46,612 bases of DNA from Desulfocapsaceae bacterium (GTDB lineage: Bacteria; Desulfobacterota; Desulfobulbia; Desulfobulbales; Desulfocapsaceae), in contig JAUSAB010000033.1 in assembly GCA_030653035.1 (NCBI GenBank), positions 1 through 46,612 on the forward strand, in the 5' to 3' direction. Below, in pieces: positions 1-46,612 of this stretch; positions within the stretch are counted from its first letter, which is position 1, and every line of letters starts with the position of its first letter. The notes under the pieces were generated by a model. It had not been told where the DNA came from, ran no database searches, and worked only from the letters and a program-made list of their open reading frames with translations. The position numbers were made by a program, and so were the translations under genes.

Positions 1-1
1 G

Positions 2-385
2 AAATTTGCCGTCGAGTACTCAGAATTTACCTCAGACAGGGAGGCCTTAGGCAGAGATATCCCTGACGGCCGTTCCCAGGGCGCCTATGTCCAGCTTTGC
101 TACCATCTCTCTGAACCGTTGGCACTGTCAGCAGTTTACGATGTTTTTTATGCGGACAAAAATGATCCCGACGGCAATAATTTAGTCACCCAGGGACAAC
201 CCGATTTTCTCGGCTGGCGCAAGGATTTTGGCGTCGTACTGCGTTGGGACATCAACAACCACTGGATTATCAAGGCGGAACAGCACTGGGTGGATGGAGC
301 CGCCCTGCAGATGCCGATTTTTAATCCACAGGGGGTTGAAAGGCTCTGGAACTATTTTGCTCTGAAAACTTCATTCAACTTTTAG
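2..385 (+). CDS. Outer-membrane beta-barrel (porin-like) protein, C-terminal part
   Basis: The reading frame is open from the left edge of the window and ends at 385, leaving 127 visible residues. The sequence alternates polar and hydrophobic residues with many aromatics, as in amphipathic beta-strands, and ends in Phe (SFNF), the usual C-terminal signature of BAM-inserted outer-membrane proteins. No substrate can be read from this part. The next gene starts 10 bases after the stop with a GAGAGGGG ribosome site, so the two are probably co-transcribed. The N-terminus and signal peptide lie outside the window. It is probably a porin or putative phosphate-selective channel, but this is only inference from the phosphate-binding-like neighbour. 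Confidence 0.7.
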   Translation, partial: KFAVEYSEFTSDREALGRDIPDGRSQGAYVQLCYHLSEPLALSAVYDVFYADKNDPDGNNLVTQGQPDFLGWRKDFGVVLRWDINNHWIIKAEQHWVDGAALQMPIFNPQGVERLWNYFALKTSFNF

Positions 386-395
386 GAGAGGGGAC

Positions 396-821
396 ATGAT
401 ATTGCCAAAACATCTCTCCCTTTTCTTTCTTCTCTTGACACTGCTGTCCACCCGCGTTGAGGCCGCTGACTTTGTGGTGGTGGTGAACAAAGAAAATCCG
501 ATTGAGTCTCTATATAGGTCTGAGGTCAAAAATATTTTCCTCGGCAAGAAGATTTTCTGGTCCGCCGGCCATGGCATAGACGTATTACTGCAGACTGATG
601 GCAATGTCCACCGCGGCTTTGTTCTGGAGATTCTGAATAAGTCACCTCGTCAGCTTTCGATGTACTGGAAACAGGAACTTTTTTCCGGAACAGCGATCCC
701 GCCCAAGGAATATCCGGATGATCAGTCCGTAAAAAATGAAGTTGCCGCCAATCCCACAGCAATTGGTTATATAGATATTCTGCAACTTGATGATACGGTC
801 AAAGGGGTTCTGTTGAAATAA
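396..821 (+). CDS. Small periplasmic phosphate-binding-like (PstS/PBP-like) protein
   Basis: This 141-residue protein has a hydrophobic signal peptide (about residues 1-23, cleavage near VEA-AD). The mature part reads like the short PBP-like domain related to phosphate ABC transporter substrate-binding proteins: VVVNKENP near the N-terminus, then VKNIFLGKK, then a C-terminal AIGYIDILQ segment. It is only about half the length of true PstS and no ABC permease or ATPase genes follow, so a transport role is doubtful. Such short proteins often sit beside outer-membrane barrels and GGDEF sensors, where a sensory accessory role is likely. The start is supported by AGGAGAGGGG just upstream, overlapping the stop of the barrel gene. 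Confidence 0.7.
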   Translation: MILPKHLSLFFLLLTLLSTRVEAADFVVVVNKENPIESLYRSEVKNIFLGKKIFWSAGHGIDVLLQTDGNVHRGFVLEILNKSPRQLSMYWKQELFSGTAIPPKEYPDDQSVKNEVAANPTAIGYIDILQLDDTVKGVLLK

Positions 822-834
822 ACCGTTATCATAA

Positions 835-975
835 GAGCCTCTTGCAAAATGAAGATTTTCGTCCAAAATCGAGGCATGCGAAAATTTTTACCGCAGGCAT
901 ATAGTTGATATTCCGAGGATAAAATTTTGAGCATAACGAAGAGATTGCGCGAAAAGATCATTTTGCAAGAGGCTC
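835..975. mobile_element. MITE-like element with 18-bp perfect terminal inverted repeats
   Basis: The segment begins with an 18-base sequence (GAGCCTCTTGCAAAATGA, 835-852) whose exact reverse complement lies at 958-975. Both ends are flanked by ATAA (831-834 and 976-979), which fits a 4-bp target duplication. The 141-bp element has no coding capacity. It lies between the PBP-like gene and the diguanylate cyclase, so it may separate what was one operon. The parent transposase is not in the window. Confidence 0.6.
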
Positions 976-1039
976 ATAAAACAATATCATCATTTCGATA
1001 TCAGCAACGGCATAAGGAGCCGCAAGGAAATGTTCAATC

Positions 1040-2776
1040 ATGAAGAGGCTGTTTTGTAACGGTTCCCCAAAAAACAAGGCAATGATGAAACTGATCAACA
1101 CCATCCGCAAAAAAATCTGGCTCTGCGTCAATGTCGCTTTTATCGGTTTTATCATGGCAACCTGTTTTGCTCTATATTCCAACCACCAGTTGCAAATCCA
1201 CCTCACCCATATCCGTGACCTTGATTTCCATCTGGCAATACAGAGCAACGAACTGTTGAATCTGTTTGTCACCCAGAAAAATTTTTACAAGGAAAGCTTT
1301 TTGTTCGGTTCACCCGAGTCAGCCAGTAGTGGAAATTCGCTCAGTAAAGAAATAACGGCAAAAATTGAGTCCATCACAAAAATGAAACGATCTGTTCACT
1401 GTCTTCCTGCCGACAGAATAGAGAGCCTGATGACCCTGGAAAAAAAGTATGGTGAATATGCCGGACAGGCAGCGGAAGTTTATCCGTTGCTTTCCAGCGG
1501 CAAAGATCCGGGAGATTACATCAAGGCACTGCAACTGCTCGCTGCCGACCAGAATGAGATTGAAAATAATCTCGAATATTTTTCCAGATTCTACCGCCAG
1601 CATTTCAGCAGCAATATAACGACAATGATGGAAACGACCAGTCACAATAGCTGGTTGCTTTCCGTTTTTTTTCTGGCATTGCTGGCGACCATGCTGCTGG
1701 TGGTGAACTGGACGGCAGAGCGGACTTTGATCAACCCGTTGGCATATATCAAGGAGGCGGTAAGGGGCTTTGGTCGCGGACAACGCAGTTTCCCAAATCT
1801 TGAGATTATGGATACTGATGATGATATCGGTGAATTAGGAGCGGCCATCATCACCATGACAAAAGACCTGGTAAATACCACAGTCTCCAAAGCCTATGTG
1901 GACAGCATTCTGCATAATATGAATGACAGCCTCATTGTCACCTCCAGGGACTTTCATATTCGCAGTGTCAACCGGGCCACCCTGGATCTGCTCGGATATA
2001 AAGATGATGAGCTGATTGGCCGGCATATCAATATGATCCTCAGTGAGTTTCTCTGTGGCAGTCCTGACCGTGTGGTCTGCAACAACGATAAAAAACTGGT
2101 TTCCCATCTGTGCAGTAATGCTGAAAAAAATTTTCTTGCCAGGAACGGACAGGAAATTCCTGTGCTGTTGTCCACCTCTTGCCTCAAGGACGAGGAAAGC
2201 GCGGAACAGGGGTTTGTTTTTGTTGCCAAGGATATTACTGATCGTAAAAAAGCCGAACAGAAGCTCGAACAGATGGCGCTTTACGATTTCCTGACCGGTC
2301 TGCCCAACCGCATGACCTTCCACGACCGGCTGGACCAAACCCTGAAACAGGCGCATCGTGAAGGTCAGCAGACGGGGTTGATGTTTCTTGATCTCGATCG
2401 CTTCAAGGAAATCAACGACACCCTGGGGCACGACTCGGGTGACGCCATGCTGAAAAAAGTAGCAGAACGGCTCATGAGCTGCGTGCGGGAGAGCGACACC
2501 GTGGCCCGTCTTGGTGGAGACGAATTTGCTGTCATTCTTGACAATCTCAACGATCCTCGGGATGCGATTAATACCGCTGAACGAATACTGGCAGCATTCA
2601 CCGAACCGGTTATGTTGAGGGGAAAGAACATCCGCTCCTTACCAAGCATAGGCATAGCCCTCTATCCTTTAGACGCCCAGAATGCTGAAAACCTGCTCAA
2701 AAATGCCGACATGGCTATGTACAAAGCTAAGCAAAACGGCGGCAACAACTATGTGTTCTTTTCCCGGATGAAATAA
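1040..2776 (+). CDS. Membrane sensor diguanylate cyclase (HAMP-PAS-GGDEF)
   Basis: This 578-residue protein should synthesise cyclic di-GMP from two GTP at the inner membrane. Domain order: short cytoplasmic N-terminus, membrane helix at about residues 28-46, periplasmic sensor region of about 155 residues, second helix at about 205-225, HAMP-like linker, PAS domain at about 290-400, and GGDEF domain at about 415-578. The active-site GGDEF is intact at residues 492-496. A product-inhibition I-site RESD lies exactly five residues before it, so the enzyme is probably active and feedback-inhibited. No EAL domain is present. The ATG at 1040 has AAGGA 11 bases upstream; ATG codons at 1082 and 1085 are alternatives and would shorten the N-terminus by 14-15 residues. 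The upstream barrel and PBP-like genes may be its sensory partners. Confidence 0.9.
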   Translation: MKRLFCNGSPKNKAMMKLINTIRKKIWLCVNVAFIGFIMATCFALYSNHQLQIHLTHIRDLDFHLAIQSNELLNLFVTQKNFYKESFLFGSPESASSGNSLSKEITAKIESITKMKRSVHCLPADRIESLMTLEKKYGEYAGQAAEVYPLLSSGKDPGDYIKALQLLAADQNEIENNLEYFSRFYRQHFSSNITTMMETTSHNSWLLSVFFLALLATMLLVVNWTAERTLINPLAYIKEAVRGFGRGQRSFPNLEIMDTDDDIGELGAAIITMTKDLVNTTVSKAYVDSILHNMNDSLIVTSRDFHIRSVNRATLDLLGYKDDELIGRHINMILSEFLCGSPDRVVCNNDKKLVSHLCSNAEKNFLARNGQEIPVLLSTSCLKDEESAEQGFVFVAKDITDRKKAEQKLEQMALYDFLTGLPNRMTFHDRLDQTLKQAHREGQQTGLMFLDLDRFKEINDTLGHDSGDAMLKKVAERLMSCVRESDTVARLGGDEFAVILDNLNDPRDAINTAERILAAFTEPVMLRGKNIRSLPSIGIALYPLDAQNAENLLKNADMAMYKAKQNGGNNYVFFSRMK

Positions 2777-2847
2777 GTTCCAACTCGGAGTAATCACCAT
2801 TCTTTTAACTCAAGCTTAACATCCGCCGTGCTAAAACTCTGTTTTTC

Positions 2848-2920
2848 AACACAGATAAACCTGCCGGGGAAAGAGCCGGAAGCTCCGTAGCCTGGATAAC
2901 AGGATGGCGGGTAACAAAGA
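2848..2920 (+). ncRNA. Candidate divergent c-di-GMP-I (GEMM) riboswitch-like RNA
   Basis: The stretch contains GATAAACC followed by a GGGGAAA-containing hairpin, AGCTCCG, a short CCTG/CAGG hairpin, then GATGGCGGGTAACAAAGA. This order and spacing resemble the GEMM-I aptamer (GGCAAACC, GAAA-tetraloop hairpin, GACGCAAAGCC, P2, GGGTTACCGAAGA), but the invariant GACGCAAAG joining segment is not intact. ACCTGCC (2859-2865) can pair with GGCGGGT (2906-2912), enclosing the two smaller stems as a three-way junction. A weak hairpin followed by seven T at 2916-2937 could be an expression platform or terminator. No intact gene follows; a decayed transposase does. It may be a degraded riboswitch or a different structured RNA. 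Confidence 0.4.
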
Positions 2921-2968
2921 CTCTGAAACTCTTTTTTTATAGTGAATAGTTACTAAAACTCTATTAAA

Positions 2969-2996
2969 TAATCGAATGGTTCAAGTCGTTCGATTA
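2969..2996. repeat. 8-bp inverted repeat upstream of ISL3 remnant
   Basis: TAATCGAA (2969-2976) and TTCGATTA (2989-2996) form a perfect 8-bp inverted repeat with a 12-base spacer. It lies between the candidate RNA and the transposase remnant. It could be an operator or a hairpin; nothing else supports a function. Confidence 0.3.
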
Positions 2997-3119
2997 CAAC
3001 TCCATCTGCGTTGCAATCATTGACGGTTTGGATTTTCTGGTCATTGAGATCGAGGCACACGGTAACATGAGGACTTTCAACGATTCCGGGATTACCGATG
3101 ACCATATCTCGCGGGAAAG

Positions 3120-3393
3120 CATCTCAACAACTGGGTGACCCGAACATGGCAAACCAAGCTGGGAGCAATGAAGAAGGTGGCCAAAGATGCCGGACCATCA
3201 CAAACCGTTTATTCTCAACTGGTTTAAAACCAAAGGCGAGATTTCCAGTAGCACGGTGGAAGGTATAAACCTCAAGGCAAAACTCACTATGAGAAAATCC
3301 TGCGGATTCAGAACCATCAAATACTTTGAAATCATCTTATATCATCTATCCGGCACGTTAGCCGAACCTGAAAACTACCATAGTTTCTGCTGA
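3120..3393 (+). pseudogene. ISL3-family transposase remnant (frameshifted C-terminal end)
   Basis: The last 68 codons (3187-3393) read like the C-terminus of ISL3-type DDE transposases: HHKPFILNWFKTKGE, SSTVEGINLKAKLTMRK, CGFRTIKYFEIILYH and a final PE.YHSFC. The segment just upstream (LNNWVTRTWQ, MKKVAK) belongs to the same family but is in another frame, so at least one frameshift lies near 3186. The N-terminal two thirds, including the first catalytic Asp residues, are missing. No terminal repeats were recognised. It sits directly before arnA and may mark an insertion or deletion that separated arnA from other arn genes. Confidence 0.75.
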
Positions 3394-3482
3394 TGCAGCC
3401 TTTTTTGTTAACTGACTTCAGCCAAACAGATTATAGAGTCAACACGCAATCTTCATTAAAAAAATCTTATACTGGAACAAAC

Positions 3483-5495
3483 ATGAAAACTATTGTCCTT
3501 GCCTATCATACGATTGGTTGTGTTGGTATCGAAAAACTTCTGGAATCCGGATTCGAGATATCCGCAATCTTCACCCATGCCGATGCCCCTGATGAAAACA
3601 TCTGGTTTCGCTCAGTGGCCGAGCTCGCTGCCCAGCATGACATCCCGGTCTATGCCCCGGAAAATGTAAATCATCCCCTGTGGATTGAAAAGATTCAGGC
3701 CATGCAGCCTGACATCCTCTTCTCCTTTTACTATCGTAATCTGATAGGTAAAGAGATCCTCGACATTCCGGCCTCCGGATGTCTGAACCTGCATGGATCG
3801 CTTCTTCCCCGCTACCGGGGACGATGTCCTGTCAACTGGGCCTTGATCTATGGAGAGAAGGAGACCGGAGTCAGCCTGCACTATATGACACCCCGGCCAG
3901 ATGACGGCGATATTGTCGGCCAGTGCAAGGTAGCCATTGATTCTGAGGACACCGCCCTCACCCTCCACACCAAAATGGCGGCGGCAAGTGCAACCCTTCT
4001 TGAGGAGATGCTCCCCCAAATTGCCCAGGGCACAGCGCCCCGAATCGCCCAGGACAAGAGCCTTGCCTCCTATTTTGGCGGCAGAAAACCGGCGGATGGT
4101 GAGATTGACTGGAATAAAGACGCCGATGATATCCGCAATCTGGTCCGGGCAGTGACAAAACCCTATCCCGGTGCCTTCAGTTTTCTGGGCAATCGTAAGG
4201 TGATTTTCTGGCAGGTCGAGACCCTGACAGAGAACAAGGGCGCCAAACCCGGCACCGTTATCTCCGAGAATCCTTTTGTCATCAGCTGCGGCCAAGGTGC
4301 CGTTGCGATCAAGACCGGACAGACCGAGAAAGGACTCTTTCTCAGTGCTAACCGCTTAGTCACTGAGCTCGCCCTGGTGCAAGGGATGCATTTTGGGCCG
4401 GATGTAAAAAAGACCCTCGCCCAGAAGCGCAAAAAATCAGTCCTTATCCTCGGCGCGGACGGCTTTATCGGCAGCCATCTCTCTGAGCATCTCCTGGACA
4501 GCGGCCGCTATGAAGTGCATGGCATGGACTTGGGTTCCCGGTACATCAAACACCTTGGCGATAATCCGAATTTCCATTTTGCGGAAGGCGACATCTCCAT
4601 CCAGCGTGAATGGATTGAATACCATGTCCGCCGCTGCGATATCATCCTGCCGCTCGTTGCCATCGCCACCCCGGCTGAATATACCCGCAATCCCTTACGG
4701 GTCTTCGAACTTGATTTTGAAGAGAATCTCCGGGTTGTCCGCTATTGCGCCAAGTATGGAAAACGGATCCTCTTTCCTTCCACCTCCGAGGTCTATGGCA
4801 TGTGCCAGGACAGTGTCTTTGATGAAGACAGCTCGCAACTGGTCCTTGGCCCCATTCATAAACAACGATGGATCTATTCCTGTTCCAAACAGATGCTCGA
4901 CAGGGTGATCTGGGCCTATGGCGCCACCAGGGGGTTGCAGTTCACCCTGTTCCGCCCCTTCAACTGGGTGGGGTCACGACTTGACAGCCTGGCATCGGCG
5001 CGAATAGGATCATCACGGGTCATCACTCAGTTGATTCTCAATCTGGCGGAGGGCACTCCCATTCAACTGGTGGATGGCGGCCAGCAGAAACGGTGCTTTA
5101 CCGACGTAAAAGATGGGCTTGATTGCCTGTTCCGCATCATTGAGAATAAAGACAACGTCTGTGAGTCCAATATATTCAACATCGGCAACCCCTACAATGA
5201 AGCCTCCATTCGCGAGCTGGCTGAAATCCTTGTTGCAAAATTCAAACAGCATCCCCTGTCCCAAAAATTTCCTCCTTTTGCCGGGATGCGAGATATCGAG
5301 AGTCGTACCTTCTATGGCAAGGGATACGAAGACGTCAGTTTCCGCAAACCAAGCATTAAAAAAGCTGAAAAATTGCTGGGATGGAAACCAAAAATAACCC
5401 TGGAGCAGTCCGTCGAAGAAACCCTGGATTTCTTCCTGAAACAGGCAGTCGAAACAGGGGAATTTGAGATCCATCATCAGGATGATTTTTGCTAA
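3483..5495 (+). CDS. arnA: Bifunctional UDP-L-Ara4N formyltransferase / UDP-glucuronate C4'' decarboxylase
   Basis: This 670-residue protein aligns end to end with E. coli ArnA (660 residues). The N-terminal formyltransferase half keeps Asn102, His104 ([13 protein letters not shown]) and Asp140. The C-terminal short-chain dehydrogenase half begins with the Rossmann motif [14 protein letters not shown] and keeps PSTSEVYGM, the YSCSK pair and the [15 protein letters not shown] segment carrying the decarboxylase Arg. It oxidatively decarboxylates UDP-glucuronate and formylates UDP-4-amino-4-deoxy-L-arabinose for lipid A modification, giving resistance to cationic peptides. The start at 3483 is set by homology to MKTVVFAYH; the frame is open 30 codons further upstream. 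arnD follows after 55 bases. arnB, arnC and arnT are not nearby. Confidence 0.95.
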
Positions 5496-5550
5496 AAACA
5501 ATCCAGGACGGCATGCAGAAAAAAGATAAGCGGATTTTTATTGTGAAAGT

Positions 5551-6462
5551 ATGCAAATAGGATTGCGCATTGATGTGGACACCCTGCGCGGAACCCGGCT
5601 TGGTGTCCCTGAGCTGTGCCGGCTCCTGAAGGAAAATGAGATCCATGCCTCATTTTTCTTCTCTGTCGGGCCGGATAACATGGGACGCCATCTGTGGCGA
5701 CTGCTGCGTCCTGCCTTTCTACTGAAGATGATGCGCACCAAGGCCGCCAGTCTTTATGGCTGGGATATTCTGCTGAAAGGTACGTTCTGGCCGGGGCCGT
5801 CCATTGCCAAGAAAGCAGGACAAGCCATTCAGCAAGCGGCCCGGGATGGCCATGAGATCGGGTTGCATGCCTGGGATCATCATGGCTGGCAGGCATGCAT
5901 TAAAGAGATGTCAGCGGCCCGTCTTCATTCCTTGCTGAGTCAGGGAATCGAGGCGCTTATCTCTTTAACAGGCAAGAGTCCAACCTGTTCCGCAGCCCCG
6001 GCATGGCGGAGCACGGATGCCGCCTTGCTGGAAAAAGAGAAGTTTCCTTTTCTCTATAACTCTGATTGCCGGGGAGAGAGCATCTTTTACCCGCAGGTCT
6101 CAGGGAAAATTCTCCGGACTCCACAGGTGCCCACGACCCTGCCGACCTATGATGAACTGATCGGACAACAAGGTGTCACCGAGGGAAATTACAACGAGCA
6201 TCTTTTCTCCGCTCTCCACCCTGACCGACTCAATCTCCTCACCATTCACGCGGAAGTGGAAGGGATTGTCCACAAGGCCATGTTTGCCGATTTTATCAAG
6301 ATTGCCAAAGGAAGAGGCTGCTCTTTTGTACCCCTTGGCGAGATCGTGCACGGAGAGAAAAAAGAAAATAGGGTCATCGCCTCTATTCAGGAGCAGATCG
6401 TACCCGGAAGAGAGGGATGGATCTCTGTTCAGCGTTCGATAATACCTGACGCCACTCAGTGA
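5551..6462 (+). CDS. arnD: 4-deoxy-4-formamido-L-arabinose-phosphoundecaprenol deformylase
   Basis: This 303-residue protein is a NodB-fold polysaccharide deacetylase and closely matches E. coli ArnD: GLRIDVDT near residue 3, FFSVGPDNMGRHLWRL, AASLYGWDILL, GLHAWDHHGWQ, and YTIHAEVEG-like TIHAEVEG near the end. The Asp of RIDVDT and the His of HAWDHH are candidate metal and catalytic residues. It removes the formyl group from undecaprenyl-phosphate-Ara4FN on the cytoplasmic face, committing the sugar to export. It pairs functionally with the formyl transfer by ArnA just upstream and is probably in the same operon. Confidence 0.93.
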   Translation: MQIGLRIDVDTLRGTRLGVPELCRLLKENEIHASFFFSVGPDNMGRHLWRLLRPAFLLKMMRTKAASLYGWDILLKGTFWPGPSIAKKAGQAIQQAARDGHEIGLHAWDHHGWQACIKEMSAARLHSLLSQGIEALISLTGKSPTCSAAPAWRSTDAALLEKEKFPFLYNSDCRGESIFYPQVSGKILRTPQVPTTLPTYDELIGQQGVTEGNYNEHLFSALHPDRLNLLTIHAEVEGIVHKAMFADFIKIAKGRGCSFVPLGEIVHGEKKENRVIASIQEQIVPGREGWISVQRSIIPDATQ

Positions 6463-6498
6463 GGAGGGTTATTCAAGTTACCCCTTAACAGAGACTCC

Positions 6499-7401
6499 AT
6501 GGAAAACTTCATCCTCACCATCGCCTTTCTTCTCATCGGCATGGGACTGCGCCGTCTTCCCCGGTTCCCCAAGGAAACGGCCCAGGTACTCAACCTGTTT
6601 GTCATCCATATCTCCCTACCCGCCCTGATTTTACTCAAGGTCCCGCAACTGACCTTTTCCCGTGATATCCTGGCCCCGGTCATTATGCCTTGGGCAATGC
6701 TTGCTGTCTCCGCCGCCATCATCCTGCTTGCGGCAAGGCTCCGTAACTGGGGCCGGGAAATAACCGGCGCCCTCTTACTCCTGATCCCTCTGGGCAACAC
6801 CTCATTTCTCGGCATCCCCATGGTACGGGCCTTTTTTGATGAGACTGCCATCCCCTACGCCGTTCTCTATGATCAACTCGGTTCTTTTCTGGCCCTGGCG
6901 ACCTACGGCACGGTAGTTCTCGCCCTCTATGGCAGTGGAGAAAAGCCAAGGCTCGCTTTGATTGCGAAAAAGGTTATCACCTTTCCCCCTTTTCTGGCCC
7001 TGATTCTTGCCCTGGCCTTGATCGGCTGCGGGATCGCATTACCGGCCCCGGTGATCGCCCTGTTCACCAGCTTGACCGCCACTCTGGTGCCGGTGGTCAT
7101 GATCGCGGTCGGCTACCAGCTCACCCTGCGGCTCCGTCCCGAGGTGCTGTCGCCCCTGCTGCTCGGACTCTCGGTCAAACTGATTGTGGCTCCGCTCCTG
7201 GCACTGCTCTTCTGCCGTCTCCTGGGCCTTAGCAGCCTGGCGGTACGTGTCTCCATCTTTGAAGCAGGAATGCCGCCCATGGTCTCAGCCGGGGCCCTGG
7301 CGATCATGGCAGGACTTGCTCCGGAACTCACCGCTGCGATGGTTGGAGTTGGCATCCTTCTCTCCTTTCTCACCCTGCCCCTGCTCTTTCAACTGATCTG
7401 A
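6499..7401 (+). CDS. AEC-family (auxin efflux carrier / malate permease-like) transporter
   Basis: This 300-residue, very hydrophobic protein has about ten predicted membrane helices arranged as two five-helix halves, the usual layout and length of bacterial AEC permeases such as MleP and YfdV. Recognisable family segments are the N-terminal FLLIGMGLRRLPRFP, the HISLPALILL stretch, LGNTSFLGIP and, in the second half, EAGMPPMVSAGALA. The substrate cannot be deduced; an organic anion such as malate is typical. It starts 36 bases after arnD and may share its transcript, but a link to lipid A modification is not expected. Confidence 0.85.
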   Translation: MENFILTIAFLLIGMGLRRLPRFPKETAQVLNLFVIHISLPALILLKVPQLTFSRDILAPVIMPWAMLAVSAAIILLAARLRNWGREITGALLLLIPLGNTSFLGIPMVRAFFDETAIPYAVLYDQLGSFLALATYGTVVLALYGSGEKPRLALIAKKVITFPPFLALILALALIGCGIALPAPVIALFTSLTATLVPVVMIAVGYQLTLRLRPEVLSPLLLGLSVKLIVAPLLALLFCRLLGLSSLAVRVSIFEAGMPPMVSAGALAIMAGLAPELTAAMVGVGILLSFLTLPLLFQLI

Positions 7402-7424
7402 TCGCCAAACCAAAATCACCAACC

Positions 7425-7500
7425 TTGAACTGATACAACAAACGGGGGCAAGGTCATAACTGACCTTTCGGCATGGGACCTCCTTTGAAACTCAGTTCAA
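7425..7500. repeat. Nested inverted repeats downstream of the AEC permease gene
   Basis: TTGAACTGA (7425-7433) and TCAGTTCAA (7492-7500) are a perfect 9-bp inverted repeat. Inside it AAGGTCA-TAAC-TGACCTT (7450-7467) forms a second perfect hairpin. The minus strand also carries AAAGGAGGT then ATG, opening only a six-codon frame. The rest of the 7402-7609 gap shows nothing recognisable. It could be a terminator region or the relic of a mobile element end. Confidence 0.3.
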
Positions 7501-7609
7501 AAAAAAGTCCTCTCTACCAATTGTTTCTAGGCGTCGCTACTCACTGATTGCAGTGGCCGGATTCCTGTGGAATCATTGATCGGCTTGGTGTTGAATTCGC
7601 AAATAATTT

Positions 7610-8092
7610 CTAACGCCTCTGCGTATGGCAATCTGAACACCTATAAGAACTTAACTTATGGTGAACATTCTCAGTTCTGGGGCTGCCACTCACCGTTTTA
7701 ATCGGATGACACTGCAAACAATCTCTTATAACAGAAGTCTGGAAGTTCATGACATCCGTCTGCTTAATATTATGGCACGACAAACACTCATATTTGTAGC
7801 CGGACGTTATGTAAGGTGCACTTGTCGGTTGCTGAATATCTTTGCCCAGAAAAAGGTGATGCTTGTCCGGGTTAGTATTTTTTAATCTAGGAAAACGAGG
7901 CAGATCTTCATGACATAAGCGACAATCTTTTTCAGTTATTACTGAATCTGACCCGCGATAACCATTCATTCCATCACTACTTAAAGAACTATAGCGAGAT
8001 GAACGCTTTGACGCCACCGCAACATGGGCAAAAAACAATGTTACGGTAAACAAGGTAATAATACTTGCAAATAAAATACTCGTTGATTTCAT
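7610..8092 (-). CDS. Secreted tetrahaem c-type cytochrome, half-OmcZ-like
   Basis: This 160-residue protein has an N-terminal signal peptide (about residues 1-28) and four CXXCH haem-binding motifs at residues 57-61, 103-107, 125-129 and 152-156. Extra His pairs (HH near 78-79 and 144-145) are candidate sixth ligands. The order DCRxCH, PDxHHL, SAP, YxCLSCH, DCLxCH, VHH, CxxCH matches the N-terminal four-haem half of the OmcZ-like protein at 11011-12468, so the two are paralogues. It ends right after the fourth haem. AAGGATGG lies 8 bases before the ATG. It follows the isomerase gene and probably belongs to the same locus. It may cap, seed or feed electrons to the filament; that is inference. 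Confidence 0.88.
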   Translation of the reverse strand: MKSTSILFASIITLFTVTLFFAHVAVASKRSSRYSSLSSDGMNGYRGSDSVITEKDCRLCHEDLPRFPRLKNTNPDKHHLFLGKDIQQPTSAPYITSGYKYECLSCHNIKQTDVMNFQTSVIRDCLQCHPIKTVSGSPRTENVHHKLSSYRCSDCHTQRR

Positions 8093-8170
8093 TATTCCAT
8101 CCTTTATAAAAAACGAATTCTATCTTCTTGCAAATGGTGTCCCAATATTCCCACGGTTAAAACAGTTCTT

Positions 8171-8201
8171 GCACTCCCATTTACCAATGGGAGTGCTTTT
8201 T
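8171..8201 (+). terminator. Intrinsic terminator-like hairpin oriented on the plus strand
   Basis: GCACTCCCATT-TACC-AATGGGAGTGC is a perfect 11-bp stem with a 4-base loop followed by TTTTT. It lies between two minus-strand genes, but its T-run is on the plus strand. It would therefore stop transcripts running toward increasing coordinates; on the minus strand it is only a hairpin. Confidence 0.6.
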
Positions 8202-8254
8202 CTCAAAAATTCAGCTTAATCAAGGGTTAAATAGGTATAAATTTATAACACATA

Positions 8255-9268
8255 TTAATTAAGAAAAATTTCAATTTTAGCTTCTTTCCTCAGTTTATCA
8301 ACATGCTCCAAACGCAGTCTGCTAACACACCTCTCTTCAAGATATTTTTTTATATAATCCCTGACCTGGTCTAATGAGAGATATCCTGCAGGATCCTTTT
8401 CAAGAACCTGTAAGATGTGGTAGCCATATTTGGTCTTAATAACCTCACTGGTTTTTTCTTTTTCGATACTAAAAGCAATTTCGTCAAACTCCGGGGGCAT
8501 GAATCCACGCTCTACAAAATCAAGTTCCCCCCCTTGCTTCTTTGAACGAAGACAATCAGATTGTTCCTCGGCCAGTGTGGCAAAATCCTGGCCAGCCTGG
8601 ATTTTCTTCAAGATGTTTTCAGCTTTCTGACGAGCGGTCTCTTGTTTTGCTTGATCAGAGTTTTCTTCTACCTGAACCAGAATATGCCGAACCTTCACCT
8701 TTTCTTTCTTTTTGAAATTTTCTTTTCCCTGCTCGTAATATGACAGAATTTCTTCTTTCGTAGGTTCACAATGTAACACCCCCACGCTGTCCAGGTATGC
8801 ATTCATCTGAAGCTTGCGTCTTAATGAAATCAACAGTTCCTCTTCGCTCAAATGCTTCGCTTTCAGAAACTGTTCAAATTCCTCAGGCGTCTTATATTGT
8901 TTTTTTTGAGAAGCCAGTTCCTCTTTTAACTTTTGTTCAATGTCCGATATATCGTATTGTTGGATTGCCTGGGCTAGAACTTCGTCATTAATAACTTTAT
9001 TAAGGGCTTTTTTCTTTAGAGTAAGTAACAATTCCGGAGCAACTGTTGTCACGCCAAACTTTGAATATTTCTTGAGACTTTTGTTAACCTCGGGTGTAAG
9101 AGTACTTTCCTTAATTGGTTTACCATTTACCTTTGCTATAACCTTATCTTTATTATCTTCCTCCACTGGTTTTGACTGACAAAAGCCGGTAGAAAACGAA
9201 AAGATGGGGACCATGAAAAAGGTTACCAAAAAGAAAATTGAGGTCGCCTTGTGAATTCGCTTAACCAT
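8255..9268 (-). CDS. Periplasmic parvulin-type peptidyl-prolyl cis-trans isomerase (SurA/PrsA-like)
   Basis: This 337-residue protein has a signal peptide (about residues 1-31), a helical SurA-N-like chaperone region with VIAKVNGKPI at the start of the mature part, and a rotamase domain from about residue 190. That domain shows VRHILVQV, GGELDFVERGFMPPEFDEIAF and KYGYHILQV, all typical of parvulins. It should act as a foldase for secreted proteins. The subtilisin-like protease gene ends 43 bases upstream and the OmcZ-like gene precedes that, so the cytochrome or the protease is its likely client. A PPIase gene is also reported beside omcZ and ozpA in Geobacter (from memory, not checked). Confidence 0.9.
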   Translation of the reverse strand: MVKRIHKATSIFFLVTFFMVPIFSFSTGFCQSKPVEEDNKDKVIAKVNGKPIKESTLTPEVNKSLKKYSKFGVTTVAPELLLTLKKKALNKVINDEVLAQAIQQYDISDIEQKLKEELASQKKQYKTPEEFEQFLKAKHLSEEELLISLRRKLQMNAYLDSVGVLHCEPTKEEILSYYEQGKENFKKKEKVKVRHILVQVEENSDQAKQETARQKAENILKKIQAGQDFATLAEEQSDCLRSKKQGGELDFVERGFMPPEFDEIAFSIEKEKTSEVIKTKYGYHILQVLEKDPAGYLSLDQVRDYIKKYLEERCVSRLRLEHVDKLRKEAKIEIFLN

Positions 9269-9311
9269 TTTAATTCATTAATACAATAACTGAGAGTTTT
9301 ATCATTACTGT

Positions 9312-10802
9312 TCATTGATCAATGGTGATCGCTGCCGAGGAACCAATTGTTCCTATCGGCAAGAAAACGACATTAAATGCAGCACCACTTGCATCAAGAG
9401 AGAAGGAGACATCCTGCGATAACTGACTGCTAAAAAGAATCCTTTTTGAAAGATCATCTCTGACACAACCATTCTCATAAACAACAACCCGCACACCGAC
9501 AAGAGACTTGTTGGCGATGCCAACCTGATACGTCATGTCAAAAAAGGTGTAGAATCTATTATCACTTCTGTGTTTAGAACCCTTGACCAGCTCAAATGAT
9601 ACACCAGCAGTAATCCTCAGGGCAGTCGCGACATCAATCAGACCATAGCCGTAAACATCGTCTTTGCCGGGATCACCCAGATCTCGAGCACTCATTTGCA
9701 ACTGCATGCGAACATCCCGATTATTGGCAATACCGTCATTATTCAAATCGTTCACTCCTGCTGACAAAACAAGGGCCGCCAAACCTGAAACATGAGGCGC
9801 TGCCTGGGATGTTCCACTCAAATCTGCATAGCCATTATTCAAAGAAGTCGACTTGATGGCAACACCGGGAGCCGCCAATTCAATTTGTGAGCCAAGAGGA
9901 GCAAACCAACCCTGTTGATCTGCGCTATCCGTTCCTGTCACTGCAATAACAGAATTATATGCAGCGGGATAAGTGACATCCCCTCCATTTGTATTCCCGG
10001 CTGCGGCAACCAGAAGGACTCCCGCGTCATATGCAGCATCGCATGCGTCTTGAAGGGCCGGGGAATCAGGGCCTCCAATACTTATATTGACAACATCCAT
10101 TTTATTATCAACAGCCCACTCAATGCCTTCTATTATCCAGCTTAAAAGAGCAAAACCGCCACCATCAAGCACTTTCAAGGCATAGATTTCTGCATTGGGG
10201 GCCACACCAACCACCCCGCTGCCATTAGCGGCAGCAGCAATAATTCCGGCCACGTGGGTTCCATGGCTGTTCCAGCTATCGTCATAAGGGTCATTGTCCT
10301 TAAAAACAAAATCCCAGCCGCCCTTATAATTCATGGCAAACTCTTGATGGGTATAATCTATACCGGTATCTAAAATAGCAACCCGAACGCCATTGCCGGT
10401 AATATTCATGGAATGAGCTGCTTGACTCCCTATATGCTTTACCCCCCAGGAATTTTGGTATTCAATCGGATCCGCTACTGACTCTGCGACTATTGCTATC
10501 GGGTCAACCACCGAATAAATCGTATCTTCAACAACATATTTCACTCTCGGGTCTTTGCGCAAACGCTCCACCGCCTGATCTGAGAGCTTAGCGGTATAAG
10601 CTGGGATATGACGAAACTTATGCTTTATTTCAATATCCTTACCGAGCATAAGTGCTTTTTCAGAAGGTCCCGGGTCATTATGAAAACCGATAATGACTGA
10701 ACGCCCCGTCGCTTGAGCCGGAACAATAAAACAGAAGGATAAAAAGAGAACACAGGTAAAGATCAATGATACGCTTACCCGCAATCTATTCATAAAAAGC
10801 AT
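9312..10802 (-). CDS. ozpA: Secreted subtilisin-like serine protease, OzpA-type OmcZ maturase
   Basis: This 496-residue S8 protease has a signal peptide (about 1-31) and an I9-like propeptide (about 33-100). The catalytic domain shows Asp145 (AILDTGID), His180 (SHGTHVAG), oxyanion Asn270 (AAAGN) and Ser332 (SGTSQAAPH), all intact. A beta-rich C-terminal tail of about 100 residues follows. In Geobacter sulfurreducens the equivalent enzyme next to omcZ, OzpA, cuts the C-terminal part off OmcZ; the same role is inferred here from the adjacent OmcZ homologue. The start at 10802 is preferred because AGGGGAG lies seven bases upstream; ATG at 10793 and a start at 10832 are alternatives. The symbol is given by context. 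Confidence 0.88.
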   Translation of the reverse strand: MLFMNRLRVSVSLIFTCVLFLSFCFIVPAQATGRSVIIGFHNDPGPSEKALMLGKDIEIKHKFRHIPAYTAKLSDQAVERLRKDPRVKYVVEDTIYSVVDPIAIVAESVADPIEYQNSWGVKHIGSQAAHSMNITGNGVRVAILDTGIDYTHQEFAMNYKGGWDFVFKDNDPYDDSWNSHGTHVAGIIAAAANGSGVVGVAPNAEIYALKVLDGGGFALLSWIIEGIEWAVDNKMDVVNISIGGPDSPALQDACDAAYDAGVLLVAAAGNTNGGDVTYPAAYNSVIAVTGTDSADQQGWFAPLGSQIELAAPGVAIKSTSLNNGYADLSGTSQAAPHVSGLAALVLSAGVNDLNNDGIANNRDVRMQLQMSARDLGDPGKDDVYGYGLIDVATALRITAGVSFELVKGSKHRSDNRFYTFFDMTYQVGIANKSLVGVRVVVYENGCVRDDLSKRILFSSQLSQDVSFSLDASGAAFNVVFLPIGTIGSSAAITIDQ

Positions 10803-10949
10803 AAAGTGGCTCCCCTTATGAACAGGAAACAAGCAGAAAAATAGAAGTCATACAGATGGGAGTTTATGAAAGCAAGCTTTCCAATCAAGAAGTATGTGAA
10901 CTGTTTACCTTCACACTCGCTGTTTCGTGTTATCGAAAATTCAAGACCT

Positions 10950-10975
10950 GGGGGGAGGCTTTAAACCCTCCCCCC
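10950..10975 (-). terminator. GC-rich hairpin after the omcZ-like gene
   Basis: GGGGGGAGG (10950-10958) pairs perfectly with CCTCCCCCC (10967-10975) around an 8-base loop. It lies 35 bases past the omcZ-like stop on the minus strand. There is no clean T-run, so it may be an attenuator or an mRNA-stabilising hairpin setting cytochrome over protease dosage rather than a full terminator. Confidence 0.5.
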
Positions 10976-11010
10976 GGTTCTTCAAACAGGTAAAGACAAG
11001 TTAAAACACG

Positions 11011-12468
11011 TTATCTTTTTCTGATTTTGGTGGTAGCTTTGCCCCATATAGAAGTTACGGTCACAATGCTTGGACTGACTTGGCATGTCGCTGTGATTTG
11101 GGTATCACTCCAACCCGTAACCGTGCAGGCTACCTTTTTCCCTCTACTATCAACGGCAACAAGACCAGAACCGGAATTAAGAGCATTCAAATCTGAATTA
11201 ATATCTGAATAACCGGTTCCCTTAATGGTAATATTTTTTCCACTGCTAACAATGGAAGTATTTTTTATGGCGGGAACCACTGACAGATGCACAGCATTAC
11301 TGGCTTTGTCAACTTTTACTACGCGGAAGTCGTAATTTCCGGCTTTCAGGGTTGACGGCAAAGTTACCGTCAGGGAATCGGCAGTGATTACCGTGGGAAC
11401 AAGTTCAACAGGAGTACCATCAAGAGGCGTCAAAACAACTTTAGAGGTCAATACGATATCACCGGCAGGTCCAGTGACGACATTAGTAAAGGCAGTGCCT
11501 TTAGCAGTAATGACAGCAGTCGTTCCTGCGGTAACCTTTGCCACGCTCAAGCCTGACACGTCAGGCATAACCGGTCCTGAAGCAGGTGCAGCAGCAGACA
11601 TACCGGCAAAGCCATGGCATCCATTACAGTCAACATTGTTACCAATATGGCCATAATAGGCATCTTCCTTGCCAGGAACAATGGTGGTGGCATTGGCACT
11701 ATTGGGTGAATTCGCCTGAATGTTGTGAAGAGAAGCTACACCATGGCACTTTTCACATGCGCGTATCTTTTGATCATTGGGCAAACTAAAATCATGACAA
11801 AACAGACATTCAGCGTTGTTGCCAAGACCCAAGCCAGTACTGTGATGGGTACCAGAGTTGCTCAGGACATTCAAGCCCGTCGCAGTATTTAACCCGGCAT
11901 CATGACAAAAAGTACATTCTCCCTCACCATTTGGACCAGGATTTGGCTTGCTGCTTGGCCATGGGGTAACAAGGCTTGGAGCATAGGTTGGAATGTAATG
12001 AGGGACCAGGGGGTCATCAATGAAGCCATGGCATGCCTTACAATTTTCAGCCTTGGCTTTAGCGGTGAGATGATGAACAGAAGCTTCATTGGCAATTTGA
12101 GTATGACAGAACAAACAATCTCTGTATGTATTAAAGACATACGACGAAGTTGCTGGGTTCCATACCTGTTGATGACAGGAGAGACATTGGTAGGTAGTAT
12201 CTCCTGACTGGTCAAAAGGTGCCGAATTGGGTACCTGCAGAGGTTTGTTGACAAGGAGATGATGGCGATCGGGAATGGTTCCGGGGTTTACGATATTTGG
12301 ATTCTGATGACATACCCGGCAATCTGGTTCAGTCAGATTGTTAAAAGAAGCGTCCGGAATACCTAATATTTGATTGACAGGTGGCGGTGGAACATTTGCC
12401 CAACTTATTACAGCAGGCACAACCACCAAAAGCGCAGCCAGCAGGTATTGTTTTTTGCTACCAACCAT
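11011..12468 (-). CDS. omcZ: OmcZ-like octahaem extracellular cytochrome (nanowire type)
   Basis: This 485-residue protein has a signal peptide (about 1-24) and then VPPPPVNQILGI..., almost the same as the start of mature Geobacter OmcZ. Eight CXXCH motifs occur at residues 50-54, 95-99, 118-122, 143-147, 185-189, 221-225, 238-242 and 281-285. His pairs near 69-70, 132-133 and 208-209 plus GVASLHNIQ and YYGHIGNN are candidate distal ligands. The haem part ends near residue 290. The remaining 195 residues are beta-rich, Ig/IPT-like, and correspond to the part removed when Geobacter OmcZ matures. Geobacter OmcZ has one unusual CX14CH motif; here that haem site is an ordinary CLSCH. GGGAGG lies 8 bases before the ATG. 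Protease, isomerase and a half-size paralogue follow. Confidence 0.92.
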   Translation of the reverse strand: MVGSKKQYLLAALLVVVPAVISWANVPPPPVNQILGIPDASFNNLTEPDCRVCHQNPNIVNPGTIPDRHHLLVNKPLQVPNSAPFDQSGDTTYQCLSCHQQVWNPATSSYVFNTYRDCLFCHTQIANEASVHHLTAKAKAENCKACHGFIDDPLVPHYIPTYAPSLVTPWPSSKPNPGPNGEGECTFCHDAGLNTATGLNVLSNSGTHHSTGLGLGNNAECLFCHDFSLPNDQKIRACEKCHGVASLHNIQANSPNSANATTIVPGKEDAYYGHIGNNVDCNGCHGFAGMSAAAPASGPVMPDVSGLSVAKVTAGTTAVITAKGTAFTNVVTGPAGDIVLTSKVVLTPLDGTPVELVPTVITADSLTVTLPSTLKAGNYDFRVVKVDKASNAVHLSVVPAIKNTSIVSSGKNITIKGTGYSDINSDLNALNSGSGLVAVDSRGKKVACTVTGWSDTQITATCQVSPSIVTVTSIWGKATTKIRKR

Positions 12469-12644
12469 TATAAAATCCTCCCATTTTTTTGGTTAATATT
12501 AATCTACCTGATAAAAAGTTATTATTTTACCAAGTTGTTAAATGTGTAAAATATAGTATCTCAACTTTCCGACTTATGGCGCGAAACGCTAAATTATCAC
12601 ACAACAGCATGCAATGATAAAAGATTTTCATTAAAAATTCTTCA

Positions 12645-12678
12645 CTTCATGATATGAAGGTTTTGCAACAAACATCAA
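12645..12678 (-). promoter_or_regulatory. Possible sigma70-type promoter upstream of the omcZ-like gene
   Basis: On the minus strand TTGATG (12673-12678) is followed after 18 bases by TATCAT (12649-12654), a fair -35/-10 pair. A small palindrome CTTCAT-GAT-ATGAAG (12645-12659) overlaps the -10 and could be an operator. It lies 180 bases upstream of the ATG. The region is AT-rich, so chance matches are likely. Confidence 0.25.
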
Positions 12679-12702
12679 TAATATCAACGAGGAAGGACTA
12701 AA

Positions 12703-13253
12703 ATGAATACCACCATCCAACAACATCAGGAGCAACAAGAGGTAAAGCGCCAGCAGGGTAAAATCTCTTCGTTCATTGGAAATTTTCAGGCCGGCACCCT
12801 TCTCAATAAAAGCGGCGTAGTGAAATTAAGAGGGGTTTCACCCCTAGCACTTTTCCCGCTATTTTCATGTTACCTTTTGCAGGGAAACAATTTTTACAGC
12901 GGAATAATCACCAATGCCGCCTTGCCATTCAAGAAGAATAGGGCCTAGATGTGCTGAAGAGCCCTCACCACAAATGGTGTAAGCTTTTGTTATTCCTGGC
13001 TGTACAGGTTTCCAATTTCTTCTTTTTGCTCACCGGCAAGGAAAGAGAAAAGGTTTTGATCTTTAATGACAGCACCTATGATCGATCTCGATTCAAGGTC
13101 ATTGAACTTCTTGCCTGGTTTTTTGATCATACCGCCAGGTTGAAAGGCTTCAAGCTGTTGACATTGGGGTGCTCTGATGCCACATTTCCGATCCCTGATG
13201 GGGCCATCTCGGTCGGGTCGGCATGCTCATCAAAATCATCAAGACATTCTTGA
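12703..13253 (+). pseudogene. IS4-type transposase remnant, frameshifted and truncated
   Basis: A good ribosome site (GAGGAAGG) precedes the ATG at 12703. The first frame (KISSFIGNFQ, NKSGVVKLRG, LFPLFSCYLLQGNNFYS) ends at a TAG at 12946. The family continues in another frame from about 12945 (LDVLKSPHHKWCKLLLF, KVLIFNDSTYDRSR, ELLAWFFDH, LKGFKLLTLGCSD), so a frameshift lies near 12943. The reading ends at 13253, soon after the first catalytic Asp region; more than half of the transposase is missing. It lies back to back with the omcZ-like gene, whose upstream region may include an end of this element. Confidence 0.75.
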
Positions 13254-13254
13254 T

Positions 13255-14052
13255 TTACCTAACATTAGCCCCATTTAGAATAGCAGGTAAAAAGATTATC
13301 CATGGAAATGATTTCTTCTTAGAGATAGAGCTTGACAAATACACCTCCGTGTTACTGACAGTATCCTTCTGAAGAAGGTAAAAACCTGCGGGCGTGGTAT
13401 TACCTGCGATGAAAGTAATGACAGCTGTTTCACCCTTAAGAAGATTAAAATCCCAGCTTTGTGCCAGGGCCGTGTCTTCAATGGGCGGATCTAAGTACTG
13501 ATCGAATATTTTATCGAAAAAAATCTTATTATCAAGTCGCGATACAAATGATGACGATGTGCCCGAGAGGACAAAATTATCTACAATATCACCCGTGTAT
13601 ATTTCACCCCCAGTGCCTGTGCTACCAGTCCCTGCCCAGCCAGTCTCGTCAATCTCCCATGAGAGGCCGATTTCGGGAGTACCACTTATTTCACCTGTTT
13701 CATTGAGTTCTTCGTTCAGACTATAATCAAGATCATAGTCTAAATACACTGACACGGAATGAGCCCCCGCTCCTGTTACTGTAATCGTAAGGGCTCCTAA
13801 TCCGTCCTTCAAAGGAAGAACATCATCGGTGAGATGAAAATTGCGATGATCGATGGAAGAGGGCAAACCCGCCAGTGTTGTCAACTGTCCACCAGTAAAA
13901 AAATCAAAATCACAAGGCCCATTAAGACAATAGGTTGTGCCGTCTATATTGATCCCCCAATCGTACAGTTCTGTCTCGGCATGGGCAACCGAGCTGACAT
14001 TCAACAAAAAACATGCAGCAAGTAATGATGTTAAGAAATTCTTCACACTCAC
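13255..14052 (-). CDS. Secreted protein of unknown function
   Basis: This 265-residue protein is not recognised. It has a clear signal peptide (about 1-25, cleavage after AHA). The mature part is acidic and rich in Gly, Thr and Ser, with beta-type segments (LGALTITVTGAG, HSVSVYLDYDLDYSLNEE) resembling a secreted beta-sandwich domain. Two Cys (YCLNGPC) could form a disulfide. The C-terminus is basic-hydrophobic (KKKSFPWIIFLPAIL), which may be a membrane or sorting tail. The stop codon lies only 2 bases from the transposase remnant, so the original C-terminus could have been altered. The start is GTG at 14052; GTG at 14046 is also possible. Confidence 0.6.
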   Translation of the reverse strand: MSVKNFLTSLLAACFLLNVSSVAHAETELYDWGINIDGTTYCLNGPCDFDFFTGGQLTTLAGLPSSIDHRNFHLTDDVLPLKDGLGALTITVTGAGAHSVSVYLDYDLDYSLNEELNETGEISGTPEIGLSWEIDETGWAGTGSTGTGGEIYTGDIVDNFVLSGTSSSFVSRLDNKIFFDKIFDQYLDPPIEDTALAQSWDFNLLKGETAVITFIAGNTTPAGFYLLQKDTVSNTEVYLSSSISKKKSFPWIIFLPAILNGANVR

Positions 14053-14225
14053 CTCTCTCTAAGAATGACACCTTAACAAGGCATTTGAATTTACCGATGG
14101 ATCAGGATTGTCAGTTTAAAACAAACAAGACGAGCAAAATCATTACAGCATTTTATATTTTGGAGAAAACTTGCCACATTCTTGCTACACATCCTGTATG
14201 TTTCTTTTTATTATATAAAATTTTC

Positions 14226-14278
14226 TTATTAACAGCAATATAAAATGAACGTGATTCATTTTATATTGCTGTTAATAA
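14226..14278. repeat. 23-bp perfect palindrome with 7-base loop
   Basis: Positions 14226-14248 (TTATTAACAGC...AAAATGA) are the exact reverse complement of 14256-14278, with ACGTGAT as the spacer. The stem is AT-rich and far longer than usual terminators, with no T-run. It lies 170 bases upstream of the secreted protein gene. The rest of 14053-14440 is AT-rich and shows nothing else recognisable. Confidence 0.8.
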
Positions 14279-14471
14279 CACCCTTGTATTAATATTATTA
14301 ATGATCTTATTTTTACTATTAGGAATACATGTTACCTTGTATTTGGTACCATACTGATAAATGAATTTTTGTTTGCGGAGTGGATATTTTGTGAAATGCA
14401 GGAAAGTTGTGTGGTTTGTAGTTATTTAAGGAAGAGACAACTAGGAATAGTTGTTTTCAGCTATTTTGTAT

Positions 14472-14569
14472 GGATAAGCGAGTTCGAAGTCTATGCTTAT
14501 CCGTGAAACTTCGAAGTGAGGATTCTTGTTTCCTGTTGAATTACAGGAAAAAGGCGACTCCTCGCGGAG
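14472..14569. other. Hairpin-rich stretch, possible small RNA or mobile-element relic
   Basis: Three hairpins follow each other: GGATAAGC/GCTTATCC (14472-14479 with 14495-14502), TTTCCTGT/ACAGGAAA (14529-14536 with 14543-14550) and CTCC-TCGC-GGAG (14558-14569). TTCGAA occurs twice between the first two. A 73-codon minus-strand frame (14441-14662) covers the stretch, but it has no ribosome site and runs through the terminator at 14661, so it is not called as a gene. Confidence 0.35.
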
Positions 14570-14660
14570 AGGCTGCTGTATGGCTGCCATTGGTTCACAT
14601 AATGCTCGTAATATGAAAACGTTAATTAACAACCTGTTCAAAATCAAACGCTGATAAAAC

Positions 14661-14696
14661 AAAAAGGTTCAGGAGGAAACCCTCCTGAACCTTTTT
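14661..14696 (-). terminator. Strong bidirectional intrinsic terminator
   Basis: AAAAAGGTTCAGGAGG (14661-14676) pairs with CCTCCTGAACCTTTTT (14681-14696): a 16-bp perfect stem, loop AAAC, with T-runs on either strand. It is placed to end the minus-strand transcript from the FKBP and mini-protein genes. Confidence 0.85.
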
Positions 14697-14755
14697 CAAC
14701 GTCCGAACTTTAAAGATACTGACCTGTCAGCAGACGACACTCTCTACCGAGATAT

Positions 14756-14938
14756 CTATTCTTTTTTCTTACCTTCCTGCTTTTTCTCTTTCTTCTTGGT
14801 CTTTTCCTTGTCGTTCGTCTTTTCTTTTTTCAGTTTTTTACCCTCATCTTCAACGGGCAACGGGCAACTGGAACAATAATTGCCTTTTTTATCAAACTTA
14901 TGACAACATTTTTTTTTCACCTTCTTAGCGTCACCCAT
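14756..14938 (-). CDS. Small Lys-rich protein with Cys/His cluster
   Basis: This 60-residue protein is not recognised. The N-terminal part holds CCH (residues 11-13) and CxxC (22-25), a possible metal-binding site. The second half is almost all Lys and Glu, giving a disordered, highly charged tail. GAGG lies 8 bases before the ATG. The gene starts 16 bases after the FKBP isomerase stop and is followed by a strong terminator, so it is the last gene of that transcript. Translation is likely; the function is unknown. Confidence 0.6.
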   Translation of the reverse strand: MGDAKKVKKKCCHKFDKKGNYCSSCPLPVEDEGKKLKKEKTNDKEKTKKKEKKQEGKKKE

Positions 14939-14954
14939 TTTTCAAACCTCGTTA

Positions 14955-15728
14955 CTATTTTTTCGCTGGGGCAGGGGCTGCAGATGCCGGAGCAGTTGCA
15001 GCAGCCGGGGCTGGAACGGCTTCTTTCTTTTCAATAGAGATAAGCTCTACATCGAAAAGGAGAACAGAATTAGGCTCAATTACTGGTGGCGCACCCTGCT
15101 CACCATAGGCAAGGTTGGAAGGAATAGCAAGCTTGTACTGGGAACCGACAGTCATCAGCTTCATGGCCTCGCTCCAGCCAGGAATCACTTGATCCACACC
15201 AAAGACCGCAGGCTCTCCCCGTTTACGGGAATCATCAAAAACCTTGCCATCAATAAAGGTTCCGGTATAATGGACCTTTACCTGATCCCCATCCTTGACC
15301 TTCTCGCCGCTGCCTTTTTTCACTTCTTCATACTGCAGGCCACTCTTGGTAACAACAACTCCTTTTTTATCTTTATTCTTGGACAGAAATTCATCACCAA
15401 TCTTCTTGTTTTTTTCCTGCATCTCTTTTAACTGGGCAGCCTGTTTTGCCTGCATCTTTGTCGCAAACTCTTTTTGCACCTGGGCCACTTCTTCAGGAGT
15501 TACCAGCTGTTTATTTCCTTTATAAGAATCGTTGATACCCTGAATCAAACGATCATAATTAATATCTTCCTTCATCCCCTTGAAGTAGGTTCCCACATCC
15601 AACCCCATACTGTAGCTGAGTTTATCCTGAAAGGTCTTCAGTTCGGCAACAGGTTTATCCTTATCAGCCGCAAATCCCAAGGCCGGAAACAACAGGGCCA
15701 TCAAAGCAAATACCATCAATCTGTTCAT
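14955..15728 (-). CDS. FKBP-type peptidyl-prolyl cis-trans isomerase (FkpA/Mip-like)
   Basis: This 257-residue protein has a signal peptide (about 1-21, MNRLMVF...ALGFAAD). A helical N-terminal dimerisation domain of the FKBP_N type follows (KLSYSMGLDVGTYFK, long Gln/Lys helix), then the FKBP domain from about residue 130 (VKVHYTGTFIDGKVFDDS, AVFGVDQVIPGWSEAMKLM, YGEQGAPPVIEPNSVLLFDVELI). The tail is Pro/Ala-rich. It should speed proline isomerisation of periplasmic or surface proteins. The start at 15728 is chosen because AAGGAGA lies 8 bases upstream and the signal peptide begins there; the frame is open for 45 more codons upstream. The window holds a second periplasmic isomerase of another family. 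Confidence 0.92.
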   Translation of the reverse strand: MNRLMVFALMALLFPALGFAADKDKPVAELKTFQDKLSYSMGLDVGTYFKGMKEDINYDRLIQGINDSYKGNKQLVTPEEVAQVQKEFATKMQAKQAAQLKEMQEKNKKIGDEFLSKNKDKKGVVVTKSGLQYEEVKKGSGEKVKDGDQVKVHYTGTFIDGKVFDDSRKRGEPAVFGVDQVIPGWSEAMKLMTVGSQYKLAIPSNLAYGEQGAPPVIEPNSVLLFDVELISIEKKEAVPAPAAATAPASAAPAPAKK

Positions 15729-15865
15729 TACCATTATCTCCTTTTTAAATTTTATCTCAACAACATGACCTGCCAACCTATCTATATAGGCAAACACTGA
15801 TAAACATTCTTTGTACTTCAGCAAGTAATCTCTTGCAATAGACATTTTTTTTAAGCTATCCAAAA

Positions 15866-16315
15866 CTACAAAACAACCAGAGTAATCCCACGATTTCCTT
15901 TATTGAGATGAACATTGGTTGCCAATTGCGGAAACCGGCGCAACAGATCCCGGGTCGGCCCTGATTTCGATCTGAAATCTTCGCCAGGAATAAAGGTATT
16001 AATATCCCCATTCCCTTTGAGGTAAGCCAATACCTTCCTGCACTCGGCGCCAATAGCACCGCCCTTGCCACTGGAACCGTAGCCATGAATCACCGTCAGG
16101 ACACGCAGGTTCTGCTGACGGCAGCTCTCGAGCTCCATCTGCAATTTCCGCAACGCGCTCTCAACAAGAGGTTTTCCCAATTCAAGATTGACCACTTTAT
16201 GCAAAACACCGCCAGCAGCAACTGCTTCTGGAGGAAAGTCCTGCTTTCCTCCACAGAATGGACAAATAAGCTGACCGTGAGCAATATCATTGCCGCAGAC
16301 CTGACAAAGAATCAT
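15866..16315 (-). CDS. Zinc-ribbon plus Smr-domain protein
   Basis: This 149-residue protein starts with a zinc ribbon (CxxC at residues 4-7 and 18-21). A small Smr (MutS2 C-terminal-like) domain follows, with VNLELGKP near 45 and the conserved HGYGSSGKGG loop at about 77-86. Smr domains bind or nick DNA or RNA; the usual motif is HGxG. Here the loop is GYGSSGKG, so nuclease activity is uncertain. GGGAG lies 8 bases before ATG 16315 (GTG at 16324 is an alternative). It sits 12 bases after the relA-like gene and is probably co-transcribed with it. Confidence 0.75.
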   Translation of the reverse strand: MILCQVCGNDIAHGQLICPFCGGKQDFPPEAVAAGGVLHKVVNLELGKPLVESALRKLQMELESCRQQNLRVLTVIHGYGSSGKGGAIGAECRKVLAYLKGNGDINTFIPGEDFRSKSGPTRDLLRRFPQLATNVHLNKGNRGITLVVL

Positions 16316-16327
16316 ACTAAGCACTCC

Positions 16328-18505
16328 CTACACCCTTCGCACTGAGATCACCGATTCCAATTGCCGCAGATGTTGCAACAATATCTGCAGATGTTCCAGA
16401 TCGGCAACCTCAAGGGTTATCTGCAATTCAACGATGCCGGTAGGAGTAATCCGCGTGGGAATACCGAGAATATTGGCATCATCAGCATTAATTGCGGCGC
16501 TGATGGTTGCCACAATGCCCCTCCTGTTTTCCGCGCTCACTAGAATCTCCACCCGATGCTGGACACTCTGGGCGCCAGACCAAGACACCGCTATCCAGCG
16601 CTTGGGATCAGTTGTGAGCAGGTTTTCACAGCTTGCCTTGTGCACAGAGATACCACGACCGGTAGTAATAAAGCCAATAATGGCATCACCTGGCACCGGA
16701 TGGCAACACTGACTTATCTTCACGAGCATATCATCAATGCCATCAATACTGATAACGGAATTGCCCCCCTGCCCACCAGCCCTCTGCTGACTCGCCATCA
16801 AGGCGGCTATTTCCTGGGGAGTTGACGCACCAGTTTGCAGCATCTCGTCACGAAATTCAGGAGGCTGCAGCGCCTTGACCAGACCCTGCACCGTCACAAC
16901 TCCATTGCCTACCTTCGCCAGCAGGTCATCCAGGGAATTGCAGCGCAACTCTTTCAAAAGCAATTTAATATGACCACTCTTGACCATCTTTTTCAGGGTG
17001 GTCTCGTACCGCTTCAACTCCCGTTCACAGATCTCCCGACCAAGATGCAAGGCATGCTCTCTCTCTTCCCGGCGCAGCCAGGAACGAATCCGGGATCGGG
17101 CCCGACTGGTCCTGACCAGACCCAGCCACCCCCGACGGGGACGTTGGGTCTTCGAGGTAATAATCTCAACGATATCACCATTCCGCATCTCATACTTTAA
17201 AGGCACCAGACGGTCATTAACCTTAGCCCCCACACAACGATCCCCAACCTCGGTATGGATGGCATACGCAAAGTCAAGGGGACAGCTCCCCAAGGGAAAT
17301 CCCTTAACCTCACCATTTGGGGTCAGGGCGTAGACCTCAGGAGTATAGAGTTCCCCCCGGACACTCTCCAGAAACTCGCGCGGATCTTCAACCTCCTGCA
17401 GCGATTTAACCAGCTTTTTCAACTCCCGGAAGAGCTTGGCATCATTGCCGCCAATCTTCTGCCCTTCTTTATAAGCCCAATGCGCAGCAACACCCTCTTG
17501 GGCGATCCGGTCCATTTTCTCCGTTCGAATCTGCACCTCGATAAAATTATTCTGCGGCCCCAGCACCGTGGTATGCATCGATTGATAGTTATTGGCCTTG
17601 GGAGCAGAAATAAAGTCCTTGACCCGGCCGGGAACAGGCACCCAGTTCTCATGGATCACCCCAAATACGGCGTAACACTCAGCCACCGTATTGACAATGA
17701 TGCGAAAGGCCACGTTGTCATAAACCTGCTCAAAGGTGATCTTCTGGGCCAGAAGTTTTTTATAGATAGAATAAATATGTTTGGGACGGCCAATAATACG
17801 AACCGGAAAAATTTTGTTCTCAGCAAGTTTGTCCTGAATAATATTGATTACTTGCTCAACATACTCCTGTCGTTCCGCAAACGATCGCTCCAGCTTGGCA
17901 CTGAGTTCAAGATACTCCTGAGGATGAAGATAGTGAAAGGACAGATCTTCGAGCTCACGTTTCAACCAGTCAATACCCAGCCTGCTGGCCAGAGGTGCAT
18001 AAAAATCGAGGGTTTCATGCGCCATCTCCCGTCGATAGTCACTGTCCTGCGTCTCAAGGGAACACATATCTTGAAGCCGGTCAGCAAGCTTAACCAGGAG
18101 CACGCGGATATCGGCGGCAATAGCCAATAACATCTTGCGGACATTCTCCGCATGATGCACCAACTGGCTATTATAATGGACGCTGGTAATCCGGGTACAC
18201 CCATCAACGATCTCGGCCACACTCCTGCCAAATTCCTTGCCCAGCTGTTCAAACGTGATCCCCTCCTCGAGGACGCCATGCAACAAACCAGCAAGGACCG
18301 TGTCCAGATCAAGATGCATGGAGGCAAGGGTAGAGGCCACCTCCAGAACATGCTCCAGATACAGTTCACCTGAAAAATGCTTTTTATCCGTGTGCACCTT
18401 GACCGCAAGCTCCCATGCCTTATCAATGGGCTCCAGATCAACATCGTGAAGATATCCCTTAGCAATGGTCTTCAGACCGTTGACGCCCAGCATGGATAGA
18501 GTCAT
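16328..18505 (-). CDS. relA: RelA/SpoT-family (p)ppGpp synthetase with degenerate hydrolase domain
   Basis: This 725-residue protein has the full long-RSH layout: HD domain (about 25-150), synthetase (about 235-350), TGS (about 390-450), zinc-finger/helical region, and ACT (about 650-725). The synthetase is intact, with GRPKHIYSIYKK, YDNVAFRI (Asp263), RVKD (294-297), YQSMHTT and EVQIRT (Glu323). The hydrolase site is not. His52 and Asp142 remain, but the HD pair is His76-Gly77 and the usual HN after ADR is Gln145-Asp146. It should make (p)ppGpp but probably cannot degrade it, like RelA, although the RxKD motif is of the bifunctional type. AGGAG lies 5 bases before the ATG; the proS stop is 8 bases upstream. 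Confidence 0.9.
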   Translation of the reverse strand: MTLSMLGVNGLKTIAKGYLHDVDLEPIDKAWELAVKVHTDKKHFSGELYLEHVLEVASTLASMHLDLDTVLAGLLHGVLEEGITFEQLGKEFGRSVAEIVDGCTRITSVHYNSQLVHHAENVRKMLLAIAADIRVLLVKLADRLQDMCSLETQDSDYRREMAHETLDFYAPLASRLGIDWLKRELEDLSFHYLHPQEYLELSAKLERSFAERQEYVEQVINIIQDKLAENKIFPVRIIGRPKHIYSIYKKLLAQKITFEQVYDNVAFRIIVNTVAECYAVFGVIHENWVPVPGRVKDFISAPKANNYQSMHTTVLGPQNNFIEVQIRTEKMDRIAQEGVAAHWAYKEGQKIGGNDAKLFRELKKLVKSLQEVEDPREFLESVRGELYTPEVYALTPNGEVKGFPLGSCPLDFAYAIHTEVGDRCVGAKVNDRLVPLKYEMRNGDIVEIITSKTQRPRRGWLGLVRTSRARSRIRSWLRREEREHALHLGREICERELKRYETTLKKMVKSGHIKLLLKELRCNSLDDLLAKVGNGVVTVQGLVKALQPPEFRDEMLQTGASTPQEIAALMASQQRAGGQGGNSVISIDGIDDMLVKISQCCHPVPGDAIIGFITTGRGISVHKASCENLLTTDPKRWIAVSWSGAQSVQHRVEILVSAENRRGIVATISAAINADDANILGIPTRITPTGIVELQITLEVADLEHLQILLQHLRQLESVISVRRV

Positions 18506-18513
18506 GGGAACTC

Positions 18514-20247
18514 CTATCGCTCCTGCACTGCGCTGCCAGCCACGGCAATCTGATTCAACAAATAGAGGGCAACCTGATCAGGGACAAGCTCCACAGTCAA
18601 ACCATCTCGACGATGACGGATCTCAACCACGCCTTCTTTGCCTAGGCGAGCGCCGACTGTCACCCTGAAGGGAATACCCAGCAGATCAGCATCCTTGAAC
18701 TTGGCGCCAGGCCGTTCATCACGATCATCAAGAAGCACCTCCACCCCTTGTGCTTGCAACTGCGTGTACAGCAACTCCGCCGCCTCGGTTATCACCGCAT
18801 CCTTGAGACCAAGGTTGAGGATGATCACCTGGGACGGGGCGATGGCTACCGGAAAAATAATCCCGTTCTCGTCATGATTCTGTTCAATGGCCGCAGCAAC
18901 AATACGACTGACGCCGATACCATAACAACCCATGATCATGGGTTTCTCTTGGCCATCCTGATCCTGAAATACGGCCCGCATAGCCGCTGAGTAAACTGTT
19001 CCCAGCTTGAAGATGTGGCCGACCTCAATACCCTCAATCTGACCGAGCTTTCCGCCACAATGCGGACAGGGATCGTCATCTGCTATCTGCCGCAGATCGG
19101 CAATGGCTGCCACCTCAAAATCACGTCCCATATTAACATGCCGCAAATGGTAGTTCTTTTCACCTGCGCCCACCACGAAATTACGCATGGCCGCCACTTC
19201 GTGGTCAGCCACCACCTTTATAGTCAGCCCAATGGGACCAAGATAACCGGTGGGTACACCGGTGATATCAAAAACTTCCTTATCCTCAGCCAATTCCAGA
19301 TCAGCCGCCCCCAACAGGTTTTTGAGTTTTACCTCCTGTACCTCGCGATCACCACGCACCAGGACAGCCACAGGCTGACCATCGCCACCGGTCACCTTGT
19401 AGACCAAGGTCTTGACCAGCTTATCTGCTCCAATACCTAGAAAGTCACAGACAGCTGTAACCTTGCGTTTGCCAGGGGTCTCAACCTTTTCAAGGTCAAG
19501 CATGGGATCTTGGTTCTCCACAGACAGGGCATTGATCGCCGCCTTTTCAACATTGGCCGCATAGTCACAAGATTTGCACACCACTAACGTGTCCTCGCCA
19601 GTCTTAGCCAGGACCATAAACTCGTGGGAAAAACTGCCACCGATGCTGCCGCTATCCGCCTCTACCGCCCGAAACTGCAGGCCGCAACGAGTAAAGATAC
19701 GCTGATAGGCAGCGTACATCTTCTGATACGAAACACTCGCCTGTTCATCATCCACATCAAAAGAATAAGCATCCTTCATGATAAACTCACGACCGCGCAT
19801 GAGTCCGAACCGGGGCCGAATTTCATCACGGAACTTGCTCTGGATCTGATAAAGATTAAGCGGCAGTTGCCGATAGGAGCGGACCTCACCCCGCACCAGG
19901 TCGGTGATCACCTCTTCATGGGTCGGCCCCAGACACGATTCCCGGTCATGCCGGTCTTTGAACCGGAGCAGCTCCGGCCCATACTTCTCATAACGGCCGG
20001 TTTCCCGCCACAGATCAGCCGGCTGGACCATGGGCATCAGCAATTCCTGGGCCCCGGCACGATTCATCTCCTCGCGGACAATCCGTTCCACCTTGCGGAT
20101 GGCGGCCAGGCCAAAGGGCAGATAGGTGTACACCCCTGCCGTCAGTTTACGAATATAGCCTGCCCGCAGCATCAACCGGTGGCTGACCACATCGGCCTCG
20201 GCAGGCGTTTCCTTAAGTGTCGGGACAAAAGTCTGTGAGTAACGCAT
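18514..20247 (-). CDS. proS: Prolyl-tRNA synthetase (bacterial type)
   Basis: This 577-residue class II synthetase charges tRNA-Pro. Motif 1 lies in the first 100 residues ([20 protein letters not shown]), motif 2 near 140-150 ([17 protein letters not shown]) and motif 3 near 450 ([12 protein letters not shown]). The insertion (editing) domain of bacterial ProS lies between motifs 2 and 3 (about 225-400). An anticodon-binding domain ends the protein. An unusual CPHCGGK zinc-ribbon-like motif sits near residue 395. The start directly follows the ispG stop with no gap, so translation is probably coupled. Confidence 0.95.
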
Positions 20248-21321
20248 CTATATCTCTTCTTCTATGAGTTTCAATTCCTGAAGAAAGACCGCAAGCAGTT
20301 CTTCCTCTTTTACCTTCTTGTAGAGTTTCCCTTTCTTGAAAATAATTCCGACCCCGTTACCACCGGCCACTCCAATATCCGCTTCTTTGGCCTCGCCCGG
20401 GCCATTGACCACGCACCCCATGACCGCCACCTTGATCGGTTTCTTCATGGTCTGCACATAGCGCTCGACCGCCTCGGCCAGGGTAAACAAATCAATCTGG
20501 GTGCGGCCGCAGGTGGGACAGGAGATGAGTTCCGGGCCGCGTTCACGGATTTTCAGCGATCGCAGCAGCTCAAAGCCGACCCGAATCTCTTCCACCGGAT
20601 CGCGGGTCAGGGAAATGCGGAAGGTGTCCCCAATTCCCTGATAGAGCAGGATACCAAGGGCCACGCTGGATTTGACAGTCCCGGCGATAAGCCCACCAGC
20701 CTCAGTGACCCCAAGATGGAGGGGATAGTCGGTTTTTTGGGCCAGGGTTTGGTATCCACTCACCGTGGTCAGGGTATCAGAGGATTTGATGGAGATCTTG
20801 ATTTCATAAAACCCCAGATCTTCCAGCAGACGGACATTACGCAGGGCGCTCTCGATAAGGGCAGTGGGATTCTCCGGGGTGGGATAGCCGTGGATCTTGA
20901 GCAGATCCTTTTCAATGGAGCCGCTATTGACCCCGACTCGGATCGGGACCTGATGGAACTTGGCCGCATCCACGACCCGGGCCAGTTTGGCTGGGCCACC
21001 AAGATTGCCGGGATTGATGCGGATGGCCTGAGCGCCATTTTCCATAGCCGCCACCGCCAGACGATGATCAAAATGGATATCAGCAATCAAGGGGATGGAG
21101 ATCGCCGCCCGAATTTGAGCAAGGGCCGCCGCCGCCTCAAGATCAAGGACTGCCACCCGAATCAACTCACAACCAGCCTGCTCAAGGGCATGGATCTGGG
21201 CAACGGTTGCGGCGACATCACGAGTATCGGTATTGGTCATGGATTGCACCACAATGGGACTGTTGCCGCCCACCGGCACCGTGCCAATCTCTATTTTCCG
21301 GGTCTGCCGCCGCAAAATCAT
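20248..21321 (-). CDS. ispG: 4-hydroxy-3-methylbut-2-enyl diphosphate synthase
   Basis: This 357-residue enzyme (GcpE) carries out the penultimate step of the MEP isoprenoid pathway. The N-terminal TIM barrel shows IVVQSMTNTDTRDV, ADIHFDHRLA and RINPGN. The C-terminal 4Fe-4S domain carries SCPTCGR and MGCVVNGPGEAKEADIG, giving the three cluster Cys. The length is that of the short bacterial form. dxr of the same pathway lies 2 kb upstream in the same direction. Its stop abuts the proS start. Confidence 0.96.
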   Translation of the reverse strand: MILRRQTRKIEIGTVPVGGNSPIVVQSMTNTDTRDVAATVAQIHALEQAGCELIRVAVLDLEAAAALAQIRAAISIPLIADIHFDHRLAVAAMENGAQAIRINPGNLGGPAKLARVVDAAKFHQVPIRVGVNSGSIEKDLLKIHGYPTPENPTALIESALRNVRLLEDLGFYEIKISIKSSDTLTTVSGYQTLAQKTDYPLHLGVTEAGGLIAGTVKSSVALGILLYQGIGDTFRISLTRDPVEEIRVGFELLRSLKIRERGPELISCPTCGRTQIDLFTLAEAVERYVQTMKKPIKVAVMGCVVNGPGEAKEADIGVAGGNGVGIIFKKGKLYKKVKEEELLAVFLQELKLIEEEI

Positions 21322-21435
21322 GATACTTTCCCCTGCTGGTTACGGTTCTCTATCTGCCTGACTCTTACCTAATCCCTAAACCGCTGTAAATAAATAGCAT
21401 GTCCACCTGAATGGCCAGAGCGGCATAAGAAACCG

Positions 21436-21489
21436 GTCGCTGCTGCGCCTTCCTTGGCGCCCACGACACTGGGCCATCCATGGCCTGCG
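21436..21489. repeat. Diverged third copy of the 54-bp tsaB repeat
   Basis: This 54-bp unit differs at 6 positions from the two identical units at 22226-22333. It lies in the 194-base gap between tsaB and ispG, 26 bases past the tsaB stop on the minus strand. It is in the same orientation as the other two copies. Confidence 0.85.
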
Positions 21490-21515
21490 TAACGAAATAG
21501 TTATAAAAAGACAAG

Positions 21516-22343
21516 TTATTTCGTAACGACGCCTAAACTCAACTCTGCATCTGAGGCCCGCACATACAAAGGCGCTGCCGTAGCAAGCTCAAGACACTGA
21601 TCCAGTTGCAGCATCTCCCCTGCCAGCAGGCCAATGGCACTGGCGCACGGATAATGCAATGTCCTGGGGGCACTGACAAACAACGTCCCCAATGCCTCCT
21701 GCCAAAAATCGCCATAGACCATAACGGCGTCGCCAACAAACAATACGGGTTGCTCAATATCAGCTACCAGTCGCTGCGGAGTAATCACCCGAATCGCCCC
21801 AATCCGGCGAGGAATCCCGTGCAGATCAGAACGATAAAAACAGGCATAGACCTCTTTTTTACGGGCATCAAGCACAGCGCAAATCAATTGTTCACCGGTA
21901 CAGTTGAAGGCCAGGGCATCAAGAGTCGAAACTCCCAACAAAGGTTTATGAATGGCCGTGGCCAGTCCCTTGACCGTAGCCATGCCAATCCGCAGCCCGG
22001 TAAAGCTCCCGGGGCCAAGACTAACGGCAAGACCGGCAACAGCCTGCCAATCAGTTTCGGTCTCAGCCAGCAACCAGTCGATGGCCGTCAACAGACGCCG
22101 CGAGTGGGTCACACTACTGTTCAGGGAAAGAGAGGCCACCACCTCCCCACCGATTACACTGCCACGAGTCAAGGCCACCGAACTGCAACTGCTGGCCGTG
22201 TCCAGAGACAGAATCAGGGGTAATTGTCGCTCCTGCGCCGTCCTTGGCACCCGCGACACTGGGCCGTCCTTGGCCTGCGGTCGCTCCTGCGCCGTCCTTG
22301 GCACCCGCGACACTGGGCCGTCCTTGGCCTGCGCACCCTTCAT
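21516..22343 (-). CDS. tsaB: tRNA t6A37 biosynthesis protein TsaB with N-terminal repeat insertion
   Basis: This 275-residue protein is the TsaB (YeaZ) partner of TsaD in the complex that installs t6A37 in tRNAs. The conserved fold starts at about residue 42 (LILSLDTASSCSSVAL) and includes VSLGPGSFTGLRIGMATVKGLA, LLGVSTLDALA and VLDARKKEVYA. Before it, residues 5-40 are two copies of an 18-residue unit (QAKDGPVSRVPRTAQER plus one), encoded by two identical 54-bp repeats. Normal TsaB starts with the SLDTA strand, so the repeats are an in-frame N-terminal extension. The ATG overlaps the rseP stop as ATGA, which forces translation through the repeats unless a later start is used; none is evident. 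Confidence 0.92.
   Translation of the reverse strand: MKGAQAKDGPVSRVPRTAQERPQAKDGPVSRVPRTAQERQLPLILSLDTASSCSSVALTRGSVIGGEVVASLSLNSSVTHSRRLLTAIDWLLAETETDWQAVAGLAVSLGPGSFTGLRIGMATVKGLATAIHKPLLGVSTLDALAFNCTGEQLICAVLDARKKEVYACFYRSDLHGIPRRIGAIRVITPQRLVADIEQPVLFVGDAVMVYGDFWQEALGTLFVSAPRTLHYPCASAIGLLAGEMLQLDQCLELATAAPLYVRASDAELSLGVVTK
22226..22333. repeat. Two identical tandem 54-bp repeats inside the tsaB reading frame
   Basis: Units 22226-22279 and 22280-22333 are identical. Each holds two small hairpins with the same loop on the coding strand (GGCC-AAGGAC-GGCC and GCC-AAGGAC-GGC), giving a REP-like look. The unit length is a multiple of three, so the tsaB frame stays open. A diverged copy lies at 21436-21489. 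Confidence 0.95.
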
Positions 22344-23416
22344 TTGGTAAATATCCGGAACAGATCATTATAAAAAACAAAAAGCATGAGCGAGCCAAGC
22401 AGAGCCATACCAATCTGCTGGGCAACTATCTGTACCCGTTCGGACACAGGTTTACGCCGTACTCCCTCTATACCCAAAAACATGAGATGACCGCCATCAA
22501 GTACCGGAATAGGAAGCAGATTCAGGATACCAAGGTTGACACTGAGCAGCCCCATGAAAAAAACCAGATGAATCCAGCCCGCGGCCATCTGCTGCCCGGC
22601 AAGTTGGGCAATGAGAATAGGGCCGCCCAGTTCGGACATCGGGACCACCCGCTGAATGATCTTCACAAATCCCATGACGGTCAGCGAGATATACATCCAG
22701 GTCTGGACGAATGCTGCCTGGATAGCCGCAACGATCCCCACCTTTTCATAGACCACGGCCTCAGCCTTGACCACCCCGATCATATAACGCTTCTCGGTGA
22801 CCTCGCCAAAGACATTTTTCACGCTGTCAATAGCAGGGGTCACGACAATACTGATCTGTTCCGTCCCGCGTTTAAGCTGGATGGTAAGCGGATTTCCACT
22901 ACTCTCCTTGACACTGTTCAAGATATCAAGCCACCCTTTCATGGGACGTCCATTAATCTGTTCAATGGTATCCCCGGCCAGAAGCCCCGCCTGTGCCGCC
23001 GGTGATTTCTGGCTCACCTGGCCAATGGTGGTCGAATCCTTGGAGTCAGGCACACCAATAGCAATAAAGAGACCACAAAACAAGACCAGGGCAAACAACA
23101 GGTTAAATACAGGCCCGGCCAGGACAATAAAAAAACGTTTCCACACCGACTTATGGGCAAAAGAGCCGTGTTGATCGTCATTGACAACATCCTGTTCGTC
23201 CGGATTTTCTCCAAACATCTTCACATATCCGCCAAGGGGAAAGGCGCTGATCAGATATTCCGTCTCGCCATAGGTTTTGCCGATGAGTTTCGGGCCAAAG
23301 CCCAAAGAAAACTTGAGCACCTTTACCTTGAACAACTTGGCAAAGAGAAAATGGCCCAGCTCATGGACAAAAATAAGCAGGCCAAGGACAATGATAAAAG
23401 AGACCGCAGTATTCAT
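22340..23416 (-). CDS. rseP: Site-2 intramembrane zinc metalloprotease RseP
   Basis: This 358-residue M50B protease has HELGH at residues 18-22 in the first membrane helix. A central PDZ domain (about 110-200, with AGLLAGDTIEQINGRP) follows, and the second metal-ligand motif NLLPIPVLDGGHL lies near 305 in a later helix. Three to four membrane segments are evident. It cleaves membrane-bound anti-sigma factors and remnant signal peptides, after a site-1 cut. It has one PDZ domain where E. coli RseP has two. It sits between dxr (15 bases upstream) and tsaB (4-base overlap). Confidence 0.94.
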   Translation of the reverse strand: MNTAVSFIIVLGLLIFVHELGHFLFAKLFKVKVLKFSLGFGPKLIGKTYGETEYLISAFPLGGYVKMFGENPDEQDVVNDDQHGSFAHKSVWKRFFIVLAGPVFNLLFALVLFCGLFIAIGVPDSKDSTTIGQVSQKSPAAQAGLLAGDTIEQINGRPMKGWLDILNSVKESSGNPLTIQLKRGTEQISIVVTPAIDSVKNVFGEVTEKRYMIGVVKAEAVVYEKVGIVAAIQAAFVQTWMYISLTVMGFVKIIQRVVPMSELGGPILIAQLAGQQMAAGWIHLVFFMGLLSVNLGILNLLPIPVLDGGHLMFLGIEGVRRKPVSERVQIVAQQIGMALLGSLMLFVFYNDLFRIFTK

Positions 23417-23431
23417 TTCCGGAACAGTTCC

Positions 23432-24595
23432 TTATTGGTTAAATTGAGAGACAAGGCGTTCGGCCTCGATTCGGGCGCTGGCATCTGCAGCCAGAATATC
23501 TGCTAAAGAATCTTCACTGCCGCTATGCACCTTCTCCAGGACCCTGGCAACAGTTGCGACAATGCCAGGAAAGGAAATCCTGCCTTCAAGAAAGGCCTCT
23601 ACCGCCACTTCATTAGCACCATTCAGGACCGCAGGCATCACACCCCCCTGCCGCAAGGCGTCAAACGCCAAGGCCAGGGCAGGGAAACGAACATAATCAG
23701 GATCCAGGAATTGCAGATTCCCGCATTGAGAAAGTTGCAGTGGCTTAAGGGCTAAAGGCAGCCGTTTAGGATAGGAAAGGGCGTAGGCAATGGGGATCCG
23801 CATGTCCGGAATCCCCAGTTGGGCCACAACCGAACCATCCTGAAATTCCACCAGAGAATGAACAATAGATTGCGGATGGACTACCACCTCGATAGAATCA
23901 ACTGAAACATCAAATAGCCACCTGGCCTCGATAACCTCAAGCCCTTTATTCATTAGGGTTGCAGAGTCAATAGAAATTTTCCTCCCCATACTCCAGTTTG
24001 GATGGGCAAGGGCTTGCTCCGGGGTAACCTGCTGGAGCTCTTCTGTTTTTTTATGGAGAAACGGACCACCAGAGGCAGTTAGAATAATCTTGGCAACATC
24101 CTCCTTCCGCCCAGCCTCCAAGGCTTGAAAGATAGCACTGTGCTCCGAGTCCACTGGCAAAAGCTGAATCCCTTTGCGCTTGGCAGCAGACATGACCAGT
24201 TTGCCAGCCATGACCAGGGTTTCCTTGTTAGCAAGCCCGATGTCTTTCCCGGCCTCGATTGCCGCCAGAGTTGGCAACAATCCAGCGGCACCGACAATGG
24301 CCGAAATGGTCATGGCAACCACATCAAGGGTTGCCACCCGAACATTACCGTCTGTTCCCCACACAATCCGTCCATGAAAACTCGCAGGCAAAAGAGCCTT
24401 GAGTAAACCGGCATGCTCCTCATCAAACACAGAAACCAGTTCGGGGGAAAATTCCAATACTTGCCTACTTAACAGATCAACATTCCTGCCGGCTGCAAGC
24501 CCGGCTATTTTATACTGACCAGGAAACTGCCTGACCACATCAAGCACCCCCGTGCCAATGGAACCTGTCGATCCTAAAAGTGCCAGAATTTTCAT
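23432..24595 (-). CDS. dxr: 1-deoxy-D-xylulose 5-phosphate reductoisomerase
   Basis: This 387-residue enzyme makes 2-C-methyl-D-erythritol 4-phosphate, the first committed step of the MEP pathway. It shows the NADPH motif LLGSTGSIG at residues 6-14, NKETLVMAG, the active-site [11 protein letters not shown] and a substrate loop region with [27 protein letters not shown]. The length fits the family. Its ATG overlaps the cdsA stop by 4 bases, implying coupled translation. The start of rseP is 15 bases past its stop. Confidence 0.96.
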
Positions 24596-25422
24596 GGGCT
24601 CACCATGGAGACACCCTGATACACTAACAACAGGTAATAAAGAACAGGAGCGGCAAAGAGAAGAGAATCCACTCGATCAAGAACGCCCCCATGGGCACCT
24701 AACACTGTCCCGGAATCCTTGGTCCCCGTTGCCCTTTTAATAACTGATTCTGTAAGATCCCCGACAATCCCGACACCAGTCAAAAGAATTGTCGCCGGCA
24801 CCAGGAAAAACCAGCTCACCTGCAACCGCAGCAACAGAGTCATAAGCACCGCCACAACAATACCTGTCACCAGCCCACCGATTGCCCCCTCCACGGTTTT
24901 ATTGGGGCTTACTCGTGGACAGAGCTTGTGTTTCCCGAAGGCTCGACCGCTATAATAAGCACCTGAATCCGACCCGGCAGTAATCGCCGTAAGTACCAGG
25001 ATCCAACTACTTCCTTCAGGTAATTGACGGAGCAATACCAGATGAGCCCCCAAAAATCCGACATAACTCAAGCCAAAAAAAGCACTGCTGAAAAACGATA
25101 ACGCATCTTGCAACTGGCTGTAACGATAAAGGATGTAGGTTGTCAGGAAAAGAAAAGAAAGGACGAGACCACCAGTAAGTCCAAGGGAAGGAACAAACCC
25201 AATACATAAGGTGGGAAGCAGTGCAAGTGCGGCTAAAAAAGCTCGAAAAAAGATACTCTCTTCAGAAAAAGCCATTCTGGCATATTCCTGGGCACCAATC
25301 AAAATCACCAGGGCCATAACCAAAAAAAACAACAGAAAATGGCCATATAGAAGCAAAAACAACCAACAGGCAGCAAGGGCCAGACCTGGAATCAATCGAC
25401 TCATATTTTTTTCTGAAAGCAC
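24592..25422 (-). CDS. cdsA: Phosphatidate cytidylyltransferase
   Basis: This 276-residue, polytopic membrane enzyme converts phosphatidate and CTP to CDP-diacylglycerol for phospholipid synthesis. The C-terminal CdsA signature is present ([36 protein letters not shown] and [19 protein letters not shown]). About seven to eight hydrophobic segments precede or surround it. The start could be GTG at 25422 or ATG at 25404 ([10 protein letters not shown]); neither has a strong ribosome site, and the ATG fits the family better. It follows uppS by 66 bases, a common order. Confidence 0.94.
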
Positions 25423-25488
25423 AGACCAGAAGTAGTCAATCCGGCCAGAACTTTCATCCTGGAATGCGCCGGATGTCCGGCATGGCGG

Positions 25489-26235
25489 TTAATCATTATG
25501 CAATTGAGCGCTGATCATGCCAAAACGCCGCTCACGTTGCTGGAAGTCGGCAATGGCTTGAAGAAAAATATCTCTCCGAAAATCTGGCCACATCACATCA
25601 GTAAAACAGATCTCACTATAAGATGCCTGCCAGAGTAAAAAATTTGACAGTCGCGCTTCTCCGCCAGTACGAATCAACAAATCAGGATCAACCATCCCGG
25701 CCGTATCCAGATAATTGCTGATCAACTGCTCATCTATTTCTTCGACACTACAATTCTCAGCCATACAATCGGCCGCAATCTTTCTCATCGCCCTGGTCAA
25801 CTCAGAGCGTGAGCCGTAACTCAAAGCAAGATTAAGAACCAGTTTATCGTTACATGCTGTCTCGGCCTTAGCATGATCAAGCACCTCACGCACTTCCACC
25901 GGCAGTCGTTCCAGTTCACCAATACAGGTAAAACGAATATTATTCTGTAACATTCTGGACAGTTCAGCCTGGACATAAGACTTCAGAAACGACATCAGAC
26001 CACTGACTTCACTGGCTGGCCGTTTCCAGTTTTCTGAAGAAAAGGCATATAGAGTCAAGATCTCAACCCCAATCTCCCTGGCAGTCTCCACCACATCCCG
26101 AACCGATTCGACTCCGGCCTTATGTCCAAAAAGACGCGGCTGATGACGTCGCTGGGCCCAACGACCATTTCCATCCATAATAATGGCCACATGACGAGGG
26201 ATACGGGTAGGATCAATAACAGGACGTTGAGACAT
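25489..26235 (-). CDS. uppS: Undecaprenyl diphosphate synthase
   Basis: This 248-residue cis-prenyltransferase makes the C55 lipid carrier for peptidoglycan and O-antigen. It shows HVAIIMDGNGRWAQRR with catalytic Asp21, LTLYAFSSENWKRP, and near the end DLLIRTGGEARLSNFLLWQ and FTDVMWPDF. The start at 26235 (MSQRPVIDP) fits the family. The frame is open upstream to a TTG at 26301, which would add a hydrophobic segment not seen in UppS. frr ends 107 bases upstream. Confidence 0.95.
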   Translation of the reverse strand: MSQRPVIDPTRIPRHVAIIMDGNGRWAQRRHQPRLFGHKAGVESVRDVVETAREIGVEILTLYAFSSENWKRPASEVSGLMSFLKSYVQAELSRMLQNNIRFTCIGELERLPVEVREVLDHAKAETACNDKLVLNLALSYGSRSELTRAMRKIAADCMAENCSVEEIDEQLISNYLDTAGMVDPDLLIRTGGEARLSNFLLWQASYSEICFTDVMWPDFRRDIFLQAIADFQQRERRFGMISAQLHND

Positions 26236-26342
26236 AAAAATCAGCAGACATATGAAAACAAGGAGACAGTAAAAGAAGACAGAAAGCGGGAAAATCCGCA
26301 AAAAAGAAATTAATCCTTTTTATCATGGGATATTCCAACAAC

Positions 26343-26897
26343 TTATACCTCCATCACCTCTTTTTCTTTGGCAGCGGTAATCGTATCAATTAATTTCATG
26401 GAAACATCTGTCTTCTGTTGAGCCTCATCCTGAAACTTAAACAGGTCATCTTCAGATATTTCTTTATCTTTTTTCATTTTTTTCAGAACTTCAATAGCCT
26501 CACGACGAATATTGCGAACAGCTACACGAATTTCTTCAGCAATCTTCTTGACCAGTTTAACCAGATCCTTCCTTCGCTCTTCGGTAAGCTGCGGAATAGA
26601 AAGACGTATCATCTTGCCATCATTAGCCGGTGTCAAGCCAATATCAGACTTAAGAATGGCCTTTTCGATTGCGGGCAGCATCTGGGGATCCCAAGGAGCA
26701 ATAACAATCATTCGACTTTCAGGGATGGTCATGGAACCAACTTGATTCAAAGGCATGACACTGCCATATGCATTCACTGAGATCCCTTCCAGCAAAGCTA
26801 GAGAGGCTCGCCCCGTACGCACTTTTGACAACTCATGCCTCAAAGCCTCAATGCTTTTTTCTATCTTATCATCCATTTCCACTAACACATTACTCAT
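26343..26897 (-). CDS. frr: Ribosome recycling factor
   Basis: This 184-residue protein splits post-termination ribosomes together with EF-G. It has the usual length and the conserved segments LRTGRAS-like VRTGRASLALLEGI, DPQMLPAIEKAIL, IRLSIPQLTEERRKDLVK and VRNIRREAIEVLKKMKKD. The long helices form the three-helix bundle. It follows pyrH, whose stop is 48 bases upstream, as in most bacteria. Confidence 0.97.
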   Translation of the reverse strand: MSNVLVEMDDKIEKSIEALRHELSKVRTGRASLALLEGISVNAYGSVMPLNQVGSMTIPESRMIVIAPWDPQMLPAIEKAILKSDIGLTPANDGKMIRLSIPQLTEERRKDLVKLVKKIAEEIRVAVRNIRREAIEVLKKMKKDKEISEDDLFKFQDEAQQKTDVSMKLIDTITAAKEKEVMEV

Positions 26898-26945
26898 CAG
26901 CTTCTCCCCCGCTCCATATCGCTTGATACTTACTCCGTTATCAGC

Positions 26946-27659
26946 TCAAACTGTAACCAATGTTCCTACTTGTTCTCCACAAATGGCCTTCAGGATATTT
27001 CCCGGTTTATTCATGTTCAACACCAAAATTGGTTTTTTATCATCACGAGCCAGGGCAATACCGGCAGCATCCATAACCCGCAGCCCCTTCTGCAACACAT
27101 CATCATAAGTCAAACGATCAAATTTAACAGCATCAGATGATCCAACCGGATCTTTATCATAAATACCATCGACCTTGGTGGCTTTGATCACAATATCAGC
27201 ATCAATCTCTAAGGCCCTGAGTACACCCGCTGAATCAGTAGTAAAATAGGGATTACCAGTACCTCCGGCAAAAATAACAACCCGACCTTTCTCAAGATGT
27301 CGGGTGGCCCTCCGTCTGATATATGACTCACACACTGATGGCATGGGAATAGCCGACATTACTCTAGTAACAACCCCAACCCTCTCGAGGGCATCCTGCA
27401 GGGCCAAACTATTAATAACCGTTGCCAGCATTCCCATATTATCAGCCGTACTTCGATCCATACCCTTACTTGCCCCGGCAACACCCCTAAAAATATTTCC
27501 AGCGCCAATCACCACCCCAGGCTCAACCCCAAGTGACACAAGTTCTTTTATCTCACCCGCCACATAACTAATAACATTTGTATTAATACCAAAGGCATCT
27601 TCACCCATCAGGGCCTCACCACTCAGTTTCAGCAAAATTCTTTTATAGTGTATCTGCAT
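26946..27659 (-). CDS. pyrH: UMP kinase
   Basis: This 237-residue bacterial hexameric UMP kinase converts UMP to UDP. It shows the N-terminal [60 protein letters not shown] and DGIYDKDP. The last residues are Val-rich as usual. It follows tsf after a strong hairpin with a T-run, so it may have its own promoter. AAAGGA lies upstream of the ATG. Confidence 0.97.
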
Positions 27660-27744
27660 GAAGAGTTCCTTTGCATTCCAATAAATGCACGAAGAGAAGT
27701 AGGAAGAAGAAATGAGGCCTTAAAAAGAACAAAACAAATATAAG

Positions 27745-27787
27745 CAAAAAAACTGATCAATAAAAGACCAAGCTTTTATTGATCAGT
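27745..27787 (-). terminator. Intrinsic terminator between tsf and pyrH
   Basis: On the minus strand ACTGATCAATAAAAG pairs perfectly with CTTTTATTGATCAGT (15 bp, loop CTTGGT) and is followed by a run of T. It begins 13 bases past the tsf stop. It should end or attenuate the rpsB-tsf transcript before pyrH. Confidence 0.85.
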
Positions 27788-27799
27788 ACAACTGACTAC

Positions 27800-28393
27800 T
27801 TATACACCAACTTGGAAACGGACAAAACGCCTGATAGAAACATTTTCTCCCATCTTCCCGATAAGTTCAGTCAACATATCCTGAATACTCTTTTCTGGAT
27901 TTTTCACGAATTGCTGTTCAAGCAAACAAATTTCTGAGAGATAGCGGTCAATCTTGCCAACAACCATTTTTTCAACGATATTTGCTGGCTTGCCAGAATC
28001 AAGGGCCTGCTGTGCATAAATCTGGCGTTCTCTTTCCACAAGATCAGCTGGGACATCTTCTCTGCTCAGAGAAACAGGGTTGGCAGCGGCAACATGCATG
28101 GCAACATCACGGGCAAACTCACGAAAATCATCAGTCTTGGCAACAAAATCAGTTTCGCAGTTTAATTCTACCATAACCCCCAATTTACCGCCGGCATGGA
28201 TATAGGTTTCAATAACACCTTCGCTGGTAGCACGTCCAGCCCGTTTAGCAGCAACGGCAAGTCCTTTCTGACGTAAGAAATCAATGGCCTTTTCCATATC
28301 GCCGGCATTCTCACTCAGGGCCTTTTTACAATCCATCATTCCGGCACCCGTTTTATCACGCAGGTCCTTTACCATCTGACTTGTAATATTCAT
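27800..28393 (-). CDS. tsf: Elongation factor Ts (short form)
   Basis: This 197-residue GDP-GTP exchange factor for EF-Tu has the N-terminal UBA-like domain (MVKDLRDKTGAGMMDCKKAL), the LRQKGL segment and the core motif VELNCETDFVAKTDDFREFA. At 197 residues it has a single core subdomain, as in many delta-type bacteria, against 283 in E. coli. It follows rpsB, whose stop is 180 bases upstream; a hairpin lies between. GGAGGT precedes the ATG. Confidence 0.96.
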   Translation of the reverse strand: MNITSQMVKDLRDKTGAGMMDCKKALSENAGDMEKAIDFLRQKGLAVAAKRAGRATSEGVIETYIHAGGKLGVMVELNCETDFVAKTDDFREFARDVAMHVAAANPVSLSREDVPADLVERERQIYAQQALDSGKPANIVEKMVVGKIDRYLSEICLLEQQFVKNPEKSIQDMLTELIGKMGENVSIRRFVRFQVGV

Positions 28394-28499
28394 TATAAAC
28401 CTCCTTATATTAAATCCTGAAACATTATCCCAATTTCATTATTACCAAAACAAAATTCCCAGAGAGACAGGGACACAAACACCCATTGCTGATAAAGCA

Positions 28500-28525
28500 A
28501 AGGGGCGGTCATGAGACAGCCCCTT
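28500..28525 (-). terminator. Hairpin between rpsB and tsf
   Basis: AAGGGGC (28500-28506) pairs with GCCCCTT (28519-28525), a 7-bp GC-rich stem with a 12-base loop. On the minus strand the following bases are TGCTTT, a poor T-run, so partial termination or an mRNA end-point is more likely than full termination. Confidence 0.5.
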
Positions 28526-28573
28526 CAAAAAACTAATAAGAAATGGCCCCCCACCAAGGAACCACTTCTTTAT

Positions 28574-29347
28574 TTATTGTTGCGTTTCAACAAGTTGTCC
28601 CATTTCAGAACCAGCATCGCCCATAGCAGCAGCGAGAGCATCATCAGATGCGGCCTCACCATCAAGTCTGGCCTGACCAGCAAGGACGGCCTCAGCAATA
28701 CAAGAGACAACAAGCCTGAGGGAGCGCAAGGAGTCATCGTTACCAGGAATCATGAAGTCGATTCCATCTGGATCACAATTGGTATCCGCAAGGGCAACAA
28801 CAGGGATGTTCAATTTTTGGGCCTCACTGACCGCAATAGACTCTTTTTTAGGATCAACGATAAAAAGAACCGTTGGCAATTTTCTCATATTCTTAATACC
28901 GCCAACATTACGTTCCAGCTTAGTTCTTTCTTTTTCCATGAGGCCAATTTCTTTTTTAGGAAAACGATTTATAGAACCATCTTCTTGCATAGACTCAATC
29001 AACTTCAGGCGATCAACACTATTTTTAATTGTTTGGAAATTGGTCATCATTCCACCAAGCCAACGATGATCAACATAGTACATATTACATCGTTTAGCCT
29101 CATCTTGAACAATGACCTGAGCCTGTCTTTTTGTACCAACAAACAAAACCGATCCCCCACGGGCAATTTCCTTGGTAAGGAACTCACAGGCAGAATCAAA
29201 CATACGCTTGGTCTTATCAAGATTAATAATATAAATACCATTACGTGGCCCATAGATATAAGGTTTCATCTTTGGATTCCAACGACGTGTTTGATGACCA
29301 AAATGCAATCCGGCCTGAAGCATTTCTTTAACTGTAGCAAATGACAT
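28574..29347 (-). CDS. rpsB: 30S ribosomal protein S2
   Basis: This 257-residue protein matches S2: [62 protein letters not shown] and, in the second half, [18 protein letters not shown]. It joins the 30S head late in assembly. ACGGAGAT precedes the ATG by 5-7 bases. The 43 bases ahead of the ATG lead into a strong inverted repeat that may be promoter, operator or leader. Confidence 0.97.
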
Positions 29348-29389
29348 TTTTATCTCCGTTTTCTGGTTTAACCTCCACCCCCAAATTTA

Positions 29390-29421
29390 TTACAATTGAC
29401 CCCTAACAAGGTCAATTGTAA
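29390..29421 (-). promoter_or_regulatory. 12-bp perfect inverted repeat in the rpsB upstream region
   Basis: TTACAATTGACC (29390-29401) and GGTCAATTGTAA (29410-29421) are exact reverse complements around 8 bases. On the minus strand TTGACC is followed after 17 bases by TAATAA, a possible promoter that the repeat would overlap. Alternatively it is an RNA hairpin in the leader that S2 could bind. The rest of 29422-29664 is AT-rich and shows nothing else recognisable. Confidence 0.5.
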
Positions 29422-29664
29422 CACCAGGAACACAAAGGGGTGTGTGTATTTTATTCCATTTCTCAATCAAACATTAATATGATCAGACAAATTGCGCAAT
29501 TCGTGCCGCTCACTTGCCCTTACACTTTCATCTTGATGTAAAAATGAAACGATTTTCCTCTCCACACACAACTTCCACAAACACAAAACTTCTTTTCTAC
29601 CACGAGAAACCATTTTTTGCAACTTATCAAAATCACAAACAAGACTCTCAAAAAAACAAAAAAA

Positions 29665-30429
29665 TTAGCGCCGCTCTAAAGACGAATTTCCGGTTAAAAA
29701 CAATTTCAACCAATCAAAACCAAAAAGGAGTAATGCAATATCATCTGTTTGAATATTTCTTTTTTGCTCTTTTGAAAGGTGAAACTGCTCCAAGATCTTT
29801 TCCCTAAACGCCAAAGTCCTAAAGCCATCAACATCATAACATACCATAAATGCCATTTGTTGTTTCGGCCCCCCACTCCCCTCACCTCTCCATGGATTCG
29901 TCGCAAAAAGGGTGTCAAGCTCAGCCCAGCGATCATTTATCCTGTTATACTCGTCAAGGTTTTGTTCTCGTATCCATTGTGTAACAGAATAAAAATTATC
30001 TTCTTGATGGCCCAAACAGTAACTATGATCCGTTAAAAAATAATAATCCTTGCAACGACCTAGAGACAACGTCCGATCAACTGCTCGTTCAAGCGGATAT
30101 GTCCGACAGGCAGATGGCCGGTCATGATACACTGAACACCCACCTGATCCAAGAAAAGGACAGGATTTTTCAACATCATCATTGAGCTTCAGCATAACAG
30201 CTGGAAAATACAGATTGTTTCCCTTAACAAGTCGTGTATGCTGACGCATAAACTCCTCAGAAGTTATCCGCAAACATTTTTTTAAGCGAACAATATCGTA
30301 AGGATAAAGAAACATATCTACATTTCTACAACAGGACATGAAACATTCAACCCCAGCATGACAAGAAAACTGAAATGTTTCTGCCCCCAATGGCACCATA
30401 CCCTCTGGAAATTCTTTATTGCGGTTCAT
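29665..30429 (-). CDS. YkgJ-family cysteine-cluster protein
   Basis: This 254-residue protein carries the Cys pattern of the YkgJ / Fe-S oxidoreductase-like (UPF0153) family: CHAGVECFMSCC near residues 23-34 and, about 85 residues later, CPFLGSGGCSVYHDRPSACRTYPLE. These Cys probably bind a metal, zinc or Fe-S. The C-terminal 110 residues are less conserved. Its biochemical role is not known. It is monocistronic, between the ribosomal cluster and rpsB. The ATG is preceded by no strong ribosome site. Confidence 0.82.
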   Translation of the reverse strand: MNRNKEFPEGMVPLGAETFQFSCHAGVECFMSCCRNVDMFLYPYDIVRLKKCLRITSEEFMRQHTRLVKGNNLYFPAVMLKLNDDVEKSCPFLGSGGCSVYHDRPSACRTYPLERAVDRTLSLGRCKDYYFLTDHSYCLGHQEDNFYSVTQWIREQNLDEYNRINDRWAELDTLFATNPWRGEGSGGPKQQMAFMVCYDVDGFRTLAFREKILEQFHLSKEQKRNIQTDDIALLLFGFDWLKLFLTGNSSLERR

Positions 30430-30519
30430 CTTGTTTAATCAGGAGTGTTTTTTGGTAAGACGATGCACTATAGCGCATCACAACAGGGAGTTGTACTTCG
30501 CAAGTTTAATCTAGCACCT

Positions 30520-30545
30520 ATAGAAGTTGCACTTCAATTTTGAAT
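30520..30545. mobile_element. Possible IS30-type end relic
   Basis: The stretch GAAGTTGCACTTCAATTTTGAAT resembles, from memory, terminal sequences of some IS30-family elements; a related GTTGTACTTC lies near 30490. No transposase is present. The call is tentative. Confidence 0.2.
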
Positions 30546-30556
30546 ACGCGCTACAT

Positions 30557-30596
30557 AAAAAAAAGCTGACACGAAAAAATCATGCCAGCTTATTAA
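30557..30596 (-). terminator. Intrinsic terminator upstream of the YkgJ gene
   Basis: On the minus strand AAGCTGGCATGA pairs with TCGTGTCAGCTT with one mismatch, loop TTTT, followed by eight T. It is placed to stop minus-strand transcripts coming from the small gene at 30616-30876 or from rplQ. Confidence 0.8.
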
Positions 30597-30615
30597 GCTC
30601 TTCAATAGTTATTTA

Positions 30616-30876
30616 TTAAAAATCTTTAAATAAAGAATCCACCCCCGGAGGGGGTGGTATTGAGTTAAGCACAGAGGGCATTTGTTTACTAGTTATTGAG
30701 CACACTGGCAGTTCATACTGCCAAAACAAGAAGCCATCTTTCTCGATTTTTAGACATTGCTTCAAACTAACTGCAACTCCTGAATGGCAGCCTTGATGGT
30801 CTCGTAAAAATTCCAACTTCCGCCCTTTCAATCTACTGAAATCATAAGGGGGAAATTGTTGATTTTGACTTTTCAC
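30616..30876 (-). CDS. Unrecognised small reading frame
   Basis: This 86-residue frame starts at GTG and has no visible ribosome site. The protein is not recognised: a basic N-terminal half (YDFSRLKGRKLEFLRDHQGC) and a Pro-rich tail. The tail PPPPG is encoded by the GC-rich hairpin at 30639-30657, and other hairpins lie just upstream at 30896-30944. The frame may therefore be an accident within a structured or mobile-element-derived stretch. A terminator follows, so the region is at least bounded like a transcript. Confidence 0.3.
   Translation of the reverse strand: MKSQNQQFPPYDFSRLKGRKLEFLRDHQGCHSGVAVSLKQCLKIEKDGFLFWQYELPVCSITSKQMPSVLNSIPPPPGVDSLFKDF
30639..30657. repeat. 8-bp GC-rich hairpin
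   Basis: CCACCCCC-GGA-GGGGGTGG is a perfect hairpin with a 3-base loop. With the hairpin at 30924-30944 it brackets about 300 bases, as imperfect palindromes do in IS200/IS605-related or REP-type elements. Confidence 0.6.
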
Positions 30877-30895
30877 GAGTCCATTACACTTAACT

Positions 30896-30949
30896 GTTCA
30901 ACCGGCAGAGCTGTTGAACTATGACCACGCCCAAAGGACGTGGTTTTTT
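30896..30949. repeat. Two adjacent hairpins downstream of rplQ
   Basis: GTTCAAC/GTTGAAC (30896-30902 with 30913-30919) and ACCACG/CGTGGT (30924-30929 with 30939-30944) lie side by side. The second is followed by TTTTT on the plus strand, so it could act as a plus-strand terminator. On the minus strand, the direction of rplQ, there is no T-run after it. Confidence 0.5.
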
Positions 30950-31005
30950 ACACATAAATAAATATTAGAGCTATACAAATAAATTTATCAACACAACTAC
31001 AAAAA

Positions 31006-31392
31006 TTAATTATCTAATTTTACGGCAAAATCTTCCTGATAGCCAACCAGCTCAAGAATAGCCATTGCAGCAGCATCGCCTTGACGAACACCGGTTTGAA
31101 TAATCCGGGTATATCCACCATTTCGGCCAACAAATTTCAATTGAATAACATCAAAAAGTTTTGCTACCACATCTTTGCTACGAATAAAACTCAAAGCCTG
31201 TCTCCTTGCATGCAAGTCACCTTTTTTAGCAAGAGTAATCATCTTATCAGCAAGACGACGAGCTTCCTTAGCCTTAGGTGTGGTCGTAACAATACGCTCA
31301 TGTTCAAAAAGAGAAGTCACCATATTTCTAAACATCGCCTCGCGATGAGAAGTAGTGCGTCCAAGTTTTCTTCCAGAATTTCTATGTCTCAT
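31006..31392 (-). CDS. rplQ: 50S ribosomal protein L17
   Basis: This 128-residue protein matches bacterial L17 ([46 protein letters not shown]). It lines the exit region of the 50S subunit. It is the last gene of the alpha-operon part, 81 bases after rpoA. AT-rich bases with an 8-bp inverted repeat (ATAGATAT/ATATCTAT) fill that gap. Confidence 0.97.
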
Positions 31393-31473
31393 TAGTTCTT
31401 CCTCAACCTATTCTGTTGATGATATAGATATGAATTAAAAGTTTTTATTAAAAATAATATCTATTCAAAAAGC

Positions 31474-32511
31474 CTACTCAAGCTCTTCGGAATTTTTAAT
31501 AATCTCCGGTGCCGTCCAGTTGTCAAACTTAAGCCCAAGTGTAAGCCCCCTCTCCGAAAGTAACGCCTTAATCTCATTTAAGGATTTACGACCAAAGTTT
31601 TTTGTCTTTAACATTTCCTGATCAGTTTTCTGACATAATTCGCCAATAAAATTTATATCGGCATTTTTCAAACAATTAGCAGAACGGACAGAAAGTTCTA
31701 AATCTTCAACCGGTTGATTCAAAAACTCATTTTCTGGAGTAATAGGTTCAACCACATCTGTTTCAGGTTCGGCAGTTCCCTCATCAAAATTGATAAAAAT
31801 AGTCATCTGCTCCTTAAGAATTTTAGCTGCATAGGCTAATGTATTCTCAGGTTTGACACTCCCATCAGTCTCAATCTCAATGGTCAACTTATCATAATCG
31901 GTCTGCTGTCCAACACGTGCCTGAGACACAGTATACTGAATCTGCCTGACAGGAGTAAAAATTGCGTCTATTGGTATCTGCCCAATGGCAAGGTTCTCTT
32001 TAGACTGTCTTTCAGCAGGTTGATACCCCTTACCCCATTCTACAGTTAACTCCGCATAGAAGTGAGTTTTTCCAGTCAAGGTACAAAGCAGTTGCTCTCC
32101 ATTCATTACCTCTACAAAAGAAGAACCCTTAATGTCCGCTGCTGTTACTGGACCAGGACCGGTTTTATCAATAATTACAGTCTGAGAATCAGACTTATTA
32201 AGTTTCAGTCTCACCTGTTTAAGGTTTAAAATAATCTCACTAACATCCTCCACAACATCCTTCATAGCAGTAAATTCATGAAGGGCGCCATCAATCTTAA
32301 TGGTGGTAATTGCTGCACCTTGAATCGAGGAAAGTAAAATACGACGGAGAGAATTCCCAATAGTCGATGCAAAACCTCTTTCAAGAGGCTGACAAACAAA
32401 CTTACCATATTTTTCAGTATGTTTAGCCTTGTCGACCTCTAATTTTTCAGGTTGAATCAGTTGACGCCAATTACGATAAAATGGGATTTTTTCTTCAGCA
32501 GTTTGGGTCAT
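31474..32511 (-). CDS. rpoA: RNA polymerase alpha subunit
   Basis: This 345-residue protein has the N-terminal assembly domain (GFASTIGNSLRRILLSSIQG, near residue 48) and the C-terminal DNA/activator-binding domain (ELSVRSANCLKNADI, RKSLNEIKALL), joined by an acidic linker. The start at 32511 is set by AAGGA 6 bases upstream; six more codons are open before it. It is preceded by rpsD with a 182-base gap, long for this cluster, in which no clear promoter or terminator was seen. Confidence 0.97.
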   Translation of the reverse strand: MTQTAEEKIPFYRNWRQLIQPEKLEVDKAKHTEKYGKFVCQPLERGFASTIGNSLRRILLSSIQGAAITTIKIDGALHEFTAMKDVVEDVSEIILNLKQVRLKLNKSDSQTVIIDKTGPGPVTAADIKGSSFVEVMNGEQLLCTLTGKTHFYAELTVEWGKGYQPAERQSKENLAIGQIPIDAIFTPVRQIQYTVSQARVGQQTDYDKLTIEIETDGSVKPENTLAYAAKILKEQMTIFINFDEGTAEPETDVVEPITPENEFLNQPVEDLELSVRSANCLKNADINFIGELCQKTDQEMLKTKNFGRKSLNEIKALLSERGLTLGLKFDNWTAPEIIKNSEELE

Positions 32512-32693
32512 ATAATTCCTTCTCTGCATATCAATCTTCTATTAAAACGTTCTTCTGGAAAAAAACCAAATACATACACTCAAATACAAGATAAAATGTT
32601 TGAGTCAGCCTATTAAGAACGCGTTATGAATATATCCAGGCAGATAGAGATATTTAAATAAAAAAGTATCAGTATCTATTGAAAAATCAACTA

Positions 32694-33323
32694 TTATTTT
32701 GAATAAAGCTCTACTATTAAATGTTCCTGAATAGGCATGGTTAACTCTTCACGTTGAGGAAGAGTCTTGACTGTGGCCTTGAAATTATCCTTATCAAGTT
32801 CTAACCAACTGGGGACACCACGACGCGCTACTGCCTCAAGATTTTCCATGATAAAAGAGTTTTTTCTACTTTTTTCTTTCACCGTAATCTCATCCCCAGC
32901 CCCAACAAGAAAAGAAGGAATATTAACTTTTTTACCATTCACCAAAATATGACTATGTAAAACAAACTGTCTCGCTTGATTTCTTGACGATGCCAAACCG
33001 ATACGAAATATTGTATTATCTAACCTTCTCTCAAGATTAACTAACAAGTTTTCACCGGTAACACCTTTCTGTTGATCTGCCTTATGGAAACAGATACGAA
33101 ACTGACTCTCAAGGACACCATACATGTTTTTAACTTTTTGTTTTTCTCGTAACTGCAGCGCATAATCAGAAACCTTTTTAAAACGCGCCTGTCCGTGCTG
33201 TCCAGGACCAAAAGCTCGCCTTTCAAACGAACATTTATCTGAATAACACCTGTCTCCCTTTAAGTATAACTTAAGGTTTTCACGCCTACAACGACGACAT
33301 GCTGCACCTATATCTCTTGCCAC
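32694..33323 (-). CDS. rpsD: 30S ribosomal protein S4
   Basis: This 209-residue primary 16S rRNA-binding protein and likely autoregulator of the alpha operon matches S4. The N-terminal part has [18 protein letters not shown] with three Cys, a zinc-type variant. The S4 RNA-binding domain follows ([40 protein letters not shown]). The zinc-type N-terminus differs from E. coli S4. Confidence 0.97.
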
Positions 33324-33384
33324 TTAATCCTCCATCCTCTATTCTCTGATTTTATAAAATTTACAATTATAACGTCATTCAAAA

Positions 33385-33783
33385 TCAAACACGACGACGT
33401 TTTGGAGGTTTACAACCATTATGGGGAACAGGAGTAACATCACATATACGGGTCACTTCAAATCCAGTTGTAGCTAGAGCTCTCAAGGCAGCCTCGCGTC
33501 CAGGCCCAGGACCTTTCACTTTCACCTCAACTTTTCGCATCCCATGATCCGCAGCCTTTTGACTTGCTTCGGCAATTGCATTTTGAGCTGCAAAAGGAGT
33601 ACTTTTACGAGATCCCTTAAACCCTAAAATTCCCGCACTGCACCAAGAAATAACATTTCCTTGAGTGTCTGATATGGTAACGATAGTATTATTAAAAGTT
33701 GAATAAATAAAAACAATACCTTCGGGGATATTCTTTTTTACTTTTTTTTTGTTGCGTGCAGTAGCACGTTTCGCACCGGCCAT
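33385..33783 (-). CDS. rpsK: 30S ribosomal protein S11
   Basis: This 132-residue platform protein matches S11 ([35 protein letters not shown], the conserved [18 protein letters not shown] tail). The gap to rpsM is 23 bases. The N-terminus is Lys/Arg-rich, as usual. Confidence 0.97.
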
Positions 33784-33806
33784 TGTATTACCTTTTAATT
33801 AATAAA

Positions 33807-34175
33807 TTATTTACGGCGAGCTGCTGCTCCACGACGTGGTCCCTTACAGGTCCGGGCGTTAGTTTTCGTTTTTTGTCCTCGACAGGGAAGCCCCATTCGA
33901 TGGCGTTTACCACGATAACATCCAAGATCCATAAGCCTCTTTATATCCATAGAAACCTCACGCCTTCGGTCTCCTTCTACCGTATACTCATCTTCAATAA
34001 TTTTCCGGATACGGGTAACGTCATCACCACTCAGATCATCACTGTTCATTGAATATGGCAGATCAGCCTTAGCAAGTATCTGTCTAGCAGAAGTGAGCCC
34101 TATACCATGAATATAAGTTAGCGCACGATCCATATGTTTATTTTTCGGAAGGTCAACTCCAGATAAACGTGCCAA
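33807..34175 (-). CDS. rpsM: 30S ribosomal protein S13
   Basis: This 122-residue head protein contacts the 50S subunit and P-site tRNA. It matches S13 ([31 protein letters not shown], the tail [18 protein letters not shown]). It is the first gene after rpmJ, 69 bases downstream. Confidence 0.97.
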
Positions 34176-34244
34176 AATTGTATCTCCTCAAGAAGGTCTA
34201 TATATTATAGTTATCAAGACAACTAATTAAAATAAGGGAATGAA

Positions 34245-34358
34245 TCAACCCTGACGTTGTTTATGTTTTTTAAGTTTACATGAAACTCTGACAACACCAT
34301 TTCGCTTAAATATTTTGCAATCACTACACATTTTTTTAACTGATGCACGTACTTTCAT
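34245..34358 (-). CDS. rpmJ: 50S ribosomal protein L36 (zinc type)
   Basis: A 37-residue frame begins [20 protein letters not shown] and ends KKHKQRQG. Cys11, Cys14, Cys27 and His32 form the zinc site of the C+ type. Length and residue pattern are exactly those of L36, and its place between infA and rpsM is the standard one. The infA stop lies 14 bases upstream. Confidence 0.96.
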
Positions 34359-34372
34359 AATATCTAATCCTT

Positions 34373-34609
34373 CTATTTATTCTTTTTACCACCCTTGGCC
34401 CTGAATGTAACTCTACCACGCGACAGGTCATAAGGGGATAATTCAATTGTTACCCGATCTCCAGGTAATATCTTAATAAAATGCATACGCATCTTGCCAG
34501 ATATATGAGCTAAAACCTTATGCCCATTATCAAGCTCTACACGAAACATTGCATTAGGTAGAGGTTCAACGATTGTACCTTCAACCTCTATGGCCTCTTC
34601 TTTTGCCAT
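34373..34609 (-). CDS. infA: Translation initiation factor IF-1
   Basis: This 78-residue OB-fold protein binds the ribosomal A site in initiation. It matches IF-1 ([50 protein letters not shown]). The ATG at 34609 has AGGAG five bases upstream; a GTG two codons earlier lies against that site and is not favoured. It carries a short KGGKKNK tail. Confidence 0.96.
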
Positions 34610-34683
34610 CTTCACTCCTGGATGCCTATAAATTCAAACCAAAAATTTTGAAACATAATATACCTCTCCAAAAAAGAGAAGTA

Positions 34684-35490
34684 TTATTTTTTTATTACTT
34701 CAAAATTTTCCCGAGAGCTCAAAACCAAAGGACCATCCGAGGTGGCTGCAACTGAATGTTCAAAATGGGCAGAACACTTCTTATCAGCAGTAATAACAGT
34801 CCAGCCATCCTTAAGAACTGACACCTTATGCGTCCCAATATTAACCATGGGCTCTATGGCCAAAACCATCCCTGCAACAATACGCGGCGACCTTTCGTTT
34901 TGCACATAATTGGGTATTTCAGGACCTTCATGTAATGATGTACCAATTCCATGGCCTACAAACTGACGAACCACTGAAAAACTATGCCCTTCTACGTACT
35001 CTTGAACGACCTTTGAAATATCAGAAATTCTATTCCCAATTCGCACTTTATCAATAGCTAACAATAGCGAATTTTCTGTAACCTCAAGCAACTTTTTTTT
35101 ATCACTCGATATACCATTCACAGGCAAGGTAATAGCTGAATCGCCATAATATCCCTTAAAAAGAACTCCAAAATCAACAGATACGATATCACCCTTGATC
35201 AGTTTCTTCTTTCGTGATGGTATGCCATGAACAACCTCTTCATTTACTGAAACGCATAAGCAACACGGAAATCCTCTATACCCTTTAAAGGCTGGCTTAG
35301 CTTTTCGTTTCAAGCACAAATCCTCAGCTATTCTGTCTAGTTCAAATGTTGATATACCGGATTCAACAACTCCTTGTAACATAAAAAGAACTTCCGCCAC
35401 AATCTGGTTAGCTTCCAGCATGTAAGAAATTTCAACTGGGCTTTTAATGATAATTGATTTAACCCCTTGATCACTTGCAGCGGTATTCAA
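34684..35490 (-). CDS. map: Type I methionine aminopeptidase
   Basis: This 268-residue enzyme removes the initiator Met from new proteins. Conserved segments with metal ligands are present: VHGIP with the first His, SVDFGVLFKGYYGDSAIT (Asp pair), VRQFVGHGIGTSLHEGPEIPNY (His) and VLAIEPMVN (Glu). The likely start is a TTG at 35490, right after the secY stop; no ATG or GTG fits before the conserved IIIKSP.EI segment. The N-terminus is about 10 residues longer than usual. A weak start would suit low enzyme dosage. Confidence 0.93.
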   Translation of the reverse strand: MNTAASDQGVKSIIIKSPVEISYMLEANQIVAEVLFMLQGVVESGISTFELDRIAEDLCLKRKAKPAFKGYRGFPCCLCVSVNEEVVHGIPSRKKKLIKGDIVSVDFGVLFKGYYGDSAITLPVNGISSDKKKLLEVTENSLLLAIDKVRIGNRISDISKVVQEYVEGHSFSVVRQFVGHGIGTSLHEGPEIPNYVQNERSPRIVAGMVLAIEPMVNIGTHKVSVLKDGWTVITADKKCSAHFEHSVAATSDGPLVLSSRENFEVIKK

Positions 35491-35492
35491 TT

Positions 35493-36797
35493 CTACTTTC
35501 GACCGCGAATCTTACCAGCTTTCATAAAACCTTCATAATTACGCATAACAAGATGAGATTCTATCTGAGACATGGTGTCAATTGCTACTCCAACCACAAT
35601 AAGAAGAGCTGTCCCGCCAAAATAAAAGGGAAGATTAAATTTTGCAATCAACAAAGTTGGTAACACACAAACAACACTGAGATAAATTGAACCTACCACT
35701 GTCAACCTCGTCAAGGCCTTGTCAATAAATTCAGCGGTCTTTTTACCTGGACGAATCCCTGGAATAAAGCCTCCATTCTTTTTCAAATTCTCAGCAACAT
35801 CATCAGGTTTAAAGGTGACTGCAGTATAAAAAAAACAAAAGAAAACAATCATACCAACGAAAAGAATATAATAATAAATAGTTCCGGGAGAAAGAGCAGC
35901 TGAAACCTGTTGAACCCAGTCAATCTGGATAAAGCTACCAATAGTAGCAGGAAACATCATGATTGATGAGGCAAAGATCGGTGGAATTACGCCCGCTATA
36001 TTAATTTTCAACGGAAGATGAGAGCTCTGCCCACCATATACTTTTCTACCCACAACACGTTTAGCATACTGAATGGGTATCCGACGTTGAGCTGTTTCAA
36101 AAAAGACAATAAACGCTACAACAGCAAACATAAAAGCTAAAATAAATGGGATAAAAAAAAGAGCAATCTCACCTGATTTAACAAGTTGAAAAGAATTAAC
36201 CATTGCCGCAGGACCACTCGCAACAATTCCGGCAAAAATAATCAAAGACATTCCATTGCCAATACCTCGCTCAGTCATCTGTTCACCAAGCCACATAATA
36301 AAAGCAGTTCCTGATGTTAAGGTAAGCATGGTCAACAATTTAAACTGCAGGCCAGGATCAAGGACAATAATCTCTCCCCCAGGGCCAGTCATACCTTCAA
36401 GTCCAGTACTGATAAAAAATCCCTGTATTATACTCAGCCCAACGGTACCATAACGGGTATATTGGGTAATTTTTCTTCTTCCTGCCTCACCCTCTTTTGA
36501 CAAGGCCTCAAGCTGGGGAACTACAACAGTCAGAAGTTGAATAATAATGGAGGCACTGATATACGGCATGATACCAAGAGCAAATATAGAGAAGTTCGCT
36601 AAGGCACCACCAGAAAACATGTTAAACATGCCAAACAAAGAACCAGCATGTTGCTGAAAAAAGGCGGCAACGGCCTCACCATTAATTCCAGGTGTTGGTA
36701 TTTGCACCCCCATTCGATAAACAGCAAGCATGGCAAGAGTAAAAAAAAGTCTTTTACGCAGTTCCGGGATATTGGCAGCTCTTTGCAATCCACTCAT
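35493..36797 (-). CDS. secY: Protein translocase channel SecY
   Basis: This 434-residue protein has ten membrane helices and forms the Sec channel with SecE. It shows [40 protein letters not shown] (plug region), [21 protein letters not shown] and, in cytoplasmic loop C5, [17 protein letters not shown]. An 11-bp hairpin sits between rplO and this gene. map starts 2 bases past its stop. Confidence 0.97.
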
Positions 36798-36856
36798 TAA
36801 TTTTGACCTGTACTCCGTCTAATATTTCTACACTCAACTATAAAGTTAAATATCCC

Positions 36857-36883
36857 TTATATTGATTATGGCAATCAATATAA
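36857..36883 (-). other. AT-rich hairpin between rplO and secY
   Basis: TTATATTGATT (36857-36867) and AATCAATATAA (36873-36883) are perfect reverse complements around 5 bases, abutting the rplO stop. There is no T-run. It may be an mRNA processing or stability site rather than a terminator. Confidence 0.5.
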
Positions 36884-37327
36884 TTATTCTAATACAATGA
36901 TTTTACCACCAACAGCCTCAATTTTAACCTTGGCCGCAGTGCTTATTTTTTCAACTTTAACAGTAATCGCATGAGTGATTTCACCATTAGCAAGCACTTT
37001 AATTGGTTGATTTCTTTTTGCAAAGCCCTCACCAATAATCATTTCACTAGTTATGTTACAGCCAGCACCAAAATGATTTAATTGAGAAAGTGTGATAATG
37101 GCATATTCTACTTTAAATTTATTATGAAATCCACGTTTTGGCAAACGACGTTGCAATGGCATCTGACCACCCTCAAACCCAGGACGAATCACTGCCCCAG
37201 AACGAGAATTGGCACCTTTATGTCCTCTGGTAGCAGTTTTACCACGTCCAGAGCCAGGTCCTCTACCTACACGCTTTCTCTTACGGTTTGCCCCAACATT
37301 CGGCGAAAGGTTTGCTAATGTTATCAT
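36884..37327 (-). CDS. rplO: 50S ribosomal protein L15
   Basis: This 147-residue protein matches L15 (ITLANLSPNVGANRKRKRVG, GPGSGRGKTATRGHKGANSRSG, GGQMPLQRRLPKRGF). The start at 37327 is chosen because AGGAG lies 7 bases upstream; 11 more codons are open before it. The gap to rpmD is 1 base. Confidence 0.97.
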   Translation of the reverse strand: MITLANLSPNVGANRKRKRVGRGPGSGRGKTATRGHKGANSRSGAVIRPGFEGGQMPLQRRLPKRGFHNKFKVEYAIITLSQLNHFGAGCNITSEMIIGEGFAKRNQPIKVLANGEITHAITVKVEKISTAAKVKIEAVGGKIIVLE

Positions 37328-37328
37328 T

Positions 37329-37511
37329 TTAGTTCTCCTCAATTCGAACGAGATGGTCAACCTTATTCAACATCCCCCTGATCTCAGGAGAATTCTTACG
37401 AGTTGCAGTTTTCTGCATTTTAGTTAACCCCAAACCAATCAGAGTGGCCCTAATTTTTTTAGTACTGCCAATCCCACTCTTGACCAAAGTATACTTTATT
37501 GTCTCGGCCAT
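37329..37511 (-). CDS. rpmD: 50S ribosomal protein L30
   Basis: This 60-residue protein matches L30 (IKYTLVKSGIGSTKKIRATL, GLGLTKMQKTATRKNSPEIRGML). It follows a strong intrinsic terminator-like hairpin at 37540-37587, so its expression and that of all genes after it may depend on read-through or on another promoter. Confidence 0.95.
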   Translation of the reverse strand: MAETIKYTLVKSGIGSTKKIRATLIGLGLTKMQKTATRKNSPEIRGMLNKVDHLVRIEEN

Positions 37512-37539
37512 TTAACTACCTTATTTAGTTCAAAAAATA

Positions 37540-37587
37540 TAAAAAAGCACATCTCTTCATTAATTCTATCCTGGAAGAGAATGTGCT
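37540..37587 (-). terminator. Strong terminator-like hairpin between rpsE and rpmD
   Basis: On the minus strand AGCACA-T-TCTCTTC pairs with GAAGAGATGTGCT: 13 base pairs with one bulged T, about a 15-base loop, followed by six T. It starts 5 bases after the rpsE stop. It is the only hairpin of this quality seen inside the S10-spc-alpha cluster. Confidence 0.85.
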
Positions 37588-37591
37588 CCAG

Positions 37592-38104
37592 TTATGCGAA
37601 TATTTCGTCTACTGCCTTCCCACGTAACTTGGCAATACTTTGCGCTGAACGTAATGTTCTTAGACCATTCAATGTTGCCTTAACCATATTATGCGGGTTA
37701 TTGGACCCAAGACACTTAGTAAGAATATTTGTAACACCCGCAGCTTCCAACACAGCACGAACAGGACCACCAGCAATAACACCGGTACCCTCAGATGCAG
37801 GCTTTAAAAGAACTCTGCCAGCACCATAATGACCAACAATTGTATGGGGTATTGAAAACTCAGTCAAGGAAACAGCAACCATATCCTTTTTCGCCTGTTC
37901 AACACCTTTACGAATGGCATCAGGTACCTGATTTGCCTTCCCCAATCCATATCCAACTTTACCTTTTCCGTCACCTACAACGACAATAGCACTAAAACTG
38001 AACCTACGACCACCTTTAACAACTTTAGCAACCCTGTTGATAAAAACAATTTTTTCAATCAGTTCATCAGGAGTTTCACTCTTGGAACGTTTAAAATCAG
38101 ACAA
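37592..38104 (-). CDS. rpsE: 30S ribosomal protein S5
   Basis: This 170-residue fidelity-related protein matches S5 ([74 protein letters not shown]). It spans the standard double-stranded-RNA-binding and C-terminal domains. A terminator-like hairpin follows its stop. Confidence 0.97.
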
Positions 38105-38131
38105 GGGACACCCCCCTAAAATACAAGTTCA

Positions 38132-38497
38132 TTAAAATTGAAGCCCGCCTTTACGAGCCCCATCGGAAACGGCCTTTATTCGACCATGGTAAATAAACCC
38201 TCCACGGTCAAAAACAACTTTGTCTACACCAGCTGCTTTAGCACGTTCAGCAAGCAATTCACCTACTTTTTCCGCTGCGCTAGTTTTTCCCTTCAATTCG
38301 CCAATCTCAAAAGATTTATCAACTGTTGACATAAAGGCAATTGTCTTACCGATAGTATCGTCAATAATTTGGGCATAAATATGCTTACTACTCTTAAAGA
38401 CTCTAAGACGGGGCCGATCGCTTGTACCGGTAATTTTTTTACGGATACGACTTATCCGCTTTGCCCGCGCTGTGACCTTAGCATTTGTCTTAGCCAT
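38132..38497 (-). CDS. rplR: 50S ribosomal protein L18
   Basis: This 121-residue 5S-rRNA-binding protein matches L18 ([21 protein letters not shown], the tail [26 protein letters not shown]). The usual Lys/Arg-rich N-terminus binds 5S rRNA. Gap to rpsE is 27 bases. Confidence 0.97.
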
Positions 38498-38556
38498 TTA
38501 TATTTACCATGTTTACTGTTATTAAAGGAACCGCAACAATCAAAGATCACGGTAGT

Positions 38557-39099
38557 TTATTTTTTACCAGCAGACTTACCAACTTTACGCACAATATGTT
38601 CATCTGCATAGCGAATTCCTTTGCCTTTATACGGTTCTGGTTTCCGAATACTACGAATTTTAGAAGCTGTAAGGCCAAGTAATTCTTTATCAATAGACTC
38701 TAAGTTGATTTTCGTATTATTTTCCACATTCGCGGTAATTCCCTCAGGGAGAATAAAATCAACTGGATTTGAATACCCAACATTTAATGTCAAAATATTA
38801 CCTGCAACACTGGCCTTATAACCAACACCCTCAACAAGCATTATTTTTTTAAACCCTTGATCAACACCAACAACCATATTGTTAATCAAGCTACGAAATA
38901 AACCACGGAAAGCACTCGACTTAGTACTCTCATCATGCGTATCAATCAAAAGCTCATTGGCCTGTTGCACAATCTTTATTTCATCACGAACAATTCGTTC
39001 AAGTAACCCTTTACCACCTTTTACCGTCACATGTTGCCCATCAATATTGATGGTCACACCCGCAGGCACAGGGATGGGTTGTTTTCCAATACGAGACAT
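38557..39099 (-). CDS. rplF: 50S ribosomal protein L6
   Basis: This 180-residue protein matches L6 (MSRIGKQPIPVPAGV, GLFRSLINNMVVGVDQGF, the signature PEPYKGKGIRYADE). The start at 39099 is set by GGAGGG upstream and by homology; 11 further codons are open. It binds 23S rRNA near the factor-binding site. Confidence 0.97.
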   Translation of the reverse strand: MSRIGKQPIPVPAGVTINIDGQHVTVKGGKGLLERIVRDEIKIVQQANELLIDTHDESTKSSAFRGLFRSLINNMVVGVDQGFKKIMLVEGVGYKASVAGNILTLNVGYSNPVDFILPEGITANVENNTKINLESIDKELLGLTASKIRSIRKPEPYKGKGIRYADEHIVRKVGKSAGKK

Positions 39100-39125
39100 A
39101 TTTCCCTCCGTTATTTGTGGATTTG

Positions 39126-39524
39126 TTACCAAACCTCACAAAGTATCTCTCCACCTGTGTTGTTGGCTCGTGCTGTTTTATCAGTTATAATACCACTGGA
39201 AGTCGAGATTATAGCTATTCCTAACCCATCTAGAACTTTTGTAATGGCATCAGCCTTGGCATACTTCCGCAAACCAGGCTTACTAATACGTTTTATACCA
39301 ACAATAACAGATTCTTTGTTTGATCCATATTTTAAATCAATAGTCAAAGTACCTTGAACACCTTCATTCGAAACATGATAGTCAGCAATAAAACCTTCCT
39401 CTTTTAGTACCTTAGCGATACTAACTTTTACATTGGATTTAGGCATCTGCACACTATCAAATTTTACCATTACTGCATTTCTCAACCTGGTCAGCATATC
39501 TGCCAGGGGATCGCTCATGGACAT
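39126..39524 (-). CDS. rpsH: 30S ribosomal protein S8
   Basis: This 132-residue protein matches S8 ([16 protein letters not shown], the tail [27 protein letters not shown]). In E. coli S8 represses the spc operon by binding near the L5 message; whether that holds here is not visible. GGAG lies 8 bases before the ATG. Confidence 0.97.
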
Positions 39525-39585
39525 GGCGAACTCTCCTTTTCTTCATCAAAATAAGATACTAAGACATCTAACATTATCAATGTTT

Positions 39586-39771
39586 TTACCAGCTTGACTT
39601 TACAATACCTGTAATTTCGCCATGAGATGCTAATCCACGAAAACATATTCTACAAACACCAAATTTCCTCAGAAACCCTCTTGGACGTCCACATAATGGG
39701 CATCTATTATAGTTTCTTACCTTGAATTTTGGCTCACGTTGTGCTTTTGCAATTAAGGATTTTTTGGCCAA
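39586..39771 (-). CDS. rpsN: 30S ribosomal protein S14, zinc type
   Basis: This 61-residue protein is the short, zinc-binding S14: Cys24, Cys27, Cys40 and Cys43 (RCPLCGRP and GVCRICF). E. coli has the longer Cys-free form. It ends in the conserved [16 protein letters not shown]. Confidence 0.97.
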
Positions 39772-39820
39772 AACAACCTCCAGTTACTAATCATTTATAT
39801 AAAAAGAAACCAATACTATC

Positions 39821-40360
39821 TTATTTTTTAAATGGCATTCCCAAATACTTAAGTAGAGAACGACCCTCTTGATCTGTTTGCGCTGAGGTCACAATTGTAA
39901 TATTGAACCCTTTAACTCTATCAATTTTATCATAATCAATTTCAGGGAAAATTATATGCTCTTTAATTCCCATTGAATAATTGCCTCTTCCATCAAACCA
40001 CTTGGGAGATAAACCTCGAAAATCTCTAACCCGAGGCAAGGCAATATTGACCAACTTACTAAGAAAATTAAACATACGCTCTTCACGCAAAGTCACACAA
40101 CAACCAATTGCTACCCCTTCTCTCAATTTGAAACCGGCAATCGATTTTTTAGCTCTGGTAATCACCGCGCGTTGACCAGCAATCTTTGAAAGTTCTTCAA
40201 CTGCACCTTCAATAATTTTAGGATTCTGTACAGCTTCACCCAGCCCCATATTAAGAACAATTTTCTTGATCTTCGGGACCTGCATAATATTAGAATATCC
40301 AAATTCTTCTTTCAAAGAAGGGACACATTTCTCATTATAAAAATTTTTCAGCGCACCCAT
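39821..40360 (-). CDS. rplE: 50S ribosomal protein L5
   Basis: This 179-residue 5S-rRNA-binding protein matches L5 ([61 protein letters not shown], the tail [15 protein letters not shown]). It lies between rplX and rpsN as in other bacteria. Confidence 0.97.
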
Positions 40361-40400
40361 TTATAACCCCTGTAACCTCTAACGTAAGCTTTTTAAAAAC

Positions 40401-40772
40401 CTATGATTTAGCCTCGACGGATTCACCACAACTTTTACAAAAGCGAATTTTCGTACCATCTTCGAGTATTTTTTTTCCTACACGCCCAGCCTTAGTGCAT
40501 TCTGGACAAATTAATTGAAGATTAGAGACATGAATAGGTGCCTCCTTCTCAATAATTTGCCCCTGTTGATTCAACTCTGCTGGTTTTTTGTGTCGTTTAA
40601 TCATGTTGATACGTTCAACAACAGCCTTATCTTTATCTAAAACAACTCGTAAGACTTTGCCGACCCTACCTTTATCTTTCCCTGCAATCACTTCAACCTG
40701 ATCATTTTTTTTCAGGTATGTTTTTCCATGTGCCATTTTCAATACCGCCATTTTCAATACTTTTTTGCTCAA
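40401..40772 (-). CDS. rplX: 50S ribosomal protein L24 with zinc-type tail
   Basis: The KOW-domain core matches L24 ([40 protein letters not shown]). A C-terminal CPEC...CKSC pair forms a likely zinc knuckle. The longest frame begins at TTG 40772 and gives 123 residues; ATG at 40751 or 40736 would give shorter, more typical N-termini. The first codons contain a tandem 15-bp duplication (VLKMA twice, 40731-40760), so the real start cannot be settled; no strong ribosome site precedes any of them. Confidence 0.93.
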
Positions 40773-40805
40773 TAAACTCTATGCCCATTGAATGACATGA
40801 AAACA

Positions 40806-41174
40806 CTATAGGACTTCAGGTGCCAATGAAATTATTTTCATAAAGCCCTGATTTCGTAACTCTCTGGCAACAGGCCCGAAAATTCGAGTACCAAGTGGCT
40901 CTCCACTTCCAGAAAGAATAACTGCAGCATTGTCATCAAATTTTACCCAGGTATCATCCATACGCTTCAATTCTTTGGCCGTACGGACAATAACGGCCTT
41001 CATAACATCGCCTTTTTTTACCTTAGCGTGAGGTATAGCCTCTTTAACAGCAACGATAATAACATCACCTATAGTAGCATATCGTTTTCGAGATCCACCA
41101 AGCACTCTCATACAAAGTACTTTTCTGGCCCCAGAATTATCGGCAACATTAAGTACTGTTTCAGTTTGTATCAT
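40806..41174 (-). CDS. rplN: 50S ribosomal protein L14
   Basis: This 122-residue protein matches L14 ([43 protein letters not shown], the tail [16 protein letters not shown]). It lies at the subunit interface. Together with rpsQ and rpmC it joins the S10 and spc parts without a visible break. Confidence 0.98.
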
Positions 41175-41237
41175 AATTTCACCTGATTTTTCATCAGTAG
41201 CAAATCACAGTATTTATACTCTAAAAACTGTATGTTT

Positions 41238-41498
41238 TTAAACAGAACGTTCTAATATTGTTCTTAGACGCCAACGTTTTCTTTTACTCAATGGACGACA
41301 TTCTTCAATCAGAACAAGATCACCAATTTTGCACAAATTTTCAGGATCATCAGCTATATATTTAACAGTTTTTTTAACAAACTTACCATACAAGACATGC
41401 TTGATTTTCCTTTCAACCTGAACAACAATACTTTTTTCCATCCTGTCACTTACAACAGAACCTGTTTTAGTCTTTTTTGATTTATTTATCTCACTCAT
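41238..41498 (-). CDS. rpsQ: 30S ribosomal protein S17
   Basis: This 86-residue OB-fold protein matches S17 (GSVVSDRMEKSIVVQVERKIKH, YGKFVKKTVKYIADDP, GDLVLIEECRPLSKRKRWRL). It binds 16S rRNA helices 7 and 11. Confidence 0.97.
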   Translation of the reverse strand: MSEINKSKKTKTGSVVSDRMEKSIVVQVERKIKHVLYGKFVKKTVKYIADDPENLCKIGDLVLIEECRPLSKRKRWRLRTILERSV

Positions 41499-41562
41499 AA
41501 TCTTTTCAATTCGAGTTATAGGATGCAGGATTTTATTTTAATTTTAAAAAAATTAATTTATC

Positions 41563-41754
41563 TTAACTAACAGTAAGTTGGGAACGCAGAGTAAGTATCC
41601 TAGCTATATCTTTACGTAACCCTAAAGTCCGTGATGTGTTTTCAAGAGGTCTAATCTTGTGCTGAAATACAAGCTTGGAAATTTCCTCTCTTAAATCCAT
41701 TTCTTTTTTAGCAAGTTCCTCAGAGGACATCTTGCGAATATCGATCATTTTCAT
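41563..41754 (-). CDS. rpmC: 50S ribosomal protein L29
   Basis: This 63-residue two-helix protein matches L29 ([35 protein letters not shown]). It binds near the peptide exit. Its start overlaps the rplP stop by 4 bases, implying coupled translation. Confidence 0.95.
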
Positions 41755-42167
41755 ATCATGTCCCTCCTTGACACCACTTTAGTGGCAAATGGCAATTTGT
41801 TACCAGCCAAAGTTAAGGCACGAATCGCAAGTTCTTCTTCAACACCAGCAAGCTCAAACAACATCCGGCCGGGATGAATCTGCGCAGCCCAATATTCAGG
41901 ACTTCCTTTACCCTTACCCATTCGTGTTTCAGCAGGCTTCTTAGTAATTGGCTTGTCTGGAAAAACCCTGATCCAAACCTTACCACCACGTTTAATCTTT
42001 CTATTTACAGCTATTCGTGCAGCCTCAATTTGTCGCGCACTCATCTTGCCACAATCAAGGGCCTTAAGGCCATAATCTCCAAAAGATAATGAAGACCCTC
42101 GAAAAGCAACACCTGTCAAACGACCCTTAAATACCTTCCTGTGAAGGACTTTTTTAGGACTTAACAT
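41751..42167 (-). CDS. rplP: 50S ribosomal protein L16
   Basis: This 138-residue protein matches L16 ([65 protein letters not shown]). It helps build the peptidyl-transferase centre and A-site region. Confidence 0.98.
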
Positions 42168-42216
42168 CTCTTACTCCGTTTAGAATAATCGAATTTTCAA
42201 CGAAAAAGCTGCGCAC

Positions 42217-42864
42217 TTATCCAACTGCCGAATCAGCCTCGCTTAACACTTCACCATTAAAAATCCAAACTTTAACACCAATAATACCATATGTTGTATT
42301 GGCTTCAGAAAGCGCATAATCGATATCAGCACGTAGTGTATGCAAAGGAACCCGCCCTTCTCTCATCCATTCACAACGCGACATCTCTGCTCCACCCAAA
42401 CGCCCGGAACAAGAAATCTTAATACCCTTAACCCCAAATCGTAGAGCTGAGCTCACCGCTTTCTTCATTGCTCGCCGAAATGCCACCCTTCTGACAAGCT
42501 GTCCAGCAACATTATCTGCTATCAACTTGGCATCGGCCTCTGGCCTACGGATTTCCTGAATTTCGATAACTACACTTCGATTTATTTGCTTCTCAAGATC
42601 CTTCTTTAAGACCTCAATTTCTGCACCTTTTTTTCCAATTATAATTCCTGGACGAGCAGTAAAAAGTTTAACTCGTACTTTTTCACCTGTTCGCTCAAGA
42701 ATCACCTTGGAAAGACTTGCATGACCTAGACGTTGCTTGAAGAACTTTCTTATTTTCTGGTCTTCAATAAGAAAATTCGAGTAATTCTTATCAGCATACC
42801 AAATAGAATCCCATGTCCGGGTTATATTAAGTCTCATTCCTAATGGATTAACTTTCTGCCCCAA
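42217..42864 (-). CDS. rpsC: 30S ribosomal protein S3
   Basis: This 215-residue protein matches S3, with an N-terminal KH domain ([21 protein letters not shown]) and C-terminal domain ([34 protein letters not shown]). It forms part of the mRNA entry tunnel. It ends soon after the core, without the extra tail of E. coli S3. Confidence 0.97.
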
Positions 42865-42943
42865 AACAATCCTCCATCAAAATACTTCACTAATTAAATG
42901 AAAAAATATAAATTATACCCATGTCCAAGAATAAAGTAAAGAA

Positions 42944-43276
42944 CTATTGTTCATCCAATATCACTGTAATGTGACTAGTCCTTTTAATTATTCCGGTTGC
43001 TCGGCCTTGAGCCCTTGGCATAATTCGCTTCAAAGATGGTCCACCATCAATAAAAATTTTCTTTATATAAAGGGTGTCAACATCCACCTTATCATTCTGT
43101 GTTGCATTTGCAATAGCCGAATCAACGACCTTTCGTAGAATTCTTGCACCTTTTTTAGGCATAAAATTCAACATATTGATTGCCTTATCAACATTCATCC
43201 CTCTAACAATATCAGCAACAAGTCTTGCTTTTTGGGGAGATATACGTATTCCTCTCCCTATGGCTCGAGCTTCCAT
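42944..43276 (-). CDS. rplV: 50S ribosomal protein L22
   Basis: This 110-residue protein matches L22 (RISPQKARLVADIVRGMNVDKA, LRKVVDSAIANATQN, the exit-tunnel beta-hairpin RIMPRAQGRATGI). Macrolide-resistance changes map to that hairpin in other species; here it looks normal. Confidence 0.97.
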   Translation of the reverse strand: MEARAIGRGIRISPQKARLVADIVRGMNVDKAINMLNFMPKKGARILRKVVDSAIANATQNDKVDVDTLYIKKIFIDGGPSLKRIMPRAQGRATGIIKRTSHITVILDEQ

Positions 43277-43320
43277 ACTATTTACTCCTAATAGATCTTG
43301 CCAAGACGTTTAAAATCGAA

Positions 43321-43596
43321 TTACTTTTTACCTTTCTTGTCAGCGGTATGACCATAATATGTCCTCGTTGGTGAAAACTCACCAAGCTTATGACCGACCA
43401 TATTATCCGAAACAAAAACAGGAATGAATTTTTTTCCATTGTGAACCGCAAAGGTAAGTCCAACCATTTGAGGTATAATATCAGAACGTCGAGACCATGT
43501 TTTAATAACCTTACGCGAAGCGCTCTCGTTTGCCTTTTCTACCTTTTTTACCAAATGGTCATCAATGAAAGGACCTTTTTTTACTGAACGAGCCAT
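43321..43596 (-). CDS. rpsS: 30S ribosomal protein S19
   Basis: This 91-residue protein matches S19 ([58 protein letters not shown]). It binds the 30S head next to S13. Confidence 0.98.
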
Positions 43597-43613
43597 AGCT
43601 TACTCCTTGGATC

Positions 43614-44435
43614 TTATGATCTTTTCTTGATAATATACTTATCACTTGCCTTGTTTGTTCTGGTCTTATACCCCTTTGTAGGATATCCCCACGGAGTACA
43701 CGGATGACGACCACCGGAGCTTTTACCCTCCCCACCACCCATTGGATGATCAACCGGATTCATAGCCACACCACGAACAGAAGGTCTAATTCCCAACCAA
43801 CGGCTTCGTCCAGCCTTACCCAATTTTTGGCTTTCATATTCTCTATTGCCAACCTGCCCTATACAGGCACGACAAAATTTATGAAATTTACGGACTTCAT
43901 TTGAAGGTAATCGAACCAACACGGAATTTCCTTCTTTGGCCATTAACTGAGCGGAGGTACCAGCACTACGAACCATTTGCGCCCCTTTTCCGATTTTCAT
44001 CTCAATATTATGAATAATCGTACCAAGTGGGATATTCATCATTGGCAGACAGTTTCCAGGCTGAATATCAACATTGTCACCAGCGACAACTTGATCACCA
44101 ACTGATATACCATCTGGGGCAAGAATATAGGTTTTCTCCCCATCAAGATAACTCAACAGCGCAATATTTGCTGAACGATTAGGATCATATTCAATGGAAA
44201 TAACTTTTGCATTAATATCAACTTTATTTCGCTTAAAATCTATGATCCGATACTTTCGTTTATGCCCCCCGCCAATATGCCTTGTAGTAATACGCCCGTA
44301 ATTATTACGTCCACCACTCTTAGACAGACTGCTAACAAGGCTTTTCTCTGGCCCATTTTTAGACAAGTCAGAGTTTTGAATCGAGACATGGTGCCGTTTA
44401 CCAGCAGATGTCGGTTTATATGTCTTAATACTCAT
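43614..44435 (-). CDS. rplB: 50S ribosomal protein L2
   Basis: This 273-residue core protein matches L2 ([19 protein letters not shown], the signature [20 protein letters not shown] near residue 222, the tail [13 protein letters not shown]). It is needed for subunit joining. A 94-base gap with no recognised element separates it from rplW. Confidence 0.98.
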
Positions 44436-44529
44436 GATTTCCCAGTCGCTCCATCAGATTGTTTGGATAGATTTCTTTGCTTAATGATTAAGTTGTCCTA
44501 ATTGCCTTTACGCTATAACTTTTTAATTA

Positions 44530-44817
44530 TTACAACTCATCAGCAAAGTTAATCTTGCCTTCAGACAGTGTCACATAGGCCTTCTTCCAATCATCCCTAA
44601 AGCCTGTGAAACGTCCAACTCGCTTTTGTTTGCCATGCATATTAGCTGTATGAACATGCTTAACCTTTACAGGAAACATTTTCTCAACAGCCAGCTTGAT
44701 TTCAATTTTATTTGAATCAGGATTAACCTTAAAGGCAACCTTATTGTCATTTTCTTGCAACAATGCAGCCTTTTCTGTGAGACATGGCCCTTTTAATACA
44801 TTATACAAACTTTTCAT
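44530..44817 (-). CDS. rplW: 50S ribosomal protein L23
   Basis: This 95-residue protein matches L23 (VLKGPCLTEKAALLQENDNKV, VKHVHTANMHGKQKRVGRF). It forms the docking site for trigger factor and SRP at the tunnel exit. Its start overlaps the rplD stop by 4 bases. Confidence 0.97.
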   Translation of the reverse strand: MKSLYNVLKGPCLTEKAALLQENDNKVAFKVNPDSNKIEIKLAVEKMFPVKVKHVHTANMHGKQKRVGRFTGFRDDWKKAYVTLSEGKINFADEL

Positions 44818-45437
44818 GCCATCACCCTTTTTTCAAGACCATCAATAGCGGGTTGTAAAAGCACAAGTTTTTTATGCAGAAGTATATCATATACGTTCAA
44901 TCCCTCTGTTGAAAGCACCTTGAAACCATTTACATTACGCGCTGATCTGTTGACATTTTCATTAACATCAGGAGTAATGATAAGGCCATTATCAATGGCA
45001 AGCACTTTCATTACCTTGACAAACTCTTTTGTTTTAATTGCATCAAGAGTAAACCCATCAAGGACAATAAGGTTCCCTTCCTGCAACCTGGCACTCATAG
45101 CCATTGCCAAAGCCTGTTTTTTTACTTTACGATTTAATTTAATACTATAATCTCTTGGCTTGGGACCAAACGCAACACCACCGCCACGCCAAACTGGAGA
45201 CGTATTGCTTCCTGCTCTTGCACGTCCAGTTCCTTTTTGACGCCAAGGCTTAACTCCGCCACCACTCACTTCTACCCTGGTCTTAGTGCAGGCATTCCCA
45301 GCACGTTTGGCCGCAAGTTGCATTTTTACAACATCATGCAATAAATGCTCTTTAACGACAAGATCAAAAACCTTTTCATTCAGTTCAATCTCACCAACTT
45401 TTTCATTCTTAATATTAAATACACTTACAGTTGACAT
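44814..45437 (-). CDS. rplD: 50S ribosomal protein L4
   Basis: This 207-residue protein matches L4 (VEVSGGGVKPWRQKGTGRAR, SNTSPVWRGGGVAFGPKPRDY). In E. coli L4 represses the S10 operon through the leader; that leader lies outside this window. The start at 45437 follows AAGGAG by 7 bases; 8 more codons are open upstream. Confidence 0.97.
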   Translation of the reverse strand: MSTVSVFNIKNEKVGEIELNEKVFDLVVKEHLLHDVVKMQLAAKRAGNACTKTRVEVSGGGVKPWRQKGTGRARAGSNTSPVWRGGGVAFGPKPRDYSIKLNRKVKKQALAMAMSARLQEGNLIVLDGFTLDAIKTKEFVKVMKVLAIDNGLIITPDVNENVNRSARNVNGFKVLSTEGLNVYDILLHKKLVLLQPAIDGLEKRVMA

Positions 45438-45475
45438 TATTTTCTCCTTGTGCCAAATCAAAAAAGCAGAATCAT

Positions 45476-46105
45476 TTATTTACTAAAAATTTTCAAAAGA
45501 CTCTGTTTTGCACCTGGAACTGACCCTTTCAACAGAAGTATGTTCTCATCGGCACGAACATCTATAATAATGACATTCTTAGTCATTACTGTATCATTAC
45601 CCATACGACCGGGCATTTTTTTACCCTTTACAACACGGGCTGGCCAAGCACTACATCCAATCGAACCCGGAGCCCTATGATGATGCGAACCATGACCAGC
45701 GCAACCACCACTAAAACCGTGCCTCTTCATAACACCCTGAAATCCACGACCTTTGCTTTTACCTTGAATATCAACAAGATCACCGACTTTAAAAAGAGCC
45801 TCCAGACTAATAGTTTGCCCTATTTCATATTGCTCTGGATTTTCAACCCTGAACTCTTTAATATAGTAAAAAGATTCAGTTCCAGATTTACTAAAATGGC
45901 CAGCAAGTGGCTTTATAACTCTGGATGCTTTCTTTTCAGCAAAACCAACCTGAATAGCACTGTATCCGTCTTTTACAGGTAATTTAACCTGTAAAATCTT
46001 ACAAGGACCAGCCTCAACCACAGTAACGGGTGTGGCCATACCCATTTCACTGTAAATCCGCGTCATCCCGATTTTTTTACCCAAAATCCCCATAGTCTTT
46101 GGCAT
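45476..46105 (-). CDS. rplC: 50S ribosomal protein L3
   Basis: This 209-residue protein matches L3 (GILGKKIGMTRIYSEMG, GKSKGRGFQGVMKRHGF, HGSHHHRAPGSIGCSAWPARV). The long loop reaches the peptidyl-transferase centre. It starts 41 bases after rpsJ. Confidence 0.98.
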   Translation of the reverse strand: MPKTMGILGKKIGMTRIYSEMGMATPVTVVEAGPCKILQVKLPVKDGYSAIQVGFAEKKASRVIKPLAGHFSKSGTESFYYIKEFRVENPEQYEIGQTISLEALFKVGDLVDIQGKSKGRGFQGVMKRHGFSGGCAGHGSHHHRAPGSIGCSAWPARVVKGKKMPGRMGNDTVMTKNVIIIDVRADENILLLKGSVPGAKQSLLKIFSK

Positions 46106-46146
46106 AATATTATCCGTTACTTTCGTTTTCTAATACAATACTACCT

Positions 46147-46461
46147 TTAAGGCAGTTTAATCTCGACATTAACACCTGCCGAAAGCTCAAGTTTCATTAG
46201 CATATCAATAGTCTGTTGCGTTGGTTCCAAAATATCCAACAACCGGCGATGCGTTCTCATCTCAAACTGTTCTCTCGACTTCTTGTTTACATGGGGAGAA
46301 CGCAACACACAAAATTTATTAATAGATGTCGGCAAAGGAATAGGGCCAACAACCGCCGCTCCGGTACGTCTCGCCGTTTCAACTATCTCTGATGTTGATT
46401 GATCAAGTAATTTATGGTCATACGCCTTTAAACGTATACGAATTTTTTCTGTAGGTATCAT
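46147..46461 (-). CDS. rpsJ: 30S ribosomal protein S10
   Basis: This 104-residue protein matches S10/NusE ([48 protein letters not shown] split over a conserved loop, and the tail [11 protein letters not shown]). It acts in the 30S head and in transcription antitermination. The start at 46461 follows AAGG by 6 bases; a TTG two codons earlier is possible. tuf ends 12 bases upstream. Confidence 0.97.
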
Positions 46462-46473
46462 ATCCAACCTTTA

Positions 46474-46612
46474 TTAAGCAATAATTTCACTGATAACACC
46501 AGCACCAACGGTCCGACCACCCTCACGGATAGCAAAACGAAGACCTGCGTCCATGGCAATCGGGGTAATCAACTCGGCAACAACAGATACATTATCACCA
46601 GGCATTACCATC
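46474..46612 (-). CDS. tuf: Elongation factor Tu, C-terminal end
   Basis: The frame is open from the right edge and encodes 45 residues that match the end of EF-Tu domain 3: [20 protein letters not shown] and [20 protein letters not shown]. The rest lies outside the window. tuf just before rpsJ is the usual str-S10 junction. Confidence 0.97.

Follow-up and report, generated by a model that had tools for sequence, protein, structure and literature searches.

The window analysed here, a stretch of 46,612 nucleotides from a Desulfocapsaceae genome, carries genes for an octahaem cytochrome, a subtilisin-like protease, a peptidyl-prolyl isomerase and a tetrahaem cytochrome on one strand (Table 1). 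The four ORFs lie at 7610-12468, exactly where the initial annotation had placed them, and the host is a member of the Desulfobulbales, as had also been proposed. No terminator-like site in the direction of the genes was found between the four. A hairpin at 8171-8196 was considered as a terminator splitting the isomerase gene from the tetrahaem gene and was rejected, its T-run being on the other strand only. Within the window, no Rfam family reached the gathering score.

Table 1. Coordinates of the cytochrome cluster, its domains and a neighbouring gene
Feature	Position	Strand	Extent	Basis
omcZ-like gene, octahaem cytochrome precursor	11011..12468	minus	485 aa, 8 CXXCH	homology, alignment, model, motif count
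Haem domain of the octahaem protein	11614..12393	minus	residues 26-285, VPPPPVNQ to eighth CXXCH	alignment A6
C-terminal Ig-like tail of the octahaem protein	11026..11562	minus	residues 303-481	predicted strands and Foldseek matches
S8 subtilisin-like protease with I9 propeptide, OzpA counterpart	9312..10802	minus		Pfam, start-site context
S8 protease, ORF	9312..10832	minus	506 aa as open to TTG at 10832	
Peptidyl-prolyl isomerase, SurA-like N-domain and parvulin domain	8255..9268	minus	337 aa	Pfam
Half-OmcZ, tetrahaem cytochrome	7610..8092	minus	160 aa, 4 CXXCH	homologous to OmcZ residues 35-149
P0005, unknown family, signal-like N-terminus	13255..14052	minus	upstream of cluster, same strand	

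The octahaem cytochrome, its protease and its isomerase

When searched against solved structures (E <= 0.01), the octahaem protein matched two sequences only, both of them OmcZ: 8d9m (E 2.3e-77, residues 10-481) and 7lq5 (E 1.8e-51, residues 26-286). This full-length match to 8d9m, the eight haem motifs and the Ig-like tail bear out the membership in the OmcZ family that had been recognised from the sequence. The precursor comprises a signal peptide (about residues 1-24, delimited by eye), a haem domain (about 26-290) and the Ig-like tail (about 303-481). Among 20,000 residue shuffles, the octahaem protein reached at most two CXXCH motifs and the tetrahaem protein at most one.

In alignment A6, the eight motif histidines (54, 99, 122, 147, 189, 225, 242, 285) and eight further histidines (69, 70, 132, 133, 208, 209, 248, 274) are invariant in 25/25 rows, so that all 16 are kept with the Geobacter-type proteins of loci L053 and L055. 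By analogy with the excerpted description in PMC9473688, we infer that motif and non-motif histidines pair as haem ligands. The spacing of the haem motifs, which had been taken to be that of Geobacter OmcZ, proved to differ: motif 2 is a plain CXXCH in the window protein (CLSCH at 95-99) and CX14CH in Geobacter, and within A6 the non-canonical form is confined to L053 and L055. Excerpts of PMC9473688 assign the CX14CH motif, motif 2 in A6, to haem 1, whose site lies at the N-terminal interface; this Geobacter interface loop is absent from the window OmcZ in A6. It is also missing in a subset of Borg OmcZ, which the authors still propose as a nanowire protein (excerpts of PMC11208441), and is therefore not family-wide.

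The AlphaFold model of the window OmcZ (25-row alignment) had a mean pLDDT of 60, with the strands of the tail mostly at 70-94 and the haem domain at 29-67 by blocks; that of the tetrahaem protein (14 rows) had a mean pLDDT of 43. Foldseek matched the tail of the OmcZ model to Ig-like domains, and the 50 matches listed had Ig-like and other beta-domain proteins on top, with OmcZ not among them. Because the haem domain is poorly modelled, we draw no conclusion on haem geometry, and the predicted structure is too poor to judge the haem chain or the subunit interface.

The initial annotation had also described a complete S8 protease beside the octahaem gene and an isomerase in the cluster, and the domain matches agree. 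The protease matches PF00082 (E 2.3e-58) and Inhibitor_I9 and retains the blocks with D155, H190, N280 and S342, which we take to be the catalytic residues. Its start is more likely the ATG at 10802, which is preceded by GGGGAG, than the TTG at 10832. The isomerase combines SurA_N_3 and rotamase domains and, judging from its N-terminus, is probably periplasmic. With regard to gene order in related genomes, relatives of both the protease and the isomerase were present in 20/36 OmcZ loci (Desulfobacterota and Gammaproteobacteria), a list that depends on two peptide patterns close to the final haem. In one locus (L021), protease and OmcZ form a single 932-aa ORF, within which OmcZ has no signal peptide of its own.

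An OmcZ-protease-isomerase cluster is thus present in a Desulfobulbales host as had been claimed, but its occurrence outside Geobacter is not novel, such clusters having already been published. In the available excerpts, similar operons are described as widespread across bacteria and archaea (PMC9473688), OmcZ-type operons are reported in Methanoperedens and Borgs (PMC11208441), ANME carry OmcZ homologues (PMC9012536), and Desulfurivibrionaceae have been screened for OmcZ by HMM (PMC12545173). The plasmid records and viral contigs that we searched contained no OmcZ relatives. The G. sulfurreducens cluster (OmcZ GSU2076, OzpA GSU2075; PDB 8d9m, 7lq5) likewise encodes an octahaem protein with an Ig-like tail and an S8 protease, and the Geobacter-type loci L053 and L055 share the gene order OmcZ, S8, isomerase. 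The fourth gene differs, being an Ig/cadherin-like repeat protein in L053 (2,385 aa) and L055 (cut at 826 aa). OmcZ and protease are also found in the Ca. Methanoperedens/Borg clusters (excerpts of PMC11208441 and PMC10874420), with an isomerase in PMC11208441, where a subset of Borg OmcZ resembles the window protein in having no loop.

A half-OmcZ companion and its distribution

The fourth gene of the window is the most interesting part of the locus. It does encode a tetrahaem cytochrome, as annotated, but not a mere extra one: in a profile-profile comparison it matches residues 35-149 of OmcZ (probability 99.9, E 8e-32). The homology is confined to OmcZ's N-terminal half, which bears four haems, the second half having no counterpart, and we refer to the protein as half-OmcZ. 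Its N-terminus is signal-like and its chain stops four residues past the fourth CXXCH. The four CXXCH motifs are ordered as in OmcZ, with two HH pairs, and the counterpart of the site placed at the N-terminal subunit interface in Geobacter is included. Beyond residue 23 there are four motif and four other histidines, all eight invariant in 14/14 relatives, and the four non-motif histidines are likely haem ligands. Like cytochromes c7/c3 (PF14522, PF14537), half-OmcZ is a tetrahaem CXXCH protein above both generic Pfam cut-offs (Cytochrome_C7, 30.2 vs 24.8; Cytochrom_c3_2, 26.6 vs 25), but its motif and histidine order follows OmcZ and its match to the OmcZ profile is far stronger. We found no description of such a companion in the literature; while the cluster outside Geobacter was already known, the companion appears to be the new part.

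Across 257 genomes of the order (E <= 1e-15), a stand-alone half-OmcZ was detected in 13/18 OmcZ-bearing genomes and in 2/239 OmcZ-less ones (G056, G077), with a Fisher p of 3e-16 that counts genomes as independent and ignores relatedness. All 17 stand-alone copies in the tree, three gammaproteobacterial ones included, fell into one clan (UFBoot 100); the tree excluded loci from G-handles duplicating named ones, and hence also the copy of G073 (L016). Related modules, fused or longer, occur in the vicinity of OmcZ or S8 in Desulfuromonadales, Thiodiazotropha and ANME archaea. In L033, L038, L051 and L059, the fusion partners are F5/8C, CarboxypepD_reg or Ig-like domains, which we take to be of surface type. 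The module of L059 (Ca. Methanoperedens nitroreducens) is placed after the protease and is part of a protein of 1,562 aa that also contains Ig-like domains, unlike the stand-alone form of the window. The fused-type modules of L021 and L083 have no surface-type Pfam domain, and that of L083 (from G090) is the one of 12 that sits outside the fused clan, beside an OmcZ. No half-OmcZ was found at the two Geobacter-type loci L053 and L055.

A companion of either type was intact in 22 of 33 OmcZ-bearing genomes, a fragment in one and not detected in 10, in a count that takes three pairs of loci sharing a record prefix as one genome each and combines locus-level with genome-wide searches. For 15 loci the entire genome was searched, using A7 alone, which may miss a Geobacter-type half because it does not detect Geobacter-type OmcZ; L056 was judged from its 9.6-kb contig, and L039/L046 (the fragment) at locus level. 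The copies that make up A5 were taken from the neighbourhood of OmcZ, and A7 was compiled from copies that either neighbour OmcZ or come from an OmcZ-bearing genome, including L021 of G078 and L083 of G090. Their recovery of these source copies is therefore by construction, and both may miss diverged copies in OmcZ-free genomes. The figure of 9/9 for the nearest relatives rests partly on this construction; the A7 hits in G265 (two), G271 and G260 are independent of it. Many OmcZ-less genomes gave weak hits to A7 (about 26-41 bits), which were set aside as generic multihaem cytochromes. From matching coordinates, we take G122 to be G260, G186 to be G259 (L034), G189 to be G268 (L026), and G193 and G191 to be the genomes of L027 and L051, respectively.

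Candidate roles of the cluster and its companion

In Geobacter, OzpA removes the C-terminal Ig-like part of OmcZ (excerpts of PMC9473688), a tail that hinders assembly until it is cleaved (excerpts of PMC12307469). By analogy, the window OmcZ would be exported in precursor form, its Ig-like tail impeding assembly; the S8 protease would cut off the tail, the isomerase would aid folding, and the mature octahaem subunits would stack into an OmcZ-type filament. Half-OmcZ would then dock on one filament end and block further extension, so as to cap, anchor or electrically couple the wire, and the relatives' modules with surface-type domains would hold that end to cell, matrix or mineral. We give a probability of roughly one half to this explanation as a whole, in which the four genes make up a single cluster for the assembly of extracellular cytochromes and build an OmcZ-type wire with half-OmcZ as its docked end piece. 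Polymerisation as such does not depend on half-OmcZ, because none was found at the two Geobacter-type loci and because OmcZ, protease and isomerase are reported, in excerpts of PMC11208441, to be enough for self-assembly in a heterologous host.

It is possible, although we would not call it probable, that an OmcZ-like wire is made and that the tetrahaem protein, instead of forming its end, donates electrons to OmcZ from the periplasm or the outer membrane. Such a role would suit a protein whose N-terminus is signal-like, which has no other domain and whose c7/c3 matches exceed the cut-offs; a search of the window genome for the MtrB/PioB type of conduit found no such porin, and some other link would be needed. 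However, the protein is homologous to OmcZ itself and not to a named shuttle (TmcA, NCBIfam NF045722: 17.7 bits, with the cut-off at 114), and the fusions of its relatives to surface-type domains also argue against a donor. A secreted monomeric or oligomeric cytochrome that forms no filaments, as may hold for GSU1334, the second OmcZ-like protein named in excerpts of PMC9473688, appears unlikely. The missing interface loop would fit it, and the excerpted literature yielded no experiment on filaments from another organism's own OmcZ. On the other hand, tail, protease and isomerase are all kept, and the loop-less Borg proteins are still proposed to form nanowires (excerpts of PMC11208441).

We regard it as highly improbable that the tetrahaem gene arose from omcZ by partial duplication and is now decaying without function. 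The gene is homologous to its neighbour and fragment-like, isolated copies exist in the two OmcZ-negative genomes, and its dN/dS against the nearest relative (0.145/0.255) is the highest among the four cluster genes. Nonetheless, this ratio is below 1 (compare 0.099/0.281 for OmcZ), the eight haem-related histidines are invariant, and the nearest kin of the gene are other half-OmcZs and not the adjoining omcZ, so that the tree disfavours a decayed duplicate.

With the docked end piece as the preferred reading, one may tentatively extend it, at odds that we consider unfavourable, to OmcZ-type nanowires in general: bacteria and ANME archaea would have in common a dedicated end subunit, a half-OmcZ with a single polymerisation face at one end of the wire. 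If so, the stand-alone form of the window would cap the wire or couple it at the cell, and the forms fused to F5/8C or Ig-like domains would act like a tip or base adhesin of a pilus and fasten the conducting filament to a surface. Excerpts of a 2025 review name membrane anchoring and the points of electron entry and exit of cytochrome nanowires as key open challenges (PMC12307469). A half-OmcZ beside OmcZ in both bacteria and archaea offers a concrete candidate for the missing end piece. Geobacter alone may mislead in this respect, because none was found at the two Geobacter-type loci examined. The host, a relative of Desulfocapsa from sediment, would in turn be potentially wired to its surroundings. 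Upstream of the cluster, P0005 has relatives that also adjoin OmcZ in other loci.

The OmcZ cluster and its host genome

The window corresponds to contig C112 in a genome of 3.41 Mb and 118 contigs, and all four genes claimed in the initial annotation for an OmcZ-type locus (octahaem cytochrome, S8 protease, isomerase and tetrahaem cytochrome) were present. The claimed OmcZ family match was also borne out. A phmmer search of solved structures (E <= 0.01) matched the octahaem protein to OmcZ alone, through 8d9m over residues 10-481 (E 2.3e-77) and 7lq5 over residues 26-286 (E 1.8e-51). In an alignment of 25 OmcZ relatives covering Desulfobulbales, Desulfuromonadales, Gammaproteobacteria, Nitrospirota, Geobacter-type bacteria and ANME archaea, exactly 16 histidines were invariant, eight in the motifs and eight elsewhere, which agrees with the two same-chain His ligands per haem described for Geobacter OmcZ (PMC9473688). 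The haem spacing, which had been likened to that of Geobacter, was so only in part: all eight motifs are kept, but the second is CLSCH, whereas Geobacter has CX14CH with a loop in the subunit interface. CX14CH was found only in the two Geobacter-type rows of the alignment, and the absence of its loop is common to the window protein and a reported subset of Borg OmcZ (PMC11208441). The protein's tail was modelled by AlphaFold as beta strands with mostly good confidence, and its Foldseek matches included Ig-like domains.

In the protease, an I9 propeptide precedes an S8 domain with catalytic blocks; the isomerase combines a SurA-like with a parvulin domain. The two genes recur elsewhere, with relatives of both proteins in 20 of 36 fetched OmcZ loci, only one in 8 (merely a short fragment in one locus) and neither in 8; some partnerless loci are explained by a contig end. 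In locus L021, a single ORF joins the S8 protease, minus its C-terminal region, to the octahaem domain and tail of OmcZ, with no OmcZ signal peptide in between, which provides an independent tie between the two proteins.

The nearest relative with the same cluster (G006) belongs to the same genus, where OmcZ is unevenly distributed: besides the window genome, 1 of 16 others carries it, and several of those 16 are incomplete. A neighbouring protein, P0005, has a signal-like N-terminus without Pfam or NCBIfam matches and adjoins OmcZ in several loci; matches above 300 bits occurred in 7/257 Desulfobulbales genomes, all OmcZ-bearing, and including weaker ones (E <= 1e-10) in 15/257, four without OmcZ.

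OmcZ clusters or homologues outside Geobacter have already been published (PMC9473688, PMC9012536, PMC11208441, PMC10874420). The cluster thus belongs to a known kind, and what sets it apart is its fourth gene.

Coordinates of the cluster and of features in compared loci (L053 and L055 are Geobacter-type)
Feature	Position	Remarks
omcZ-like -> S8 protease -> isomerase -> tetrahaem cytochrome	7610-12468	minus strand
P0005	13255-14052	
11-pair hairpin between isomerase and tetrahaem genes	8171-8196	T-run on opposite strand only
S8 protease-OmcZ fusion	L021:5619-8417	932 aa
Gene after isomerase, Ig/cadherin-like repeats	L053:14092-21249	2,385 aa
Gene after isomerase, Ig/cadherin-like repeats	L055:14026-16503	cut at 826 aa
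Half-OmcZ gene of G056	L082:8466-8882	138 aa
OmcZ, OmcZ, S8, half-OmcZ (second ANME-2 contig)	L118:6746-12418	one strand

The fourth gene as half an OmcZ

Searching the window genome with OmcZ (E <= 1e-5) gave one other match, the tetrahaem gene, whose product aligned with OmcZ residues 43-148 (37% identity, E 2e-15) and, by profile-profile comparison, with residues 35-149 (probability 99.9, E 8e-32). Beyond residue 23 its histidines number exactly eight: one in each of the four haem motifs, and four forming two HH pairs located where OmcZ has its first two; all eight were invariant among 14 relatives, and the protein ends four residues past the fourth motif. Judged by sequence, this gene corresponds to one half of OmcZ (hereafter half-OmcZ). 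Geobacter-type loci L053 and L055 differ, with an Ig/cadherin-like repeat protein in fourth position and no half-OmcZ module gene near OmcZ; searching both genomes with a second half-OmcZ module profile (A7) gave no strong match (best 40 bits in one, none in the other).

Literature searches on OmcZ, cytochrome nanowires and Desulfocapsa, mostly outside subscription papers, found no description of half-OmcZ. The Methanoperedens cluster is reported with two more cytochromes of 37 and 15 haems, and no mention of the module was found in the part of that account available (PMC10874420).

Distribution of half-OmcZ

Half-OmcZ goes together with OmcZ. Among 257 Desulfobulbales genomes, OmcZ was present in 18 (A6 alignment, E <= 1e-20), and the stand-alone half-OmcZ (A5 profile, E <= 1e-15, outside OmcZ itself) occurred in 13 of these vs. 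2 of the 239 others. In each of the 13 the best copy scored 170 bits or more, and G193, G250 and G251 have another, weaker one. The two exceptions were G056 (64 bits for the best piece) and G077 (102 bits, with one stop inside the match, at a contig end). About 1 kb past the G056 gene lies another whose 1,216-aa product contains GEVED and Ig-like domains. Four of the five OmcZ-bearing genomes without a stand-alone copy hold a related module (G078, G090, G122, by matching coordinates G260, and G191, likewise the genome of L051); in OmcZ-bearing G186 (74% complete), a genome-wide search found none. Among 117 nearest relatives, all nine OmcZ-bearing genomes hold a companion of one of the two types (stand-alone copy or related module), A7 having been built partly from two of these positives (G078 and G090); the 108 without OmcZ showed the stand-alone type in G056 and G077 only, and no A7 match above 52 bits. 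Fisher tests, which ignore relatedness, gave p = 3e-16 for the order and 7e-12 for the nearest relatives.

In a set reaching beyond the order, 36 OmcZ loci from GTDB genomes were grouped into 33 genomes by record prefix. A companion of either type was intact in 22 (in 18 within the same fetched locus as OmcZ), broken in one (L039) and not found in ten (L034, L048, L049, L050, L052, L053, L055, L056, L058, L060). Stand-alone copies occurred in Desulfobulbales-type loci and three Sedimenticola genomes. Longer module proteins were found in Desulfuromonadales (two in L033, one in L038, two in the genome of L047), Thiodiazotropha L040 (ending at a contig edge), L051, the genome of L037 and Ca. Methanoperedens L059. 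The ANME-2 protein of L118 has 5 haems and a C-terminal extension. Pfam scans of the modules in L021, L033, L038, L051, L059 and L083 detected CarboxypepD_reg and F5/8C domains in L038 and the first L033 copy, CarboxypepD_reg in L051 and the second L033 copy, and Ig-like domains in L059, but none of these in L021 or L083. A tree built from 67 module sequences grouped the 17 stand-alone copies, including those of Sedimenticola, G056 and G077, into one clan (UFBoot 100) and 11 of 12 longer-type modules into another (UFBoot 95); the twelfth, L083, was placed beside an OmcZ.

Loci L029, L030, L031 and L035 have an additional 7-haem cytochrome (363-366 aa) after the half-OmcZ gene. OmcZ loci L039, L040, L042, L043, L045, L046 and L054 come from genomes recorded as the gammaproteobacteria Thiodiazotropha and Sedimenticola, and our literature search found no paper naming both OmcZ and Thiodiazotropha.

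A possible role at the filament end

In Geobacter, OzpA is reported to take off the OmcZ tail, after which mature subunits polymerise (PMC9473688; PMC12307469), and haem 1, bound by CX14CH, sits at the N-terminal subunit interface (PMC9473688). Half-OmcZ would present this N-terminal face and, without the second OmcZ half, could not be extended further; it could therefore cap or couple one filament end. AlphaFold models of OmcZ and half-OmcZ were both too poor for use. Alternatively, half-OmcZ may be a periplasmic electron donor. OmcZ, protease and isomerase together have been reported as sufficient for nanowires in a heterologous host (PMC11208441), so half-OmcZ would not be needed for polymerisation as such. 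How cytochrome nanowires are anchored, and where electrons enter and leave them, are listed as open questions in a 2025 review (PMC12307469). A capping or coupling role for half-OmcZ is plausible and testable, and in some loci the module is joined to surface-type domains, as would suit an end piece with an attachment function.
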